Positions 1 to 64,000 of a stretch of DNA of 64,000 nt are shown in pieces; position 1 is the stretch's first letter, and the number at the start of each line of letters is the position of its first letter. Source of the stretch: Myxococcales bacterium (GTDB taxonomy: Bacteria > Myxococcota_A > UBA9160 > UBA4427); contig JADFNE010000001.1 of the NCBI GenBank assembly GCA_022563535.1, positions 23,964 through 87,963 on the forward strand, read 5' to 3'. The notes under the pieces are model-generated. The model had not been told where the DNA came from. It searched no databases and was given only the letters and a program-made list of their open reading frames with translations. Made by a program: the position numbers and the translations under genes.

Positions 1-3000
1 GAACTGGCCGCCGGTGATGCCGGAGACCGTGAACTGGAGCAAACCGGCGGCCGTCTCGACATCCGTGGCCGAGAAGTTGGCGCCGCCGAGGATGACGCTG
101 CCACCCTCGCTGATGATGAGTGCGTTGGCGCCCAATACCGGCGCCTCATTGACGTTATTGACGTCGATCGTGATCGTCGCCGTGTCGGAGAGCGTGGGGG
201 CCCCGCTGTCCGTCACCTCTACGGTCAAGACATATTGAGTGGTGATCTCGAAATTCAGCTGGGAACCGTCGGCAACGGTAATTTCACCAGTCGTCGCATT
301 GATCGCGAACGCGCCGCTCGCGTTGCCCGTTGTAATCGCATAGGAAAGTGTCTGCGCCGTGTCGGCATCGCTGGCCGCGACCGTGCCCACACTGGTGCTG
401 TTGGCGGAATTCTCATCGATGTTGAAGGTGGCATCCGTAGCCACCGGCGCGAACTCGTTCACGTCGGTGACCGTGATGACCAGCGTCTGGTCGAAGCTGA
501 GTGCCGTGTCGTCGGTGGTACGCACGATGACCGAGTAGCTTGCCTGGGTCTCGTAATCCAAAATCCCGTCGGTGAGAATCAGCTCGTCGGAGCCCGCCCC
601 GCCGATGCTGAACACAGCGGCATCGGCGCCGCCCACGATCGTGTAGGTGAACGGCGCAGCGGAATCGATGTCCGTCGTGGTGAGTGCGCCCAGATTGTAG
701 CCACTGGTGGTATCGGTATTCTCGCTGACCAGGCTGCTGGCGATGCTGACAGCTGTCGGGGCATCAGGGGCGGCGATCAGATTGATGGTTTGCGTCGCCG
801 AATTACTGACGTTGCCATCCGGATCGGTGAGCGCGAACTGGACGATCCGGCTTGTGGTATCCGGAGCGTCGGAAGTGTTTGAATAGGCGATCTGTCGCAT
901 GACCTGCTGAATGGCTGCCGGGTCCGACTTGTTATTCCACGTGATCACGTAGGGGTTTGTCCCGCTGCCACCTGAGTAGTTGCCGACTTTCGTGACACCG
1001 ACCTTGGCTGCGCCGCCCACGAACGTGACGCCACCACCGCTCAGCCCGCTAATGCTGTCGTTGCTCGTATTGCCGCTGATGATCGAAACCGTCAGTGTGC
1101 CGCCATTGTAATTGGAGTTGTCCGTGTCGGAGACCGTCGCACCGCCGTCGATGATCGTGGCTGGGTCATTCTCGGTATAGGTAATCGCGGCTCCCGGCAA
1201 GGTGACGACCGCTCGGGATTGAACATTGATGGTGATCGTGGCTGTATCACTCAGGTTGCCGGTCCCGTCATCGGTCACCTGCACGGTGAGTATGTAAGCC
1301 GGTGTAGCCACGGCATCGAGCTGGGTGGCATCATTGACGCTGAGCTTGCCGGTAGCGGGATCGATGACGAAGGCGTTGTTGGTATTGCCGCCGGTGATGC
1401 TGTACGTCAGGGTATCGCTGGCATCGATATCCGAGGCCACCACGAACCCCAGCACTGAACCATTGCTGAGATCATCGGTAATGTTGTATCCATCGTCGCC
1501 GGCTATCGGAGAATCGTTTGTGGCGTTGACGTTGACCGTCTGGGTGGCGAGGTTGGAGGTGCCTCCGTCGCCATCGGTGAGCAGGAACTCGACGCTGCGC
1601 GCTGTAGTAGACGGATCTTCCGAGGGGTTGGCGTAACCGATCTGGCGCATCACGGTCTGCACGTCGGCGGCGGTGGCGCTCAGGCCGAATGTGATCACGA
1701 GCGGTGAACCCGCGCTGCCGCCGGTGTAGGAGCCAACAATAGAACCAGCAACCTTCACGTTGGTGACAGTGAGGGTGACCCCGTTGGCTTCGATGATCGA
1801 GAGCACATCGCCCGTGTCGGCACCCGTAGTGATGCTGACGGTGAGCTGCCCGTCTTTAAAGTTTGCGGAGTCGGGATCGCTCACCGTCGCGGTGGCATCG
1901 ATCACCGTGGCCGGGTCGTTCTCGGTGTAGCTGAGGGCCGCACCCGGGGTGCTGATGACCGAGTCGAGGTTACTCGGGTTGGCCACGGTGAGGCTCACGC
2001 TGGCCGTGTCGCTGCCGCCGTTACCGTCCACGATCGTGTAGCTGAAGCTGTCGGCGCCGAAATAGTTGAAGTCGGGCGTGTAGGTCCAGGTGCCGTCGAG
2101 GTTATCCACCAGCGTGCCGTTGAGAGGCTGGGTGAAGCTGGACACCGTCAGCGTATCGCCCTCAAGATCGCTGTCGCTGGCCAGCAGGTCACTGGCCAGC
2201 GTGATCAGCAGGGGCACGTTGGCGTCGGTCGTCAGGCTGTCGTCCCCGGCCACCGGCGGATCGTTGATGGCGGTGACGTTGACGGTCTGGATGGCGAGGT
2301 TGGAGGTGCCGCCGTCGCCATCGGTGAGCAGGAACTCGACGCTGCGCGCTGTAGTAGACGGATCTTCCGAGGTGCTGGCGTATCCGATCTGGCGCATCAC
2401 GGTCTGCACGTCGGCGGCGCTGGCGCTCTGAGTGAATGTGATCACCAGCGGTGAACCCGCGCTGCCGCCGGTGTAGGAGCCAGCCGTACTCCCAGCAACC
2501 TTCAAGACGCCGTTCGTAAGGGTGACCCCGTTGGCTTCGATGATGCTCAGCACATCGCCCGTGTCGGCGCCCGTGGTGAGGCTGACCGTGAGCTGCCCGT
2601 TGTTAAAGTCTGCGGAGTCCGGATCGCTCACCGTCGCCGTGGCATCAATCACCGTGGCCGGGTCGTTCTCGGTGTAGCTGAGGGCCGCACCCGGGGTGCT
2701 GATGACCGAGTCGAGGTTGCCCGGGTTGGCCACCGTGAGGCTCACGCTGGCCGTGTCAATGCCACCGTTGCCGTCATCGATGGTGTAGCTGAAGCTCTCG
2801 ACGCCGAAGTAGTTAAAGTCCGGCGTGTAGGTCCAGGTGCCGTCCAGGTTGTCCACCAGCGTGCCGTTGAGCGGTTGGGTGAAGCTGGTCACAGTCAGCG
2901 TATCGCTCTCGGCGTCCATGTCGTTGCCCAGCAGGTCGCTGGCCAGTGTGATCAGCAGGGGCACGTTGGCGTCGGTGGAAAGGCTGTCGTCGCCGGCCAC

Positions 3001-4188
3001 CGGCACATCGTTAATGGCGGTGACGTTGACGGTCTGGATGGCGAGGTTGGAGGTGCCGCCGTCGCCATCGGTGAGCAGGAACTCGACGCTGCGCGCTGTA
3101 GTAGACGGATCTTCCGAGGTGCTGGCGTATCCGATCTGGCGCATCACGGTCTGCACGTCGGTGGTGGTGGCGCTCTGGCTGAATGTGATCACCAGCGGTG
3201 AACCCGCGCTGCCGCCGGTGTAGGAGCCAACCGTACCGCCAGTCACTTTCACGTTGGAATTGGTGAGGGTGACCCCGTTGGCTTCGATGATCGAGAGCAC
3301 ATCGTTCGCGTCGGCACCTGTAGTGAGGCTGACCGTGAGCTGCCCGCCGTTAAAGTCTGCGGAGTCGGGATCGCTCACCGTCGCGGTGGCATCGATCACC
3401 GTGGCCGGGTCGTTCTCGGTGTAGCTGATGGCCGCGCCCGGGGTGCTCAGTGTCGGCGCGATGTTTACCGGAAGCATCCCTTCCCAGCTCTGCTGTGCCT
3501 GCGCGCTAAACGCGACCGAAGTCTCGATGTCGCCCGTAACCGATTCGAGTTCCCAGTCCCCACCGAGTACTGCCGCCCCGGTAGCGTCGATGCTCGCCGC
3601 GACATCGGCACCAGTGAGTTCGGCGAGGGAGTCGACAAAGGCCGCTCCATCCGCGCCCCCGGCCAGGTCGCAGCCGTAGAGTAGAAGGTCCGCGTCGGCG
3701 CTGAGGGCGTTGCTCCAGGAAGCCAGTGCGTTGGTGTAGAGATCGAGTGTGTCGGAAGAAAGCGAGACGTTGCCGAGCTGCAGCGCACCCTCGCTGCCGT
3801 GGGAGACGATGTGGATGGCGTCGAGTTCCTGGTAGCGGGCCAGGGTCTCGGTGATCTGGGCGACGCCGTCGCGGTCGGAATCGAGCAGTACGATTTCGAG
3901 CTTTCGGCCCTCGGTTGCCCCGGCCTCAAGGTCGTTCACCAAGTGTTCGTAGCCCTCGACACCCCGATCGACAAAGACGAGTTCGCTGCGAACGATCGCA
4001 GCAACCTCGCCCGCGTCCGCTTCGCTCTGCAGCAGGTCCAGCTGCGCAGCGGGATCCTCGAGACGCTGCTCGAGCGCTTGGTTGGGATCCACCAGCACCG
4101 CCTCCACGTCCGCGGACATGAGGACGCGCTGCTCCATCTCCTCGATGATCGGGCGTAGTGACAGGCGACCGGGCGAACGTGTTTTCAT
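1..4188 (-). CDS. Giant LEPR-XLL-like/DUF4347/cadherin-VCBS repeat surface protein, C-terminus outside window
   Basis: Open for 1396 codons from ATG 4188 to the window edge without a stop, so the protein is larger than seen here. The start has a good RBS (AGGAAG). No classical signal peptide is visible. Instead residues about 17-30 read EEMEQRVLMSADVE, close to the LEPR-XLL motif of giant exported proteins. Residues about 67-238 form a DUF4347 domain with HIVSHGSEG and LLLYGCDLA motifs. The rest is tandem Ca2+-binding-type repeats: units with YTENDPATVIDA, DPDSADF and TDGDGG, VCBS-like GNDMDAESDTLTV segments, then cadherin-type DxNE blocks towards the edge. Likely a secreted or surface-anchored adhesin (inference). 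It is transcribed in the same direction as the upstream adaptor/SecA operon, 154 bp behind the diguanylate cyclase gene, and is the natural cargo of that operon. Lost C-terminal sequence could hold RTX or sorting signals. Confidence 0.88.
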   Translation of the reverse strand, partial: MKTRSPGRLSLRPIIEEMEQRVLMSADVEAVLVDPNQALEQRLEDPAAQLDLLQSEADAGEVAAIVRSELVFVDRGVEGYEHLVNDLEAGATEGRKLEIVLLDSDRDGVAQITETLARYQELDAIHIVSHGSEGALQLGNVSLSSDTLDLYTNALASWSNALSADADLLLYGCDLAGGADGAAFVDSLAELTGADVAASIDATGAAVLGGDWELESVTGDIETSVAFSAQAQQSWEGMLPVNIAPTLSTPGAAISYTENDPATVIDATATVSDPDSADFNGGQLTVSLTTGADANDVLSIIEANGVTLTNSNVKVTGGTVGSYTGGSAGSPLVITFSQSATTTDVQTVMRQIGYASTSEDPSTTARSVEFLLTDGDGGTSNLAIQTVNVTAINDVPVAGDDSLSTDANVPLLITLASDLLGNDMDAESDTLTVTSFTQPLNGTLVDNLDGTWTYTPDFNYFGVESFSYTIDDGNGGIDTASVSLTVANPGNLDSVISTPGAALSYTENDPATVIDATATVSDPDSADFNNGQLTVSLTTGADTGDVLSIIEANGVTLTNGVLKVAGSTAGSYTGGSAGSPLVITFTQSASAADVQTVMRQIGYASTSEDPSTTARSVEFLLTDGDGGTSNLAIQTVNVTAINDPPVAGDDSLTTDANVPLLITLASDLLASDSDLEGDTLTVSSFTQPLNGTLVDNLDGTWTYTPDFNYFGADSFSYTIVDGNGGSDTASVSLTVANPSNLDSVISTPGAALSYTENDPATVIDATATVSDPDSANFKDGQLTVSITTGADTGDVLSIIEANGVTLTVTNVKVAGSIVGSYTGGSAGSPLVITFGLSATAADVQTVMRQIGYANPSEDPSTTARSVEFLLTDGDGGTSNLATQTVNVNATNDSPIAGDDGYNITDDLSNGSVLGFVVASDIDASDTLTYSITGGNTNNAFVIDPATGKLSVNDATQLDAVATPAYILTVQVTDDGTGNLSDTATITINVQSRAVVTLPGAAITYTENDPATIIDGGATVSDTDNSNYNGGTLTVSIISGNTSNDSISGLSGGGVTFVGGAAKVGVTKVGNYSGGSGTNPYVITWNNKSDPAAIQQVMRQIAYSNTSDAPDTTSRIVQFALTDPDGNVSNSATQTINLIAAPDAPTAVSIASSLVSENTDTTSGYNLGALTTTDIDSAAPFTYTIVGGADAAVFSIGGAGSDELILTDGILDYETQASYSVIVRTTDDTALSFDQTLVITVTDVNEFAPVATDATFNIDENSANSTSVGTVAASDADTAQTLSYAITTGNASGAFAINATTGEITVADGSQLNFEITTQYVLTVEVTDSGAPTLSDTATITIDVNNVNEAPVLGANALIISEGGSVILGGANFSATDVETAAGLLQFTVSGITGGQF
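1166..3450 (-). repeat. Tandem 747-bp coding repeats in the giant protein gene
   Basis: The landmark TCGTTCTCGGTGTAGCTG (plus strand) starts at 3410, 2663 and 1916, exactly 747 bp (249 codons) apart. GTCGCCATCGGTGAGCAGG starts at 3061, 2314 and 1567 with the same spacing. The two full units are 2663-3409 and 1916-2662. A diverged relative of the landmark at 1166 gives a 750-bp spacing and has a different second half, of cadherin type. The near-identity of long stretches at DNA level suggests recent duplication or gene conversion. Confidence 0.9.
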
Positions 4189-4201
4189 CCGAACTTCCTG
4201 T

Positions 4202-4220
4202 GTAGAGGTATAACCCCTAC
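4202..4220. promoter_or_regulatory. Interrupted palindrome just upstream of the giant gene
   Basis: GTAGAGGT-ATA-ACCCCTAC forms an 8-bp inverted repeat with one mismatch and a 3-nt centre. It ends 14 nt before the ATG of the giant repeat gene. It could be an operator or a 5' leader hairpin close to the ribosome-binding site. No regulator is known for it; the assignment rests only on position and symmetry. Confidence 0.4.
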
Positions 4221-4342
4221 ACTTATCGTCCAAATCGCCATCGGACTGAAGCATGCGAGTGTTTGAAGACGCTGATTTTTTGACTGATTTGGCGGAAATT
4301 GAGAGTTACGCCGCCAGAGATAGAGTTGCCGGTTTGTGACGC

Positions 4343-5842
4343 TCAGCCGGAGATGTCTTCCCAGGCCGTCACACGGTCACGGCCTGCGTCCTTCGAGGCG
4401 TAGAGGGCCCGGTCGGCCTGCTCGAGCAACTCCGCGACCGAATCGGCGCCGGTGCGAATCGAGGCCGTGCCAAAGCTCACCGAAATGGGAACCCGCGCGA
4501 ACCCAGGCGAGCGCGCGTTGCGGCACAACCGATCCGCTACATCGAACGCCGTCTTCTTGGAGGCCCCCGGCAGCACGATGCAAAACTCTTCACCGCCGTA
4601 GCGGCAAACGGCGTCCGAATTCCGAACCGCAGTCGACAGCAGTTCCGACACCCGGCGGATCACCTCGTCTCCGGCCGCGTGGCCGTGGTTGTCGTTGACG
4701 AGTTTGAAGTGGTCGATGTCGCACATGATGCACTGGAGATCCAGCCCCTCGCGGCGCGAGTGTTCGAACTGCAACTCGAACCACTCCATGAACGACCGCC
4801 GATTCGCGAGGCCGGTCAACGGATCCTTTTTCGCCAGCATCTCGAGTTCCTGGTTCTGGAGACGGATCTCGTCTTGCGTCTTTTCCAGTTCAGCCATGGC
4901 CTTCTCGAGCGCGGCCTTCTGCTGTTCGAGCTCGGTGACGTCGTCAAAGGTCGCGATTGCTCCCTTTGGTTTTTCCCAGCCATCGAGGACGGGGGAGACG
5001 TTCACGACGAAAATGCGGACGTCTCCGGGCGTCGGCTCGATGCATAGGGTGGTTCCGGTCGTTGTGAGTCCATCGCGGATGGCCTCCCACCAAGGGAGAT
5101 CAGGTTCCCGAGTGGAGGAGGTCGTCGACCGCCAGCCCAGTGTCGACAGCTGAACGCCCAGCAGGGATTCTGCGGTCCGGTCCAAGTGCGCCGCGAAGGC
5201 AGCATTGGCGAGCACGATGCGCCCGCTCGGATCGAGCAGCAGCACGCCTTCGGACATCACATCGAGCGCCGCCTGGACCCGGGTCGGAATGACCGCCGAG
5301 GGGTCGAGATGACGGAGCGTCCGTTTCATGTAGATCCAGTAGCTGATGAACCCCAGCGCGCCAACGAGCACCAGCAGACGAATTAGCGTCCTCTCCCAAA
5401 GGGACTTCAACAACCCGGTGGGCCCTGCGTCCGCCGCTCCTATGAACCGAACTTCCAAGGTCGCCCATCGCCTACCGTCCCGGTTGATCGGAACCTGTAC
5501 TTGGGTGGCTTGCGACAGAGCTTCGGCGTCGGGATTCCACAGCTGACGGTGCTCGGGGGTCGAGATCAACAGATGGCCGCGGGAGGCCCGGAGCCCTGCG
5601 GACAACACGTTGTCGTTGCGGCGCATGGCGACGGACAGCGCCTCGCGAATTGATCCGAAGTCGTCCCTCTCGACCGCGGGAATCGTCTGCATGGCCAGGC
5701 TCTCGACAATCTGGATACGCGACTCGAGTTCCTCGTTCCGGGGTTCGGGCAGTACGCCCATAAAATCCAGGAACACGAGGATTGAGCAGGTAAGCACCGC
5801 CAAGCCCAAGCTTATTCGAAACACCGGTGTCATACGTCCCAC
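4343..5842 (-). CDS. Membrane-anchored PAS-GGDEF diguanylate cyclase
   Basis: Makes c-di-GMP from two GTP (family knowledge). The 499-aa protein has an N-terminal membrane segment (residues about 8-30), a periplasmic-looking sensor region to about 145, a second membrane segment (about 146-168), and a PAS-like domain (about 185-305, with DVMSEGVLLLDPSGRIVLAN). A coiled-coil linker follows, then a GGDEF domain from DPLTGLANR to the end. The active site is GGEEF at 416-420. The product-inhibition I-site RNSD sits five residues before it, so the enzyme looks active and feedback-regulated. The start is GTG 5842 with GCGAGG at good spacing; ATG 5833 is an alternative. It lies 12 bp behind the HlyD-type adaptor gene and is the last operon gene before the giant repeat gene, which suggests c-di-GMP control of that surface protein. 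Confidence 0.9.
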   Translation of the reverse strand: MGRMTPVFRISLGLAVLTCSILVFLDFMGVLPEPRNEELESRIQIVESLAMQTIPAVERDDFGSIREALSVAMRRNDNVLSAGLRASRGHLLISTPEHRQLWNPDAEALSQATQVQVPINRDGRRWATLEVRFIGAADAGPTGLLKSLWERTLIRLLVLVGALGFISYWIYMKRTLRHLDPSAVIPTRVQAALDVMSEGVLLLDPSGRIVLANAAFAAHLDRTAESLLGVQLSTLGWRSTTSSTREPDLPWWEAIRDGLTTTGTTLCIEPTPGDVRIFVVNVSPVLDGWEKPKGAIATFDDVTELEQQKAALEKAMAELEKTQDEIRLQNQELEMLAKKDPLTGLANRRSFMEWFELQFEHSRREGLDLQCIMCDIDHFKLVNDNHGHAAGDEVIRRVSELLSTAVRNSDAVCRYGGEEFCIVLPGASKKTAFDVADRLCRNARSPGFARVPISVSFGTASIRTGADSVAELLEQADRALYASKDAGRDRVTAWEDISG

Positions 5843-5854
5843 AAAATTGCCTCG

Positions 5855-6925
5855 CTATTCGGTGAGGAATCGCACCTGGCAATGGAGCCCAACCGGGATG
5901 TTGTGCTCGGGATTCGGGAGTTCCAGCCGCACGCCGAAGGTTCCACTGGCCGCGTCGATCACGCGGTCCACGATCGTCACCGGTGCCACGTGCACGGTGT
6001 CACTGGGAAACTCCGGCACTACGGCCGCGCGCATCCCGACCGTGATGTTGCCGAAGGCCGAGGCGGGAAGGATGACCTCGACCCGCAGCGGGTCGATCTG
6101 GGCGACCGTGAGAATGGGCTTGTTTTCGACGCGCTCTCCGGGGGACATCATGCGCTTGACCACGACGCCGTTAAGGGGGCTGCGAATGGTTCGCCGCGTC
6201 AAGTGTGCGACTGCCTGCTCGAGTTGGAGCGCCGCGAGTTTCTTGTCCGCGTATGCTTGCGCGAGCTGAATCTGTGCAACCTTGGCCTCGGTCTCGGCTT
6301 CTTCGCGCAGGTCGAGCGACAACGTGTCCTGCTCGTAGAGTTCATTAAGACGGGCGCGCCGGCGTTCGATGAGAGACGCTCTCGCCTCTCGGGACTCGAT
6401 CTCGTTGTTCATCTCGGCCTGGGCACGGGCCAGTCGTACCGCGGCACGTTCGGCTCCCGACTCCAGTTCCACCAGCACCTGGCCGGCCTCGACGAAGTCG
6501 CTCCACTCGACGTGGATCTTCTCGATCAGTCCGGTCACGGGGCTACCGATCTCGACGCTGTGGAACGGCTCGATGATGCAAGCCAGTTCCTCTACTTCGA
6601 TCTGGTTCCGGTGCACGCGTTCGCCCGACGACCATGTGTCACCGATGGCGCGGACGCTTCCGCCGCCGCTGGCTTCGGGTGCCGCGTATCCGGCAGCACC
6701 ACCGAGTTCTGCGCCAACGAATTCGGAGTCGCCGGGGTTCGCTTCGTCGGCGGCATCCCACGACGGATCGACCGCGGCAACCACCGTTGGGGTCGCGCCG
6801 CCGTCCGCCAGCTGAATGATTCCCGGCAGCAATAGCACCAGGCACAGTCCCGCAAGTACGGAAGCCGCTCCCGCTATGAGTGCGCCTCGCACCCGCGGAC
6901 TATTCAATAGTTTTCCCAGTCGCAT
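5855..6925 (-). CDS. HlyD/RND-type periplasmic adaptor protein
   Basis: A 356-aa membrane-fusion protein that would bridge inner-membrane and outer-membrane export components. It has one N-terminal membrane anchor (residues about 13-40). A low-complexity acidic linker follows to about 95. The biotinyl-lipoyl half-motifs are VEIGSPVTGLIEKIHVEWSD and RSPLNGVVVKRMMSPGERV, flanking a coiled-coil hairpin (about 155-235). A beta-barrel domain ends the protein. The RBS AGGAAG precedes ATG 6925. The gene is 24 bp behind the SecA paralogue and 12 bp before the diguanylate cyclase. No RND pump or ABC exporter is adjacent, so its partner is probably the M50/HlyD membrane protein or the SecA paralogue of the same operon (inference). 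Confidence 0.85.
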   Translation of the reverse strand: MRLGKLLNSPRVRGALIAGAASVLAGLCLVLLLPGIIQLADGGATPTVVAAVDPSWDAADEANPGDSEFVGAELGGAAGYAAPEASGGGSVRAIGDTWSSGERVHRNQIEVEELACIIEPFHSVEIGSPVTGLIEKIHVEWSDFVEAGQVLVELESGAERAAVRLARAQAEMNNEIESREARASLIERRRARLNELYEQDTLSLDLREEAETEAKVAQIQLAQAYADKKLAALQLEQAVAHLTRRTIRSPLNGVVVKRMMSPGERVENKPILTVAQIDPLRVEVILPASAFGNITVGMRAAVVPEFPSDTVHVAPVTIVDRVIDAASGTFGVRLELPNPEHNIPVGLHCQVRFLTE

Positions 6926-6949
6926 GGGCTTCCTGTCGCCCTTCAGAGT

Positions 6950-8938
6950 CTACTCGCCAGCTCCCGAGAACGCGAGGAGTTGTCCCAGGTACTCCTCCAT
7001 CGCCATCAGACTCTGCCGAACTCTTGCGTGCCTCTTCTCTTCGGCCCGCTGGGGCATCCGGGAGAGGAGTTTTACCCAGTGGGCCGACGCAGTTGAGGCG
7101 GTACAGCGGTTCACCAAAATGTGTTGCAGCCCCGCGGGAAAGAATCCGGCCAACGAATCGTCTTCGAGCGAGAGGATCTCCTCGTAACTCCCCGGATCCC
7201 CCTGGCGTCCGCAACGGCCAAAGAGCTGCCGGTCGATGCGTCGCGCCTCGCTGCGCTGGGTGGCAATCACGTGGAGACCGCCGCTCTCGACCACGCCCGG
7301 GCCCAGCTGGATGTCGGTTCCCCGGCCCGCCATGTTCGTCGCCACCGTGATGCGACCGCGCCGGCCAGCCTCGGCCACGATCACAGCCTCCTGATCGTCC
7401 TGGCGAGCGTTGAGAATCCGGTGGGGCAGGCCCCGTTCGGCCAGCAGAGAGCCCAGGTGTTCGGAGGCCTCAACCGAACAGGTGCCGATCAAAACCGGCC
7501 GACCGACCTCTTGGAATTCTCGCACCCGCTCGGCCACGGCATTCCACCTGGCGTCGGAGCTGGCGAAGATTCGCGTTCCAAGTGAGCGCCGCTGTATCGG
7601 AAGCCGAGTCGGGATGGTCATGAGATTGAGCCGGTAGACCGACCAGAGTTCGCTCGCGACTTCCCGGCCAGTTCCCGTCATGCCCGACAGCCGGAGATAG
7701 CGGCGGAAGAACTGCTGATAGCTGATGCGCGCCAACGTCTCGCGTTCCGGTGACAGTTCGCAACCTTCCTTGATCTCGATCATCTGGTGGAGACCTCGCT
7801 CCCAGGAACGGTCCGGCGCCGCTCGGCCTGTCGGTTGATCGATAATTTCCACTCTGCCACGACGAACCAGGTAGTGGCGGTCGCGCAGGAACAAGTGCAC
7901 CGCCCGCAGCGCCTTCTCGACCCATTCTTCGCGTCGGTTGGGTCCGCTCCAGAGACCTCCGAGGGGTGCAGCGAGTTCTTCCAGACGCTGCCGCCCGTGA
8001 TCCGTGAACTCGAGCGCCTGCATACGCTTCTGCAGTCGGAAGTCTCGGCCCTCTTCAAGTTTGCTGGCGAGATCCATGGCCTGCTGGTAAGTCTCGCCCC
8101 AATCGCTGGGGCCCGCGGGACCGGAGAGGATCAGCGGCGTCCGGGCTTCGTCGATCAACACGCTGTCCGCCTCGTCGACCACCGCGAAGCAGAGCCCGCG
8201 CAGCAGCAGTTGTCGCCGCGGGGGTTCGCCCTGCAAGCGGGCGATGTGTCCTGCCATGCGGCTCTTTTGCTGCCGCCGTTGCATACCATCTTTCAAGTAG
8301 TCAAAAGCAACCTGCTTTCCCGTCACGTAAGTGATGTCGCAGGCGTAGGCGGCCCGCCGCTCTGCGGGTTGTGTCATCTTCTCGGTCACTGTTCCGACGG
8401 AGAGCCCGAGCGCCTGGTAGAGGGGCCGCATGGCGTCCGCGTCGCGCTTCACGAGATAATCGTTGACGGAAATTACGTGGACGGGAATGCCAGCCAGCGC
8501 GGCAGTCGCTGCGGGCAGGGTGGCGGAGAGGGTTTTTCCTTCGCCCGTTTCCATCTCGGCAAGTCTTCCGTTGATCATGGCCCAGCCGGCCTGGAGTTGG
8601 ACGTCATAGTGGGCGACGCCGAGAGTTCGCCGGGAAATTTCGCGGATCGCGGCGAAGGTCGGGGCCACGACCTTGTCGACAAGACCGTCGCGAGCCAGTG
8701 CGCGGCACAGCAGTTGGATTCGCTGGTTGAGCTCTGCTTCCGACATGCCCTCGAGCTTGGGGCCATACGCGTGCACGGTGTTGGTAAAGCGTTGCCGGCG
8801 ACTTCGAAAGCGCAGCCGGAAGCGGGCAAGGGCGCCCAACTGGCGATCCACGGCGCGATCCAACCAGCCTTCCATCTGCTCGGCCCGCTCCGGATAGAAG
8901 CCCTGGGCGATTCCCGGACGCAGCGAAGCGCTAGACAC
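6950..8938 (-). CDS. Short SecA-like preprotein translocase ATPase (paralogue)
   Basis: A 662-aa DEAD-motor ATPase of the SecA family. Visible motifs are METGEGKT (Walker A, about 129-136), HVISVNDYLVKRDADAM, VVDEADSVLIDEARTPLILSG (Walker B, about 253-273), DQPTGRAAPDRSWERGLHQ of the preprotein-crosslinking region, VATNMAGRGTDIQLG, and RRIDRQLFGRCGRQGDPGS. After the last helicase motif only about 75 residues remain. Most of the helical scaffold/wing and the Cys-rich C-tail of housekeeping SecA (about 850-900 aa) are absent. The start is GTG 8938, overlapping the end of the M50 fusion gene by 8 bp, which implies translational coupling. I infer a dedicated export motor for the giant repeat protein rather than the essential SecA. 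Confidence 0.87.
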   Translation of the reverse strand: MSSASLRPGIAQGFYPERAEQMEGWLDRAVDRQLGALARFRLRFRSRRQRFTNTVHAYGPKLEGMSEAELNQRIQLLCRALARDGLVDKVVAPTFAAIREISRRTLGVAHYDVQLQAGWAMINGRLAEMETGEGKTLSATLPAATAALAGIPVHVISVNDYLVKRDADAMRPLYQALGLSVGTVTEKMTQPAERRAAYACDITYVTGKQVAFDYLKDGMQRRQQKSRMAGHIARLQGEPPRRQLLLRGLCFAVVDEADSVLIDEARTPLILSGPAGPSDWGETYQQAMDLASKLEEGRDFRLQKRMQALEFTDHGRQRLEELAAPLGGLWSGPNRREEWVEKALRAVHLFLRDRHYLVRRGRVEIIDQPTGRAAPDRSWERGLHQMIEIKEGCELSPERETLARISYQQFFRRYLRLSGMTGTGREVASELWSVYRLNLMTIPTRLPIQRRSLGTRIFASSDARWNAVAERVREFQEVGRPVLIGTCSVEASEHLGSLLAERGLPHRILNARQDDQEAVIVAEAGRRGRITVATNMAGRGTDIQLGPGVVESGGLHVIATQRSEARRIDRQLFGRCGRQGDPGSYEEILSLEDDSLAGFFPAGLQHILVNRCTASTASAHWVKLLSRMPQRAEEKRHARVRQSLMAMEEYLGQLLAFSGAGE

Positions 8939-11078
8939 CGAGCTGTCTCAAGAAGAGCCGTCGAAGACCCCGGTAAGCCTGCGCGGCCAACGGTTCCGTG
9001 CCGTGATCGAGCCGCACGTGGGCTCGGCCTCCGATCTCTCGAATGGACCGGCTCTCGACGAGGGTCAGATCGAGCTGAAACACCGGCTCCAGGGTCTCGA
9101 GGCCTTCGGGATCCGCGGGATTGACCGCAATCCGACCCCCGCCTCCGCTGCCGAGTGCGCGACTCGGGAGACGGTTCGTCGCCCCGGGAATCTCCCGGCG
9201 GATGCGCGCGGCAAGTACCTCGTCGACGCGGCTCTGAAGACGTACCTCGACATTTTCTGTGCGGCCTCGAACCAGCGCCGCGTCCGCCTGCGGCAGCACG
9301 ACCCGCACCGAGTCGATCTTCTCCCCCAGTACATATCCGATCAGCTCTCCCTTGCGCACGAAGCGTCCGGGTAGATCGATGGGTTGGGAAATCACGAAGA
9401 CACCGGCAGCCGGACTTCTTACGACCATCTCGCCGACACGCTCCCGGGCGTACTCGAGTTCCGCGGCAATCGTTTCGACTTCCTCGGCCGTGATCCGAGC
9501 CTTGACGCGTTCGCGACCGCGCTCCGATTGATGGCGGGCCCGAACCTCCCGCAGCTTCGCCTCGAGCACGGCGACGTGCGCCTCGAGCGATGGATCCCGG
9601 GTGAGGATCAGCGGCTGGCCCGGCTCCAGCAGTTCGTCGGGTTCGGCGAGAACCCGGAGCACGAACCCGTCCGCGCGGGCGCGAACCTCGGCTCCTTCCG
9701 GTGGCCAGACGACGCCCTCGGCTCGCGTTCGGGAGGGAAGCGGCAGCAACAGAGCCAGCACCGCCAGTACCAGCGCGATGCCTCCGGTGATGGCCAGCGC
9801 CTGGGGTCGCTTTTCTCCCAGCCGCGGATTCGTCAACAGGAAGGCGATCTGTCGCAGCAGCGGCACCACGATCTGCATCGTGACGGCGAACAACGCGAGG
9901 ACGACCCCCACGACGAAGAATCGGCCCGCTACAAAAATGGCAATTCCAAAAAGGATCACGAACCGGTAGATGAAGGACGCTACCCCGTAACAGAGGAACC
10001 ATGCAGTCTCTCCGCGCGCCGTCACAGGGCTTCGCACCCTTTCCATCCGGCACACGTAGCGCAGCGCCAGGCTCGACAAATACTGGCGTGAGCGGGTGGC
10101 GAGGTTGGGGATCTCGATCAGGTCCGAGAGGACGTAGTAGCCATCGAAGCGCAGCAGGGGGTTTCCGTTGAAGAGGAGAGTGGAGACGCCTGCGATCCAG
10201 ATCACGTGCCATGCGATCGACCGAACCAGCCCCGGCTCGACATTCGCCCAGACCAAAAGTGCCACCGCGGTCACGAAGAGCTCGACCAGGATGCCCGCCG
10301 CGCCCACGAGCGCACGCCGCCATTTGCTGGGGAAGACGGACGCGGAAGACGCATCGACATAGGGGATGGGCATGAGTACGAGGACCATGATTCCGGTCTC
10401 GCGGACCTCACCGCCCCAAAGTTTGGTCGCGTAGGCGTGGCCGAGTTCGTGCACGATTTTCACGGCCGGATAGAGAATGGCAAAGAGCATCACGCTGCGC
10501 GGATCGAGCATCTCGCTGTTGATGCCCTCGGTCAGTTCACTCCAGCGGGAGCCGGCGACCGCGATCGCCCATCCTACGAGCAGTAGCCAGATGGTTGCCG
10601 CCGGCCAGCTGAATAGAGGTCTCACCAGGTGAAGGGTGCGGGCCAGGAATTCGTCGGGATCGAAGAGTGGGAACTTCAAGGAGAGGGGGTTCGTAAACCG
10701 GCGCCACCACTCGCCCTCGGAGCGGCGCTGCTGGCGGCGAAACAGCTCGACGGTGTCGGGCGGCACATCGCAGCGAAGCACGTCCGCGAAGTGCAGCAGA
10801 CCGAGGAGGCGGATGGCCTCATCCTGTGTGGGACCGTCTTCGCCCAGGCGCTCGTAGCTGAGTTCCCAGATTTCCTGGATCGTCCGTTCCCCGTCCATCA
10901 GGCCAACGAGCTGGTAGGCGGATGGCGTCAGCCGGTGGCATCGCCCGTTGGATCGATCCTGGAGCACGTACCACAGGTCGCCCCGATAGAGGTGCCGATG
11001 GAAGTGCGCATGCTCCCGAATTTGCGGCTTGAGGATGGCGACCCGGTACCACGAAACACTGAAAAGGTTTTCGCTCAT
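8931..11078 (-). CDS. PqqD-like / M50 (site-2 protease-like) / HlyD fusion membrane protein
   Basis: 715 aa from ATG 11078, which lies 10 bp after the stop of the preceding gene. An earlier in-frame ATG at 11189 would overlap that gene by 101 bp. Residues about 25-100 resemble a PqqD-like winged-helix domain (YRGDLWYVLQD, LTPSAYQLVGLMDGERT). A multi-spanning M50-type domain follows, with HELGH at 210-214 and the partner motif NGNPLLRFDGYY. Further membrane spans lead to a periplasmic HlyD-like part with split lipoyl motifs (VRARADGFVLRVLAEPDE and VRSPAAGVFVISQP). The HExxH and the NP...D motif are intact, so metalloprotease activity is possible. Alternatively the fold may serve only as a membrane scaffold. 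It probably forms the inner-membrane core of the export complex with the neighbouring adaptors and SecA paralogue (inference). Confidence 0.85.
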   Translation of the reverse strand: MSENLFSVSWYRVAILKPQIREHAHFHRHLYRGDLWYVLQDRSNGRCHRLTPSAYQLVGLMDGERTIQEIWELSYERLGEDGPTQDEAIRLLGLLHFADVLRCDVPPDTVELFRRQQRRSEGEWWRRFTNPLSLKFPLFDPDEFLARTLHLVRPLFSWPAATIWLLLVGWAIAVAGSRWSELTEGINSEMLDPRSVMLFAILYPAVKIVHELGHAYATKLWGGEVRETGIMVLVLMPIPYVDASSASVFPSKWRRALVGAAGILVELFVTAVALLVWANVEPGLVRSIAWHVIWIAGVSTLLFNGNPLLRFDGYYVLSDLIEIPNLATRSRQYLSSLALRYVCRMERVRSPVTARGETAWFLCYGVASFIYRFVILFGIAIFVAGRFFVVGVVLALFAVTMQIVVPLLRQIAFLLTNPRLGEKRPQALAITGGIALVLAVLALLLPLPSRTRAEGVVWPPEGAEVRARADGFVLRVLAEPDELLEPGQPLILTRDPSLEAHVAVLEAKLREVRARHQSERGRERVKARITAEEVETIAAELEYARERVGEMVVRSPAAGVFVISQPIDLPGRFVRKGELIGYVLGEKIDSVRVVLPQADAALVRGRTENVEVRLQSRVDEVLAARIRREIPGATNRLPSRALGSGGGGRIAVNPADPEGLETLEPVFQLDLTLVESRSIREIGGRAHVRLDHGTEPLAAQAYRGLRRLFLRQLGV

Positions 11079-11088
11079 CGCAGATGTC

Positions 11089-12840
11089 TCATGGCATCCA
11101 TGTCCAGAGCCACAAACGCAGCCAATCGAACAGGCTGTGGGTCCAGATCCAAAATAGACTCCGTTCTCCGACCTGGATCTTGGCCACACCTTCCATTCCC
11201 GGGCGCAGGCCGCGAGTCGGTTTTTCGAGTCGGGCGTCGACCCTGAAGAAGTTGCGGCCGTCTTCGGCAGTCGCCACGGGCGTGATGCGCTCGACGAGCA
11301 TCGACAGTGGCTTGCCGGGCAGCGCGGATAGCGTGAGCTGACCGCTCTGGCCTACCGAGACGTAAGCGATGTCTCGCTCGTCGACTTCGAGGATGATGCG
11401 GAACCCTTCGACTGGCGCGAGTTCAAAGAGCACATCTCCCCGCTCGACCGGTGATCCCATCGATTGGCTGAGATCTCCCCGGACAATGATGCCACCGAAG
11501 GGAGCGACGAGGCGGGTGCGAAGCAGGTTTTCCTCCAAGAGCTCGAGTTGGGCCCCGGCCTGGGAAATTTTGGCGCTGATGATGTTCACCTGTGCCCGGT
11601 CGCGCACCGCCAACGCCTCGCGATACTCTTTTTTGAGTTGGTCCTTCCTTCCCGTCCACTTCCTGCGCTCCAGCAGCAGATCGCGGTCGTCGAGTCTTGC
11701 CAACACTTGCCCCTCTCTCACCACGTCGCCGGCGCGGACATTGGCCTCCGCGATGTATCCGTCCAGGCCCGCCACAATGGCGCGCTGAACCCGGCCTTCC
11801 AGTGTCGCCTCGGCGGTCAACCGGTAGTCTCCGCGCGCAAAGACGAGGAACCCCAGCGCGATTAACAGCAAAGCGCCAGCTAGCTTCGGCGTCGCGCGTC
11901 CGGGCTGCGAGAGTTCGGCTCGGCGCTCGGCGAAGAAGATCCTGCACCGCTCGAGTGCACTCGCGCCCGCTTTCTGCTGGAGCACGAGCGCCGGCCCGAG
12001 GAGTGCTGCAACGTCCTCGCAAAGCTGGAACGTGGACGCATTGAACGGCTGTCCGGTCGAACTGCGCTCGAAGGTAATCGCTCCAATGATCTTGCCATCG
12101 CTGGCCATCGGTACCGTGATCACGGTGCTCGTGCCGTGCTGTTGCATGAGCGCTACGTGCTCGCGGGTGATGCGTGTCGCTGCTTCGGGCAATGGCGGGC
12201 AGACGATTGCGGTGTCCTGGTCCGCAGCTTCGTCCATCGCGGCAGCCAGACTCTGGGCGAGTTGCATTCGCGCATCGAAGTCTGCACTGTGGGACAGCGC
12301 CTCGACGCGGATGCCAGCCCTGCGCATCATGCCGATGCTTACTCGTTCACAGTCGAGTCGTGTTGCGAGCTCGGTCGCGACCGCGGTGGCGCCAGCTTGA
12401 AAACGTCCCTGCTCGAGGGCGATTTCGACCAGTTCGAGCGCCGTCACCAACTGCGTCGATGCAGCTTCGCGCTCCAACAGCGCCTCGAGCCAGCACGTCC
12501 CCAGTCGCAGCAGATCGGCTACGGGCTCGAGCTCGGACGCCTTCGCGTCTTCGACCTCGACCGCAATGGCACCGGTTCGCGTGCGGAGCGAGATCGGAAT
12601 CGCAATCTGGCAGCGCCCGTTGGGGAAACCCTTGCTGGGGGGACGGACCTCGGTGACGACCTCTCGCCCGGTCAAGGCGGAGTTGGCCGTCGCATCGAGT
12701 GCCGCGGAGTCGATATCGCCAGTAGGCCATCGCGCTAGCGAGGCGGCCCCTGATTGCTCGGCGAGAACCAGGACACCCTGGGTTACGCCTCGGATCAGTT
12801 GACACTGCCGTTTCAGCCAGGTCTGGGCCGCCGATTCCAT
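11089..12840 (-). CDS. GAF-domain / HlyD-like fusion membrane protein
   Basis: 583 aa from ATG 12840 (AAGGA 11 nt upstream; the earlier in-frame ATG at 12927 lacks support). Residues about 130-300 are GAF-like (ATELATRLDCERVSIGMMRR and a hydrophobic core typical of the fold), preceded by a weaker GAF-like region. A single membrane span (about 320-340) follows. The periplasmic HlyD-type module has LDGYIAEANVRAGDVVREGQVLARLDD, a coiled coil, and LVAPFGGIIVRGDLSQSMGSPV, and the protein ends with a hydrophobic C-terminus. A cytosolic sensory domain on a periplasmic adaptor could gate export by a small ligand (inference). It is the first gene of the five-gene minus-strand operon and diverges from the hybrid kinase gene. 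Confidence 0.83.
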   Translation of the reverse strand: MESAAQTWLKRQCQLIRGVTQGVLVLAEQSGAASLARWPTGDIDSAALDATANSALTGREVVTEVRPPSKGFPNGRCQIAIPISLRTRTGAIAVEVEDAKASELEPVADLLRLGTCWLEALLEREAASTQLVTALELVEIALEQGRFQAGATAVATELATRLDCERVSIGMMRRAGIRVEALSHSADFDARMQLAQSLAAAMDEAADQDTAIVCPPLPEAATRITREHVALMQQHGTSTVITVPMASDGKIIGAITFERSSTGQPFNASTFQLCEDVAALLGPALVLQQKAGASALERCRIFFAERRAELSQPGRATPKLAGALLLIALGFLVFARGDYRLTAEATLEGRVQRAIVAGLDGYIAEANVRAGDVVREGQVLARLDDRDLLLERRKWTGRKDQLKKEYREALAVRDRAQVNIISAKISQAGAQLELLEENLLRTRLVAPFGGIIVRGDLSQSMGSPVERGDVLFELAPVEGFRIILEVDERDIAYVSVGQSGQLTLSALPGKPLSMLVERITPVATAEDGRNFFRVDARLEKPTRGLRPGMEGVAKIQVGERSLFWIWTHSLFDWLRLWLWTWMP

Positions 12841-13066
12841 GATCAACCGAATCCTTGAATGTCCTACGAATCTTCGGGGGCATTTCCGCGCCCCAGAAGG
12901 GAAATTTGGCGTCCGTCGCCAGCTCACCTTCGGCGTTTCGGCGACTTCTCATGAGAGGTCGTGGGGCATCGCTTTCTTAAAGTTTGAAGCTGCGGATCTC
13001 CGATAAGCGGAGCAATGAAGCTCCTGCGGCTCCGGGGCGACCGGTGCGGCCAGATGGCTTCGGCCC
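12841..13066. promoter_or_regulatory. Divergent intergenic control region
   Basis: 226 bp between the start of the export operon (minus) and the hybrid kinase gene (plus). It must hold promoters for both directions, although I could not assign convincing -10/-35 pairs. A small inverted repeat CTCCG-ATAAG-CGGAG lies near 13000-13014. Confidence 0.4.
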
Positions 13067-15988
13067 ATGGATATACGACCAATGCAACTCAGTCTTGCAA
13101 GCAAGATCAACATGGCGATCGGAGCGCTCACAGCGCTCACGACAATCGTCCTGGGCGTCCTGTTGTTCAACGTAATGAGCGAGGACAAAGAGCGCGCGCT
13201 GGTAAACCGCGGCGCCGAGATCGCGGAGATCATCGGCGATTCCAGCCGTCGCGCGTCCTACACCGGGAACCGTGAAGAGGCACAGAGCATTCTCACTGGG
13301 CTCGCTGTCCGCCCGGACGTCGCCTACGCGCGGATTCTCGCGGCGGACGGATCGACCCTCGCCGCCCGGGTCATTCAGAGCGAGATGGCTCTTCCCGAAG
13401 CCTATTCCCCGGAAATGCTCCGGGAAGGGAAGCCTCAATTTACGGAGTTCTCGGATCGCATCAGCGACGCCCGCTATCTCGATCTGCTCGTGCCGATTCG
13501 CAGTGACACACCCCGCGGTCGGGCCAGCTTGTTGGCCGAGCTGGCACCTGGCACTCAACTTCCCCGCGTCGTCGGTTTTGTCCAGCTGGGTATCAGCAAA
13601 CAAAACATCGAGCAGGAGCTTACTACGCTGCAGTACACCGTCGCGTCGATGGGTCTTCTCCTCGCCGTCGCCGTGTCGGCACTGGGCATGCTGATTTCGC
13701 AGCGCCTCACTCAACCGATCCGACGTTTGGCGGTCATTACCCGGGATATTGCGGGCGGTAATTTCGAACAGGAAGTCGACGTCGAGGCCAGCGACGAGGT
13801 CGGCGAACTGGCGGGTGCTCTCGATCACATGCTTTCCCGGCTCCGGGACTACCGCAACCAGGTGCGGGATCATCAACTGATCTTGGAAGGTCAGGTCCGC
13901 GAACGGACGATCGAACTGGAGCAGCGGACCGAGGAAGCTGTCGAGTTGGCTACCCAGGCCAATATCGCCAACCGCACCAAGTCGGAATTCCTGGCCAACA
14001 TGAGTCACGAGATCCGCACGCCGATGAATGGCGTGCTCGGGATGACGGAGTTGCTGCTCGACACCGAGCTGAACACGCGCCAGCGGCGATTCGCCGACAC
14101 CATTCAGCACTCCGCGAGAATTCTGCTCGGGCTGATCAATGACATCCTCGACTTCTCCCGTGCCGAAGCCGGAAAGCTGCAGCTAGAGCTCACCGCCTTT
14201 GACGTGCGCGACGCCATCGATGACGTGGGCGATCTACTGGCCGACCAGGCCCAGGGCAAAGGGCTGGAACTCGCGATCTTTGTCGGGGATGACGTCCCCC
14301 GCTTGATTCGCGGTGACATGGTCCGGGTGCGTCAGATCTTGATGAATCTCGTCGGGAACGCGATCAAGTTCACCGAGCGAGGCGAAGTGATCGTACGCGC
14401 GTCCCTGATCGCGGGAAACTCCGGAGCAGGGGAGGCCGAACCGCACTGCAAGTTGAGATTCACGGTGACCGATACGGGGATCGGAATCCCCGAATCCGAT
14501 CGAAGCCGCATCTTCGAGTCCTTCACCCAGGCGGACGGCTCGATGGCGCGTCGGTACGGTGGGACCGGCCTTGGGCTCGCGATTTGTCAACAACTCGTCG
14601 AACTGATGGAGGGACAGATCGGGATCGAGAGCGAAGTGGGGAAGGGCTCACAAGCCTGGTTCCAGATCGACGTGGGGATTGCGAACGAGTCCGAGATCGA
14701 AGGCGATCCGGAGCACGGAGTGCTGAACGGCGCCCGGGTACTCATCGTGGACGACAACGCTACGAATCGCAACATCCTACGGCATCACCTCGACGCCTGG
14801 CGCGCCTCGTCCAGCGAGAGCGAGGACGGACCCTCGGCTCTGGAGGCCGTGCGATCGGCCGCAGCCCGGAACGCTGCCTTCGACCTGGTAGTCCTGGACA
14901 TGATGATGCCCGGTATGACCGGGCTCGACGTGGCACGTGCAATTCGCCTGGAACCGAACATCCCGCAGCCGCGCCTGGTAATCCTCACCTCCATGGGCTT
15001 CTCCCCCGATCCCGCGGAGGAGTTGCGACTCGAAATTTCGGGACGGCTGACCAAGCCGGTGCGCAAGAACGAACTTCGTCGGGCGTTGTCGAGTGCGCTC
15101 GACCGCTCCACTTCGAAGTCCGCACAACACAGCTCCCCAACGCAGCCCAAATCAAGCGTCGTCCGTTTTCAAGGGCGCATTCTCATTGCCGAGGACAACG
15201 AGGTGAACGCGGAGGTTACGACCGCGATGCTCGAGGCGATTGGTTGCGAGGTGCAGACGGCCGAGAATGGTCAGCTTGCCATCGAGAGACTCGAAACCGA
15301 ATCCTTCGATCTCGTATTGATGGATTGCCAGATGCCCATCGTCGATGGCTTCGAGGCAACTCGCCGAATCCGCGAACTCGAAGCGTCGGCCCAGGCCGCC
15401 GGCCAGGAGGTCAAACGCCTGCCGATCGTTGCACTCACGGCTCACGCCATGCAAGGCGATCGCGAGAAGTGCTTGGCGGCTGGGATGGACGAGTACCTCA
15501 CCAAGCCTTTCACGAGGAGCGAGATGAGCCGAATTCTGAAGCAATGGTTGAGGGAGGACGTTGTTGCCGCAGTGATTAAACCCAGCGAAGAACCCACTGC
15601 TCCCACCGCTCCCGCCGTTGCCGAATCGTTGAGCATCGACCCGACCGCGCTCGAGAACCTGTTGGAACTCCAACAGCGCGGGAACACGGGTCTGCTCGAA
15701 CGGGTTGTGACCACGTACCTTGCATCTTCCAGCCGGCTTTCGGCCCAGCTCCGCGACGCGGTCGAGGCCGGCAATGCGACGGGAATGGCCAAGGCCGCCC
15801 ACACCCTGAAATCCAGCAGTGCCCAGGTTGGTGCGATGAAACTCTCTGCCCTCGCAAAGGAGATGGAATCGCGCGGCCGCGCGGGATCACTCGATGGAGC
15901 GAGCGGGCATTTGGACGAACTCTTGCTGGAACTCGAGTCGGTCCAGGAAGAGTTGGCTGCATCGCGATTCGGCGCGAGTGATGAGTAG
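13067..15988 (+). CDS. BarA-type hybrid sensor histidine kinase (HAMP-HisKA-HATPase-REC-REC-HPt)
   Basis: A 973-aa tripartite hybrid kinase for multistep phosphorelay. Membrane spans lie at about 16-36 and 190-212 around a periplasmic sensor, followed by HAMP to about 265 and a coiled coil. HisKA has His314 in [12 protein letters not shown]. The HATPase has [17 protein letters not shown] and GGTGLGL. The first receiver has Asp611 (VVLDMMMPG), the second has Asp753 ([12 protein letters not shown]), and the HPt domain has His912 ([11 protein letters not shown]). All phospho-acceptors are intact. The ATG at 13082 is an equally good start. The next gene overlaps by 8 bp, so the REC-GGDEF-EAL protein is the likely phosphorelay target, linking this sensor to c-di-GMP. 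Confidence 0.93.
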
Positions 15989-18143
15989 CGGGCATGGGGT
16001 CAACCCGGTGATCCGGGTGCTGGTGGTGGACGACGATCCAGTGATCCGGCTGCTCGCCTGTCAGTCTCTTTCCGCGATGGGCATGACACCCGCAGAGGCC
16101 GAAAACGGTCAGGATGCGTTGGCGATCCTCGAGAACACTCCGCTGAGCCTGGTGATCCTGGACGTGGAACTCCCGGGGCGGAACGGTCTGGAAATTTGCG
16201 CGGAAATGCGAGCGCTTGCGGCCGGTCGCGAAATTCCGATTTTGATCATCACCGGTCGCGAGGACTCCGAGGTGATCGAACGGGCCTTTGAGGTGGGCGC
16301 CACGGATTTCATCGGAAAGCCGATCGACTGGCAGCTGCTCCAGCACCGTGTCCGTTTTTTGATGCGAGCTCAGGGAGCCATCTCAGAGCTTCGGTCCATG
16401 CACACGGAGCTTCGCGAAAGTGAAGCGCGGCTGGCCAACGCGCAGCGGTTGGCGCGAATCGGAAACTGGGAATGGGTACCAGGCGATGAAGAGATGCTGT
16501 GGTCCGATCAGATCCACCGCATTTTTGAAATCCCGCAAGGCCCAGGAGTATCCACCCTCGAGAACTTCCTGGGTGTTGCCCATCCAGATGACCGCGAAGG
16601 TCTCGAAAAGGCGATCAACCGGGCGGCTGCTGAATCCGCGTCGTGGAGCCTCGACCACCGCATCGTGTTGCCCGAAGGCGAGGAGCGGGTCGTACGGCAA
16701 CAGGCGGAGGTGGTCACGGGGCCTTCGGGAGAGGCGTATCGCATTTCTGGGACGATGCAGGATATTACCGACCGGTTCCGCGCCGAGGAACAACTCCGCT
16801 ATCTCGCCTACTACGACGACCTCACCGCACTCCCGAACCGCAAGATGATGTTGGAGCAGATCGACCGGGCCATGCGCAGAGCCGAGATCAGCAAAGAGAT
16901 GGTGGGCCTGCTATTCCTCGACCTCGACCGGTTCAAGCGGATCAACGACATGTTTGGTCCCCAGTTGGGCGACTCGGTGCTCAAGGCGGTTGCGGATCGG
17001 TTGTTTGAATGCGTCCGCTATACGGACTACATCAGCCGCGCACAGCCGGCCGATGCCACCTCCCTCTCGAGAGTGGGTGGCGACGAGTTTGCGATTCTGC
17101 TGAACGGACTGAGTTCCTCGGAAGACGCTGCCCATGTGTCCCAGCGCATCATGGACGAGCTTCGAGTTCCCTTCACGGTGGACGGGCAGCGACTCGACCT
17201 GACCGTGACCCTGGGGATCGCTCTCTATCCAGCCGACGGTTCGGATGCTGAGACCCTGCTCCGCAACGCTGGCGTTGCGCTAGACCAGGCCAAGGCGCTG
17301 TCTCACAACAGCTGCCAGTTCTTCGACGAGTCGATGAACAAGAGAGTGATTCGAAACATGCAGCTCGAAACGGGGCTGCGATCGGCCATCGAGCGCGACG
17401 AACTGAGGGTCCACTATCAGCCGCAGATCGATGCGCACTCGGGCGAGATCGTTTCCGTGGAGGCTCTGGTTCGCTGGACCTCCTCGGAACTCGGCATCAT
17501 CAACCCCGTCGAATTCATTCCGGTGGCGGAGGAGTCCGGCCTGATCTTTACCCTGGGCGAATGGGTGTTGAGAACGGCTTGCACCCAGATTCGAGCCTGG
17601 CACGACGCGGGACTTCCCGAAATCGGGGTTGCGGTCAACGTCTCGAGCCATCAGCTGAAGCAGGGTGGTTTTGAGGAGGTCGTCGAGCGGGCGCTGCGGG
17701 ATGCGAACCTCGATACAAAGTTTCTCGAGCTCGAGATCACGGAGAGCGCCGTAATTGGGACGGAACCCGCTGTCGTCGCAACACTGAAGCGGTTGCGTGG
17801 AATGGGTATCCGTCTGGCCCTCGACGACTTTGGCACGGGTTGTTCGTCACTCAGCGACTTGGTCGAGTTTCCGATCACCAACCTGAAGATCGACCAGTCC
17901 TTCGTACGGCAGATCGGCGAAAACCAACATGCGAACGCGATCACCGCCGCCGTGCTGGCGATGGGACACAACCTGTCGCTCAGCGTCACCGCGGAAGGGG
18001 TCGAAACCGAGCCGCAGCTGGAGTTTCTGCGCGCCAGGCGATGCGACATCTATCAGGGCTACCTGTTCAGCAGACCCCTGGCGGCGGAAAAACTGGAGAA
18101 CCTTCTGCGCACGCCAGGGGGGATTCGGCCGTTGCCGGTCTAG
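15981..18143 (+). CDS. REC-PAS-GGDEF-EAL response regulator
   Basis: 720 aa from ATG 15981, inside the end of the hybrid kinase gene (ATGAGTAG overlap); an upstream in-frame ATG at 15894 lies deeper in the kinase gene. The receiver domain (about 10-125) has the acidic cluster DDD, Asp61 (ILDVELPG) and Lys113. A PAS domain spans about 150-270. GGDEF domain: [12 protein letters not shown] near residue 365, with no RxxD I-site before it. EAL domain: VEALVRW near 494, [26 protein letters not shown] and QGYLFSRPL, consistent with an active phosphodiesterase. It could both make and degrade c-di-GMP, with phosphorylation by the upstream kinase setting the balance (inference). Confidence 0.92.
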
Positions 18144-18163
18144 ACTGCGGTCAACCGAGAAGC

Positions 18164-19735
18164 ATGCAGATCGTCACGCTTCTGTCGATCAGCCTCTCGA
18201 TCGTCAGTCTTCTCGCCGTTGCGGGAGTGGGCTCGGCCGAAGAGGGCGCGGCTGCAGTTAGATGGATTCGCGAGATCCGGATTGTTCGCGGCAATGTATT
18301 CGAGCGCGCCGAAGTCGAGCGCTACGCCGTCTTTCAGCTTGCAAATTCGCTGCACGTTACGACCCGTGAGCACATCGTGAGTCGCGAGTTGCTGTTCACC
18401 GAAGGTGATCTCGTCGATTTCGATCTACTCGACGCGAGCGAGCGCGCGCTTCGAGCGTACGAGTTCATCAACGAGGCGCGCGTTGTCGCGGTACCGGTGG
18501 ACGAAGCGACGGTCGATATCGAGATCTACACCCACGACTCCTGGACAATCATTCCGGGCCTCTTTTTCGAAACGGGTGGGGGAGTCAGCGAGATCGGCGC
18601 GGCCGTAAACGAAATCAATTTGGGCGGGTTTGGCAAGGAAGTTCTGCTCGAAGGCGTTCATACGACCGACGTGGGGACGTCCTTTGCGGCGAGCTACAAC
18701 GATCCCCAGGTCTTTGGGTCGCGCTGGATTGCAAACTCGAACTTCAGAACGGGTCCTCTGAAGGACTCTACCGGTCTCTCGCTACTACATCCCTTCTACT
18801 CGCCCGACACTCGATGGGCCTACGGAGGTTATGGGAACTGGCGGGACGAAACGATCCGGCTGTTCGATTCGGGCTCCGAGGTGAGTCGCATCCGAGAATC
18901 GGAAAGCGGCGCGCAGATGTTCATTTCGCGCGCATTCGGACGCAGGTTCAACAAGCTCACTGCGGAGCTTCAGTACAATTATAAAGATCAGCGCTTCCGG
19001 GCCATCGAAGGGACCGGAACTACGCTTCCAGACGATGCGTTCAGCTTGACGACTTCGCTCGGCCTCTTCAGGCGTGGAGAATCCTTCGTCAAGGACAAGC
19101 ATATTCGCAAGATGACGCTCACCGAGGACATCCAGCTCGGATTCAATATTGGAGCTCGCCTCGGTCGTGCAGGATTTCCGATCCCCGAAGGTGAAAAGTA
19201 CTGGACGGTCGAAGGTATCTATCGCCACGCGTTCTCGCTGGGAAAACGCCAGTATCTATTCTTTGCCAGTCGGGTGTCTACCCAGGACAAACCGAGCACG
19301 GAGCTCTCTGTGAATGGCGAGTACTACTACAAATGGCTTCCTTGGCAGACCCTTGCGCTCAACGTTGAGGTCAAGCGCGCCTGGAACCTGGACTCATCCA
19401 AACAATTCACCCTCGGCGGCGATTCGGGTCTGCGGGGCTTCACTGCCCGACGATTCAACGGTGATAAGTCGCTGTTGGTGAACGCCGAGAGTCGACTCTT
19501 CTCTCCGATCGAAATTCTGACCGTGGCAGTTGGCGCGGTTGTCTTCATCGACGCCGGGCGCGCCTGGAACAGAGGGTCGAATATCGATCTCGAGGAACTG
19601 AAGTACAGCGCCGGGTTCGGCCTGCGACTTGGCTTCACACGAGCGCCGAACGAGCCCATGACCCGCATTGACATCGGCTGGCCCCCGAACCACGGTGGCT
19701 TCGCCGTGACAGTGGGTTCGGAGCACCAATTCTGA
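18164..19735 (+). CDS. Omp85/BamA-family outer-membrane protein
   Basis: 523 aa from ATG 18164, 20 bp after the GGDEF-EAL stop. A signal peptide (residues 1-28, ending ...GVGSAEE) precedes a POTRA-like region (about 35-130: IREIRIVRGNVF, LLFTEGDLVDFDLLDASERALRAYEFINEARV). The C-terminal part is a beta-barrel with the L6-type motif GGDSGLRGF and a barrel-like C-terminal strand ending in F (TVGSEHQF). The barrel is probably a 16-strand surface-antigen type. It is shorter than BamA, with room for only one or two POTRA domains, so it is not the housekeeping BamA. Its position behind the signalling pair suggests an outer-membrane step tied to the surface system. Export or assembly of the giant protein is possible but unproven. 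Confidence 0.8.
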   Translation: MQIVTLLSISLSIVSLLAVAGVGSAEEGAAAVRWIREIRIVRGNVFERAEVERYAVFQLANSLHVTTREHIVSRELLFTEGDLVDFDLLDASERALRAYEFINEARVVAVPVDEATVDIEIYTHDSWTIIPGLFFETGGGVSEIGAAVNEINLGGFGKEVLLEGVHTTDVGTSFAASYNDPQVFGSRWIANSNFRTGPLKDSTGLSLLHPFYSPDTRWAYGGYGNWRDETIRLFDSGSEVSRIRESESGAQMFISRAFGRRFNKLTAELQYNYKDQRFRAIEGTGTTLPDDAFSLTTSLGLFRRGESFVKDKHIRKMTLTEDIQLGFNIGARLGRAGFPIPEGEKYWTVEGIYRHAFSLGKRQYLFFASRVSTQDKPSTELSVNGEYYYKWLPWQTLALNVEVKRAWNLDSSKQFTLGGDSGLRGFTARRFNGDKSLLVNAESRLFSPIEILTVAVGAVVFIDAGRAWNRGSNIDLEELKYSAGFGLRLGFTRAPNEPMTRIDIGWPPNHGGFAVTVGSEHQF

Positions 19736-19753
19736 ATTACCGAAATCCGGCGA

Positions 19754-20944
19754 CTATGCGAGCCCATATAGACGCGCCGCAGTGTCGTGCAACACCTTCT
19801 GGAGCGTTTCTTCTGGCAGGTGCCCCATCACTCGATCCACGTAGTCGCGGGGATGTTCGGACCTGGTGTTGGCCGGCCCCGGATACTGGCAGGTCGGATG
19901 GGGGTAGTCGGTTTCCCAGCAGAGGTTGTCGGCCATGGTTTCGATCGCCGGGCCCAGGACCTTGTCCTCGAACCAGAAGCAGGCGTAAATCTGGCGCTTG
20001 AAATATTCACTCGGGAGCAGGTCGTATTCCGGATGCTCCTTGCGAACCTGGCCATTGGTAAACTGCCAGTCCGCCATTTCCAAAAACGACGGCAGCCAGC
20101 CGACGCCACTCTCGACGGAGACCATGTTCAGCTTCGGATAGCGATGGCAGACGCCTCCAAAGATCACGTCGGCGATGCAATTCATGTTCTGCATGAAAAT
20201 GGTGGACGAGGTCCGTGAAAAATTGGCCCTTGTACCCATGTCACAGGTATCGTTGATGATGTCGGAGATGTCACCGGCTCCGATGTGGAAGCTAATCGGA
20301 AGGCCGGTGTCGTTTACCGCGGCCCAGAAGGGGTCCCAATGTTTGTGGGCCAGCCGCGGTTCGCCGAAGGCCGCCGGATCCGAGGACGCGAGAATTGATT
20401 TGTGTCCGATCGAAGCGGCGCGTTCCACTTCTTTGACGCATTCCGCGACGTCCCAGAATGGCATTGCGGCCACGGGCACGAGGCGATTGGGATCTTCGCT
20501 GCACCATTCGACCAGGAAATCGTTGTAGGCCCTGACGCATTCAAGCATCAGTTGGGGATCCTTGAGTTTCAGGAAGCCCCCCGAGCCAAAGCCGCCAACG
20601 TTGGGATATAGGACGGCGGCCCAGATACCCTCTTCGTCCATGTACTCGAGGCGCGCCTTGGCGTCAAAGGAAGCCTTCGGGATGTCGTCATAGCCCGCAG
20701 GACATTCGGGGTACGAGCCGTCGAAGCCCGCCATGGTCGTAAAGCCGGGGCCGCCGACCATCTCGTCGCCAATCAGCCAGATGTCCCGGCCGTGATGACG
20801 CTCGACGTGGGGCACGACATCACCCCACTTCTTCGAGACGCGAGAAGTCCAGACGTCGGAGGGCTCGGTGATATGCGTATCGACATCGATCGCCTTGATG
20901 CGATCGAAGACACTCGAGGAGCCGGATTTGGGGGCTGCGGACAT
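19754..20944 (-). CDS. Amidohydrolase family 2 (metal-dependent TIM-barrel hydrolase)
   Basis: 396 aa from ATG 20944, preceded by GGAGAA. The N-terminal metal motif IDVDTHITEPSDVW is typical of the ACMSD/amidohydrolase_2 group. HIGAGD and the C-terminal WETDYPHPT supply the further His and Asp ligands. Members decarboxylate or hydrolyse aromatic and related acids; the substrate here cannot be read from sequence. An upstream in-frame ATG at 21094 is unlikely because the extra 50 residues are not conserved-looking and have no RBS. The gene is convergent with the Omp85 gene (18-bp gap). Confidence 0.85.
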   Translation of the reverse strand: MSAAPKSGSSSVFDRIKAIDVDTHITEPSDVWTSRVSKKWGDVVPHVERHHGRDIWLIGDEMVGGPGFTTMAGFDGSYPECPAGYDDIPKASFDAKARLEYMDEEGIWAAVLYPNVGGFGSGGFLKLKDPQLMLECVRAYNDFLVEWCSEDPNRLVPVAAMPFWDVAECVKEVERAASIGHKSILASSDPAAFGEPRLAHKHWDPFWAAVNDTGLPISFHIGAGDISDIINDTCDMGTRANFSRTSSTIFMQNMNCIADVIFGGVCHRYPKLNMVSVESGVGWLPSFLEMADWQFTNGQVRKEHPEYDLLPSEYFKRQIYACFWFEDKVLGPAIETMADNLCWETDYPHPTCQYPGPANTRSEHPRDYVDRVMGHLPEETLQKVLHDTAARLYGLA

Positions 20945-21201
20945 GGTGTTTCTCCGGTGGGAACTGAGGGCACTGGGGTCGGGGCGAATACTAGCTCTCC
21001 CGACAGATAGCTGGCAATCGGTTTGGTCGAATCGTCCGCGGGTGGTCGAGCGGTATCCTTCAATAGCTACACCTACCTGACCTACGTGCGACACATGGGG
21101 TCGCAGCTCTCGGCGCGAGCGCAGCGTTACCGCTGGGAAATGAGCAAGATCGCGAATCTCGAGTAAGCTCGACGCGATGGTGAAAAGGGCATCGATCTCG
21201 G

Positions 21202-24018
21202 ATGGACGATCAATACCACGCTAGTCAGCGAGAAGAGAGCCGCCTGAAACAGGCTGCGTTCATGACGCTGTTCGGCCTGATGGGTGGCCATGCGCTGCTC
21301 GAGACCGCCCGAGACGCCCTGTTTCTCACGAATGTTTCCGTCGAGCGGTTGCCCTGGGTCTACCTGTTGATTGCCGTGTCCGCGGTGTTCGTCGCGCGAT
21401 TGCAAATGAGATCGCAGCAAGTCGCAGATCACCGTCAGCAGTTGATTGTCCTTCAGGGAACGGCCGCGGTCATTACTCTCGGGTTCTGGTTTTTGCTGCC
21501 AAGCGCTGACGCGTGGCTCTACTACGCGCTCTATGTCTGGTCGGGATTGATCGGCAGCATTCTGGTCGTAACGTTCTGGTTGGTGCTCGGGGAGCTGTTT
21601 ACGATCACTCAGGGCAAGCGGATTTACGCCTCGATTGGTACGGGGGGAGCTGCGGGGGCGATTGCGGGTTTCGGTCTCGCCGCGGCGTTTACATCGCGCC
21701 TCCCGGCCGAGTTTCTGCTTCCGGCGAGCGCGCTCCTGTTCGCATCGAGTGCGCTTGGTCCCTTGGCGTCGCTCCGCCGACCGATGGAGGATCTGGCGGA
21801 TGAAATCGTGGCATCCCCCGGCCCCGAGATCGAGCAGGGTGGTACCGGCTTGCTCTCGAGTCTGACTGACATCGTCGGTCACCCGTATGCGCGTCGAGTT
21901 GCACTGCTCGTGGTTCTGTCGGCGATCACGCTCACCTTGGGCGACTACCTGTTCAAGAGCGTCCTCACCGAGGCTGTGTCCGCGGACAAGCTTGCGGCCT
22001 GGTTTGCGAGGATCTACCTCGTGCTCAACCTGGGCTCGCTGCTGGTGTTGATGTTTGGTGTTACCCGAATCATTCGTCGCGTGAGCGTTCATCGAGCCAT
22101 GGCGATCTTGCCCGGGCTCGTTTGTCTGGCGGCAGTGGGGATCTTGCTGGGCGGTGCGCTGCTCCCAGTCTTGTTTCTCAAGTTTGCGGACGGAACCCTG
22201 CGCTACTCGGTTCAGAAGACTGCGAGCGAACTGCTCTATCTCCCCATGCCGGCGGAGTTGCGCCGAAGAATCAAGGGAACCATCGACATCATGGGACTGC
22301 GGGGTGCGAGTGCCATCTCGTCTGGGCTGATCTTGCTCGCGCTCGCGATCGGTCCGCCCACCTCGCTGATTGCCGGTATGGTGCTGTTGCTCGGGGTTGC
22401 GTGGATCGCGCTCGCGCTGGAACTGCGCGGGGCATACCTCGATGTGTTTCGTGAGGCTCTGCGGGAAGGGACGATCGAGACCCGGATCGACGTCCCCGAA
22501 CTCGATCTGGCTTCGCTCGAAACCCTGATTCGCGCACTCAATCATTCCGACGATCGACACGTCCTGGCTGCCCTCGACCTGCTCGAAGCCAAGGGCAGGG
22601 TGGAGTTGATTCCGAGCCTGATTCTCTACCACCCGTCGTCGGAGGTCGTGGCCCGGGCCCTCGATCTGTTCGCGAGTTCGGGTCGGCGAGACTTCATCAT
22701 GCTCGCCGACCGATTGCTGGCGAGTGAAGACGCCGAGATTCGCGCAGCGATGGTGCGCGCCATGTGGGCCGCGGAGCCCGACCGTGAAAAGCTCGAAGCA
22801 CTCATGGACAACGAATGCCTGTGCGTCCGAACCAGCGCCGCAATCGGTTTGTTGGTGAACGACTGGATCGAGCCCGAGGTTGTACGTGAGCTCATTGAAG
22901 CATCAATCCAGTATCCCGATCCAGCGGCCCGGCTGGCCCTCGCCAACGCGATCAAGCTGCGTCACATCCCTGAGTTCCGCGAACCCGTTCATCTGCTGGC
23001 GCGGGACCCCGATCGAGCAGTTCGCCGAGAAGCGCTGCGGGCCATTAGCGCAAGTGGAGACGAGAGCTATACACCATTGCTCGTTCAACTCCTCGACGAT
23101 CGCGATATCCGAGAAGATGTACGTGAAGCACTGGGCGACCGAGGTGATGCTGCCCTCGAAGAGCTGTGGCGAGCACTCACAAGCGAAGATTCTTCGCCAG
23201 CATTGCTCCGACACATTCCCCGATCAATCTCCAGATTCCAAAACGTTCGCGCTGCAGAAATATTGCTCGGAGAACTGGTTGCCGAACACGGCCCCGATGG
23301 CGAACCGAAAGATCGGCATTCGGGAATGGTTCGCTACAAAATTTTACGCGGCCTCGTGCCATTGCTCCAGGGCTCGATGACAGACCAGGTCGACAAGAGC
23401 CCCCTCCACACCTCTGTTGCGCGCACAATCAGGCGGGTCATTCAGATGCTCCACTGGCAAATCTGGCTCGAAGACGGAAGAGCCCGGGACGAAGCGCGCC
23501 AGACCTGTGGCAGTTACCTGTTGCTTCAGTTGCTCGAAGACAAAGAGCGACTGGCGATGCAGCGGATCTTCAGGATGCTTTATCTGATTCAGCCGGAAGA
23601 GAATTTTATCCACATCTGGTCGGGACTGCAGAGCATGAGCCGCCGGGATCGCGCGAGCAGCCTGGAGCTTCTCGAGAACGTGCTCGGGGCGGAGCAACGT
23701 CGCGTGGTCGTGGCCTTGGTCGAATCGGGGCCCAAGCGCGAACGTCTGAGGCGAACCGGCAACCGATTGTCCGAAGCCCCGCTCGAGTATTCCGAACTCC
23801 TCTCCCAGATAGGGCGCGACGACAGCCGCACACTCCATGGGCTGGCGATGTATCACGCTGATGAGATGGGGTTGGATATTGATTTCGGGCAAATTGTCTT
23901 CGAACCTCAGGTGGAAGGTTCTCGCATGTCCGTTCGCGAGCAAGCGTTGGCGCTGATCGAGCGACTTCCGGACGGGCCGGCCTTCCCACTGGGCGCCGCG
24001 GTGGCTGCTGATGTCTGA
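21202..24018 (+). CDS. ATP/ADP-translocase-like (NTT/TLC) carrier with C-terminal HEAT repeats
   Basis: A 938-aa protein. Residues about 15-410 carry about 12 hydrophobic spans with NTT/MFS-like features (FADGTLRYSVQKTASELLYLPMP, then RRRIKGTIDIMGLRG), as in nucleotide-translocase-like proteins. The remaining roughly 500 residues are soluble and alpha-helical, with HEAT-type repeats (for example AALDLLEAKGRVELIPSLI, VRREALRAISASGDESYTPLLVQLL). The substrate is not proven; exchange of ATP, ADP or other NTPs is the family role. The stop overlaps the start of the cNMP-binding gene by 8 bp, which implies tight coupling. A second NTT-like gene follows. Related fused arrangements of NTT, HEAT and cNMP domains occur in free-living bacteria (from memory). 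Confidence 0.82.
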   Translation: MDDQYHASQREESRLKQAAFMTLFGLMGGHALLETARDALFLTNVSVERLPWVYLLIAVSAVFVARLQMRSQQVADHRQQLIVLQGTAAVITLGFWFLLPSADAWLYYALYVWSGLIGSILVVTFWLVLGELFTITQGKRIYASIGTGGAAGAIAGFGLAAAFTSRLPAEFLLPASALLFASSALGPLASLRRPMEDLADEIVASPGPEIEQGGTGLLSSLTDIVGHPYARRVALLVVLSAITLTLGDYLFKSVLTEAVSADKLAAWFARIYLVLNLGSLLVLMFGVTRIIRRVSVHRAMAILPGLVCLAAVGILLGGALLPVLFLKFADGTLRYSVQKTASELLYLPMPAELRRRIKGTIDIMGLRGASAISSGLILLALAIGPPTSLIAGMVLLLGVAWIALALELRGAYLDVFREALREGTIETRIDVPELDLASLETLIRALNHSDDRHVLAALDLLEAKGRVELIPSLILYHPSSEVVARALDLFASSGRRDFIMLADRLLASEDAEIRAAMVRAMWAAEPDREKLEALMDNECLCVRTSAAIGLLVNDWIEPEVVRELIEASIQYPDPAARLALANAIKLRHIPEFREPVHLLARDPDRAVRREALRAISASGDESYTPLLVQLLDDRDIREDVREALGDRGDAALEELWRALTSEDSSPALLRHIPRSISRFQNVRAAEILLGELVAEHGPDGEPKDRHSGMVRYKILRGLVPLLQGSMTDQVDKSPLHTSVARTIRRVIQMLHWQIWLEDGRARDEARQTCGSYLLLQLLEDKERLAMQRIFRMLYLIQPEENFIHIWSGLQSMSRRDRASSLELLENVLGAEQRRVVVALVESGPKRERLRRTGNRLSEAPLEYSELLSQIGRDDSRTLHGLAMYHADEMGLDIDFGQIVFEPQVEGSRMSVREQALALIERLPDGPAFPLGAAVAADV

Positions 24019-24940
24019 CTTGCCCCTGGTTTCTCCCCTCGATCGAGTGTTGTTTCTCCGCACCCAGCCACATTTTGCGCGGCTCGAACCCGCGGCCCTC
24101 GTGATCATCGCGAACCACACCGTGGAGCGAAGCTTTCGCAAGGGGGACGTCATATTCGAAGAGTCTAAGCCGCGACGATTTTTCCACTTTCTGGTTGAAG
24201 GGACGGTGCGCACGACCCTGGACGGGGAGACGCTGTTCGATGTCTCGGCTCCGGGCGGGGTAGGGTTGGCCCACGTATTTGCCAGAAGTGACCAGCCGAG
24301 TGGCGCGGTTGCGCTTACGGATGTCGTTTCTCTTCAAATCGAAGTCGAAGTCTTCATGCAAATCATGGAGGACTGCTTTCCAATCGTCTTTGAATTTGGA
24401 CAGATACTCGCCAAGATGATCGGGAATGCGGAAGAGACGCTCAGCATTGCTCCCGGCGCCGATGAGTGCGTCGCTTGTCGGGTTCCCGCGTCCGATGAGA
24501 CTCTCGACCTGGTGCAGCGGCTGACACGCACACGGAGAGCGTCGCTATTCAGCAAGGCCAGCCTGACCATGCTGACCGAACTGCTGCGCGGAACTCCCGA
24601 ACACTACGTAGAGCAAGATGAGTGGCTGTTTCGACCGGGACAGCTCCCCAAGTCACTTTTCGTGATCTTCGAAGGAACCGTGCGGATCGAAGATCAGCTG
24701 GGCAAACGGGTCGCATTTGCAGGGCCCGGCGAAGTGGTCTCCCTGGCAGACTGCTGCCGGAATGAACCGCACAGTTTTGGCGCGATTACCGACTCGCCAG
24801 TCCAACTTTTACGCATAGACAAGTCGCACTACATCGACGTGCTCGAGGACCATTTCGAGCACGCGCTCGATTTGTTGGCCGAGCTGGCGCAGAGGTATCT
24901 CGAACTCAGCGTACGGATCCACCAAAGTCCTGTTTCGTGA
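24011..24940 (+). CDS. Protein with two cyclic-nucleotide-binding (CAP-ED) domains
   Basis: 309 aa. Two cupin-like cNMP-binding domains are visible, at about 15-140 (FARLEPAALVIIANHTVERSFRKGDVIFEE, FHFLVEGTVR) and about 185-305 (LFRPGQLPKSLFVIFEGTVRIED, FAGPGEVVSLADCC). No DNA-binding helix-turn-helix or catalytic domain follows, so it is unlikely to be a CRP-type regulator. Its start lies within the stop region of the NTT-HEAT gene (ATGTCTGA). It probably regulates that carrier in trans (inference). Whether it binds a cyclic nucleotide is open: the second domain lacks an obvious full phosphate-binding cassette. Confidence 0.82.
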   Translation: MSDLPLVSPLDRVLFLRTQPHFARLEPAALVIIANHTVERSFRKGDVIFEESKPRRFFHFLVEGTVRTTLDGETLFDVSAPGGVGLAHVFARSDQPSGAVALTDVVSLQIEVEVFMQIMEDCFPIVFEFGQILAKMIGNAEETLSIAPGADECVACRVPASDETLDLVQRLTRTRRASLFSKASLTMLTELLRGTPEHYVEQDEWLFRPGQLPKSLFVIFEGTVRIEDQLGKRVAFAGPGEVVSLADCCRNEPHSFGAITDSPVQLLRIDKSHYIDVLEDHFEHALDLLAELAQRYLELSVRIHQSPVS

Positions 24941-25027
24941 AACGCATTTAAACTCAGTTGTGTGACGGGTCCATTCTGAGGATCATTCGCTAGGCTCTTT
25001 GCCTCACCGGATGCGCGATACGCGCAA

Positions 25028-26467
25028 ATGGTGTGGCGGAATCAAGTTTCACGTAAATCGCTGCGGCAATTATTTTCTGGGACAAATCAATTGGCAAAGT
25101 CCGGGGTTTTGCGGTCTCTGTTCGATGTGCGACCGGATGAACGGCGCATCGCTGCGTTGATGTCCAGCTTCTTCTTTCTGGTGATTACTTCCTTCTGGAT
25201 CTTGAAGCCGCTAAAGAAGATGCTCTTCATCGGCTACTACGCCGAGCCGGGTTTCGACCTCTTCGGTTCTCACTTTGTGGCTTCAGAAGCGGAGCAGCTG
25301 GCAAAGGTGCTGAACATGTTCGTCGCGGCCGTGGCGGCGGCCGTCTTTTCGATTTTGTCTCGCCGCTTGCGACGCGAGCGGCTCACCTACGTGTTCGCGA
25401 TCTTCTTCATCGTCGCGTACGGGATCTTCGCGATGGGTCTGAGAACGCTCACCGGTCCTGGGGTCTGGAGCTTCTATCTATTCGGCGATCTGTTCAGCAC
25501 GCTGATGGTCGCGACGTTTTTCTCTTTTCTGAACGACAGCGTTTCTTCGGGGGCAGCCAAACGTCTCTACGGGGTGATCGGATTTGGTGGCGTTGCCGGT
25601 GGGGCATTCGGCTCGAGCGTGGTCGCACTGTGGATTAGTTCGCTTTCGCTCGCAGGCTGGCTCGTCGTCACAGCGGCGATTGGTGGCGCGATCCTGCTGG
25701 TCGCCCGGGCGGCGGCCAATTCAATACCCGACGACGGATCGGCAAGCAACGCCCCGAGCAAGGCTAAAGCAGCGCCTGCCTCAGACGTCTCGGCCTCTGC
25801 ATCTGCGGGCAATGCGGCTCTCGCGGGAGCGCGACTCGTCTTCGGTTCGAGTTACCTGCTCTCGATCGTCGCGATGGTGGCTTTCTACGAAGTGGTGTCC
25901 ACGGTGGTCGACTTCCAGTTCACCAGGGCGATCATTTCGTTCTCTGCGGACGATGCCGCGCGCAATCAGAATTTCGCCACGGTCTATGCCGCGACCAACT
26001 GGCTTTCGATGTTCGTGCAACTTTTCTTGACGAGCTTCGTCATGCGTCGCTTCGGGCTCGCCACGGCACTGATGGTCCTGCCGTGCACGATTGCACTCGC
26101 GTCACTGGGTTTCCTTTTAGTTCCGACGCTTGTGATGGGAGGTCTGCTCAGTGTCGCCGACAACGGTTTCAGCTACTCGATCAACCAGTCGTCGAAGGAA
26201 GCTCTCTATGTACCGACTACAGTCGAAGAAAAGTACCAGGCGAAGGCTTTCATCGATATGTTCGTTCAGCGCTTCGCAAAGGCGTGCGGTGTGGGCTTGA
26301 ATCTCGTGGTGGCGAACCTGGTGCACGGGGTGCCAGGGATACGGGCGCTTACCTTGTTAGTACTTCCGGTTGTCGGGCTCTGGGCCTTCTTTGCACTCAG
26401 AGCGGGCAGAGGCTTCAACGAACTCGAGAAGAAAAGGCGTCAAATCCAGAAGATTAAGGTCGGCTGA
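25028..26467 (+). CDS. Second ATP/ADP-translocase-like (NTT/TLC, MFS-fold) carrier
   Basis: A 479-aa membrane protein with about 12 hydrophobic segments from residue 45 onwards (FFFLVITSFWILKPLKKMLFIGYY is a typical NTT start). It contains GVIGFGGVAGGAFGSSVVALW and, late in the protein, DNGFSYSINQSSKEALYVPTTVEEKYQAKAFID, which matches the pattern of the first carrier and of TLC family members. The start has no clear RBS; a start nearer residue 45 is possible but would remove a basic N-terminus. It is followed after 37 bp by the kinase-like/Omp85 gene. Nucleotide exchange is the family function; the direction and membrane partner are unknown. Confidence 0.82.
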   Translation: MVWRNQVSRKSLRQLFSGTNQLAKSGVLRSLFDVRPDERRIAALMSSFFFLVITSFWILKPLKKMLFIGYYAEPGFDLFGSHFVASEAEQLAKVLNMFVAAVAAAVFSILSRRLRRERLTYVFAIFFIVAYGIFAMGLRTLTGPGVWSFYLFGDLFSTLMVATFFSFLNDSVSSGAAKRLYGVIGFGGVAGGAFGSSVVALWISSLSLAGWLVVTAAIGGAILLVARAAANSIPDDGSASNAPSKAKAAPASDVSASASAGNAALAGARLVFGSSYLLSIVAMVAFYEVVSTVVDFQFTRAIISFSADDAARNQNFATVYAATNWLSMFVQLFLTSFVMRRFGLATALMVLPCTIALASLGFLLVPTLVMGGLLSVADNGFSYSINQSSKEALYVPTTVEEKYQAKAFIDMFVQRFAKACGVGLNLVVANLVHGVPGIRALTLLVLPVVGLWAFFALRAGRGFNELEKKRRQIQKIKVG

Positions 26468-26504
26468 TTCAGCACAATGGACTCCCGAATATAAAGGACA
26501 TCGG

Positions 26505-29168
26505 ATGTTTCCTCTGCGCGTCGCTCGAGGCGCTGTTTCCGTTTGCATCGTTGCGTTTGTATCCCTCGTTGCGAACGCAGCAGCGGACATTGACCCTGCG
26601 GAACGCGTGAGCGTTGCGGCGAGCGAACGCTACGAAGCGGGCCGTGTCTACCGCTTTGCCATGGGCGGGGGCTATCGCGATCTTTGGGAAGTCGAAGTTC
26701 CGTTGCCGCTCCTCGATCTGGCGAAAGAGGGCGGGGGTCTGGTTCCCACCCGTCGTTTCGGCGGTTTGCAGACATCCGTACTGGGTTTCAAGGGTGCCGA
26801 TGGTCGGATCTACAGTTTCCGCGGGACGGACAAGGATCCTTCTGCGGTGCTTGACTCACTGCTCCACGACACTGTCATCCAGACCATCGTGCAGGACCAG
26901 ATGGCAGCGCAACATCCGGCGGGCCCGCCGGTGGCCGGTGTGTTGACGGAAGCGGCCGGCGTTCTCACCATTCGCGAGCGCATGGTGGTGATGCCCGACG
27001 ATCCGAGGCTCGGAAAGTTTCGCAAAGAGTTTGCGGGCATGGTGGGGACGTTCTTCGAGTATCCCATGCCCGGATCCGGAGGCCGCGAGGGTTTCCACGG
27101 CGCCACCGAGATCATCGATCACGACGAACTCTACACCCGACTTTCGCGGGACAACAAAGACGAAGTGGACGTAGAGGCGTTCTTGCGGGCACGACTGCTG
27201 GACATTTTTCTCGGAGACTTCGATCGACATCGCAAGCAGTGGCGCTGGGCAAAACTTCCCGGAAACCCGCGCTGGCAGCCGATCCCGGAAGATCGGGACA
27301 TGGCCTTCGTGCGCTACGACGGTGTGGGCCCGAGGCTCGCAAAAATCTACATTCCGATCCTTCAGCGCTATACGGCGGAGTATCCGTTCATCAAGGGGTT
27401 GACCCTGCACGGTTGGGAGCAGGATCGCTGGTTGTTGCCGCGGTTGTCCTGGCAGGACTGGGAGCCGATCATTGCCGACATCGGGGCGCGCATCACCGAC
27501 GAGACGATCGATCGGGCGATCGCAAATCTGCCGCCCGAATATGCCGCCATCGATGGAGCTCGACTGCGCAGCGATATCGTGGGCCGTCGCGACAACCTCC
27601 CCGAGGTCGCGAGACGTTTCTACGAACATCTGGCCGGAAAGGTCGACATCCAGACATCGGACGCGGCTGATCATGTGAGCGTGCAGCGACGTAAAGATGG
27701 ACGCATGCTGGTAGAAATTCGCGAGCAAACGGAAGGCGGCGCCCTCGGACGGGTTCACTTTCGGCGGGAGTTCATACCGGCCGAGACGAACGATGTGCGT
27801 CTCTATCTACGCGGCGGCGACGATACCGTTCGAATTACCGGGGGCACGGGTTCGATCCGCTTCCGGGTGATTGCAGGGGACGGCAAAAAGCGAGTCGACG
27901 ACAGCGAGGGGGGTAGGACGCGAGTCTATGCCTCCGATGGCCGTTTGGATGGCCATGCCGATGGCAACATCGAGGTTGCAGCCGGAGGTGGTACAAAGGT
28001 CATCCGCGACGACTATGTATTGCCACCGTCCGATTCCGGATTCGTGGACGTGGAGAACGTGCCCCCCCGCGACTGGGGGACCGACACGATTCCGCTGCCC
28101 CAGTTGGGCTACGAAAAAGACGTCGGCTTCTTCCTCGGCATGGCAGCGGCCCACACCCGCTATGGCTTCCGAAAGCACCCTTGGAGCAGCAAGCACAGCT
28201 TGAGCGCGGGCTATGCGACCGAGGCCGCGAAGGCCCGGGTTCGTTACCGCGGAAGGTTTCGCCCCGAAAATTCGCAGCTACTGGCGGAGCTCGACCTACA
28301 ATACTCGGGAATCGAAGTGGTGCGCTTCTACGGCTTCGGGAACAAGACCAGCGACAAGGGCGAAGACAAGTCCTTTCGCGTTCGCAACGAGCAACTCCGC
28401 GTGTTCCCGAGCATTAACGTTCCGATGTTCGATGACAAGCTCAAACTCTCAACGGGTCCGGTCCTGCAGTATTCGAACACCTCGAGTGGAGATCGTAAGA
28501 TCGACGAACTCGCGCCCTACGGAGACGGTCACTTCGGTCTGGTAGGGGTCAGGGCCAATCTGCAGTACGACACGCGCAAATCGATCGCGACCGAGCATGA
28601 AAAGTTGGAGATGCCCTTTCGGGACAACCCGGCGGCGGGCTATCCCACATCGGGTTTCTTCGTGGATGTGGGCGGGAGCTTCAGCCCGCCGGTCTGGGAC
28701 GTGGAAAAAAGCTATGGGACGATCCACGGGTCGATCTCGGGATACCTGAGTGTGGGTAAAGAGGCGAAGGCCACTCTCGGTGTTCGCTTGGGCGGCCAGG
28801 AAACGTGGGGGCGACTTCCGTATTTCGATTACGCCTATATCGGCGGAGGCCGTTTCTTCAGCGGCACCGCGACCAATCGCGGTTATCGATCGCGGCGATT
28901 CGCCGGCAACTCCTCGCTCTATATGAATACCGATTTGCGGGTCGTTCTCGGCCGGGTGAAGCTGATCGTTCCCGGAGACGTTGGGGTCCACGGTTACTTC
29001 GATGTCGGGCGGGTCTTCCTCGATGGCGAGTCTTCCGATAAATGGCACACGAGCGGTGGTGCTGGGGTCTGGTTCTCACCGCTCGTACGGACGAACACAA
29101 TCAGCCTCTCGCTGGCCAACAGCAACGAAGAGACGCTCATTTACATGCGCGTCGGGTTTCACTACTAA
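26505..29168 (+). CDS. Exported fusion of a kinase-like domain and an Omp85-type outer-membrane barrel
   Basis: 887 aa from ATG 26505 (AAAGGA six nt upstream); a longer frame from 26370 lies inside the previous gene. The signal peptide is residues 1-27. Residues about 40-400 contain FRGTDKDPS (candidate catalytic Lys110), Glu185 in TFFEYP, GDFDRHRKQWRW (237-248) and PEDRDMAF (261-268). These resemble the catalytic Asp/Gln loop and DFG-equivalent Asp of HipA-, CotH- and FAM20-like kinases. A beta-rich linker follows. Residues about 545-887 form a BamA/TamA-type barrel (GYRSRRFAGN L6-like loop, terminal MRVGFHY). From memory, a similar region occurs in large barrel proteins of Bacteroidetes. 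Kinase activity is an inference. The gene is adjacent to two nucleotide-translocase-like carriers. Confidence 0.75.
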   Translation: MFPLRVARGAVSVCIVAFVSLVANAAADIDPAERVSVAASERYEAGRVYRFAMGGGYRDLWEVEVPLPLLDLAKEGGGLVPTRRFGGLQTSVLGFKGADGRIYSFRGTDKDPSAVLDSLLHDTVIQTIVQDQMAAQHPAGPPVAGVLTEAAGVLTIRERMVVMPDDPRLGKFRKEFAGMVGTFFEYPMPGSGGREGFHGATEIIDHDELYTRLSRDNKDEVDVEAFLRARLLDIFLGDFDRHRKQWRWAKLPGNPRWQPIPEDRDMAFVRYDGVGPRLAKIYIPILQRYTAEYPFIKGLTLHGWEQDRWLLPRLSWQDWEPIIADIGARITDETIDRAIANLPPEYAAIDGARLRSDIVGRRDNLPEVARRFYEHLAGKVDIQTSDAADHVSVQRRKDGRMLVEIREQTEGGALGRVHFRREFIPAETNDVRLYLRGGDDTVRITGGTGSIRFRVIAGDGKKRVDDSEGGRTRVYASDGRLDGHADGNIEVAAGGGTKVIRDDYVLPPSDSGFVDVENVPPRDWGTDTIPLPQLGYEKDVGFFLGMAAAHTRYGFRKHPWSSKHSLSAGYATEAAKARVRYRGRFRPENSQLLAELDLQYSGIEVVRFYGFGNKTSDKGEDKSFRVRNEQLRVFPSINVPMFDDKLKLSTGPVLQYSNTSSGDRKIDELAPYGDGHFGLVGVRANLQYDTRKSIATEHEKLEMPFRDNPAAGYPTSGFFVDVGGSFSPPVWDVEKSYGTIHGSISGYLSVGKEAKATLGVRLGGQETWGRLPYFDYAYIGGGRFFSGTATNRGYRSRRFAGNSSLYMNTDLRVVLGRVKLIVPGDVGVHGYFDVGRVFLDGESSDKWHTSGGAGVWFSPLVRTNTISLSLANSNEETLIYMRVGFHY

Positions 29169-29199
29169 TTCGGGAAGTAGGGAAAGAAAGGTCGAATTA

Positions 29200-30393
29200 A
29201 TGTCTGTCTCCCTAGACAAGTGTTTTTCCCCGGGAACTCTTGCGGGTTTGCAACTCTCGAATCGTGTCATCAAGGCGGCGACGTTCGAGGGGATGTGCCC
29301 GGGTGGTGTTCCGAGCGAGCGCCTGTTCGCTCATCATCGCGGTGTGGCGGAGGGTGGGGTGGCGATGACGACCCTTGCCTACTGCGCCGTGGAACCCGAT
29401 GGCCGGGTCAAGCGCGAAATGATGTACATGCACGAAGGCATCCGACCGCAGCTCGAACGTCTGGCGCGGGAAGTACACGAAGCGGGTTCGCTGCTGTCGG
29501 GCCAAATGGGTCATTGCGGCAATTTTTCGCAAAACGCGGACTTTCAGGGCAAGCGTCCTCTGGGTCCTTCTCCCATGCTGAATATGGGTGGCCTTCCCTT
29601 CGGCATCCCGTTCGCCGGAGCGATGCGTCACAGTGACATCGACCGGCTTGTCGGTCTGTTTCGCGAAGCGGCGCTGTTCATGAAATCCGTGGGCTTTGAC
29701 GCGGTGGAAATTCACTTTGGTCACGGTTATGGCCTGAGTCAGTTCATCAGCCCCAAGACGAACAAACGCAGCGACGAATACGGCGGCAGTCTGATCAATC
29801 GGATGCGCCTGCCCCTGCGCGTGCTCGAGACCGTGCGCGAAGCCGTGGGAGACGCGTTTCCGATCCTCGGAAAAATGGGTCTGACCGACGGTGTGAAGGG
29901 TGGTTTGAAGGAAGATGAGGCCATCGAAGTCGCTGCACTTCTCGACGAAGCGGGGATTGACGCCCTGATCCCGAGCGGGGGTACGAGCAGCATGAATCCC
30001 ATGCTCTTGTTTCGCGGGGACAGTTTAAAAGATGGTCTGCTCGAGCAAGAGACGAACCCGTTCATGCGATTGGGCCTCAAGTTGGTGGGTTCGAAACTGT
30101 TCAAGGAATATCCGTACAGAGAACTCTACTTCCTGGAGGGCGCAAAGCGCGTTCGCGATCGGATCAAGCGCGCAAAGGTCGTCTACGTCGGCGGCGTGAG
30201 CACCCTCGAGAGCATCGAGATCGCCATGCAAGAATTTGAATTCATTCAGATGGGCCGCTCGCTCTGGAAAGACCCCGCATTTGTGAACCACGCCAAGGCC
30301 AACCCCTACTACGTCAATCACTGCAATCATTGCAATCGCTGTGCGACCCTGATTGGTCATCCGGACGGCGTCCGCTGCGTACTGAACGATTGA
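29200..30393 (+). CDS. NADH:flavin oxidoreductase, Old Yellow Enzyme / dienoyl-CoA-reductase-like
   Basis: 397 aa from ATG 29200 (AAAGG upstream). The FMN-binding TIM barrel motifs are SNRVIKAATFEGM, GQMGHCGNF, IHFGHGYGLSQFISPKTNKRSDEYGGS and VYVGGVSTLESIE. The C-terminus has a short Cys cluster (NHCNHCNRC ... GVRC), reminiscent of the iron-sulphur motif of 2,4-dienoyl-CoA reductases. The extra C-terminal FAD/NAD domain of FadH is missing, so this is a short single-domain member. It probably reduces an alpha,beta-unsaturated carbonyl or enoyl compound with NAD(P)H; the substrate is unknown. A hairpin follows the stop. Confidence 0.85.
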   Translation: MSVSLDKCFSPGTLAGLQLSNRVIKAATFEGMCPGGVPSERLFAHHRGVAEGGVAMTTLAYCAVEPDGRVKREMMYMHEGIRPQLERLAREVHEAGSLLSGQMGHCGNFSQNADFQGKRPLGPSPMLNMGGLPFGIPFAGAMRHSDIDRLVGLFREAALFMKSVGFDAVEIHFGHGYGLSQFISPKTNKRSDEYGGSLINRMRLPLRVLETVREAVGDAFPILGKMGLTDGVKGGLKEDEAIEVAALLDEAGIDALIPSGGTSSMNPMLLFRGDSLKDGLLEQETNPFMRLGLKLVGSKLFKEYPYRELYFLEGAKRVRDRIKRAKVVYVGGVSTLESIEIAMQEFEFIQMGRSLWKDPAFVNHAKANPYYVNHCNHCNRCATLIGHPDGVRCVLND

Positions 30394-30394
30394 G

Positions 30395-30430
30395 CTTCTC
30401 GTTGTAAGCGAAGTCACAACGTTCGAGAAG
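30395..30430 (+). terminator. Hairpin after the oxidoreductase gene
   Basis: CTTCT-CGTTGT (30395-30405) pairs with ACAACG (30416-30421) and AGAAG (30426-30430), with a 4-nt bulge and a 10-nt loop. It starts 2 nt after the stop codon. There is no T-run, so it may be a stabilising 3' stem or a weak terminator. The remaining stretch to 30586 shows nothing I recognise. Confidence 0.45.
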
Positions 30431-30586
30431 GACGTTTCCGCTCCCCTCATCCAGTGAGAGATCCCCGCCTGGGCGCGACGGGCATGGGCGGTTTGCCGTG
30501 TAGCTCGTCAGCAAGATTCGGAGATTTGAACGGTCTAATCTAAGAGTCACTTCCTCGGGGTGTTACACCTCAAGGAAAGTCTCAAG

Positions 30587-30634
30587 ATGAGCAAAGAACG
30601 AAAGCAATCTACCGAAGCCGCAGTGCGGGAGATC
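30587..30634 (+). pseudogene. Possible IS3-type transposase OrfA N-terminal fragment
   Basis: ATG 30587 with AAGGA upstream begins MSKERKQSTEAAVREI. From memory this resembles the first residues of some IS3-family OrfA proteins (STEAVVREIRR...). Similarity stops after 16 codons and the frame then runs antisense into the MerT-like gene. If real, it is the remnant of an insertion element at the end of the metal operon. The match is short and could be chance. Confidence 0.33.
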
Positions 30635-30644
30635 CACGCACTCG

Positions 30645-31070
30645 CTATCCGGCGTTGTCCATCCACATCACGAGGGGCAGGAGCCCGTACGCCGCGAACA
30701 GCGAGAATGCGAAAATGGCGGTTGCCCCGCGGAGTATCCAATTTTGAACGCGCAGCCGCTTGGCGTCCAGGATGCTGCACGAGCTGGCGTTGCGGAGACG
30801 TCGCACCTGCCACCACGAGTATCCGAGCGCTGCGGCGGTGAAGCCGAAGGTCGCCAGCTTGTACTCCGAGAGCGCCACCAACCATGGGAGCGCCGATGCC
30901 ATGGAAGCCACAGCGCCACCCGCACCCAAGGCCACCAGGGTGATAGGGAGCGCGCAGCAGGTGGTACCGAGCAGCGTCATGCCGACGGCAGAAAACACAC
31001 TTGCCCCGGCGCCCTGGGCGGTCTCTTCCAGCTCTTCTTCCAGCTCATTCTTCCTCAATTCGCTTTCCAT
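30645..31070 (-). CDS. MerT-like small membrane protein
   Basis: 141 aa with three to four hydrophobic segments. The first span carries a paired cysteine in GTTCCALPITLVALGAGGA, the layout of the mercuric transporter MerT (CC in the first span, then a Gly-rich turn). Later spans lack the second Cys pair expected for full MerT. The N-terminus is acidic and Glu-rich. The ATG overlaps the stop of the upstream barrel gene (TGATG), so the two are coupled. A role in metal-ion uptake or delivery linked to the HMA protein upstream is likely, but the metal is unknown. It is the last gene of the operon. Confidence 0.65.
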   Translation of the reverse strand: MESELRKNELEEELEETAQGAGASVFSAVGMTLLGTTCCALPITLVALGAGGAVASMASALPWLVALSEYKLATFGFTAAALGYSWWQVRRLRNASSCSILDAKRLRVQNWILRGATAIFAFSLFAAYGLLPLVMWMDNAG

Positions 31071-31948
31071 CAGAACGCCACTCCCAGTCCCACATTGACT
31101 TCGGTTCCGTAGCTTACTTGCGTACCCCGGGCGTATTGATAGACCGGGATCTTCACGTCCGCGCGTATCATCAGGTTGTTCCAGTAGCCCACTAGAACCG
31201 GACCGAGGGAAATGCGGCTTCCCCCGGTCGTACCTCCCGTGTCGCGACCGCTGCCTTCGTGCCGCACAGACAAATCTCCCATCAAGAAAATTCCCAGGTT
31301 GCGATAGTTGTCGTGGTAGGGATGGATGCCAATGTTCACGTCCAGGCCAACTTCATCGCCGCGGTTCATGCCCCGATCTCCCTTTGCATTGTGCCAGTAG
31401 AAGAGGTCGTAGAATTGGTAGAGCTGGCTCGTCTCCCTGCTGAACGAAGTGCTGACCCCAACATCCCAGCTGCCGTCGCCCACCGGATAGCCGGCATTCG
31501 TCGATCCCGTGGGCACACGAATGCTCGGGGTCACCCCGATGTTCCCGGTGCTCTCTGCGCGGTTGAAGTAGTGCTTGAGCTGAAGACCGAGTATCGAATC
31601 TCCGATCCCACTCCCGGTCTGGGTCGTGGGAGCACCGCCCGAGCTGGAAACGCGTCGCTGATCGACCCATGGAAGCTTCGCGGTCAGCCTCAGTTCTCGT
31701 TTGAAGGTGTAGACCCCTTCGAGCCAGGTGGTATTCACGGTCCGCTTGCGACCTTGGGTATTGGCGACTTTTTTGTCCCCGCGCAAAAGCGAGTTTGAAA
31801 AACGGTGCTCGTTGCGAAGCTGGATACCCCATCCCCCCTGCCAGCGAGGGGCCATGTCCATCACGGGCTGGTGCGCCTGGCCCGTCGTTGCCCCGCCCGC
31901 TGCGATCAGCAGCGCGAGGGTAAAAGTTTTCAACCAGCGACTATCCAT
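31070..31948 (-). CDS. Outer-membrane beta-barrel protein (MetA-pathway transporter-like)
   Basis: 292 aa. A signal peptide (residues 1-26, ...GQAHQ) is followed by alternating beta strands with many aromatic residues (LPWVDQRRVSS, IGDSILGLQLKHYF, VGYWNNLMIRADVKIPVYQYARG). The protein ends in a terminal strand with Phe (NVGLGVAF), as in outer-membrane barrels. It resembles the putative outer-membrane 'transporter' family often found beside metal-resistance genes. It overlaps the HMA gene by 8 bp upstream and the MerT-like gene by 1 bp downstream. The function is inferred as an outer-membrane channel or structural protein of the metal operon. Confidence 0.65.
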   Translation of the reverse strand: MDSRWLKTFTLALLIAAGGATTGQAHQPVMDMAPRWQGGWGIQLRNEHRFSNSLLRGDKKVANTQGRKRTVNTTWLEGVYTFKRELRLTAKLPWVDQRRVSSSGGAPTTQTGSGIGDSILGLQLKHYFNRAESTGNIGVTPSIRVPTGSTNAGYPVGDGSWDVGVSTSFSRETSQLYQFYDLFYWHNAKGDRGMNRGDEVGLDVNIGIHPYHDNYRNLGIFLMGDLSVRHEGSGRDTGGTTGGSRISLGPVLVGYWNNLMIRADVKIPVYQYARGTQVSYGTEVNVGLGVAF

Positions 31949-32504
31949 TCGTACCCTCTGTGCGCACGGGGTTCGACTTGGAGATCACTCGGTCAATCGT
32001 CACCTTCACCGGTTCGGTCTCGTCCAACTCCAGAATCTGGCTCGCTTCGAAATGGGCTTGTACCACGACGTTGGCCTGGTCGGTGATTCCCGACAGGTCG
32101 GTATCGCTGATCGCAAAGACCTGACCGCTATTGGCATCTCGCAAGAAAAGCGCATCGCCCGCTTTTTCCAGTTTCCCTTCGGGTCGCACATGGATGGTGA
32201 TCGGGTCGTAGCCCGCCTTTTTGATTCGCCGATAAATCTCGTGAAACGGAATCTTCTCACCCGGTTGCAGGGCAATGGTGATCCGGTGCGTCTCGACGTC
32301 AACCAGCACACCATTGCCAAACTCGGTCTTGTTCAGACCGTCGAGCTTGGACAACGCCTTCTCTGCGCCATATGCACAGAAGGAACAAACCACCCCGTTG
32401 ACCTGGATGATGGTCTGGTCCCGCTCGAGGACGACGGGGCTTGCGTCGGCGAACGCCATCTTCGTCGTGAGTAGTAGTGCTGCGATAAAAATGATTTGCT
32501 TCAT
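31941..32504 (-). CDS. Periplasmic heavy-metal-associated (HMA) domain protein
   Basis: 187 aa from ATG 32504 (GAGGAAA upstream). An upstream in-frame start is rejected because it would precede the signal peptide MKQIIFIAALLLTTKMAFA. Residues about 28-100 form an HMA fold with the metal motif VNGVVCSFCAYGAEKALSKL (CxxC), similar to MerP and CopZ. The C-terminal 80 residues are a separate beta-rich domain (VRPEGKLEKAGDALFLRDA ... VVVQAHFEASQILELDETEPVKV) that I do not recognise. It probably binds Cu, Hg or a related thiophilic ion in the periplasm. It sits 19 bp behind the multicopper oxidase gene. Confidence 0.78.
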   Translation of the reverse strand: MKQIIFIAALLLTTKMAFADASPVVLERDQTIIQVNGVVCSFCAYGAEKALSKLDGLNKTEFGNGVLVDVETHRITIALQPGEKIPFHEIYRRIKKAGYDPITIHVRPEGKLEKAGDALFLRDANSGQVFAISDTDLSGITDQANVVVQAHFEASQILELDETEPVKVTIDRVISKSNPVRTEGTNG

Positions 32505-32523
32505 TGGTTTCCTCTGTTTAGTT

Positions 32524-33774
32524 CTATTTCTTGATGCGGTACGCGACCGTGTTCTTCGGGTGGTCATACCAGCCCGGGTCTTCGTAACTCGAGATGTCAT
32601 CTCGTACCTTGACGGTGGTGAACATCCCGCCCATTTCGATGTTTCCGAATGGACCACGACCCATCATCATGGGGAGCGTGTTGCGGGGCCCCGGCATGTG
32701 CATCGAGTGATCCTGGTGCTCCGCCATGCCTTTCTCGCCCATCGCCATGTAACCGGGCAGGAGTTGCTGAATTTTGCTCTCGAGGCCGCGCTGATCGACC
32801 CCGAGGTTGTTCGGGATCTCGTGACCCATCGCGTTCATGGTGTGATGCGATTTGTGGCAGTGAAACGCCCAGTCTCCCGGCACGTCGGCGACGAACTCGA
32901 CATCTCGGGTGGTTCCAACCGGCACGGCCACGGTGGTTTGCGGCCACTGGCCGGCTTCGGGAATTGAGCCGCCGTCTGTACCGGTTATCTTGAACGCGTA
33001 GCCGTGTATGTGAATTGGGTGCTGATCCATGCTCAGGTTCCCGATCCGGATGCGGACACGATCTCCGGTCTTGATCACGAGCGGGTGGGTTGCTGGAAAC
33101 ACCTTGCTGTTGAAGGTGAAGATGTTGAAGTCGAGCATGACCGAAGGATCGGGGCGGTAAGTGCCGGGGTGCACCGCCCATTCGTGGGTCATGAAGGCAA
33201 AGTCGCGGTCTACCCTCGCTGGCGTCTTTGGGTGAATGATGAACATCCCCATCATGCCCACCGCCATCTGCACCATCTCGTCCGCATGGGGGTGGTACAT
33301 GAACGTTCCGTGTTGGCGGAGCGTGTATTCGTAGACGAAGGTTTCGCCCGGGGCGATATGGGGTTGGTTGAGTCCCCCGACTCCGTCCATCCCGTTGGGC
33401 AGGAAGAGTCCGTGCCAGTGAATGGTGGTGTGCTCAGGGAGTTTATTGGTGACGAAGATCCGAACCCGATCTCCTTCGACAGCCTCGATCACGGGGCCCG
33501 GTGTCATGCCGTTATAGCCCCAGGCCTTGACCGTCATGCCCGGAGCAAACTCGTGATCGATCGGCTCGGCGGTCAGGCGGAACTCTTTGACACCCCCATT
33601 CATCTTCCAGGGCAGTGTCTTGCCATTGGGCACGATCACCGGCTTGTAGCCTTTGGGTTGCGCAGAAACCCCTGGCAAGCTCGGTGTGTCGACAGCCGCA
33701 GCGCGCCGCGACGACAACAAGCCAGCGCTTCCCGCGAGAAGCAGTGAAGATAGAAATTCGCGTCTACTTGCCAT
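32524..33774 (-). CDS. Tat-exported multicopper oxidase
   Basis: 416 aa. The twin-arginine signal SRREFLSSLLLAGSAGLL lies at the N-terminus. Copper ligands are IHWHG, MYHPHAD, HPIHIHG and FHCHKSHHTMNAM; the last fits the HCHxxxHxxxxM type-1/type-3 motif exactly. A Met/His-rich tail region (MAMGEKGMAEHQDHSMHMPG) could bind extra copper. It probably oxidises Cu(I) or another metal in the periplasm, as CueO- and CopA-type enzymes do. It is shorter than CueO (about 516 aa). It lies in a metal operon between a TolC-type lipoprotein and an HMA protein. Confidence 0.9.
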   Translation of the reverse strand: MASRREFLSSLLLAGSAGLLSSRRAAAVDTPSLPGVSAQPKGYKPVIVPNGKTLPWKMNGGVKEFRLTAEPIDHEFAPGMTVKAWGYNGMTPGPVIEAVEGDRVRIFVTNKLPEHTTIHWHGLFLPNGMDGVGGLNQPHIAPGETFVYEYTLRQHGTFMYHPHADEMVQMAVGMMGMFIIHPKTPARVDRDFAFMTHEWAVHPGTYRPDPSVMLDFNIFTFNSKVFPATHPLVIKTGDRVRIRIGNLSMDQHPIHIHGYAFKITGTDGGSIPEAGQWPQTTVAVPVGTTRDVEFVADVPGDWAFHCHKSHHTMNAMGHEIPNNLGVDQRGLESKIQQLLPGYMAMGEKGMAEHQDHSMHMPGPRNTLPMMMGRGPFGNIEMGGMFTTVKVRDDISSYEDPGWYDHPKNTVAYRIKK

Positions 33775-33807
33775 GTTCTACTCCGTCTTTCAGTCGTTCG
33801 AGGTACG

Positions 33808-35313
33808 TCAATGGTTGTGGTGTTGATGCGGCGCGGGGGGATTGGGTTTCGAGTCTGGCATCGCATGCCCCATGTGTTCGTGCATCGGCGCTTGCATTTC
33901 CTGTGGAGTCGCCGGCTCCGAGTCAATTTCGTCCGTTGTTGTGACAGGCAACGGCCCGCCGAGCGCGCTTGTCAACATTGCGCGTGATGTCCAGTAGTCC
34001 TTCAGTGCTTCGACATAATCTCGGTACGCAGCGATTTCGTCTCGCTTGGCGCTCAAGAGTTCAAAGGCACCGACGAGCATGAAGTTGAATTCTTGCTGGG
34101 TCAGTTGAACGATTCGCTCTCGCAGGGGAATGACCGTGTCGAGGTAGCTTTCGCTCAAGGCTCTGGCTGCCCGCAGCGCTTCGCGCTGAACGCGAACGTC
34201 GTGTCGAATATCGAGCAAAAGCGCTTCGTGTGCCCGCTTGCGCTCGCGCAGCATGGATTCGAAGCGAGCCACCTGCACTTGCCCCTGGTCGAAGATCGGG
34301 ATCTCGAGTGCAAGTACCGGCCCCACGACCCAGCCGCCTTCAGTCTCCCTCTCCGCACTGACGCCCACTTCAACGAAGGGAATCCAGCGATACAAGCGCG
34401 CCGCGGAAAGCGCCCGCTCGAAGGCGTCAATCTCCAACTCGAGCGCTCGCAGGTCGAACCGATTGCCGATCGCATGAGCTTCGAGTCCTTCGACTACGAG
34501 CGTCTCGCGAGGTACTCCGGGGAGCGTCTCCGGAGTCTCGAGCGATGTGTTGTCGCTGAGCCCGAGCAGGCGAATCAATCGCTCACGAGGTGCCGCGCTG
34601 TTTGCCTCTGCAATGTCCCGGGCCACTCGGGTTTCTTCATAGAGTGCGCGTTCCCGAGCAAGTTCGAGGTCACTGATATTGCCAGCCGCGTGGAGCCGAG
34701 CGGCGTATTCACTGGAGGCAGCGGCGGCTCGCTGGGTGGTGCGGAGCACCGAGAGGAGATGCCGCGCCGCGACGTACTCGTAGTAGGCTTCTCGCACCTC
34801 GGAGGCGACATCGAGCACCCGATGTGAGACGCGAAGCCGCGCCTCGTGAAATTGCATGCTCGCGATTTCTTTTTTGGAGCGCAGCGTCAGAAGTTGAAGC
34901 AGGTTCTGGGCGATGTCGAACTCGAGGTTCGTCCCCGAGAGCGAGCCGATGCCAAAGCGAGGTGCTGCGACGAGCACCGGGTTCTGCAAAAGCCCGGCAG
35001 CAATGAGATCGGCTTGTGCGACGCCGAGCGATTCGTAACTGGCCTGCAGGTCGGGATTCTGAAGCAGCGCAATCTGCACGGCGGTGTCGGGCAGCAGAAC
35101 ATCTTTCAATAATTCGGCCACCCGCGCGCGAATCGCCGCGTCCTCTGCGGCATCTTGTTGCCAACTCAACTCGTAGCCAGTGCGCTCGGCGACGTCCTGT
35201 TCGATCTCTGAAAAGCCGCCGCGCGGTGGAACACTCACGCACCCGAGGGCAGCTGCTACGAGCAGGCCCAAGCTGAGAATGGAAGCGACGGACGACGCGT
35301 GTCTACCAGGCAT
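33808..35313 (-). CDS. TolC/CusC-family outer-membrane efflux lipoprotein
   Basis: 501 aa from ATG 35313. The start overlaps the stop of the upstream gene by 11 bp, and a longer frame from 35406 is not needed. The lipoprotein signal ends VAAALGCVSVPP (Cys lipidation site). Two repeats of the long alpha-helical TolC architecture are visible (NPDLQASYESLGVAQADLIAAGLLQNPV and the later ALEIPIFDQGQVQVARFESMLRERKRAHE). The C-terminal tail is His/Met/Pro-rich, ending PHQHHNH, and may bind metal. No RND pump or adaptor of the Cus type is in this operon, so the inner-membrane partner is elsewhere or different. Confidence 0.85.
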   Translation of the reverse strand: MPGRHASSVASILSLGLLVAAALGCVSVPPRGGFSEIEQDVAERTGYELSWQQDAAEDAAIRARVAELLKDVLLPDTAVQIALLQNPDLQASYESLGVAQADLIAAGLLQNPVLVAAPRFGIGSLSGTNLEFDIAQNLLQLLTLRSKKEIASMQFHEARLRVSHRVLDVASEVREAYYEYVAARHLLSVLRTTQRAAAASSEYAARLHAAGNISDLELARERALYEETRVARDIAEANSAAPRERLIRLLGLSDNTSLETPETLPGVPRETLVVEGLEAHAIGNRFDLRALELEIDAFERALSAARLYRWIPFVEVGVSAERETEGGWVVGPVLALEIPIFDQGQVQVARFESMLRERKRAHEALLLDIRHDVRVQREALRAARALSESYLDTVIPLRERIVQLTQQEFNFMLVGAFELLSAKRDEIAAYRDYVEALKDYWTSRAMLTSALGGPLPVTTTDEIDSEPATPQEMQAPMHEHMGHAMPDSKPNPPAPHQHHNH

Positions 35314-36019
35314 AATGGTCAATTCCGTATAGAAGCGATCCGCCGAGGAACCCGGTGATGGTGACGAGGGCCGCGCCGGCGAAGAGCACCGAGCGAAAGC
35401 GACCACGCAATTCGTCGGACCGGGTCAATTGCGTCGAAACGAAAAGCAGGACGCCGGCCCACAGCGCGGTCGCGGTTCCGAACCAGCGATGGGCGGTCAT
35501 GACCCACTCGTCGTCGACGAACTGGAAACCGGCAAAGAACCAACCGAGCGGCGCGGTGGCCAACGCGGCGCCAGCGCCAAGCCAGACCGAGAAACGCGCG
35601 GCGTGGTCATATTGCACTTTTCCGGTTCGCATGAAGAGCAGTTCTGCGAGTGCAGCTGCAGCCAAAAGAGCGATCGGGAAGTGCGTGAGCGGTGGATGAA
35701 ACTTACCCAACCAGGCGAGCAGCTTGGGTACGTTGCTCTCGCGTGCGCCAGCTTCTGTTGGCTCGACATCATTCTCTTCAACTTCATTCCCCACAGTCAA
35801 AGCGTGATTGGAATGGTCATGCTGCTTTGTTGCCGGGTTCTCAGCGATCTCTCTGGGAGCAGGGGCCACTGGCGCATGCGTCTCATGCAGCGAAGCAGAC
35901 TTGGCAGCTTCTTTTGCCGCATCCTCGTGCGCCTTGTGGGCTGATGCTGACGCTGGAGCGAAAAGCAGCAGGCTCAACGCTGCCCCCATGGCCATCGTAC
36001 GAATCGCTATGTCTGTCAC
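35303..36019 (-). CDS. DUF2231-like membrane protein with His-rich exported N-terminus
   Basis: 238 aa from GTG 36019, chosen because AGGGAG lies seven nt upstream; an ATG at 36076 has no such support. A signal peptide (MGAALSLLLFAPASASA) leads to a His-rich stretch (HKAHEDAAK, LHETHAP, KQHDHSNHA). Four membrane spans follow: HPPLTHFPIALLAAAALAELL is the typical first span of DUF2231 proteins, with paired His that may bind haem or metal. It overlaps the TolC gene and sits in the metal operon. A metal- or redox-related role is inferred from context only. Confidence 0.68.
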   Translation of the reverse strand: MTDIAIRTMAMGAALSLLLFAPASASAHKAHEDAAKEAAKSASLHETHAPVAPAPREIAENPATKQHDHSNHALTVGNEVEENDVEPTEAGARESNVPKLLAWLGKFHPPLTHFPIALLAAAALAELLFMRTGKVQYDHAARFSVWLGAGAALATAPLGWFFAGFQFVDDEWVMTAHRWFGTATALWAGVLLFVSTQLTRSDELRGRFRSVLFAGAALVTITGFLGGSLLYGIDHYAW

Positions 36020-36169
36020 AACCGATCTCCCTGAAACACAAATTCCCCGCGCGCGGCAAAAGCGCAACGCAGACATCCCCGGCGAACTGGGCAGCGAGCG
36101 TTTGGACTGAAGAACAGTCCCATGCGCGCAACTAGCCGCATCGCCGTGGGGCTTGGAAGTTTCGGAAGA

Positions 36170-36547
36170 TCAGATGATGAGGATTGCGTTGAGCAGAAGA
36201 ATGTCGGGCGGTGGAAGGTTCGCCGACGCGGTGACTGCGCGCACAAAGCTCGCTCGCGTGGCGGTCAGCCAATGCGCAGCGAGGGGAGTTACATCGAGGG
36301 ACACAATGTTGAGTGAAGTACCCGCGTCAATAATGATCGCGTCGTACGCGAACTCGCAACAACTTGCCTCCGAATTGGGCACTTCTGATGGCACCGAATC
36401 GGAGCTGTGTTCGTGACAGGGGGGCAGCGCCTGGTCGACGGATGCCGCATCGGCTGCGGGGCTCTGTAGACATGCCAGGGCGCAAATCGGGACTTGAAGC
36501 CCGAACAGGGCTGCCACGGTTGCTATGAGCCAGATGCGCTGTTTCAT
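36170..36547 (-). CDS. Small secreted Cys-rich protein of unknown function
   Basis: 125 aa from ATG 36547. The signal-like N-terminus is MKQRIWLIATVAALFGLQVPICALACLQ. The mature part has CHEHSSD and SCCEF, giving several Cys and His residues suited to metal binding, and a hydrophobic C-terminus (DILLLNAILII). I do not recognise the family. It is the first gene of the metal operon, 150 bp upstream of the DUF2231-like gene. Similar small His/Cys proteins head copper-resistance operons in other bacteria (general knowledge). The 181 bp upstream of it hold no recognisable gene. Confidence 0.55.
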   Translation of the reverse strand: MKQRIWLIATVAALFGLQVPICALACLQSPAADAASVDQALPPCHEHSSDSVPSEVPNSEASCCEFAYDAIIIDAGTSLNIVSLDVTPLAAHWLTATRASFVRAVTASANLPPPDILLLNAILII

Positions 36548-36728
36548 TGATCCCGCCATTTGCAAAAGCTTACCGAGTCATCTCCCATCGGCCAGTCGCC
36601 AGGTTCAATGATGCTCAAATTGGGCAAATGGTTCCCGAATTCATTGCTCGGCCTTGCAGAGCTGAATTCTTGGGTGGATTCGCCCCGGCAGATCAGGGTT
36701 CCAGCTTGCTCGCGAAACCGTTGTTCGT

Positions 36729-37652
36729 TCAGATTGTCGATCGAGAAGCAGCGGCTGTCAGATACTCGACCGTAGCCCCGCGGACGGATTCAAGTGCTTT
36801 GTAGTGCTGCATGGCGGGGTTCATGGTCTCGATCGCTCGAATGAGTGAGTCGGCCACATCGGGGTTTTGGGCCACCGCGTCGAGTCGGGTGCGGTGAACG
36901 CGAATGCTGAACAGGATCGCCCCCGTCGCGGGAAGCCGCTGCAGGGTTTGATGCTCGACCCGCAACCACACCTTTTCTCCCGCGTTGTCCGCAGTCAGAT
37001 CTGCGCTGGGCTCGCGTTTGAGTCTGCCGCTGGGTTGGAACAGCGCCGGGTCATCCAGTAGCGACCAGTTCCCTCGCCGAAAGACAGCGGATTGCTTCTT
37101 CATACCGTCAAAGAACCGCGTCGACGGCGAATCGAGCTTCTCCTTATAACCCGGAACTACGTCGTGGATCGCGTCCATTGGGCGCCCGAGTTTGCTGGGG
37201 AGATCCCATCGGGTTGGAAAGCAAACCGCGGCGGCGGTCAGGCACCAGCCTTCTTTTTTTTGTTGCATGATGATCAGGTCTTCCTGAACGCAACGGGATG
37301 CGATCTCGAGGGCTGGCCGCGCGGGATGCGCGAGATCGAATTCTTCGCCGGTCGCATGAACGTGAAATGTATCTCCAGATCTCGTATAGAGGTCTGGATG
37401 ATGCTCGAGCAGCGACTGCGTCACGACTGAAAGCACTTCTGTTTGGGCGGCATTGGATTCGGGAAGTTCGACGAATACCTGATCGCGTTGATCGCGCAGC
37501 AGATCACACTTGATCCGCAGATCGCACGCGAGGTCTTCGTCGAGTTCGAGCCACGGTTCGTCCGGGCCCAGGGCCCGCAGCCCCAGGTTGAGGCGATGAG
37601 GAACCGCGACGGTATCCCAGACGGGATTCCGAGGGGGGAGCGGTTGGGTCAC
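36729..37652 (-). CDS. Haem-dependent oxidative N-demethylase-like protein (DUF3445)
   Basis: 307 aa from GTG 37652, which overlaps the stop of the carotenoid oxygenase gene (GTGA). The longer frame from ATG 37715 would start inside that gene. The signature is VWLRVEHQTLQRLPATGAILFSIRVHRTRL near residue 230, characteristic of the DUF3445/HODM family. Earlier CFPTRWDLPSKLGRPMDAIHDVVPGY is also conserved in that family. Known members oxidatively demethylate dimethylamine with haem and flavin partners. The partner reductase subunits are not seen here, so the substrate and electron donor are open. Confidence 0.8.
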   Translation of the reverse strand: MTQPLPPRNPVWDTVAVPHRLNLGLRALGPDEPWLELDEDLACDLRIKCDLLRDQRDQVFVELPESNAAQTEVLSVVTQSLLEHHPDLYTRSGDTFHVHATGEEFDLAHPARPALEIASRCVQEDLIIMQQKKEGWCLTAAAVCFPTRWDLPSKLGRPMDAIHDVVPGYKEKLDSPSTRFFDGMKKQSAVFRRGNWSLLDDPALFQPSGRLKREPSADLTADNAGEKVWLRVEHQTLQRLPATGAILFSIRVHRTRLDAVAQNPDVADSLIRAIETMNPAMQHYKALESVRGATVEYLTAAASRSTI

Positions 37653-39073
37653 TGATTGTCCCGTTGCTCCAGCCAGCTTCCGTGGAAGCCGAAGGGCACG
37701 CGCTCTTCGAGCCACAAGCGCGCCAGCGGTTCGGCGTCGATCGCCCGGGCGTCGAGAATTTCGATCGCAGAGCGATCCGCCACGGCATCAAAGATCTGGT
37801 TGAGGACGAACCCGTCGTCTTCCTCCGCATCGGGGTGGCGCGGCACGAAAACCGGTTCGCCAACCCACCGCCCCTCGACGATTGGTCGATGGACCGACGG
37901 GCCTCCTTCGCGGTCGAACTTGGTAATCCGGCGAAATATGGCTTCCGCGCCGTCCCCGGGTTCGGCGGTGGCGGCGTAGCCCCAGCGGTTCTTGTAGCCC
38001 ACCAGCCGATCGTCGATGCGCGGAAACTCCGCAGAGATGTCCGAAAGCTTGGTCTCTTTACAGCTGCCGGATGCGAGATCGAACTCGTAGAGGTAGGGAT
38101 GCGCAATGAAGCCGTCGGGTCGACCCGCGTTTCGAAGTGAAGAGAGCGAGTCGAGCAGTTTCTGGGGATCTTCGTAGACACAGGCATCCATGAAGATCTT
38201 TCCGTCTTCTTCGTAGGCGTTGCCGGGATGGAACATGTACGCCGAAGAGGGGGTTTCGAACCACTTGACTTCACTACCCGCCTCTCGACCGCGGATTCCG
38301 AACCGCATGTTGAGATCGGGGCGTCCCTTGAGGGCGTCGCCGTAGCCTCCCCCAGCGGCGACGACCTCGATGTCGAAGTACACGCTACAGAGCGGGAAGA
38401 TCACGTAGTTCTCGGTGATCGCGAAGTCGTGCATCATCGAGGGCCAGGGGGCGTCGAAGGCTTCGGCCTGGGAGACACTGCCGTCTCGCTCAACCACATA
38501 GAGTTGGATGTAGGGTTCGATGGGTTGATAACCGTGGATCCACATTTGGCCCGTCCGGGCGTCGATCTTCGGATGCGCCGTGGTCGCCATGCCGAGCATC
38601 TTGCCGCCGAGGTTCCACAGCCCCTTGGATTCGAGGGTGGTGGGATTCATTTCGAAGGGCGGCGCGTTTTCTACCAGGGCGAAGAGCCGTCCAGAGTGCG
38701 CTACGACGTTGGTGTTGGGTTGAATGGAGGGTGGTGGGCTTTCCAGGACTTTGTCGGCGCGAACGCTGCCCCCGCCAAAACAATAAACTCCTTCTTCCTG
38801 TTCGCGCACGAAGCTCTCCGTCTGTGCGAAACGACTGCGGCAGGTGACGTTGCCGTCATCGAAGCGAAAGGCATGTATCAACGCGTCCCCGTCGAAAAAA
38901 TGCAGTGCGCGGTTTCCCGCCGCGGGGGCGGTTTTCTGGTTGGGTCCATTGCGGTAGAGGGTCCCGTTGAGTTCGCGTGGGATCTCTCCTTCAATGTTCG
39001 TGATCGCGTAGTCGGTTTCGACCGGATGGGGTCGGCTGATCGAGGCGAGCATTTCGTTCATTTCGTTCGACAT
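37649..39073 (-). CDS. Carotenoid cleavage oxygenase family protein
   Basis: 474 aa from ATG 39073 (AAAGGA upstream). The four iron-binding His of the RPE65/CCO seven-blade propeller appear in TTAHPKID, SMMHDFAIT, YMFHPGNAY and PFGFHGSWL. The N-terminal GEIPRELNGTLYRNGPN is the family signature. It probably cleaves a carotenoid, stilbene or related alkene with O2 and non-haem Fe(II). No carotenoid synthesis genes are nearby, so a stilbene- or lignin-type substrate is equally possible. It is translationally coupled to the DUF3445 gene downstream, and inverted and direct repeats lie in its 5' region. Confidence 0.9.
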   Translation of the reverse strand: MSNEMNEMLASISRPHPVETDYAITNIEGEIPRELNGTLYRNGPNQKTAPAAGNRALHFFDGDALIHAFRFDDGNVTCRSRFAQTESFVREQEEGVYCFGGGSVRADKVLESPPPSIQPNTNVVAHSGRLFALVENAPPFEMNPTTLESKGLWNLGGKMLGMATTAHPKIDARTGQMWIHGYQPIEPYIQLYVVERDGSVSQAEAFDAPWPSMMHDFAITENYVIFPLCSVYFDIEVVAAGGGYGDALKGRPDLNMRFGIRGREAGSEVKWFETPSSAYMFHPGNAYEEDGKIFMDACVYEDPQKLLDSLSSLRNAGRPDGFIAHPYLYEFDLASGSCKETKLSDISAEFPRIDDRLVGYKNRWGYAATAEPGDGAEAIFRRITKFDREGGPSVHRPIVEGRWVGEPVFVPRHPDAEEDDGFVLNQIFDAVADRSAIEILDARAIDAEPLARLWLEERVPFGFHGSWLEQRDNQ

Positions 39074-39092
39074 CGTTACATCCTTTCTAATG

Positions 39093-39115
39093 CCCCTCTT
39101 GTAAAACCTGAGGGG
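39093..39115. promoter_or_regulatory. Inverted repeat in the leader of the carotenoid oxygenase gene
   Basis: CCCCTC (39093-39098) and GAGGGG (39110-39115) form a 6-bp stem with an 11-nt loop, 20 nt upstream of the start codon. It could be an operator or a leader hairpin; nothing further supports either. Confidence 0.4.
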
Positions 39116-39123
39116 AGGGCGCC

Positions 39124-39148
39124 AGTGCACTATACGCAGTGCACTATA
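39124..39148. promoter_or_regulatory. Two direct copies of AGTGCACTATA
   Basis: AGTGCACTATA occurs at 39124-39134 and 39138-39148, a 14-bp period, each containing the palindrome GTGCAC. The site lies in the 97-bp gap between bioA and the carotenoid oxygenase gene. Paired copies with a regular period suggest binding of a dimeric regulator, but which protein binds is unknown. Confidence 0.45.
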
Positions 39149-39170
39149 GATCGAAACCGCGAAATTGAAA

Positions 39171-40463
39171 TCAGTTGAGAACGACAGCGCAGACCGCGCC
39201 AGTGAGTGTCTCGATCTGTTCCGGTTTGGTCACAAAGGGAGGCATCAGATAGACGAGTCGGCCAAACGGGCGCACCCAGACGCCGCGATCGACGAAGGCC
39301 GGCTGTATCGCGTTCATGTCCACGGGTTCTTCGAGTTCCACCACGCCAATGGCGCCGAGCACCCGCACGTCGGCGACCCCTCGCACGCCACGGCAGGGTT
39401 CGAGTCCCGCCCGCAGGCCGGATTCGATGGTCTTGACCCGTTCTCGCCACGGGGTTCGCTCGAGCAGGTCGAGGCTTGCATGGGCCGCCGCACACGCGAG
39501 CGGGTTACCCATGTAGGTGGGGCCGTGCATGAGCGCACCGGGTTCACCCGCGGCGATGGCGTCAGACAATTTTTGCGTAACCAGGGTTGCCGCCAGGGTC
39601 AGGGTGCCTCCGGTCAGTGATTTCCCCAGGCTCATGATGTCTGGAGATACGCCGGCGTGGTCGGCCCCAAACATTTCTCCGGTGCGTCCAAAGCCGGTGG
39701 CAATTTCGTCAAAGATCAACAGCACGTCGTTGGCGTCGCACAGCGTCCGCAACCGCCGCAGGTATTCCGGGGCGTAGAACCACATCCCACCCGCACCCTG
39801 GACGATCGGTTCGAGAATGACGGCCGCAATCTCGTCGCGGTGTGCAGTGAGCTTTGCCGCGAGATCGGCGATGTGTCGATCTTCGAAGCGCTCGTCAAAG
39901 CGACAACTCGGCCGCTCGGCAAAGTAGTGCGAGGGAAGCACGCCGCTGAAGAAGTCGTGCATTCCATTTACCGGGTCGCAGATCGCCATCGTTGCGAAGG
40001 TGTCGCCGTGATAACCGCCGCGCACGGTCAACAGGCGGTTGCGCTCCGGCTTGCCGACGGAAAGCCAATACTGAAAAGCCAGCTTGATTGCGACCTCGAC
40101 CGCAACCGATCCCGAATCGCAGAGGAAGACCCGTTCGAGGCCCTCGGGAGTGAGGGCGATCAGGCGTTCGCAGAGTCGCACCGCCGGTTCGTGGGTGAGT
40201 CCTCCGAACATGACATGGGGCAGGCGTGTCAATTGCTCCTGTACCGCCGCCTCGATGTGGGGATCCCGGTAACCGTGGATTGCGGACCACCAGGAAGACA
40301 TGCCGTCGATCAGCACCCGACCATCGGTCAGGTGGAGGTGAACGCCATCGGCGCGTTCTACGGCGTAGAGCGGGTCCGTCACCGGCGGGGCATAGGGGTG
40401 CCACACGCTCGCTCGATCCCGCGCGATGAGGTCGGCGGCTCGATCGGGATCGCGCTGGCTCAT
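39171..40463 (-). CDS. bioA: Adenosylmethionine-8-amino-7-oxononanoate aminotransferase
   Basis: 430-aa fold-type I PLP enzyme of biotin synthesis, converting KAPA to DAPA with S-adenosylmethionine as amino donor. Diagnostic features are VWHPYAP near the N-terminus, MSSWWSAIHGY (substrate-binding Trp pair), GGYHGDTFATMA, FDEIATGFGRTG and the Schiff-base Lys281 in SLGKSLTGG. The length is that of E. coli BioA. AGGTGAG precedes ATG 40463. It follows the CMD-family gene by 11 bp. No other biotin genes are in the window, so the biotin pathway is scattered in this genome. Confidence 0.93.
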   Translation of the reverse strand: MSQRDPDRAADLIARDRASVWHPYAPPVTDPLYAVERADGVHLHLTDGRVLIDGMSSWWSAIHGYRDPHIEAAVQEQLTRLPHVMFGGLTHEPAVRLCERLIALTPEGLERVFLCDSGSVAVEVAIKLAFQYWLSVGKPERNRLLTVRGGYHGDTFATMAICDPVNGMHDFFSGVLPSHYFAERPSCRFDERFEDRHIADLAAKLTAHRDEIAAVILEPIVQGAGGMWFYAPEYLRRLRTLCDANDVLLIFDEIATGFGRTGEMFGADHAGVSPDIMSLGKSLTGGTLTLAATLVTQKLSDAIAAGEPGALMHGPTYMGNPLACAAAHASLDLLERTPWRERVKTIESGLRAGLEPCRGVRGVADVRVLGAIGVVELEEPVDMNAIQPAFVDRGVWVRPFGRLVYLMPPFVTKPEQIETLTGAVCAVVLN

Positions 40464-40474
40464 CGCTTGCTCAC

Positions 40475-40861
40475 CTAGCTGGACTTCTCTTCATTCTCTT
40501 TGGCCACCTCGGCGATCACCTGTTCTACGACGCCGATCAGCGCTGCCGCGCGGGGGTAGCCAGAGTATTGCGCGATCATCAAAAGCAACTCGCGAAGTTC
40601 GGCGGGTTCGAGCTCGCCGTTCTTCAACGCGGCTTTGGCCTGGATTCCGAACGTCATGTTCTCGCCTTTTTCGGCGATGATTCCGAACAACATCAAGCGG
40701 CGATCGCGGATCGACAGCACGTCGCGCGACCAAACTTCTGCGAACAATTGTTCGAGCATCACGTCGGTGAATGCGAAGCCTTCGGGCGGTGCGACGACGT
40801 CCCCCGCATAGACTTTCTCGAGCATCTCGATACCGCGTTGTCGCCGCTCTGAATCGGCCAT
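40475..40861 (-). CDS. Carboxymuconolactone decarboxylase-like small protein
   Basis: 128 aa from ATG 40861 (AGGAGAG upstream; the longer frame from 40900 is not needed). The all-helical CMD fold is suggested by WSRDVLSIRDRRLMLFGIIAEKGENMTFGIQAKAALKNGELEPAELRELLLMIAQYSGYPRA. The CxxC of the AhpD branch is absent, so it is of the decarboxylase or unknown type rather than a peroxidase. It is upstream of bioA in a likely two-gene unit. The function there is unclear. Confidence 0.75.
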   Translation of the reverse strand: MADSERRQRGIEMLEKVYAGDVVAPPEGFAFTDVMLEQLFAEVWSRDVLSIRDRRLMLFGIIAEKGENMTFGIQAKAALKNGELEPAELRELLLMIAQYSGYPRAAALIGVVEQVIAEVAKENEEKSS

Positions 40862-41117
40862 GTTTGAAATGCTCTCCTGTTTTGTCTCGCCGGGGGTCAC
40901 GGGGCCTACAGCAGAACCACGCGCTGGTTTCGAGCATAGAACAAGTCGAGATTGTCAGAACCAGAGCAGCAACCGGCCCGAAGCGGAGCAATCATCCTCC
41001 CGCTGCCAACTTTTCCGCTACATTTTTCACTGGCTAGGCGGAATCGCCGCCCGGATGCTGCATGACTCGCCAGTGGTTTCAACGGGGCTCCAGATCCGCT
41101 TCCAGGAGTATGCGAGT

Positions 41118-42410
41118 ATGCGAGTGTCCGAACTGCCGAACTCTCTGTGGGCCGCCACAGCGCCTCCCGATCCCGGTGACCCGCGACTCGAAGGCCAACA
41201 AACAGCCGATGTCTGCGTCATTGGCGGCGGCTTTACGGGCTTGTCCACTGCGCTCCACATTGCCGAGTCGGGCGCCAACGTGATCCTGATCGAAGCCGCC
41301 GAGCCCGGCTTTGGCGCGTCGGGTCGCAACGGCGGGCAGGTGATCCCCGGCTTCAAACTCGACCCGGATGACGTCGTGAGCCGCTTTGGCAGCGAGCGCG
41401 GCGAAAAGCTGGTGGAGTTCTCCGGGCAGGCGCCGGATCTGGTCTTCGATTTGATTCGCCGCCATCGTATCGACTGTCACGCCCGTCAGGGTCAATGGAT
41501 CCACGCGGTGCACAGCAATGCGGCACTGGCCGAGGAAGAGGGGCGAGTGCGGCAATGGCGCGCGCGGGGCGCCGACGTCGAGATGTTGGATCGGGACGAG
41601 ACCCAGGCGCTAATCGGTTCGAATCGCTACGTCGCGAGCGCGCTCGATCGTCGCGGTGGATGGGTGCAACCGCTCGCGTACGCGCGCGGGCTCGCGCGTG
41701 CAGCGCGTGCTGCGGGCGCCAACTTGTACGCGGCGTCGCCGGCGACGGGCATCGTGCAGAACAGCGTGGGTTGGCGTGTGACGACAGCGTCGGGATCGGT
41801 CGATGCCGCGCAGGTCTTCCTCTGCACCAACGCCTACACGGAGGGGTTGTGGCCGCGTCTCGCACGCAGCCTCATTCCCGTCGTGAGCTACCAGGTCGCC
41901 ACCGAGCCGCTGTCCGACGAACTGAGGCAAGTGATCATGCCCAAAGGGCACTGCGGCTCGGATACCCATCGTATTCTCAAGTACTTCTGCATCGATCCCG
42001 AGGGTCGGCTCGTCATGGGAGGCCGTGGTCGCTTTGTCGCCAACCCGGGCCCCGACTCATTCCGCCACATCGTCAAATCGATCGAACGCTTCTTTCCCCA
42101 GGCTTCCAAGGTCAAGCTTCAGTACTACTGGAGCGGGCGCGTCGCCGTCACCATGGGACACTTTCCGCACATCTTCGATCTCGGTCCCGGTCTCTATGCC
42201 GGAGGCGGATATATGGGACGAGGCGTTGCGATGGCGACTGCAATGGGAGGCGTGCTGGCGCGCTGCGCGGGCGGTGCTGACGTTGCAAGTCTTCCCTTTC
42301 AACCGGTCGAGCCAAAGCCGATTCCCTTCCACGCGCTGCGAAGACCCGGTATCGAAATTGCGGTGGCGTGGAAGCGGATACTCGATGCGTGGGAGACGCG
42401 CGGGCAGTAA
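41118..42410 (+). CDS. DadA/GlyOx-type FAD-dependent amine or amino-acid oxidoreductase
   Basis: 430 aa from ATG 41118 (AGGAG 10 nt upstream). The dinucleotide fold is ADVCVIGGGFTGLSTALHIAESGANVILIEA, followed by GFGASGRNGGQVIPG, typical of the DAO family. The C-terminal YYWSGRVAVTMGHFPHI and GLYAGGGYMGRGVAMATAMG form the second FAD contact. Close in pattern to gamma-glutamylputrescine oxidase (PuuB) and related amine oxidases. The 256 bp between it and the CMD gene form a divergent control region. It is convergent with the TetR gene. Confidence 0.87.
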   Translation: MRVSELPNSLWAATAPPDPGDPRLEGQQTADVCVIGGGFTGLSTALHIAESGANVILIEAAEPGFGASGRNGGQVIPGFKLDPDDVVSRFGSERGEKLVEFSGQAPDLVFDLIRRHRIDCHARQGQWIHAVHSNAALAEEEGRVRQWRARGADVEMLDRDETQALIGSNRYVASALDRRGGWVQPLAYARGLARAARAAGANLYAASPATGIVQNSVGWRVTTASGSVDAAQVFLCTNAYTEGLWPRLARSLIPVVSYQVATEPLSDELRQVIMPKGHCGSDTHRILKYFCIDPEGRLVMGGRGRFVANPGPDSFRHIVKSIERFFPQASKVKLQYYWSGRVAVTMGHFPHIFDLGPGLYAGGGYMGRGVAMATAMGGVLARCAGGADVASLPFQPVEPKPIPFHALRRPGIEIAVAWKRILDAWETRGQ

Positions 42411-42424
42411 GCCGGCGCTGAGCG

Positions 42425-43069
42425 CTACCCGCGTGCGATGGTTTTGATGAGTTCCGAGAAGCTCGTTTTGATCGAGTCGGGCAGTCGGCGGCGAAGCTGC
42501 TCCGCACTCAGAAATGTCTCGAGTCCGTCAACGAGTGCGATGAGGAGCGCGGCGCGCGTTCGACGCTCATCCTCAGTGGCCGCCGGGTCGAAGCGTCCAA
42601 TCACTTCCGCTGTCGATTCCCAGATATTCGAGTACCCCTTCAGGTACTGATCCATCATTGCCGAATCCCGAATGCTCAACGCCCACAACTGCTCGTGAAG
42701 GTTGAGCGCGCGTTCGTCTTGATACTCCGCGAACACCCGTTCGATCACCCGAGCGGCGGCTTCATCGGTCGCAGACGAATCGATCACGCCGAGCAGGGAC
42801 TCCAACAGACCTTGATAGTTTTCGTCCACCGAAACCATCAAGGCCGTGATCAGATCATGCTTGTTGGGGAAGTGATACTGGAGCGACGCCAATTTGATGC
42901 CGACCTTTTCGGCGACATTGCGCAGGGTCAGACGGTGATGGCCTTCTTCGATCAAGATGCGCTGGGCCGCTGCGAGAATTTCATCCTTTCGGGCCCGCTG
43001 CCGGGCCGTTTCGCCGGCCGGGGCCGGGGAATTGGTTGCTTTTTTGGGCTGTGGATTGGATTTCGCCAT
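42425..43069 (-). CDS. TetR/AcrR-family transcriptional regulator
   Basis: 214 aa. The N-terminal helix-turn-helix domain (about 24-75) reads ARKDEILAAAQRILIEEGHHRLTLRNVAEKVGIKLASLQYHFPNKHDLI, classic TetR. The C-terminal ligand domain is helical. It diverges from the Rieske oxygenase gene, and two CTGTCA-type palindromes lie in the shared 137-bp promoter region. It is therefore expected to repress that catabolic operon and itself, and to be released by the substrate or a product (inference). Confidence 0.9.
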   Translation of the reverse strand: MAKSNPQPKKATNSPAPAGETARQRARKDEILAAAQRILIEEGHHRLTLRNVAEKVGIKLASLQYHFPNKHDLITALMVSVDENYQGLLESLLGVIDSSATDEAAARVIERVFAEYQDERALNLHEQLWALSIRDSAMMDQYLKGYSNIWESTAEVIGRFDPAATEDERRTRAALLIALVDGLETFLSAEQLRRRLPDSIKTSFSELIKTIARG

Positions 43070-43101
43070 CGGTTCTCACTGCAGGGTGGTAAAAATTCGA
43101 C

Positions 43102-43115
43102 CTGTCACTTGACAG
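43102..43115. promoter_or_regulatory. Perfect palindrome, probable TetR operator 1
   Basis: CTGTCA-CT-TGACAG is a perfect 6+6 inverted repeat. It overlaps a TTGACA -35-like box (43109-43114), so a bound dimer would block RNA polymerase. Confidence 0.6.
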
Positions 43116-43136
43116 ATGTTTAAGGTTGTTTAGACT
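43109..43136 (+). promoter_or_regulatory. Candidate sigma-70 promoter of the Rieske operon
   Basis: TTGACA (43109-43114), 16 nt spacer, TAGACT (43131-43136). The -35 is perfect and the -10 matches four of six. An alternative -10 is TACAAT at 43151. Both palindromes overlap this promoter. The Rieske ATG is at 43207. Confidence 0.42.
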
Positions 43137-43148
43137 GTCAGCCGACAG
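43135..43148. promoter_or_regulatory. Imperfect palindrome, probable TetR operator 2
   Basis: CTGTCA-GC-CGACAG repeats operator 1 with one changed base in the right half (CGACAG for TGACAG). Centre-to-centre distance is 33 bp, about three helical turns, so two dimers could bind the same face. Confidence 0.55.
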
Positions 43149-43206
43149 GCTACAATAGATTCACGACCATTGCACCCGGGAGCCTCAAACCCAAAGAGAG
43201 ACCACC

Positions 43207-44517
43207 ATGACTCATTCACGCCATTCCATCCAAAACTCCAGCATCGACGCCCTGATCGCCAACCATCGGCTCGGCTACACCCTCGATCAGGCCTTCTACC
43301 TCTCGCCCGAGGTCTTCGAGGAAGAATTCACTCACCTGTTTTCCAGGCAATGGCAGTTTACCGACCATATCAGCCGAATTCCCAAGCAGGGCGATTACTT
43401 CCTGTTCAAAATTGCAGGAGAAGAAATCATCGTGGTGCGCGGCGAGGGCGATGTCGTCCACGCGCATTTCAATGTCTGTCGCCATCGCGGTTCGCGGGTG
43501 TGCCGGGAATCCGCAGGCCACATCAAGCGCCTGACCTGTCCCTATCACGCCTGGTCGTATCGACTCGACGGCAGTCTCGCCCACGCCCGGGGCATGCCGG
43601 AGAGCGTCGACCTGTCGAAGCTTTCGCTGCGCTCCTGCCAGGTTCGCGTGTTCGAAGGACTGATCTTCATCAACCTTACGCCGGAAGGGCAGGGCCGCGT
43701 TCCCGATTTTGAATCTCTCACCGAGCCACTGCTCCCATGGGTTGCGCAGGCGGATCTGCGCCACACCAAGATCGCGCACGTCGAGAGTTTCCGTTCGCCC
43801 GTCAACTGGAAGGTCGCGCTCGAAAATTACTTCGAGTGCTACCACTGCCCTTCCTCTCATCCGGAGTGGTGCAAGGTTCAACTGCACGCCTTGCGGGATG
43901 CCGTTGGAACCGAAAAGGCGATCGATACCTTCGCCGAGAGAAATGAAATCTGGGAAGCGAAGGCCAAAGCACTGGGACACATGGCGGGATCCATGTCCGC
44001 TGACAACGTTGATCTCCCGGACGACGAGAGTTGCTACAACGCCCAGATCAGCTTCGCCGAGCGCATGCTGGTCAACGAAAACACGGAAAGTCTCTACGCT
44101 TCGCTGACCCCCAACGGAGCGGACATGCCCTCGAAGTTGCTTGGAACCTACCAGGCCGACGACGAGGGTCAGGTCGACTGGGGGCTGACCCCGAGTTGTT
44201 TCCTCTACACGAGTTGCTCAGTCTCGACAGTCCTGCGCATCACTCCACTCGGAGTGGCCGACACCGATCAGCAGTTGATGTGGCTCGTTCATGAGGACGC
44301 GAAGGAAGGGATCGACTACGACATCGAGAGCATGTGCTGGCTTGCCAGCGCCACGATGAACCAGGACCGGCAGATTGTAGAAGACACCCAGGCGGGCATT
44401 GCCTCGCGCGCCTATGTGCCGGGCCCGTATGCGGAACTCGAAAGCCAGATCCCGAAGCTCCAGAGCATCTACCTGCGAGCGCTGAAATATGGACGCGAGC
44501 TTCGATCGGACGCGTAA
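43207..44517 (+). CDS. Rieske-type non-haem iron oxygenase, alpha subunit
   Basis: 436 aa. The Rieske [2Fe-2S] ligands are Cys91/His93 and Cys111/His114 (CRHRG ... CPYHAW). The mononuclear iron site is in ENYFECYHCPSSHPEW (His213, His218), with a later Asp in NQDRQIVED. The layout resembles choline/carnitine monooxygenases and GbcA-type betaine demethylases more than naphthalene dioxygenases (inference from pattern). No beta subunit and no reductase gene are in the window, so electrons come from elsewhere. The downstream GcvT-like gene fits removal of a methyl group released as formaldehyde or transferred to folate. Confidence 0.9.
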   Translation: MTHSRHSIQNSSIDALIANHRLGYTLDQAFYLSPEVFEEEFTHLFSRQWQFTDHISRIPKQGDYFLFKIAGEEIIVVRGEGDVVHAHFNVCRHRGSRVCRESAGHIKRLTCPYHAWSYRLDGSLAHARGMPESVDLSKLSLRSCQVRVFEGLIFINLTPEGQGRVPDFESLTEPLLPWVAQADLRHTKIAHVESFRSPVNWKVALENYFECYHCPSSHPEWCKVQLHALRDAVGTEKAIDTFAERNEIWEAKAKALGHMAGSMSADNVDLPDDESCYNAQISFAERMLVNENTESLYASLTPNGADMPSKLLGTYQADDEGQVDWGLTPSCFLYTSCSVSTVLRITPLGVADTDQQLMWLVHEDAKEGIDYDIESMCWLASATMNQDRQIVEDTQAGIASRAYVPGPYAELESQIPKLQSIYLRALKYGRELRSDA

Positions 44518-44571
44518 CGTCGATCAATTTGATATTCTGCTGCTCGCGATCAAGCCCCATTTGGAGAAATC

Positions 44572-45786
44572 ATGCCGAGACCCACGCCATTTCACGCGCG
44601 AACCTCCGCCCTCAACCAGGGCAATCACTGGGAAGAGTGGGCGGGCTTCGAGTCGGCGACGCAGTTCGAACTGAGTTTCGATCACGAATACCACGCCGTT
44701 CGAAATGGCTGCGGGATGTTCGACGTTTCGCCTCTCTATAAATACGACGTGCGCGGCCCCGATGCCCACGCCCTGCTCAATCGAGTCGTGGTGCGAGACC
44801 TTTCGAAGGCGCGGGTCGGGCAGGTGTTTTACACCGTTTGGTGCGACGATCGCGGCAAGGTCGTCGACGACGGCACGATCATGCGCCTGGGTGAGGAACA
44901 CTTTCGCATGACCGCGGCGATCCCCACTCTCTATTGGCTGGAAGACAACGCCACGGGAATGGACGTCGAGATCGAAGACACTTCAGAGTCGATTGCTGCA
45001 GTGGCGCTTCAAGGTCCTACGTCGCGAGACCTGATTCAGCGCTTGACGACTACCAACCTGGATGGCTTGCGCTTCTTCCGTTGCACCGACGCGGAGATCG
45101 CCGGCTTTCCCGTTGTCATCTCGCGCGCGGGATTTACAGGTGACCTCGGCTTCGAGATTTTTACAAAATCCGAAAACGCCCTGGCCCTCTGGGATGCGTT
45201 GATGGAAATCGGGCCCGACTATCAGATGCGTCCGGCCGGAGCCATCGCCCTCGATGTTGCGCGAGTGGAGGCGGGCCTGATCTTGATCGATCTCGACTTC
45301 GTCTCCTCGACACAAACTCTCTACGAGGTACAGAAGACTTCCCCTTATGAGTTGGGCCTGGGCTGGATGGTCAAACTCGACCAATCGTACTTCGTTGGTC
45401 GCGACGCTCTGCGAGAAGAGAAGAAGCGGGGAACGACTCGCGTCACGGTTGGCCTCGAACTCGATGTGAAAGCGATCGAGAGATGCTACGCCGAATTCGA
45501 CATGCCCCTGCATGTGCCCCACGAACCGTGGAAGACGTTCTATCCAATCTACTCCGACGCGGCTCGCCGGAACTTCATCGGCAGGGGCAGCAGCGGGGTC
45601 TGGTCGTCGACCCTGAAGAAATACGTGGTCATCGCAAGAGTCGAAGCGAAGTACGAAAAACTCGGCACCGTCATCTATTTCGAAGAATCCATTGAGGCGA
45701 AATCATTCGCGATTCCCGCAACCGTCGTCCGCATGCCCTTCTTCGATCCACCGCGCAAGAAAGCGATCATCGGAGGCTCGAAATGA
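44572..45786 (+). CDS. GcvT-like folate-dependent aminomethyltransferase / demethylase
   Basis: 404 aa from ATG 44572 (GGAGAAATC). The GcvT/DmdA-type fold is seen in FDHEYHAVRNGCGMFDVSPLYKYDVRGPDA, the folate-site strand VVDDGTIMRLGEEHFRMTAA, AALQGPTSR-like VALQGPTSRDLIQ, SRAGFTGDLGFEIF and PAGAIALDVARVEAGLILIDLDF. It is longer than glycine-cleavage GcvT (about 365 aa), and no gcvH or gcvP is near. It probably moves a one-carbon unit from a methylated amine or sulphonium compound to tetrahydrofolate. It lies 54 bp after the Rieske gene and overlaps the next gene by ATGA. Confidence 0.85.
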   Translation: MPRPTPFHARTSALNQGNHWEEWAGFESATQFELSFDHEYHAVRNGCGMFDVSPLYKYDVRGPDAHALLNRVVVRDLSKARVGQVFYTVWCDDRGKVVDDGTIMRLGEEHFRMTAAIPTLYWLEDNATGMDVEIEDTSESIAAVALQGPTSRDLIQRLTTTNLDGLRFFRCTDAEIAGFPVVISRAGFTGDLGFEIFTKSENALALWDALMEIGPDYQMRPAGAIALDVARVEAGLILIDLDFVSSTQTLYEVQKTSPYELGLGWMVKLDQSYFVGRDALREEKKRGTTRVTVGLELDVKAIERCYAEFDMPLHVPHEPWKTFYPIYSDAARRNFIGRGSSGVWSSTLKKYVVIARVEAKYEKLGTVIYFEESIEAKSFAIPATVVRMPFFDPPRKKAIIGGSK

Positions 45787-47381
45787 GCGAGAAGTACGGC
45801 AATCAGTACGATGCAATCATCGTTGGTGGCGGGCATAACGGTCTCACCTGTGCGGCCTATCTCGCGAAGGCCGGGCGCAAGGTGTTGGTGTTGGAGCAAC
45901 GCCACGTTCTGGGAGGGGCGGCGGTATCGGAAGAGATCTATCCGGGCTTCACCTACACGGTCTGTTCCTATGTGATCAGCCTCTTGCGCGCCGAAGTCAC
46001 GCGAGAGCTCGAGCTTCCCAAGCACGGCCTGCAGATTCGGCCCATCGACCACACGTTCCTGCCGATGGACAATGGTGACTGCTTCATCGCCTATGCGGAT
46101 GCGGCGAAGTACCGCGAAGAGATAAAGCGCCACTCTGTGCGCGACGCGGATCGTGCGGCCGTCTTTGGCGAGATCATGCACAAGATGGCGCTCGCGGTAA
46201 AACCCATCCTGGGATACACACCGCCCAACCTGAGCAATCCGAGCCTGCGCGATCTGCGAACCCTGAAGGATTTCGGCCAGCACCTGCACGGCCTGGGCGA
46301 AGATACGTTCAAACAGTTCTACAAGATCATGACCATGAGCTGCGACGACTTCCTCGGGGAGTACATCGAAACCGACGTCGTGCGCGCCATGTATGGACTG
46401 ATCGGCGTGATCGGCACCATGATGGGCCCGAAGTCTCCGGGCACGGCTTACGTGTTGCTACACCACTATATGGGTGAACTCGACGGCGCGTATTCCGCCT
46501 GGGGAAGCCAACGCGGAGGTACCGGTGGCGTCAGCGAAGCCATCGCGAGTGCGGCTCGCAGCCTGGGCGCCGAAATCCATGTCAACGCCCCGGTTGCTCA
46601 GGTCATCGTCAAGCACGGCAAGGCGGTGGGTGTCGCGATGGAAAACGGCGACGAGATCTACGCCAATACCGTCGTCTCGGGCTGCGACCCGAAGGTGACA
46701 TTTCGAAAGCTCATCGAGGAAAAGGAGCTGCCCTCCGAACTGGTGGACACGATCGACAAGTTCAAATACCGGGGCTCTTCGGGCAAGGTCAATCTCGCCC
46801 TCGATGGCCTGCCGGACTTTACGGCCATGAAAGACAAGATTCTCTTGCGGGGCGCGGTCGATATCTGTCCCAGTGTGGACTACATCGAAAGGGCCTACGA
46901 CGACGCCAAGTACGATGGTTTTTCGAAGAGACCCGCGATGGAGATTTCCATCCCCAGCGTTACCGACCCGACCATGGCGCCCCCCGGTAAACATGTGATG
47001 TCGATCTTCTGTCAATACGTGAACTACGATTTGTCGAAGCACGGCAATCGTGATCAACAGCGCGAAGCCTTCGGGAATACCGTGATCGACACCCTGTCCG
47101 ACTACTGTCCGAACATCAAGGACATCATGCTCCACAAACAGGTCCTGACGCCTGCGGATATGGAAGACACCTTTGGCCTCACCGAGGGGAACATCTTCCA
47201 CGGTGAACTGACCCTCGATCAACTCTTCTTCTTCCGTCCCGCAGCGGGGTGGTCCGCCTACCGCACGCCGGTGCGCGGCTATTTCCAGTGCGGTTCCGGA
47301 ACACATCCCGGAGGCGGAATTACCGCCGGGCCAGGGCGCCTGGCGGCGAAAGAGATCCTGGGCAGAGACTTCCCCTTCTGA
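45783..47381 (+). CDS. PYROXD2/phytoene-desaturase-like FAD oxidoreductase (copy 1)
   Basis: 532 aa. N-terminal Rossmann motif DAIIVGGGHNGLTCAAYLAKAGRKVLVLEQRHVLGGAAVSEEIYPGF. C-terminal FAD contact YRTPVRGYFQCGSGTHPGGGITAGPGRLAAKEIL. The family includes carotenoid desaturases and PYROXD2-type proteins of unknown substrate. It overlaps the GcvT-like gene by 4 bp and so belongs to the Rieske operon. With no carotenoid synthesis genes here, a redox step on the amine or an acyl intermediate is more likely than carotenoid desaturation (inference). Confidence 0.87.
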   Translation: MSEKYGNQYDAIIVGGGHNGLTCAAYLAKAGRKVLVLEQRHVLGGAAVSEEIYPGFTYTVCSYVISLLRAEVTRELELPKHGLQIRPIDHTFLPMDNGDCFIAYADAAKYREEIKRHSVRDADRAAVFGEIMHKMALAVKPILGYTPPNLSNPSLRDLRTLKDFGQHLHGLGEDTFKQFYKIMTMSCDDFLGEYIETDVVRAMYGLIGVIGTMMGPKSPGTAYVLLHHYMGELDGAYSAWGSQRGGTGGVSEAIASAARSLGAEIHVNAPVAQVIVKHGKAVGVAMENGDEIYANTVVSGCDPKVTFRKLIEEKELPSELVDTIDKFKYRGSSGKVNLALDGLPDFTAMKDKILLRGAVDICPSVDYIERAYDDAKYDGFSKRPAMEISIPSVTDPTMAPPGKHVMSIFCQYVNYDLSKHGNRDQQREAFGNTVIDTLSDYCPNIKDIMLHKQVLTPADMEDTFGLTEGNIFHGELTLDQLFFFRPAAGWSAYRTPVRGYFQCGSGTHPGGGITAGPGRLAAKEILGRDFPF

Positions 47382-47439
47382 CATTTCCCCCTTCCAGCTT
47401 GATCCTGCTGAGAACGAGTCAACAAAAAGGAATGAAATC

Positions 47440-49029
47440 GTGGCCACGTCTGACGTCATTGTCATTGGAGCAGGACACAACGGGTTGGTAGCGGCCGCGT
47501 ACCTCGCCAAAGCGGGGCGCAGCGTGCTCGTGCTCGAGCAGCGCGACAGCGTGGGCGGAGCCGCTGTCACCGAGGAGATCTTTCCGGGCTTTCACGCTTC
47601 GACGGTCGCGGACGGCGGCGGCTACTTGTCCCAGCGCGTGCGCGATGAGCTCAAACTCGATTCGCGCGTGGAGACCGTGCACTCGGACGCGGTGGCGTTC
47701 TGCCCGCAACCCGACGGAACTCAACTGACGATCTGGCGGGACACCGCCCGAACCGTCGAGGAGATTGCACGGTTTTCCAAGGCCGATGCCGCCGCCTATC
47801 CGGCATTCATCGACTTGATGAGCCGGATCGCCGGCGTGTTGCGCGGCATGATGGACATGACGCCTCCCACGCTTCCCAACCTGGGAGTCGCCGACCTGCT
47901 CGGTGGGCTGAACCTGTTGGGTCCTCTGTGGCGCCTGGGCCGCAAGAACCTCAAAGAGCTTCTGCGCGCTGTCCCGCTGACGACGGAAGACATGCTCAGG
48001 GAGCACTTCGAGTCCCCCGTCGTGAAGGTGGCCATCGGCGCGAGCTGCATCCAGCACGTGACCCTGGGACCGCGGGAAACGGGCTCTGCGTTGGCACTGC
48101 TCGGCAGCTGGGCGCTTTCGGGCACCGGCTTGTTTCGCTCGGCCTCCGTCGTGAAAGGCGGGATGGGTGCCCTGACCGGCGCGATCGCCGATGCCGCTCG
48201 CGACCTCGGGGTGGAGATTCGAACTGGCGCGGCCGTGGAAAAGGTGATCATCGACGATGGCCAAGCCACCGGCGTAAAACTCGAAAGCGGCGAGACGATC
48301 TCGGCGAAGATCGTCGTCTCGAACGCCGATCCGCGCACCACCTTCTTCAAGCTGCTCGAGCCCCGGGAATTCGGCGTCAGCGTTGCGCACGACGTTCGGA
48401 ACATCAAGTACCGGGGGTCGTCGGCGCGCATCCATCTCGCACTGCGCGATCTCCCCACGTTTACAGCTGCCGAGGGCGACGCGTCCACGGTGAAGGCGCG
48501 CTTGTCCGGGCCGATTCAAATCGCACCCTCGCTGGACGACATCGAGCGGGCCTTCGATTGCTCGAAATACGGCGAGTACTCGGACCGCCCGGTGCTGGAC
48601 GTGCTGATTCCCACTCTCAGCGATCCGGGCCTGGCTCCCGACGGACAACACTTGATGTCGATCACGGCTCGCTATGCACCCTACGCCCTGCGCGCGGGGA
48701 GTTGGGATGATCACAAGGAGTTGTTCGCAGACCGCGCGATCGAGACGCTGGCCGAATATGCACCCGGGATCCGGGAGCTCATTCTTCACCGGCGGGTGCT
48801 CGCGCCCACCGATCTCGAGAGCGAATTCGGATTGCCCGAGGGCAACCCCAACCACGGCGACATGCTGCTCGATCAGTTCTTCCACATGCGGCCGGTGTCG
48901 GGTTTCGCGAACTATCGGACGCCGATCGCAGGGGTCTATATGTGCGGCGTCGGCTGCCACCCCGGCGGCGGCGTGACCGGGATTCCCGGCTACAACGCCG
49001 CTCGGGAGATCCTGAAGGACGCGCAATAG
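47440..49029 (+). CDS. PYROXD2/phytoene-desaturase-like FAD oxidoreductase (copy 2)
   Basis: 529 aa from GTG 47440 (AAAAAGG upstream; a nearby ATG at 47432 is out of frame). DVIVIGAGHNGLVAAAYLAKAGRSVLVLEQRDSVGGAAVTEEIFPGF at the start and YRTPIAGVYMCGVGCHPGGGVTGIPGYNAAREIL at the end mirror the preceding gene. The two look like diverged paralogues, clearly different in the middle. They may act as a heteromer or on successive intermediates. It is the last gene of the Rieske operon, followed by a GC-rich hairpin. Confidence 0.87.
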   Translation: MATSDVIVIGAGHNGLVAAAYLAKAGRSVLVLEQRDSVGGAAVTEEIFPGFHASTVADGGGYLSQRVRDELKLDSRVETVHSDAVAFCPQPDGTQLTIWRDTARTVEEIARFSKADAAAYPAFIDLMSRIAGVLRGMMDMTPPTLPNLGVADLLGGLNLLGPLWRLGRKNLKELLRAVPLTTEDMLREHFESPVVKVAIGASCIQHVTLGPRETGSALALLGSWALSGTGLFRSASVVKGGMGALTGAIADAARDLGVEIRTGAAVEKVIIDDGQATGVKLESGETISAKIVVSNADPRTTFFKLLEPREFGVSVAHDVRNIKYRGSSARIHLALRDLPTFTAAEGDASTVKARLSGPIQIAPSLDDIERAFDCSKYGEYSDRPVLDVLIPTLSDPGLAPDGQHLMSITARYAPYALRAGSWDDHKELFADRAIETLAEYAPGIRELILHRRVLAPTDLESEFGLPEGNPNHGDMLLDQFFHMRPVSGFANYRTPIAGVYMCGVGCHPGGGVTGIPGYNAAREILKDAQ

Positions 49030-49094
49030 CGCGTGGATTGAAGAGTGTGGGGTGCCGCGCAGAATACACGCGGCCCAGGGCCTTGGAGGCAAAT

Positions 49095-49114
49095 CCGGGG
49101 CTTATCCCCCCCGG
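49095..49114 (+). terminator. GC-rich hairpin after the Rieske operon
   Basis: CCGGGG (49095-49100) and CCCCGG (49109-49114) form a 6-bp stem with an 8-nt loop, followed by CTTTCC but no T-run. It lies 65 bp after the last operon stop. The rest of the 258-bp gap to the 7-TM gene shows nothing recognisable. Confidence 0.35.
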
Positions 49115-49287
49115 CTTTCCGCTGGTCTCCTCTTCGCGTTTTTCGAAACACCCCATCGGTACAAAGCCGGACTACGGACATAAAGAAGTGTTGAGTACAC
49201 CCGATGAGATGAGAGCAGAGAAGAACCGGGGTGAATGCCGGCGCCTAATCCAATTGGGCGTGAAATTGAGTGGGAGAGACGCAGCCG

Positions 49288-50046
49288 ATGGAAGAGCTGG
49301 TGCCGTGGATAGGCGAACTACTTTCTATGACCTTGTATCTGGCTGTTGGCGTGAAACTCTGGAATCTCAGCAAGCGAACCGGGGAGTCTGCAGAAAGGAT
49401 TCTGGGGATCGCGATTCTCTGCTGGGGTGGGAGTTACGTCGTCTACAACATCCCCTATCTGTTGCTTGCCGGGGACGAGCGCATCGTGCCCACCATCACA
49501 CTGCTTTCATTCATCGTCGCAGACTTGGGCAACTTCGCCTTCGCAATGTTCACGTGGGTGGTATTCCGCCGCAACGAATCTTGGGCGCTCGGGTTCATGG
49601 TATTCATCGCCACTGCAATCGTCGTCGGCTGGGTCGGATCCGTGGCGATGGGCGATTTTGAATTTCTGGGCGCTAATGGAAGCCCGTTCCACTGGATCAG
49701 GCTCGTTGGCGCTTCACTCACCAGTGTATGGATGGCATGCGAGGCCACGCAGCAGTATGCCGCGGCCCGTCGTCGTCGGAAGTTGGGGCTCTGCGACCCG
49801 CTAACATGCAACCGTTACCTGCTCTGGGCATCCGCGGCGTCGCTCTGGATCACGATGGACCTGGCGACAACGGCGTACTTGCTTGTCGACGGTGAGGCGG
49901 GTATCCGAGTGGTTTTTTCCTCCCTGTTGGAGCTTGAATCCTTCTTTGGCACCGGGGGAGCACTCCTGGTTGGCCTCGCATTCTTTCCACCCGCGAGCTA
50001 CGAGCGGTGGCTTCGACGCGACCGGACGGCCGAGGCTACTTCGTAG
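49288..50046 (+). CDS. Seven-helix membrane protein of unknown function
   Basis: 252 aa from ATG 49288, with GGGAGAG as RBS (the GTG at 49270 precedes that RBS). Seven hydrophobic segments are visible: LLSMTLYLAVGV, GIAILCWGGSYVVYN, TLLSFIVADLGNFAFAMFTWVVF, LGFMVFIATAIVVGWVGSVAM, LVGASLTSVWMACEATQ, LLWASAASLWITMDLATTAYLL and ESFFGTGGALLVGLAFF. It ends with a basic tail. No retinal Lys or enzyme motif stands out. I do not recognise the family. It stands alone between the Rieske operon and the amidase. Confidence 0.7.
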   Translation: MEELVPWIGELLSMTLYLAVGVKLWNLSKRTGESAERILGIAILCWGGSYVVYNIPYLLLAGDERIVPTITLLSFIVADLGNFAFAMFTWVVFRRNESWALGFMVFIATAIVVGWVGSVAMGDFEFLGANGSPFHWIRLVGASLTSVWMACEATQQYAAARRRRKLGLCDPLTCNRYLLWASAASLWITMDLATTAYLLVDGEAGIRVVFSSLLELESFFGTGGALLVGLAFFPPASYERWLRRDRTAEATS

Positions 50047-50221
50047 CAGCAGTCGCGGACGCGCCTCTGCGCGCATCGCGGCTCGGCCGATGTACGCCCC
50101 GGCCAGATTTCCCAATTCAGTTCGCCGCAAATGAAGCACTGGCCTATCGTAGGCAGCCCTGTCTTGACGAAATGGCAGGCTGAAATCCCGACCCCGCTCA
50201 TTCGGGAGCAAGGACCCCCCG

Positions 50222-51646
50222 ATGGACGATCTCGAACTCTGTTACCTGCCCGCCGCTAGTGCCCTCCGTCGGTTTCGCAGCAAAGAACTCTCCCCGGTGG
50301 AATTGCTGCGGGCCCTGATCCAGCGCGCCGAAACCATCGACCCCCGGATCAACGCCTTTACGGAGTGCTACTTCGAAGAAGCGCTCGAACAAGCTGCCCG
50401 CGCCGAACAGCGCTACCTGGCCGGCGAGGCGCGCGCTCTCGAGGGTCTGCCGATCGCCATCAAGGACGAGGCCGAGATTCGCGGCAAGATCACCACCCAG
50501 GGCTCGTTGTTGTTCAAGGATCATGTGAGCGAAGAAAGTGCCCACGTGGTCGATCGACTCGAACAAGCCGGTGCGATCTTCCACGCTCGCACGGCCACAC
50601 CAGAGTTCTGCATTCTCTTTCAAACCTTCTCGCGCCTGTGGGGAGTCACGCGCAATCCCTGGAATCTCGACATCACCCCGGGCGGATCCTCGGGTGGTTC
50701 TGCGGCCAGTCTCGCTGCAGGGACTTCGACGCTGGCCAGCGGTTCGGACATCGGGGGTTCGATCCGGCAACCCGCCTCGATGTGTGGGCTGGTCGGCTAC
50801 AAGCCCCCCTATGGGCGCAACCCCGAAGCCGCGCCCTGGAACCTCGATTCGTGGAACCACCAGGGACCCCTGGCGCGCACAGTGGTCGACTGCGCGTTGT
50901 TTCAAAATGTGATGTCGGGCCCCCACCCACGCGACATCGCAAGCGTCCAGCCGAAGGTCGATATCCCCCTCGATCTCGACACGGATTTGCGCGGCTGGCG
51001 CATCGCCTACTCGATCGATTTCGACTACGTCGAGGTCGATCCGGAAGTCGCCCGCAATACCCTGGAGACCCTCGAGATCTTTCGCAGCCTCGGAGCCGAA
51101 GTCGAACCGGTCAAGCTCGGTTGGACGGACCGCCTGGATCAAGCCGCTCTGCACTACTACGACGCCGTGATGGGAGAAGTCATTGAAGAGGCCGCCGCCG
51201 GCCGTGAAGAATTGCTCACCGACTACGCGCACGACTACCTCCTTCGCGGGCGATCGGTTCAGCTCTCGGACTATTTCGCCGCACTGACGGTCTGCGGCGA
51301 GATGTACGAAAGCTTTGGACCGCTGATGGAGCGCTACCAGCTCTTCGTGTGCCCGACCACGACCACCACCCGGGTCAAAGCAGATTTCAATTACGTACAC
51401 GACTCACTGGAGATCAACGGGAAGTCCATCCAGCCCGAACTCGGCATCGCGATGTGCCACCAGTTCAACATGCTCAGCCGTTGCCCAGTGCTTTCGGTGC
51501 CTTCCGGGATCTCCGAGAATCGCGTACCCACAGGTGTCCAGTTGGTCGGACGGACCTTCGACGACGAGTCCGTATTCCGCGCCGGTGCCGCCCTGGAAGC
51601 CGTCCGCCAACCCTTTTGCAGCGCCGAAGAAAGGCCGAACTGCTGA
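50222..51646 (+). CDS. Amidase-signature family hydrolase
   Basis: 474 aa. The Ser-cisSer-Lys triad is Lys81 (IAIKDEAE), Ser156 (TPGGSSGGSAA) and nucleophile Ser180 (GSDIGGSIRQPASMCGLVGYKP). AAGGACCCCCC precedes ATG 50222. The length and motif order are those of bacterial amidases (AmdA, fatty-acid-amide-hydrolase-like). GatA is less likely because no gatB or gatC adjoins. The substrate amide is unknown. A PNPOx-fold gene follows after 13 bp. Confidence 0.9.
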   Translation: MDDLELCYLPAASALRRFRSKELSPVELLRALIQRAETIDPRINAFTECYFEEALEQAARAEQRYLAGEARALEGLPIAIKDEAEIRGKITTQGSLLFKDHVSEESAHVVDRLEQAGAIFHARTATPEFCILFQTFSRLWGVTRNPWNLDITPGGSSGGSAASLAAGTSTLASGSDIGGSIRQPASMCGLVGYKPPYGRNPEAAPWNLDSWNHQGPLARTVVDCALFQNVMSGPHPRDIASVQPKVDIPLDLDTDLRGWRIAYSIDFDYVEVDPEVARNTLETLEIFRSLGAEVEPVKLGWTDRLDQAALHYYDAVMGEVIEEAAAGREELLTDYAHDYLLRGRSVQLSDYFAALTVCGEMYESFGPLMERYQLFVCPTTTTTRVKADFNYVHDSLEINGKSIQPELGIAMCHQFNMLSRCPVLSVPSGISENRVPTGVQLVGRTFDDESVFRAGAALEAVRQPFCSAEERPNC

Positions 51647-51659
51647 GAGAGGAGCGAGA

Positions 51660-52115
51660 ATGTCTACCACGATGACGCGAGACGAAGCCGGGGCGTTTCT
51701 CTCGGAAGTTCGAGTTGGCGTGTTGAGCCTCCACGAGCCCGGTCGCGGGCCTCTGACCGTGCCCGTCTGGTACGGCTACGAAGTCGGGGGCGAGGTTTCG
51801 TTCATTACGGAGCCGGGTTCTCGCAAGGGCAAGCTGATTGCCGAGGGCCAGCGCGTGAGTCTCTGTGTTCAGAACGAAGCGTCGCCGTATCAATACGTCA
51901 GCGTAGAAGGCCCCATCCGCTCGATCGCGACTGCGGATCTCGAAAAGCACGTGAGGCCCCTGGCGCACCGCTACCTGGGCGTCGAGGCCGGCAATACGTA
52001 CGTCGACTTCAATCAGCCAGGGGAGGGCGAAGGCGAAGAACCTCAAATCATCGTTCGCTTTTCGCCCGAGCGCTGGCTCACCGCGGACTACGGCAAGGAA
52101 TACGTCGGCCTCTAG
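51660..52115 (+). CDS. Pyridoxamine-5'-phosphate-oxidase-like flavin (FMN/F420)-binding protein
   Basis: 151 aa from ATG 51660 (AGAGGAG six nt upstream; the longer frame from 51534 lies inside the amidase gene). The split-barrel fold is suggested by VRVGVLSLHEPGRGPLTVPVWYGYEVGGEVSFITEPGSRKGKLI and YQYVSVEGPIRSI. Small members of this type bind FMN, F420 or haem and reduce small molecules. The substrate is unknown. It probably forms a two-gene unit with the amidase. Confidence 0.78.
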   Translation: MSTTMTRDEAGAFLSEVRVGVLSLHEPGRGPLTVPVWYGYEVGGEVSFITEPGSRKGKLIAEGQRVSLCVQNEASPYQYVSVEGPIRSIATADLEKHVRPLAHRYLGVEAGNTYVDFNQPGEGEGEEPQIIVRFSPERWLTADYGKEYVGL

Positions 52116-52162
52116 CAGGCTGCTGGTGCGGCAAGAGCGTCGCGAACCGTGCGTTGATGCGA

Positions 52163-52804
52163 TCAGTCTTCCGCGTGTTCAGCCCACACTCGGGCCACCA
52201 CCGGCCGAGCCTCGACGAGTTCAGCATGCAGCCGAATGCGATCGTTCGCCTCGAAGAGCTGGGGAATGTCCGGATGCCACTGCGCGAGCATAAAGAGGTA
52301 GATGTCCGCCGCGCTGAAAGTTTCGCCGAGTAGATACGGGCCGGGCGATAGTGCTTCGTTCAAGATCGCGAAGTGGCGATCCAAAGCGGAAAGCGCGGCA
52401 CTCGCGACGTCATCGGCACCTTTGGGATCATTGGTAAAGCGATCCCCGTAGTACAATCGCAAAATGTCCTGATAGATGTTGGCTGACATGAAGACGAACC
52501 AGCGCTGGAAGGTCGCGCTTTCCGGGCTGCCCGGCGCAGGCGCGAGCTTGGCTTCGGGATGGCGCTCGCAAATCTGGAGCATGATGGCAGCCGACTCGGT
52601 CATGAATGATCCGTCGGGAAGAACGAGGGCGGGAATCTCGCCCATCGGGTTGATGGCCAGGAATTCGGCGGACCGATGTTCTTCGTTTTCGCGATCGATG
52701 ACGATCTTTTCGTAGCTGGCGCCAATTTCTTCGAGGAGAGCCTGCGGTGCGAAGGCACCGGTCCCTGCTGCCCAGTAAAGCTTGTACATGGCCTTGATCT
52801 CCAT
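52163..52804 (-). CDS. Glutathione S-transferase
   Basis: 213 aa. Thioredoxin-like N-terminal domain (MYKLYWAAGTGAFAPQALLEEIGASYE ... NPMGEIPALVLPDGSFMTESAAI, with the cis-Pro and the GSH-binding ESAAI) and a C-terminal helical domain (FSAADIYLFMLAQW). The usual catalytic Ser/Cys region reads GTGAFAPQ, so a Ser/Thr-type active site is uncertain. ATG 52804 has AAGAGAG upstream; ATG 52789 is an alternative. It lies 111 bp after the DUF3556 gene and may belong to that operon. Confidence 0.87.
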   Translation of the reverse strand: MEIKAMYKLYWAAGTGAFAPQALLEEIGASYEKIVIDRENEEHRSAEFLAINPMGEIPALVLPDGSFMTESAAIMLQICERHPEAKLAPAPGSPESATFQRWFVFMSANIYQDILRLYYGDRFTNDPKGADDVASAALSALDRHFAILNEALSPGPYLLGETFSAADIYLFMLAQWHPDIPQLFEANDRIRLHAELVEARPVVARVWAEHAED

Positions 52805-52891
52805 TTCGTCACTCTCTTGATTTGCATTTTGGATCGGATGGGTCTTGCAACGTCAAGGTAACCTGCTTCGGCTATGGCGGCATCCGGGCAA

Positions 52892-52917
52892 CCCGGCCCT
52901 GCCGGGCAAGGTTTTTT
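52892..52917 (+). terminator. Hairpin with T-run between the GST and DUF3556 genes
   Basis: CCCGG (52892-52896), loop CCCTG, CCGGG (52902-52906), then CAAGG and six T to 52917. This is an intrinsic-terminator layout for plus-strand transcription, although no sense gene lies directly before it. It could stop antisense reading into the minus-strand operon. Confidence 0.4.
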
Positions 52918-54622
52918 ACCGATGACTCGATCCGCGCGCGAAGGCCTCCGCGTATGCGCCGGTCGGCCAGGGTTGTTTGTCGCGCATCGGTGCGATCTCC
53001 GTTTTGCCTTGTGCCAGGATGCCGGTAACGGCGTCTACAGCCTTCCAGGCCATGTGGCGACCGAACAGGGGTTGGGATTCGACCATCACGACCCGTAACT
53101 CTCCCTCTTCGAAACCACATTGTTCCTGGATGGCGTTGAGCAATTGCATCTCGTTCAAGTGCCCGTCGCCAAAATTCCAACCGAGTGCCAGGCCAGCCAC
53201 GACTTCGCCTTCCATCCACTCATAGTTGTCGATGTCGTCCACGGCCTCGGGAATGGCATCGAAGAGCACCTTGCCCTGGAGGTAGACGAGGCGTTGGGCA
53301 GGCATGGACATCATGACTGCATCCACCGCCAATTCATCGTCGAGCACTTCCTCGAGCTGTTCGCGCATGGTGGCTGCGGCCTTCACCAGCTTGTTGAGTT
53401 TCTTTGCGCTGTCCCCGCGGAAGAGCCAGATGTTGTAGGCCCAGTTTCCGGCGTAATAACGCATAGCCAACAGGAATGAAACTTTGGACGGCACGAGATT
53501 GCCGTAGAGTGGGATGGCGACGAGACTGATGACCAGGAACCCGGCGAGCAGCGGTACATTTCCAACCGCGAGCACACTGACCTCAGGGTTGAATCCGAAG
53601 AGAAAGATGCCGCCGTAGATCATCAAGATGTTCCACTCGATCGGCATCCCAGCCGGGTTGTTGGCGGCAATGAAACTGTGAAAGCCGAACATCACGAAGA
53701 GAGCACCGCCCGTGACCAGCGCACTTTCGCTCGAGAGCAGGACGACCGGGATCATGTATTCCGTAATCGTTCCAAAATGGGCCATGAAGGCCGCAAACTT
53801 CGACGGTCGAAGGTCGTCGGGGTATTGGGCAAACAGTTTCTTCTTCAGAACGGTGGGAAAAAACGGGCCGCAGTTCATCATGACCTGAATGATCGTGGGG
53901 AAGTGATGATTGAGCTTGGAGGTCGCTGCCCAGAACCAGATGCAACACCAGAGAATCTGACAGGCGGAGATCCAGACATCACCGGTGCTGGCGGCGGTGA
54001 TGCAAATCAATGCAACGAAGTAGTGCTCTGAACGGGCGGCCAGGTAGATGGTCTTGTCCGCGATGCCGAGCAGGGGGAGCACGATACAGACGGGGATCAA
54101 CAACTCGGGGGTGATGTCCGGGGCGATTGCCGCGCGCAATAGAAAGAAAAGAAGCCCTGCGTAGAGAAGGACGTCCAGATAGCTGCGCGTAATGCCGCCC
54201 AACAGGGGCAAGCCGGGAAACAACGAAAGCTTGGTCGTGCCCGGACGCAAAAAGTGGAGGAAGCCTCCCATCGGAGGTTTGAAGCGCGCGTTCATCGGGC
54301 CAAAGGAACAGCCAAAGCCGGCGACTTCGTAAAACATGGCCCACACGATGGCCTTTTTGAACGCGATGCCGGTAAACGCCCAGTCGCCGATCGAGGTCAA
54401 GCCCGTGTAGTTCGTCGAAAAGGAAGAGACGAATATCCATCCCCCCGTAAAGAAGATGAGATACTTGAGCCAGTACATCACAATCACGACGAATGGCGTG
54501 GCATGTTGCTGGGAAGCCCACATGCGACAGATGAGACGCATGCGCCGAGGAAAGGGCAGGGCGCGCACGTCTGGGACATCGTCCATTTCGTAGGGCGGAA
54601 TCGCAGTGTCTGAAATCGTCAT
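52916..54622 (-). CDS. DUF3556-like polytopic membrane protein
   Basis: 568 aa with about ten hydrophobic segments in residues 45-410 and a soluble C-terminal part (about 420-568). FYEVAGFGCSFGPMNARFKPPMGGFLHFLRPGTTKLSLFP and FWAATSKLNHHFPTIIQVMMNCGPFFP are striking conserved-looking stretches. From memory the protein matches DUF3556, a family best known from mycobacteria. It may also be distantly HTTM-like (HTTM-type proteins share such membrane motifs). The function is unknown. GGAG precedes ATG 54622, and only 1 bp separates it from the DUF1214 gene. Confidence 0.68.
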   Translation of the reverse strand: MTISDTAIPPYEMDDVPDVRALPFPRRMRLICRMWASQQHATPFVVIVMYWLKYLIFFTGGWIFVSSFSTNYTGLTSIGDWAFTGIAFKKAIVWAMFYEVAGFGCSFGPMNARFKPPMGGFLHFLRPGTTKLSLFPGLPLLGGITRSYLDVLLYAGLLFFLLRAAIAPDITPELLIPVCIVLPLLGIADKTIYLAARSEHYFVALICITAASTGDVWISACQILWCCIWFWAATSKLNHHFPTIIQVMMNCGPFFPTVLKKKLFAQYPDDLRPSKFAAFMAHFGTITEYMIPVVLLSSESALVTGGALFVMFGFHSFIAANNPAGMPIEWNILMIYGGIFLFGFNPEVSVLAVGNVPLLAGFLVISLVAIPLYGNLVPSKVSFLLAMRYYAGNWAYNIWLFRGDSAKKLNKLVKAAATMREQLEEVLDDELAVDAVMMSMPAQRLVYLQGKVLFDAIPEAVDDIDNYEWMEGEVVAGLALGWNFGDGHLNEMQLLNAIQEQCGFEEGELRVVMVESQPLFGRHMAWKAVDAVTGILAQGKTEIAPMRDKQPWPTGAYAEAFARGSSHR

Positions 54623-54623
54623 T

Positions 54624-55769
54624 TCAGCTCCCCAGCGATGCCGTTTCCACGACCTCGGCTACGGGAGTTTCGACCTCTCCCTCCGGCATGACGAAACGCC
54701 AGTAGACCAGCCCGAAGGGGCGTCCCTCGGTGTCGATCCAGTTCGGCACCCCCGGGTCTTCGTGAGCGATTACGATCCGGAAGCTCCCATCTGCTTCGAG
54801 CTGGGTCTGCTTGCGGTTGAGTGAGATGCGCCGGTTGCTGTAGTCATAACTCTGGATATATCGGTTCCATAGGCAGACGTTTGCAAACTTGCACTCGGGA
54901 AAGCGGCCGGTGATCAGCAGTGCTTTGTCGGGGCCGAGCAAGTACGGCGCCATGGTGTAGGCGATGTCCATGGCGGAGTACGCCATGTCGCCAGGCTTCT
55001 CGGGTTTGTTGAAGACGTTGGGCACGCTCGATACCCAACTCGGCTGATCTTCGGGTTTGCGCGGGGGTTGGTCGAGGGTGTCGCCACGCAAGAAATTCAT
55101 CACGCGCTGAATGCCGGCGGCCACGTTGCGATCCTGTGCTTCGGGGTCGAAGGCCGGCGGCGGTCCCGGATCCAACGCGGGCTCGATGGTCATCGGCACG
55201 TGCCGCGACGGATCGGCGGCGGCGCAAATTTCTTCTTCGAAGTAGTGTCGACTCGTTACCCGCATGGCAGTGGGGGTGAGTTCGAGCCAATTGCGTTCGC
55301 GCTTCTCCGCGGACAGCACGATTTCGAAGTTGCCGTCAGGGTCGACGTCGAATTCGCCGTCATGTAGACCCGCGGCGGTGCCCGTGGCGTAGGCGCCTTC
55401 CCCCGGTCCCTCCTCGATGGTCAGCGAGACGTATACGGCCCCCGCCATGTTGCCGCGCACGATGTAGTCGCGGTCCGGACGGATCGCGGCGTCAAAGTAG
55501 ATGGCGTCACCGTTGTCGCCGCGAAACTTGCGGGTCGGCGAAACGATCCGCCGGAACACCGGCCGCTCGGGATCGGCGTCGAAATGCGAGAACAGGCCGC
55601 CCTCGAGCAGGTGCATCAAGTTGCGATGACCGTCGGCGATATCGCCCTGGTTCTCGATCCCCCACTCGCTGCCGTAGCGTCGCTCGTCGATTTCGCGAAT
55701 CAGGTCGAGCAGTTCGTGAAGTTTCTTTCGGCTCTCGGTTGTGGGGGAAGACGTTGTGGAGGAAGGCAT
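54624..55769 (-). CDS. DUF1214-domain protein
   Basis: 381 aa from ATG 55769 (GAGG upstream; the longer frame from 55853 is not supported). The C-terminal part NRYIQSYDYSNRRISLNRKQTQLEADGSFRIVIAHEDPGVPNWIDTEGRPFGLVYWRF fits the DUF1214 pattern. The protein is predicted to be soluble, with no signal peptide. The family role is not known. It is tightly linked to DUF3556 downstream and to the SnoaL-like gene upstream (32 bp), so it should act in the same pathway. Confidence 0.75.
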   Translation of the reverse strand: MPSSTTSSPTTESRKKLHELLDLIREIDERRYGSEWGIENQGDIADGHRNLMHLLEGGLFSHFDADPERPVFRRIVSPTRKFRGDNGDAIYFDAAIRPDRDYIVRGNMAGAVYVSLTIEEGPGEGAYATGTAAGLHDGEFDVDPDGNFEIVLSAEKRERNWLELTPTAMRVTSRHYFEEEICAAADPSRHVPMTIEPALDPGPPPAFDPEAQDRNVAAGIQRVMNFLRGDTLDQPPRKPEDQPSWVSSVPNVFNKPEKPGDMAYSAMDIAYTMAPYLLGPDKALLITGRFPECKFANVCLWNRYIQSYDYSNRRISLNRKQTQLEADGSFRIVIAHEDPGVPNWIDTEGRPFGLVYWRFVMPEGEVETPVAEVVETASLGS

Positions 55770-55801
55770 AGAGGACCTCTCGAGTTGGCTGTGCGGAGTT
55801 T

Positions 55802-56236
55802 TCAATCGGTGAAGTCGGCCTGGGTGCCCTTCGCCATTTCGATCAGGAACCACTCGGGGAACTGCCCGACGAAAGAGGAGACGTCCCAGTAGTCACTCCA
55901 TTTGGAGATTTTCCCTCCCTTCATCTCGTGCATGGTTGCAAACTGGTTCGTCGCTTTCTCCCCGCTTTTGAAAGTCCAGACTTCGGTGTGATCCAGGAAG
56001 ACCACGTCGCCGTCGCCAACCAGATGGTGAATGGTGTGTTGGTGGTCGACCAGATGATCGAACGCGATCGCCAATCGCTTCACTACGTTCTCGGGGCCTC
56101 GGGCGCCCGGATCCTCGGTGGGAACGTCCTCGTAGTGAATGTCGTCCGTAAGGCAGTTCTTCATCGTTTCCCAGTTCATGTCACTGAGCGCATTCCACAA
56201 GGTTTCCACGGTCTTCTTGTTTTCTTCGATGGACAT
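55802..56236 (-). CDS. SnoaL/NTF2-fold protein (limonene-epoxide-hydrolase-like)
   Basis: 144 aa from ATG 56236 (GGAGGAACGA). The cone-shaped NTF2 fold is indicated by TVETLWNALSDMNWETMKNCLTDDIHYEDVPTEDPGARGPENVVKRL and VFLDHTEVWTFKSGEKATNQFATMHEMKGGKISKWSDYWD. Such proteins act as polyketide cyclases, epoxide hydrolases or steroid isomerases. The Asp/His pattern is compatible with acid-base catalysis but does not decide which. Its place among lipid or steroid genes favours an isomerase or hydrolase (inference). Confidence 0.8.
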   Translation of the reverse strand: MSIEENKKTVETLWNALSDMNWETMKNCLTDDIHYEDVPTEDPGARGPENVVKRLAIAFDHLVDHQHTIHHLVGDGDVVFLDHTEVWTFKSGEKATNQFATMHEMKGGKISKWSDYWDVSSFVGQFPEWFLIEMAKGTQADFTD

Positions 56237-56310
56237 TCGTTCCTCCGGATCCGGTGCATGTTGTAGGCGCAGTTTGTGCAGTTTTCCGCAAGATCTCAAT
56301 AGTAGCCGTT

Positions 56311-57570
56311 TTAGCTCTCGAGCCTTACCGGGAAGCGATCGGTATAGAAGCGAAATCGTTCGCGTAATTCTTTTGCGTTGAGGTTGAAGTCGGCCAGGTT
56401 GTAGCGCACTCGTCCGTACCGGCCGCGCGGATGATCGTCGTGATAGCCCACGAGCGCGGCTTTCGAGTCGGAATCGAATGGGACGCCCGCCAGTCGATAA
56501 ATCTCATCGACCGTTTCGAGTTCTCGCCCCATGTAGTCATGGAACAGAACATCGATGGAGCTGTCGGCGGCGAAGGTGTCTCGATCTTCGACGCAGCGCT
56601 GCAGCATTTTCTCGATTCGGTCGGCCCAGTAGTGCCCGAGGCCAACCGGGTCCGCCTTCGCCGCGGACAGTCGCGACGCGTAGGCAATCATCGTCGAAAA
56701 CGAAGCGACGGTCGCGACCGGGTCGCGGTGGGTGACGACGAGGGTTGCGCCGGGAAAAACTGCGGCGATGGGTTTGAGCTGTTCCAGATGCTGGGGACTC
56801 TTGAGCACCCAGCGTGTTCCCCCGCGAAGCCACTGCAGGGTGCGGAGGATCTTGGCCAGGTAGCGGTAGTGCGGCGTCTGGTCGTGCTCCAGGTAGTAGT
56901 CGCGAAAACGAGGCGCGCGACCAATGCCGAGGGTTTCCATGATCATGGTCGAGAAGTCGATCGCGAGCAAATGAATTTCTTCGTGAATATGGTCCACGGT
57001 CATCTCGTGCATGGCGTTGAAGTGCGGCATCACGGAATCGCGAAATGCAATACCCGCTGCAGCCCGAGCGAACCGCGGATCCTCTTCACCTGGGAGCGGG
57101 ACCTCGCTTTCTGCGAGCACCGGTTCGAGTGACTCCCACCAGGGAAGCGAGCGAATTTTCGGATCGGCCCCGATCATGCTGTGGAGGTGAGTCGTGCCGC
57201 TGCGGGGGAGGCCGGCGATGATGATTGGAGGCTCTTGTTCGACTTGCTCTATCTCTGGATGGCGCTTCCACAAGTCTTCGAGCAACAGGCGATTCTTGAG
57301 AAAGCCCACGAGCTGCGCAATGCTGCTCAGCTTGCCGATCGCGGTGAGCGGGCCGTCTTCGCGCAGACCTGTGAGGATGATTTCAAGGCGCTCTTGCCAG
57401 TCGAGTTCTCCAAAGTCGGTGAGTCCGGTCTCCCTTGAAGCCTGTTCCATCAGCGCATCCAGTTCGAGTTGCATGGCGTCGGCGATGGGGGCCGCGAGCT
57501 TCGACTGATCGATGAAACTTTGGGGCAATTGGGGGTCGGCGAGATCGAGGATACGAATGTCTTCGGCCAT
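56311..57570 (-). CDS. PAPS-dependent sulfotransferase family protein
   Basis: 419 aa. The 5'-phosphosulphate loop is IIIAGLPRSGTTHLHSM (residues about 117-132). The 3'-phosphate site is LVVTHRDPVATVASF. A long helical N-terminal part precedes the core, as in the bacterial sulfotransferase_3 type. It should transfer sulphate from PAPS to a hydroxyl of a lipid, steroid or other alcohol; the acceptor is unknown. CGGAGAAGAC precedes ATG 57570. It lies 18 bp after the lipase gene. Confidence 0.88.
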   Translation of the reverse strand: MAEDIRILDLADPQLPQSFIDQSKLAAPIADAMQLELDALMEQASRETGLTDFGELDWQERLEIILTGLREDGPLTAIGKLSSIAQLVGFLKNRLLLEDLWKRHPEIEQVEQEPPIIIAGLPRSGTTHLHSMIGADPKIRSLPWWESLEPVLAESEVPLPGEEDPRFARAAAGIAFRDSVMPHFNAMHEMTVDHIHEEIHLLAIDFSTMIMETLGIGRAPRFRDYYLEHDQTPHYRYLAKILRTLQWLRGGTRWVLKSPQHLEQLKPIAAVFPGATLVVTHRDPVATVASFSTMIAYASRLSAAKADPVGLGHYWADRIEKMLQRCVEDRDTFAADSSIDVLFHDYMGRELETVDEIYRLAGVPFDSDSKAALVGYHDDHPRGRYGRVRYNLADFNLNAKELRERFRFYTDRFPVRLES

Positions 57571-57588
57571 GTCTTCTCCGCGTCGGGT

Positions 57589-58515
57589 TCAGAGTGCGTC
57601 GAACACCGCGAAGATCTGATCCCGATAGTCGTCGATCTCCATCAAGAGTTCGTGCTTTGCTCCCTCGATGATCACTTGCTCGCCATTGGGGAGCCGGTTG
57701 GCCACGATTCTTTGCGCTTCGACGGAGACCAGCGACTCCGCACTGGCCGTGCAGACGCGAATGGGCGTGTGAATGGCTTCGGGAAACCCCGGGGCGTGAA
57801 TCGTTTCCATGGAGATGATCCCCTGTCTCGCCCAGCCGAACGTTGGGGCGCCGAGCTCGAGCTGGGGTTGCGCTTTGACCTGGGCCACGAAACGGGCAAA
57901 GCGCTCGGGGTCGTGGGTGAGTACGTTGCCTTCAAATTTGCGATCGGATTCGCTGTAGTCCCCGCCGCCCGGAATGTACGAAGTGCCCAGCCGAAGCACG
58001 TTTGTGGCCCCCCCGACCAGGCGCAGGAGTTTGGGTGTCCGAGCGAACTTGCCGATCCCCCACATGGGTGCCGAAAAAACCGCCGATTCACAGGAATCGG
58101 GAAATTCGCCCAGGTAGCGCATGCCGATGTTGCCTCCCATCGAATGACACAAGAGGCGATAGGGTGCGGGGCAGTTGGGTTCGACAAACTCAACCATCGT
58201 CTGACGAAGGTCTGAAACGTAAAGGTCGAAGTCTTCAACGTGACCCTTGTGACGAGACGCGAGCGGGCGATCCGACATCCCCTGACCTCGCCAATCGAGA
58301 GTTGCGACGGTGTAGTCGCGCTCGTGCAGGTTGCGAATGACTTCGAAGTACTTCTCGATGAACTCGGTGCGGCCGTTCAGTACGACGACGGTTCCGCGAC
58401 TGGTGTTCGGGGGGGCAAAGCGAGCGACGCGGAACCGCGTTCGATCCGCAGCGGTGAGCCATTCTGAAACCGCACCATTCGGTACGGGATCTTCATTGGT
58501 GATCACGAATGTCAT
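57589..58515 (-). CDS. Alpha/beta hydrolase, monoacylglycerol-lipase / lysophospholipase type
   Basis: 308 aa. The nucleophile Ser125 is in LLCHSMGGNIGMRYL, the oxyanion region is VVVLNGRTEFIEKYFEVI, and TLDWRGQGMSDRP is typical of the PldB group. The late GAKHELLMEIDDYRD gives the catalytic His. No signal peptide, so it is cytosolic or peripheral. It probably hydrolyses a monoacylglycerol, lysophospholipid or related ester. It is followed after 18 bp by the sulfotransferase gene. Confidence 0.88.
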   Translation of the reverse strand: MTFVITNEDPVPNGAVSEWLTAADRTRFRVARFAPPNTSRGTVVVLNGRTEFIEKYFEVIRNLHERDYTVATLDWRGQGMSDRPLASRHKGHVEDFDLYVSDLRQTMVEFVEPNCPAPYRLLCHSMGGNIGMRYLGEFPDSCESAVFSAPMWGIGKFARTPKLLRLVGGATNVLRLGTSYIPGGGDYSESDRKFEGNVLTHDPERFARFVAQVKAQPQLELGAPTFGWARQGIISMETIHAPGFPEAIHTPIRVCTASAESLVSVEAQRIVANRLPNGEQVIIEGAKHELLMEIDDYRDQIFAVFDAL

Positions 58516-58548
58516 GTCTCTTGTATAGCGAACAGGAGCCTGCGCCCC

Positions 58549-59343
58549 CTACCAGACGAAGGGAATCAAGATCTTTCGTTGCCGCGGGTAATCGGGAAAC
58601 GTCTCTTGGTACCAGGCGTGAGTGGATACGGCTCGCGGGATCAAGTTCGCCATGGTGATCGCCAGGACGTAGACCCCGGCCAGGCTCCAGGTGAAGACAG
58701 AGAAACCGACCCAGAACAAGATCTCGGTGAGATAGCTGGGATTGCTCACGTAGCGAAACAGCCCGCCGTTGGGAATGCGATAACGCTTGATTCCCCGGGC
58801 GATTTCCTCTTGGGTTCGCAGTTGGCGCACGATGTAGTCCGAGTGAAGATTGGCGAGAAACGCCGCGTAGTAGAGTGCAATGCCGAAGATGAAGCGGGGG
58901 TCGGCAAACCAGGCAAAGCCCAGGTGTCCCGCATGGTTCGATGCCCAGGTCGCGTTCAGGTAGCCGTGGATGCTGGTCACGACCCAACCGATGACGACCA
59001 GCATCAGGCTGAAACTGCTTTTCTGGCCGACCGGAACCCGCATCAGTGCGGGCATGATGAACCCTCGGTTTGCGTAGTGGACGAGCCAGACGAAGAGCAC
59101 GCAGAGTGCAAAGGGCGTGGCGGCGTTGGGTCCCTGCAGAAAAAAGTAGACGAAGCTCAGCGAGGCGGGCAGTTCCATCAAGAACCAGCCGAGCCGGGGG
59201 TCGAGGCTCACTCCGAAACTCTCGTCGGCGAAGCGACCGTAGGGGGTGCGGACGAATATCGCCGAAATCGCCGTGAGCGCGACAATTGCAAACCCGATCG
59301 TCAGGGTCGTATCGTAGGCGGTGTCTCCAGTGTATTCGATCAA
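58549..59343 (-). CDS. Steroid 5-alpha-reductase-family membrane protein
   Basis: 264 aa from TTG 59343, preceded by GAGAGGG nine nt upstream. A longer frame with TTG 59403 would include residues that look like a different, decayed gene. Six or so membrane spans; the C-terminal signature YRIPNGGLFRYVSNPSYLTEILFWVGF ... NLIPRAVSTHAWYQETFPDYPRQRKILIPFVW is diagnostic of the 3-oxo-5-alpha-steroid 4-dehydrogenase family. It should reduce an enone or enoyl lipid with NADPH. It heads the seven-gene minus-strand operon that continues with the lipase and sulfotransferase. Confidence 0.87.
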   Translation of the reverse strand: MIEYTGDTAYDTTLTIGFAIVALTAISAIFVRTPYGRFADESFGVSLDPRLGWFLMELPASLSFVYFFLQGPNAATPFALCVLFVWLVHYANRGFIMPALMRVPVGQKSSFSLMLVVIGWVVTSIHGYLNATWASNHAGHLGFAWFADPRFIFGIALYYAAFLANLHSDYIVRQLRTQEEIARGIKRYRIPNGGLFRYVSNPSYLTEILFWVGFSVFTWSLAGVYVLAITMANLIPRAVSTHAWYQETFPDYPRQRKILIPFVW

Positions 59344-59520
59344 GCTTCGCAACCCTCTCGCGATGGATGATTCATCGACGCTGTGGCCGGTGAGTTCCGC
59401 CAATGCTTCGATTTCTGAATCGCTGACCCAGACATTCCCCGGGCCTCGATCGGTCTGTTCGCTGCTGACGCGAAGTTCCCGACCTTCGGCTGGCTTGTCA
59501 AATCAGCCAGCGTCACACCA
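59344..59520 (-). pseudogene. Decayed YkgJ-like (Cys-cluster metal protein) remnant
   Basis: Upstream of and in frame with the 5-alpha-reductase gene, the minus strand reads WCDAG, a stop (TGA), and later DRGPGNVWVSDSEIEALAELTGHS. The second part matches the pattern of YkgJ-type proteins (GxVWVxxxEIxxLA). The expected CxxC...CC ligands are missing and a stop interrupts it. It appears to be a truncated relic joined to the reductase frame. Recognition is from memory of the family pattern. Confidence 0.4.
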
Positions 59521-59528
59521 TTCAGCTA

Positions 59529-59558
59529 TTTCCAGCGAGCCGTGCGCGGGTCTATAAT
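59529..59558 (+). promoter_or_regulatory. Candidate sigma-70 promoter of the aldehyde oxidoreductase gene
   Basis: TTTCCA (59529-59534), 18-nt spacer, TATAAT (59553-59558), 47 nt before GTG 59606. The -10 is perfect; the -35 is weak. A CATT triple repeat (near 59569-59580) and the inverted repeat TGGCT-N9-AGCCA (59491-59509) lie nearby. Confidence 0.42.
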
Positions 59559-59605
59559 CGAGCATCATCCATTCATTCATTCGATCTGCCCAGGGAGGAG
59601 CCACC

Positions 59606-61429
59606 GTGAAGCTTTCAGACTATGGCCGAGACATGGCCCATGTGAACCTTTCCGAGTCCAGTTGGGAAATGCGACCGACTCCCGAAGAATGGACCCAGAA
59701 ATACATCGGCGCCCGGGGGCTGGGGGTGCGCTACGTGCTCGAAGCGGGGCCCGAGGTCGACCCCTTGTCTCCCGAGAACCGGCTGTGCTTTCTCAACGGT
59801 CCAGTCTCCGGATCAGAAATCAACATGAGTGGCCGCTGGGCCTGCGTGACGAAATCTCCTCTCACCGGAACCGTCACCGACAGCCATATGGGAGGATGGA
59901 CCGCCGCGCGAGTTCGCTGGGCGGGTTTCGACGGGATCATCGTCGAAGGCAAGGCGGAACGGCCGGTGTATCTCTTTGTCGAAGACGGACAGATCGAGAT
60001 CTGCGACGCCGCGGACGTCTGGGGCAAGGACATCCACGCGACCGTCGAACACTTCGAACAGCAGTATGGTGCGAAGAACTTGAGCGTCTGTGCGATCGGC
60101 CGCGCGGGTGAAAACCAATCGCGGTTCGCGGCCTGGGTGAACGAAGACGACCGCGCCTTTGGCCGCGGCGGGACCGGAGCCGTCGGCGGCTCGAAGAACC
60201 TCAAGGCGATCGTGATCCGCGCCTCGCGCAAGAAGAGCGAGGTCGAAGATGTTGATGCCTATCGCGCTGCGCGTACTCGTGGACTGGACGCCATTCGCGA
60301 CGAAGCCAATATTACGAGTCCCAAAAAGGGTGGCCTCTCAGTCTACGGCACCAATGTGATTACCAACATCACCAATACAATCGGCGCCCTGGGTACCCGC
60401 AATTCTCAGCTGACTTCCTTTGGCGAGCGCGCAGAAGGATTGAGTGGCGAGTATGTGAAGGAACATCTGCTCACCGGCGATCCCACCTGCCACGCGTGTC
60501 CGGTTGCGTGCAAGAAAGAAGTCGAGATCAAGGACGGACCCTACGCTGGACTGAAAATGGAGAGCCTCGAATACGAGCCCGCGTGGTCCCTGGGCGCGAA
60601 TTGCGACAATGGTGACATCCGAGTCGTCGCCAAGTTGATCGACCAGTGCAACGACTACGGTCTCGATCCGATCGAACTCGGCAATTTGTTCGCCATGACC
60701 ATGGAAGCCACGGAACGGGGCTTCATCAAGGACAGCGACGGCGAGGGATTGGCCTGGGGAGACGGCGAAGCCATGGTGGCGATGACCGAAATGCTCGCCA
60801 ATCGTGAGGGACTGGGAGCGGTGCTCGCCGACGGGACGGCCCGAGCGGCTGAACACTTCGGACATCCCGAGATTGCCATGGTGGTCAAGGGGCAGTCCGT
60901 TGCGGCCTATGACCCTCGCGGAATGAAGGGCATGGGGTTGGGTTACGCCACCAGCAACCGCGGAGCTTGCCACTTGCGCGGCTACGTTGCCGCGAGTGAG
61001 TTGGGCGTCATTCCCGGAGTGTCGGATCCACTGGACTGGAAGGGCAAGGCCGAACTCGTAAAGGTGTTCCAGGATCTGCACGCTTTTTCCGACAGCATGG
61101 ATCTGTGCAAGTTTTCGGCATTTGCCATGGGCGCCGATCACTATGCAGAGCAGTACGCAACGGCCATGGGGATCGACTTCAGCGCCGACGACGTCATGCT
61201 CGCGGGCGAACGCATCTACAACCTCGAGCGCTACTACAACAACCTGGCGGGGTTTCGCGAAGGTTCGGACCAGTTGCCCGATCGTTTTACGCGCGAACCC
61301 TCAACCCACGGTGGTTCAAAGGGACACGTCTGCGAACTCGACTTGATGTTGCCGGAGTACTACCAGCTGCGAGGTTGGGACGAGGGTGTGGCGGGCGAAA
61401 GCAAACTCAAGGAACTCGGCATCCTCTAA
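59606..61429 (+). CDS. Aldehyde:ferredoxin oxidoreductase-family tungsten/molybdenum enzyme
   Basis: 607 aa from GTG 59606 (GGGAGGAG upstream). Fold motifs are KYIGARGLGVRYVLEAGPEVDPLSPENRL, GTVTDSHMGGWTAARVRWAGFDGIIVEG and FGRGGTGAVGGSKNLKAI. The [4Fe-4S] ligands are Cys295, Cys298 and Cys302 (CHACPVAC) and Cys501 (DLCKFSAF). The pterin-binding motif is YDPRGMKGMGLGYATSNRGACHLRGY. It oxidises an aldehyde to an acid, or works in reverse, with low-potential electrons and a bis-pterin W or Mo cofactor. No ferredoxin partner is adjacent. A MoaD-like sulphur carrier gene is convergent and overlaps its stop. Confidence 0.92.
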   Translation: MKLSDYGRDMAHVNLSESSWEMRPTPEEWTQKYIGARGLGVRYVLEAGPEVDPLSPENRLCFLNGPVSGSEINMSGRWACVTKSPLTGTVTDSHMGGWTAARVRWAGFDGIIVEGKAERPVYLFVEDGQIEICDAADVWGKDIHATVEHFEQQYGAKNLSVCAIGRAGENQSRFAAWVNEDDRAFGRGGTGAVGGSKNLKAIVIRASRKKSEVEDVDAYRAARTRGLDAIRDEANITSPKKGGLSVYGTNVITNITNTIGALGTRNSQLTSFGERAEGLSGEYVKEHLLTGDPTCHACPVACKKEVEIKDGPYAGLKMESLEYEPAWSLGANCDNGDIRVVAKLIDQCNDYGLDPIELGNLFAMTMEATERGFIKDSDGEGLAWGDGEAMVAMTEMLANREGLGAVLADGTARAAEHFGHPEIAMVVKGQSVAAYDPRGMKGMGLGYATSNRGACHLRGYVAASELGVIPGVSDPLDWKGKAELVKVFQDLHAFSDSMDLCKFSAFAMGADHYAEQYATAMGIDFSADDVMLAGERIYNLERYYNNLAGFREGSDQLPDRFTREPSTHGGSKGHVCELDLMLPEYYQLRGWDEGVAGESKLKELGIL

Positions 61430-61707
61430 CCTCCCGCCACGGCCGGAAAGAAGTCGATGCGATCGTCGCGCGCCGAAAGCTGCGTCTCGAGTCCGCGATC
61501 GAGAAATACGCAGCCTCGCCCGTTGACAAAGATGTGGACGTGTTTTGATAGCGCTCCGTCTGTGTCGAGCATTTCGCTGCGCAAGCCCGGATGATCGACC
61601 AGCACCCGATCCAACAGGCGCTGTACGGTGGTTCCATCTGCCAGTTCGAGGTCGATGTGCTTGCAACCGACGATATCTCGAAATGTCGCGTAGAAGTACA
61701 CGCGCAT
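61426..61707 (-). CDS. MoaD/ThiS-like ubiquitin-fold sulphur carrier
   Basis: 93 aa from ATG 61707 (GGAGG upstream; the longer frame from 61842 covers the neighbouring gene). MRVYFYATFRDIVGCKHIDLELADGTTVQRLL is the start of a beta-grasp protein, and the C-terminus ends ...FFPAVAGG with the Gly-Gly needed for thiocarboxylation. It would donate sulphur to molybdopterin or tungstopterin synthesis. Its stop overlaps the aldehyde oxidoreductase stop by 4 bp on the other strand, a location that fits cofactor supply for that enzyme. Confidence 0.87.
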   Translation of the reverse strand: MRVYFYATFRDIVGCKHIDLELADGTTVQRLLDRVLVDHPGLRSEMLDTDGALSKHVHIFVNGRGCVFLDRGLETQLSARDDRIDFFPAVAGG

Positions 61708-61733
61708 GGGTGGCCTCCGGCAGGTCGCGCTGA

Positions 61734-62354
61734 TCACGCGATCGAAGCGCTTCCCCAGTAGTTGAACCCTGCGAACCTCGGCGTTGACGGCAGATACATC
61801 GTCTCCATCTTCGCAATGGAAAAGCCCGCGTCCTCGAGGCAAGTCGGTATCGGTCGATTCAAATTGCAGCCACCTGCGATCCGCTTCCAGACGGGATTGA
61901 TCCGCGCTTGCCAGCGACGCACCGATTCGTCGGGCGCTTCACCATGTTCGCTGAAAAGCAGGGTACCGCCGGGCTTGAGCACCCGGCGCATCTGGGCGAG
62001 GGCCGCTCGGAAGTCGGAGATGGTGCAAAGGGTGTAGGTGAGGACCACGGTGTCGACGCTGTTGTCGTCGAGCGGGACTTCTTCGCCGGGTAGATCCAGC
62101 CAACGCACTTCGACAGGCGAGGCGTCGAGGTTCTCTTGCGCCTTGCGGCGCATTCCTTGACTGGGTTCGAGTCCGAAGACGAGTTCGACCTTGCTCGGAT
62201 CGTAGAATTGAAGGTTGAGGCCGGTGCCCATCCCAATCTCGAGCACGCGGCCCCGTGCGTGGGGGACGACCTTCTCGCGCTGTTTGCAAATGGGAGCCGT
62301 GCCGCAGGCAATGCCGATGAAGTGGGGCAGAACACGGTCTTGGTAAAATCCCAT
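61734..62354 (-). CDS. Class I SAM-dependent methyltransferase
   Basis: 206 aa from ATG 62354 (GAAGGAG seven nt upstream; longer frame from 62486 rejected). The SAM-binding motif I is RVLEIGMGTGLNLQFYD, motif II is VFGLEPSQGMRRKA, and the post-motif is VDTVVLTYTLCTISDFRAALAQMRRVLKPGGTLLFSEHG. Similar to the UbiE/thiol-methyltransferase-like group (METTL7-type C-terminus with CNLNRPIPTCLEDAGF and YWGSA). The substrate is not known. It is 26 bp upstream of the MoaD-like gene and probably cotranscribed. Confidence 0.85.
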   Translation of the reverse strand: MGFYQDRVLPHFIGIACGTAPICKQREKVVPHARGRVLEIGMGTGLNLQFYDPSKVELVFGLEPSQGMRRKAQENLDASPVEVRWLDLPGEEVPLDDNSVDTVVLTYTLCTISDFRAALAQMRRVLKPGGTLLFSEHGEAPDESVRRWQARINPVWKRIAGGCNLNRPIPTCLEDAGFSIAKMETMYLPSTPRFAGFNYWGSASIA

Positions 62355-62539
62355 GCAGATCTCCTTCGGGCGCTCGGTCGGAAGGATATCGCAGATTCTC
62401 CAGTGCGAATTGGGCACGGAACCAACTAAAAAATGTGAAGTTTTAATTTCGCTCCGCATCGCGGTAGAATCGCGACCTCGACCCAAAACCAGCGCCCATC
62501 AAACCCCCAACGCGTCGAAAGTCCTTAGGAGGAACCATC

Positions 62540-63160
62540 ATGCCCACCCTACATGGAGTCGCTGGATCGCCATATGTACGCAAGGTGATCGTCGCACTCG
62601 CTGAAAAGGGAATTGAATACGAGCACGTCAACGTCATGCCATTTGGTCAGTCCGAGGAATACTTCGCCATCAGTCCATTGGGCAAGATTCCGTGTTACGA
62701 AGACCAGGGAGCCGCAATTCCCGATTCGTCGGTGATCATCGGTTACCTCGAACAAGTACATCCGACGCCGGCTCTTTATCCAGCGGATCCGATCGAACGC
62801 GCCCAGGCGCTGTTTTTCGAGGAGTATGCGGACACGAAGCTCGTCGAAGTTTTGCTCACGGTGTTTCGCCAGCGCTTCATAAACCCAAACTTCTTCCAGC
62901 AGGATCCGGATGAAGAAATCGTCAAGGAAGCTCTCGAGGTGAAGATTCCACCGGTTCTCGATTATCTCGAAGCGCAAATCGCCGACAAACCGTTCCTGGT
63001 CGGAGGGCACTTTTCGGTGGCGGACATTGCGGTCGCCAGTCCATTCGTGAACTTCGCCATAGCCAAAGAGACGGTGGATGCGAGCCGCTGGCCGCAGCTC
63101 GCCGACTATGTCGAGCGCATACACGCCCGTCCGGCGTACAAGACGGCAATCGAGGCGTAG
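62540..63160 (+). CDS. Glutathione S-transferase-like protein
   Basis: 206 aa, RBS TAGGAGG before ATG 62540. Thioredoxin-fold start MPTLHGVAGSPYVRKVIVALAEKGIEYE with a Ser in the catalytic position (GSPYVRK), SPLGKIPCYEDQGAAIPDSSVIIGYLE for the glutathione site, and helical GGHFSVADIAVASPF in the C-terminal domain. Class not assigned. It diverges from the methyltransferase gene with a 185-bp gap. Conjugation or isomerisation of an aromatic or lipid electrophile is possible. Confidence 0.87.
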   Translation: MPTLHGVAGSPYVRKVIVALAEKGIEYEHVNVMPFGQSEEYFAISPLGKIPCYEDQGAAIPDSSVIIGYLEQVHPTPALYPADPIERAQALFFEEYADTKLVEVLLTVFRQRFINPNFFQQDPDEEIVKEALEVKIPPVLDYLEAQIADKPFLVGGHFSVADIAVASPFVNFAIAKETVDASRWPQLADYVERIHARPAYKTAIEA

Positions 63161-63202
63161 GATCGACGGGGCGCGCAGCGGGATCCAGGTCGGTTGACTT
63201 CG

Positions 63203-63227
63203 GGGTACTGGTTCGCCTCCAGTATCC
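63203..63227. terminator. Bidirectional hairpin between convergent genes
   Basis: GGGTACTGG (63203-63211) pairs with CCAGTATCC (63219-63227), with one G-T wobble and a 7-nt loop, in the gap between the GST-like stop and the crotonase stop. There is no T-run on either side, so termination strength is uncertain. Confidence 0.45.
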
Positions 63228-63228
63228 G

Positions 63229-64000
63229 TCAGTCTCCCTTGAAATCCGGTGTTCGCTTTTCGACAAACGCCTTCATTGCCTCCTTGAGATCGTTCGAACC
63301 CAGGTTGGCGACCATCGTCCAGAGTCCATTGAGCAGCAGACTCTGGTCGGTGGTCAGGTTCTCTCCCTGCTGCAGCATGAACTTGGTCCCGCGCACTGCC
63401 AGCGGTGGGTTTTCTGCAATTTCATTCGCCAGCTTGTGAGCGGCTTCGACAACGGCCTGCTGGTCGGCAAACACTTCGTTGACGAGCCCGATTTTTTCGG
63501 CCCGAGCGGCGTCGATGTCTCTGCCGGTATAGGCGAGTTCCGCGACGTGTCCCTTGCTGATGATTCCCGGGAGTCGCTGCAAGGTTCCGACATCGGCGGT
63601 AATGCCGATCTTGGTTTCGCGGATGCCGAAGAGCGCGTCCGCCGAAGCGAGTCGAATATCACAGGCGGTCACGAGATCGATTCCGCCGCCGATGCAATGG
63701 CTGTGAATCGCAGCGATGACCGGAACGGGACAGTTGGCCACTGAAGTAATGGCGGCCTGAAAGGACCGCGTGACTTTAATCTGGCGCATGTTGGCTGTCG
63801 CCTGAGAGGTAGGTTTCTCACTGTCGATCCCGACGCCGCCACCGTTGATGGCGGTGAGGTCGAGTCCGACGCAGAAGCTCTTGCCTCGGGCAGCCATTAC
63901 GATCGCGCGCACATCGGGGTCATCGCCCAACTCCGCCATGGCGAGGGGAAGATCGTGCCAGAACTCGTAAGCCATGGCGTTGCGCTTCTCGGGTCGATCG
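63229..64000 (-). CDS. Crotonase-family enzyme, dienoyl-CoA isomerase (ECH1)-like, N-terminus outside window
   Basis: At least 256 codons. The frame continues upstream of the ATG at 63975 as DRPEKRNA, the usual crotonase start region, so the true start lies beyond the right edge. Oxyanion-hole strands are AARGKSFCVGLDLTAI and HSHCIGGGIDLVTACDIRLAS. FGIRETKIGITADVGTLQRLPG has the Glu and Asp layout of delta3,5-delta2,4-dienoyl-CoA isomerase rather than a plain hydratase (inference from pattern). It should act in degradation of unsaturated fatty or steroid side chains. Confidence 0.88.
   Translation of the reverse strand, partial: DRPEKRNAMAYEFWHDLPLAMAELGDDPDVRAIVMAARGKSFCVGLDLTAINGGGVGIDSEKPTSQATANMRQIKVTRSFQAAITSVANCPVPVIAAIHSHCIGGGIDLVTACDIRLASADALFGIRETKIGITADVGTLQRLPGIISKGHVAELAYTGRDIDAARAEKIGLVNEVFADQQAVVEAAHKLANEIAENPPLAVRGTKFMLQQGENLTTDQSLLLNGLWTMVANLGSNDLKEAMKAFVEKRTPDFKGD

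Follow-up and report, generated by a model that had tools for sequence, protein, structure and literature searches.

Analysis of a 64,000 nucleotide stretch of DNA from a Myxococcales bacterium, referred to here as the window, revealed a cluster of four plus-strand genes (21202–29168) in which two carriers of the ATP/ADP-translocase type precede a gene for a protein that we have designated KINBAR. KINBAR was predicted to consist of a kinase-fold domain joined to an Omp85-type beta-barrel. We propose that the cluster is an extracytoplasmic phosphotransfer module, in which a periplasmic kinase held at the outer membrane would be supplied by ATP/ADP exchange through the second carrier, NTT2; the probability of this whole chain is put at about 0.5.

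Organisation and conservation of the cluster

The four genes encode, in order, NTT-HEAT, a cyclic-nucleotide-binding domain (cNBD) protein, NTT2 and KINBAR (Table 1). Both carriers scored above the Pfam gathering cut-off of 21 bits for PF03219 TLC (42.2 bits for NTT-HEAT and 51.6 bits for NTT2), and a profile of both carrier types matched the ADP,ATP carriers 9j3n (E 1e-41) and 9j3j (E 7e-30) in the PDB. Both were far below the 387-bit cut-off of TIGR00769, which represents NTP/NDP exchange (42.6 and 41.9 bits). NTT-HEAT also matched HEAT_2 at 50.7 bits, and its residues 47–413 contained 11 hydrophobic segments. The start of the cNBD gene overlapped the stop of NTT-HEAT by 8 bp, and 38 bp lay between the end of NTT2 and the start of KINBAR. 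For NTT2, the alignment of orthologues makes the TTG at 25091 a more likely start than the ATG at 25028. The initial annotation had placed two ATP/ADP-translocase-like carriers directly upstream of KINBAR. Both were indeed found upstream on the same strand, with NTT2 adjoining KINBAR and the gene of the 309-aa cNBD protein between the carriers; the cluster comprised four genes rather than three. An Rfam search of the cluster gave no match, and promoter and terminator scans of it gave chance-level results only.

Table 1. Positions of the genes of the cluster and of the regions of KINBAR in the window
Feature	Position	Strand	Basis
NTT-HEAT, 938 aa; TLC carrier domain (residues ~1–420) and HEAT repeats	21202..24018	+	Pfam
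cNBD protein, 309 aa; two cyclic-nucleotide-binding domains	24011..24940	+	PF00027, two stretches, 88.7 bits
NTT2 carrier, 479 aa as called	25028..26467	+	PF03219
KINBAR, 887 aa; putatively exported kinase-like domain and Omp85-type barrel	26505..29168	+	Signal-peptide-like N-terminus, models, homologues
KINBAR kinase-fold domain (predicted), residues 33–378	26601..27638	+	Predicted model, fold matches, invariant residues
KINBAR catalytic-loop motif D240-RHRK-Q245 (putative), within GDFDRHRKQWRW	27222..27239	+	Conservation, CtkA alignment
KINBAR candidate metal-binding (DFG-type) aspartates D263/D265 in PEDRD	27291..27299	+	Conservation, position as in CtkA
KINBAR outer-membrane 16-strand Omp85-type beta-barrel (predicted), residues 526–887	28080..29165	+	TamA/BamA fold match

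A gene for an Omp85-type protein lies upstream of the cluster (window frame 17840–19735, starting near MQIVTLL; PF01103, 37.7 bits). This gene and an amidohydrolase gene were considered as members of the cluster and rejected, as they were not conserved with it in relatives. On the minus strand, 30645–36076 of the window encoded a heavy-metal cluster of MerT-like, HMA-domain, multicopper oxidase, outer-membrane efflux and DUF2231 proteins. The same genome (G000) also encoded a third, very divergent NTT-HEAT-like protein of 1049 aa (G000:C3:104668-105330, locus L119).

Homologues of KINBAR were found in Myxococcota, Acidobacteria and Gemmatimonadota. The complete gene order was present in the window, in another Myxococcota locus (L024) and in two Acidobacteria loci (L032 and L033) with a KINBAR identity of ~40–44%, while the Myxococcota locus L029 held a truncated copy of it and L016, L023, L025, L026 and L027 held partial gene sets. 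An orthologue of the cNBD gene occupied the equivalent place in L024, L032, L033, L029, L016, L027 and L056. An NTT also adjoined KINBAR in L023, L025, L026, L035, L045 and L108, lay on both sides of it in the Gemmatimonadota locus L145, and was found two genes away within the KINBAR cluster of L123. A membrane Ser/Thr protein kinase and a DegP-like protease were encoded between KINBAR and the NTT of L123 (7244–10383). The gene order is thus conserved far beyond chance. On the KINBAR tree the presence or absence of an NTT required at least 6 changes, and the linkage is therefore spread over several separate KINBAR branches. Among the set of relatives, an NTT was encoded by 10/11 genomes with KINBAR and 23/86 without it (p 6e-5); leaving out G001, in which the match was a 42-residue fragment, the counts were 9/10 and 24/87 (p 2e-4). 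In the sample of the Acidobacteria-type phylum, 5 of the 7 KINBAR genomes had an NTT compared to 56 of the 192 others (p 0.03).

Operons and fusions of NTT-HEAT and cNBD have already been described (Major, Embley and Williams 2017, PMC5381601). In the available part of that paper, an NTT-HEAT fusion with a cNBD gene immediately behind it, which is also the arrangement of the window, is described from free-living bacteria, Deltaproteobacteria and Acidobacteria among them. Unlike the window cluster, no adjacent exported kinase and no second NTT is named in that part of the account.

Predicted structure and active site of KINBAR

KINBAR has a signal-peptide-like N-terminus (MFPLRVARGAVSVCIVAFVSLVANAAAD), and is probably exported. 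By sequence, it was over no Pfam family cut-off and had no match in the PDB at E 1; fold comparison alone succeeded. The full-length AlphaFold2 model had a pLDDT of 87.9. As VIA-align of the whole model listed only barrels, the kinase domain (about residues 33–380) was folded alone (pLDDT 91.9). The best 50 VIA-align matches of this domain were kinases only, in agreement with Foldseek. The match to CotH (5jd9) had a Z of 15.2 over 254 residues (rmsd 4.2), followed by PI4KII (Z 15.1), CtkA (Z 14.9), HipA (Z ~12) and Fam20C (Z ~11). For the CotH family PF08757, the domain alone scored 13.6 bits and the whole protein 11.8 bits, below the gathering cut-off of 23.8. VIA-align of the modelled barrel with TamA (4n74) gave a Z of 25.0 over 290 residues (rmsd 2.9), and Foldseek matched it to TamA, BamA and Sam50 at E ~1e-10; by sequence it was under the PF01103 cut-off (17.1 vs 24). 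POTRA domains were absent from the model, in which residues 379–505 formed strands only and no helices. The N-terminal domain is therefore predicted to have a kinase fold of the CotH/PI4KII/CtkA type and the C-terminal domain a 16-strand barrel like that of BamA and TamA. These models bear out the earlier reading of KINBAR as an exported kinase-like/barrel protein.

PlpD, a patatin-Omp85 protein (PMC11116518), is an earlier example of an Omp85 barrel joined to an enzyme of the periplasm. Like KINBAR as predicted, PlpD is exported and carries its enzyme domain N-terminal to a 16-strand barrel; KINBAR differs in having a kinase fold rather than patatin and a beta-only domain in place of POTRA. 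The signal peptide together with the topology of PlpD would put the kinase domain on the periplasmic side. No earlier description of a kinase-Omp85 fusion as a type of barrel-fused enzyme was found in the literature searched.

Residues R106, K110, D131, D240, R241, D263 and D265 were invariant among 33 KINBAR homologues from the three phyla. A weak profile match aligned GDFDRHRKQW of KINBAR with GNFDRHNGNW of CtkA, and D263 and D265 (each 33/33) follow the catalytic loop as in CtkA. The position five residues after D240 was Q in 32/33 homologues and N in one. KINBAR thus has the features of an atypical kinase, namely a catalytic Asp, a metal Asp and a basic nucleotide-binding residue, with R106 and K110 as candidates for the beta-3 Lys. 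A barrel-less relative of KINBAR, with the exported kinase domain only (433 aa, ~39% identity), was encoded at L053 (7836–9302), and a tandem pair of KINBAR genes was found on one Gemmatimonadota contig (L040, 5285–10562).

The carriers and a second exported kinase-like family

The AtNTT1 residues K155, E245, K527 and E385, the last of which we take to be a fourth key charge position, were mapped onto the carriers through the profile. NTT2, like every complete gene of its clade (alpha, below), had K,D,D,K at these positions and so keeps all four charges, with D for E at two of them. NTT-HEAT of the window had Y,G,D,S, keeping one charge of the four. K155, E245 and K527 are known to be important for the ATP/ADP carrier (PMC3306366). 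NTT2 thus shares its Pfam family and the four key charges with AtNTT1 and the bacterial NTTs (PDB 9j3j and 9j3n), differing from characterised ATP/ADP carriers by the two substitutions. Its charge pattern makes NTT2 the likely nucleotide exchanger of the cluster; NTT-HEAT may be a sensor or regulator, or may transport a different substrate. The two carriers are therefore not equivalent. The initial annotation had suggested that both could handle nucleotides for phosphorylation outside the cytoplasm, which from these residues is plausible for NTT2 but not supported for NTT-HEAT, where three of the four key charges are missing.

A second family of putatively exported kinase-like proteins, usually with a lipobox-like N-terminus, was characterised by the motifs KWK, HxDGRxGN and DNGxxFG and by invariant K97/K99, D222-RxGN227 and D243-N-G. 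PI3_PI4_kinase was touched by 13 of its 17 members (best E 2e-4) and Fam20C by four of the 17. A profile-profile comparison of these lipoprotein kinases with the KINBAR kinase domain gave no significant match (probability 0.5%), and the two were therefore treated as separate families. Genes for lipoprotein kinases adjoined an NTT in 7 genomes, and in G007 the NTT-HEAT/cNBD/NTT2 triad carried one in the place of KINBAR.

The NTT tree contained two kinase-linked clades, alpha, which includes NTT2 of the window, and beta. Alpha-clade NTTs adjoined KINBAR (four cases), the lipoprotein kinase of G007 and, in L069, a barrel-only Omp85 gene; beta-clade NTTs adjoined the Acidobacterial KINBAR and six lipoprotein kinases. 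The beta-clade NTTs kept one key charge or none, and the Acidobacterial NTTs beside KINBAR lacked most of the pattern. Such a swap of partners is difficult to account for unless NTTs and exported kinases are functionally linked. The initial annotation would have been refuted had the carriers and the kinase-like gene not co-occurred elsewhere; they did, with NTTs beside KINBAR in Myxococcota, in Acidobacteria and in a small number of Gemmatimonadota, as well as beside a second kinase family. In L069 (6393–8761), the NTT was directly downstream of the barrel-only gene. In L062 (1330–3808), an NTT had a divergent lipoprotein kinase on one side and, on the other, an exported protein resembling beta-lactamase (PF13354), and in L073 and L074 NTT-HEAT proteins of >1,200 aa were directly beside an exported protein that appeared by eye to be zinc carboxypeptidase-like.

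Possible phosphoryl donor and target of KINBAR

KINBAR was encoded by 59 of 200 genomes of the Gemmatimonadota phylum. It showed no association with PF03219 in this sample (16/59 vs 55/141, p 0.14), although the test is weak because PF03219 misses some NTTs, such as that of G391 (L145). Most Gemmatimonadota KINBAR loci were without an adjacent NTT, and an obligatory role of the NTT for KINBAR was rejected on these data. The neighbours here were instead PPK1, CYTH, DUF4956 and an exported metallophosphatase. Across 64 KINBAR loci, some of which had supplied the HMM seeds, PPK1 was found in 10, CYTH in 9, DUF4956 in 14, metallophosphatase in 13, PAP2 in 7 and PPK2 in 3, whereas none of the six families occurred in 287 kb of comparison loci. 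PPK2 was beside the Acidobacteria KINBAR of L035, L041 and L045, in L035 and L045 together with an NTT. The claim that ATP/ADP exchange explains the whole does not extend to these genomes: it cannot explain the whole KINBAR family because most Gemmatimonadota KINBARs adjoin polyphosphate genes and have no neighbouring NTT. Overall, the initial interpretation is partly supported, but it applies neither to both carriers nor to every relative of the kinase. The Gemmatimonadota neighbours point to the supply of a phosphoryl donor to an envelope kinase as the general theme, of which ATP/ADP exchange is likely one version.

In the pel clusters of Gram-positive bacteria, the genes for CotH, polyphosphate polymerase and DUF4956 lie side by side (PMC7112168), and KINBAR therefore looks like a Gram-negative, barrel-anchored counterpart. 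KINBAR and CotH share the kinase fold (Z 15) and, in Gemmatimonadota, the CYTH/PPK1 and DUF4956 neighbours; KINBAR is below the PF08757 cut-off and fused to a barrel, and the window has NTT carriers in place of polyphosphate genes. This published gene set and the recurrence of the six families would also suit a kinase-barrel that uses polyphosphate, or ATP made from it, with carriers for phosphate, for nucleotides or for some other phosphorylated compound that take part in envelope phosphate and polyphosphate handling. On this reading, which we consider unlikely, the NTTs would serve salvage or recovery and not the export of ATP. No polyphosphate gene was adjacent in the window or the other Myxococcota KINBAR loci, NTT2 keeps the charges of an ATP/ADP carrier, and PPK enzymes are cytoplasmic, so that the donor would still need to cross the membrane.

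The target is a separate matter. A lipid is a serious candidate because of the similarity to PI4KII, which matched as strongly as CotH, and the exported PAP2 genes near KINBAR, found at 7 loci in three phyla (G000 has just three PAP2 matches). KINBAR could then phosphorylate lipid or LPS in the inner leaflet of the outer membrane, with the PAP2 phosphatase as its counterpart and possibly with nucleotide supplied by NTT2; PlpD, also an Omp85-fused enzyme, acts on phospholipids (PMC11116518). As an account of KINBAR we hold this to be somewhat doubtful, given that CotH and Fam20C of the same fold phosphorylate proteins, that the fold does not give the substrate and that no PAP2 gene is near the window locus. 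That the genes for PAP2 and metallophosphatase beside KINBAR are also compatible with a lipid or phosphate-recycling reading counts against the proposed module. It is improbable that KINBAR is a pseudokinase or binding scaffold whose gene came to lie here through shared cyclic-nucleotide regulation of unrelated envelope functions. Which residue is the canonical beta-3 Lys is not obvious, since both R106 and K110 are invariant, and Q stands where the metal-binding N is usual; but the invariance of D240, D263, D265, R106 and K110 is the behaviour of an active site, and an independent kinase-like family shares the NTT partners.

Under the proposed phosphotransfer module, KINBAR would be exported by means of its signal peptide and would enter the outer membrane through its barrel; the kinase domain would hang in the periplasm, in the manner of the PlpD patatin domain, and would phosphorylate a protein, lipid or glycan of the envelope. 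In the inner membrane NTT2 would exchange adenine nucleotides, bringing ATP out for the kinase and ADP back; strict ATP/ADP exchange is the simplest reading of NTT2. NTT-HEAT with the cNBD protein is less likely to be a second ATP carrier than a companion or regulator that senses cNMP in the cytoplasm. For the kinase-barrel of Gemmatimonadota, polyphosphate enzymes could regenerate ATP, or polyphosphate could itself act as donor, and the PPK2 genes that adjoin the NTT in L035 and L045 would be consistent with the returned ADP being regenerated. That bacteria of several phyla have dedicated nucleotide exchangers in the inner membrane which deliver periplasmic ATP to kinases, either lipoproteins or anchored in the outer membrane, is a more tentative proposal, which we rate at somewhat below even odds.

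Kinases of the Fam20C/VLK type resemble KINBAR as atypical kinases outside the cytosol with an analogous need for imported nucleotide, but they are eukaryotic Golgi enzymes for which, to our knowledge, there is no homologous partner that carries ATP. Because the periplasm is regarded as ATP-free, kinases should be impossible in this compartment. A conserved pairing of carrier and exported kinase would overturn this view for these bacteria and, if true, would be a prokaryotic counterpart of the way in which ATP is imported for Fam20-type kinases of the eukaryotic secretory pathway. The NTT families of free-living bacteria, widespread but uncharacterised, would thereby gain a function, and phosphorylation in the envelope would become directly testable.

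Follow-up and report, generated by a model that had tools for sequence, protein, structure and literature searches.

How could a kinase-like active site anchored at the outer membrane carry out phosphorylation without a standing ATP pool? The question is raised by one gene in the window, the whole stretch of 64,000 nucleotides of myxococcal DNA analyzed here, which a preliminary description had proposed to encode a kinase-like domain placed behind a signal peptide and fused to an outer membrane barrel. The open reading frame was found at the claimed position, encodes 887 amino acids without internal stop, and has full-length homologues. The layout of the protein, which we call the kinase-barrel protein, is as follows.

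26505 to 29168, forward strand: kinase-barrel gene, 887 residues (ATG at 26505, stop at 29166-29168)
26505 to 26585, forward strand: putative signal peptide covering residues 1 to about 27 (on inspection, a hydrophobic core and ANAAAD; helix 9-23 in the model)
26694 to 27638, forward strand: kinase-like domain, residues about 64 to 378 (AlphaFold2, Foldseek and VIA results below)
27639 to 28019, forward strand: all-beta middle domain, residues about 379 to 505 (DSSP of the full-length model)
28077 to 29165, forward strand: 16-stranded Omp85 barrel, residues about 525 to 887, with the conserved RG motif NRGYRSRRF (NCBIfam, model, Foldseek and alignment)

Judged by its sequence, the N terminus, MFPLRVARGAVSVCIVAFVSLVANAAAD, resembles a Sec signal peptide, in line with the earlier claim. 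In the N-terminal half, no Pfam family covers the kinase-like domain. Searches of PHROGs, phage records and a viral structure library gave zero relatives of the protein, and it is undescribed in the open-licence papers searched.

Residues 1 to 390 were modeled with AlphaFold2 on the basis of 15 homologues, giving a model of moderate confidence (pLDDT 73.9, pTM 0.73) in which residues 265 to 302 are poorly modeled or disordered. The model comprises a strand-rich lobe, in which K110 ends a strand, followed by a helical lobe, in which the GDFDRH loop comes after a long helix. Foldseek returned five matches below 1e-3, all of them CtkA (best E = 2e-5), with modest TM-scores (0.36 to 0.49), followed by HipA, CotH and FAM20C (0.012 for FAM20C). 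In VIA alignments, CotH gave a Z-score of 13.3, PI4KII 12.7 and CtkA 11.7, ahead of HipA and actin-fragmin kinase (about 9.5) and of the FAM20 pair (8.8 to 8.9, the latter for FAM20A). The structural comparison with FAM20C, CotH and HipA that had been suggested for this protein thus returned a kinase-like fold.

Evidence independent of the structure model came from profile-profile alignment, in which the domain scored 42.4 against CotH and 41.3 against HipA, with the catalytic loops in register; control profiles, reversed or column-shuffled, did not exceed 20 (hhalign). The match to the Pfam CotH family (PF08757) spans exactly residues 218 to 273 and is subthreshold (E = 0.06 to 0.18; 11.8 to 13.3 bits versus a cut-off of 23.8), and the likeness to HipA (PF07804) is seen by profile-profile alignment only, with no Pfam HipA_C match. 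A direct sequence search of the PDB returned nothing, and a PDB profile search reached the CtkA loop LLGNFDRHNGNW, on the catalytic loop, at E = 0.71, which ranks below two chance-level matches to ribosomal proteins elsewhere in the domain.

CotH (PDB 5JDA), an extracytoplasmic protein of atypical kinase fold, shares the catalytic loop and an IP-x-D metal aspartate with the kinase-barrel domain, but the two are only about 13% identical, CotH has Asn where the loop here has Gln, it acts in spore coats, and the Omp85 fusion is a feature of the kinase-barrel protein only. The Helicobacter pylori kinase CtkA (PDB 3AKJ-3AKL) shares the LLGxFDRH loop, and HipA aligns through its GG-Q motif and D-x-H, whereas for neither does sequence alone give a significant E-value; to our knowledge, both are without a fused outer membrane barrel. 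FAM20C and FAM20A are likewise structurally similar kinase-fold proteins that lie outside the cytosol, but they are eukaryotic, lack a barrel and match less well than CotH and CtkA do. Fold and residues place the domain in the kinase-like superfamily, in the branch of CotH, HipA, CtkA and FAM20, outside the Pfam CotH and HipA families.

Three motifs supply the candidate active-site residues.

26817 to 26840, forward strand: FRGTDKDP (residues 105-112), where strand 102-110 ends; its K110 is the candidate ATP-binding lysine
27213 to 27242, forward strand: catalytic loop GDFDRHRKQW, residues 237-246; D240 is the candidate catalytic aspartate (profile alignment, conservation)
27285 to 27308, forward strand: PEDRDMAF, residues 261-268; D263 is the candidate DFG-type metal aspartate, D265 a second aspartate (profile alignment, conservation)

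We counted conservation over 68 nonidentical, divergent homologous domains from four phyla. D238, D263 and R264 are kept in all 68 domains, K110, D131 and D265 in 67, Q245 in 66, and D240 and H242 in 65. Lys110 (within TDKDP, residues 108-112), Asp240 and Asp265, the three residues on whose conservation the kinase reading had been staked, are therefore all conserved, and near-invariance in domains this diverse indicates that the motifs are not chance resemblances. In the profile alignments, the GDFDRHRKQW loop falls on those of CotH and HipA as had been proposed, with D240 on their catalytic aspartate and Q245 on their asparagine. The catalytic-loop asparagine is usually, although not universally, the second metal ligand in kinases; here, position 245 is Gln in 66 domains and Asn in the other 2. 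PEDRDMAF also held up as a candidate metal-binding motif. D265, the aspartate originally assigned to the DFG-type metal site within it, was replaced by the likelier D263, the first aspartate of EDRD, which matches the metal aspartate of CotH in the profile alignment. CotH mutants in D228 and D251 are reported to be catalytically inactive (PMC7821199), and these two residues would correspond to those aligned with the D240 and D263 motifs.

The C-terminal part is an Omp85-type barrel, as previously described. NCBIfam NF047779 matched with E = 1.6e-22, below the family's own strict cut-off, with the best stretch at residues 713 to 885; the full-length model shows 16 long strands within residues 525 to 883, and Foldseek matched the barrel to Sam50, BamA and TamA (best E = 4e-9). 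By DSSP of the whole-chain model, no POTRA-like beta-alpha pattern is seen in the middle domain; POTRA-less Omp85 subfamilies exist (PMC4104836). The kinase-barrel protein belongs to the Omp85 superfamily, with an unusual architecture. PlpD, a patatin-Omp85 protein (type Vd), similarly has an enzyme domain ahead of a 16-stranded Omp85 barrel, but it is a lipase rather than a kinase and has a POTRA domain. Since Omp85 N-terminal domains, including the enzyme domain of PlpD, are periplasmic (PMC11116518), of the two placements first put forward, periplasmic or surface, the kinase-like domain more likely faces the periplasm. The Omp85 "Metallo" subfamily (Heinz and Lithgow 2014, PMC4104836) combines PF00149 with a barrel; the window protein is without PF00149, whereas a Persicobacter homologue (L027) has both, with the kinase domain inserted between them. 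The word "kinase" occurs 0 times in that 2014 survey.

Upstream of the kinase-barrel gene lie three genes, two of them encoding carriers of the NTT (TLC) type.

21202 to 24018, forward strand: NTT-HEAT, a TLC ATP/ADP-type carrier with HEAT repeats (PF03219, 6.3e-11; HEAT_2, 2.2e-13)
24011 to 24940, forward strand: protein with a cyclic-nucleotide-binding domain, overlapping the NTT-HEAT stop (PF00027, 2.4e-25)
25028 to 26467, forward strand: another NTT (TLC) carrier, with 37 bp between the end of its gene and the kinase-barrel ATG (PF03219, 8.9e-14; adjacency conserved)

All four genes are on the forward strand, separated by short gaps or overlaps, with the kinase-barrel gene last. The two NTTs are divergent carriers, scoring 51.6 and 42.2 bits against PF03219 (cut-off, 21). 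A third NTT is found in the source genome (4.6 Mb) on another contig (G000:C3:104668-105330). The flavin oxidoreductase gene downstream (29200-30393) is absent beside homologues at other loci and was set aside.

Homologues of the kinase-barrel protein occur in four groups, Myxococcota/Deltaproteobacteria, Acidobacteriota, Gemmatimonadota and Bacteroidota, and the gene is patchy, being present in 7 of 30 genomes of the window's family, 7 of 297 Acidobacteriota and 74 of 249 Gemmatimonadota (one locus, L013, could be included only in part because of frameshifts on its contig). In the Myxococcota clade (the window, L001-L005, L007 and L083), the kinase-barrel gene has this NTT arrangement or a related one beside it, with the NTT divergently oriented in L004 and present as contig-edge fragments in L003 and L005. 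In Acidobacteriota, an NTT lies downstream of the kinase-barrel gene in L011 and is divergent in L078, and the gemmatimonadal locus L189 has one on both sides, in the order NTT, phosphoesterase, kinase, NTT-HEAT. On the kinase tree, the adjacency occurs at four or more distinct positions. Within the window's family, 6 of 7 genomes with the kinase also have an NTT, versus 6 of 23 genomes without it (p = 0.009).

We know of no standing ATP pool in the periplasm, and the phosphate donor would therefore come from the products of adjacent genes, which in the window's clade are the NTT nucleotide carriers. Alternatively, the NTT neighbors could be incidental, separately useful genes held together in one clade by descent, the donor arriving otherwise. 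This reading touches the donor step only and is compatible with a kinase; we regard it as a possibility of some weight, albeit the less likely one. It is favored by the lack of a genome-wide link in Gemmatimonadota (NTT in 20 of 74 kinase-positive versus 68 of 174 kinase-negative genomes) and by the NTT-HEAT/cNBD operons, which are widely conserved across bacteria in general and whose function in free-living bacteria the 2017 survey calls unknown (PMC5381601). Against it, the adjacency arose at least four times with differing orders and orientations, and if two NTT genes among 4,000 are taken as a rough null, its occurrence at 3 or more of 49 non-Myxococcota loci has a chance probability of about 2e-5. 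Nevertheless, many loci have no NTT beside the kinase-barrel gene (e.g., L008, L010, L012, L072 and L073), which, together with the missing co-occurrence in Gemmatimonadota, means that supply by these carriers cannot be universal. Two of these loci, the acidobacterial L072 and L073, have similar upstream neighbors, including in both a predicted cation-exchanger-like gene; an upstream gene of L072 matches animal haem peroxidase (PF03098, 3.4e-160).

Around the gemmatimonadal homologues, neighbors at 40 loci were identified by unbiased clustering and then counted with profiles up to 6 kb away, with names taken from Pfam. A metallophosphoesterase, in most cases combining intact motifs with a lipobox-like N terminus, was found at 19 loci, DUF4956 at 20, and a CYTH-polyphosphate kinase (CYTH-PPK1) at 13, of which L174 showed the CYTH part only; the others, near or next to the kinase-barrel gene and often accompanied by DUF4956, are L172, L176-L179, L184, L187, L191-L193, L195 and L198. 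L184 also carries a tandem pair of kinase-barrel genes (L184:6425-11571). As a control, 20 CotH gene regions (218 kb) contained no NTT, phosphoesterase, CYTH or PPK1 and a single DUF4956 (L231). The CYTH-polyphosphate kinase neighbors possibly represent a polyphosphate donor route in Gemmatimonadota. No metallophosphoesterase was found beside the window gene. In two Bacteroidota homologues, from Persicobacter (L027, 3858-7502) and Hymenobacter (L026, 3771-7529), the phosphoesterase is instead the N-terminal domain of the same chain: L027 reads phosphoesterase (PF00149, 1.1e-11), kinase-like domain, barrel, with both enzymatic parts intact, while L026 shows joint decay of the phosphoesterase motifs and of D240 in the kinase-like domain.

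It is conceivable, but in our view unlikely, that the kinase fold and its nucleotide pocket serve another chemistry, either AMP transfer of the SelO type or nucleotide-gated control of the barrel. The Gln that replaces the usual Asn of the catalytic loop, the lack of any standing periplasmic ATP pool known to us, and a barrel of the Omp85 type, whose usual job is protein assembly, would all suit this explanation; however, a pure sensor would not need D240, which is kept nearly throughout, and the phosphoesterase partner suggests phosphate turnover.

D240 is lost in three of the four Bacteroidota copies (Ser in L025, Gly in L026, Asn in L028), which account for all its losses among the 68 domains, and some members may therefore be pseudokinases. 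One of them, a distant relative on a Parabacteroides distasonis plasmid (L028:4881-7340), retains D263 and is without K110, D240 and D265; it is probably a pseudokinase-barrel protein. These three copies, the decay of L026 and the assembly or translocation activity of the Omp85 proteins known before PlpD (PMC11116518, PMC4104836) would fit an assembly or translocation factor of the "Metallo" or "noNterm" type with an N-terminal pseudokinase as a mere binding module, which we nonetheless hold to be improbable for the family, given that the catalytic residues are near-invariant in the Myxococcota, Acidobacteriota and Gemmatimonadota copies and that the recurrent neighbors are phosphate and nucleotide genes.

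The claim of a kinase-like domain fused to an outer membrane barrel is thus borne out by fold, conserved residues and the Omp85 barrel. Taking these computational observations together with the recurrent neighbors, we favor as the probable reading an atypical kinase that is tethered to the outer membrane, faces the periplasm and has its donor supply encoded in the genome. The protein would be exported by Sec, after which its Omp85 barrel would insert into the outer membrane and hold the CotH/HipA/CtkA-fold domain in the periplasm. D240 would act as the catalytic base, while nucleotide and metal would be bound by K110 and D263 with Q245 and/or D265, and the domain would phosphorylate an envelope substrate, be it protein, lipid or sugar. 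In the window's clade, the donor would come from the neighboring NTT carriers, and in Gemmatimonadota it would probably come by a route related to polyphosphate (DUF4956, CYTH-PPK1). In lineages having one, the adjacent or fused periplasmic metallophosphoesterase would reverse or trim the phosphorylation. More tentatively, and with less than even confidence, these parts may amount to a dedicated extracytoplasmic phosphorylation system of some Gram-negative bacteria, in which nucleotide or polyphosphate export across the inner membrane feeds an outer membrane kinase that modifies the envelope, opposed by a phosphoesterase.

FAM20 kinases work in the Golgi, where they are fed by luminal ATP. If the proposed system is real, it would parallel that arrangement, and the NTT carriers of free-living bacteria would be ATP exporters. 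The window NTT-HEAT, cNBD and NTT genes fit the architectures described for such carriers in PMC5381601, in whose consulted passages a kinase partner is not mentioned; NTT, "Metallo" Omp85 and kinase are not joined in any paper of the open-licence literature searched. The recurrent pairing with NTTs makes the question of ATP supply testable and offers a role for these carriers in free-living bacteria. Our data further suggest that the "Metallo" class of Omp85 proteins includes members that are in fact phosphoesterase-kinase-barrel proteins.
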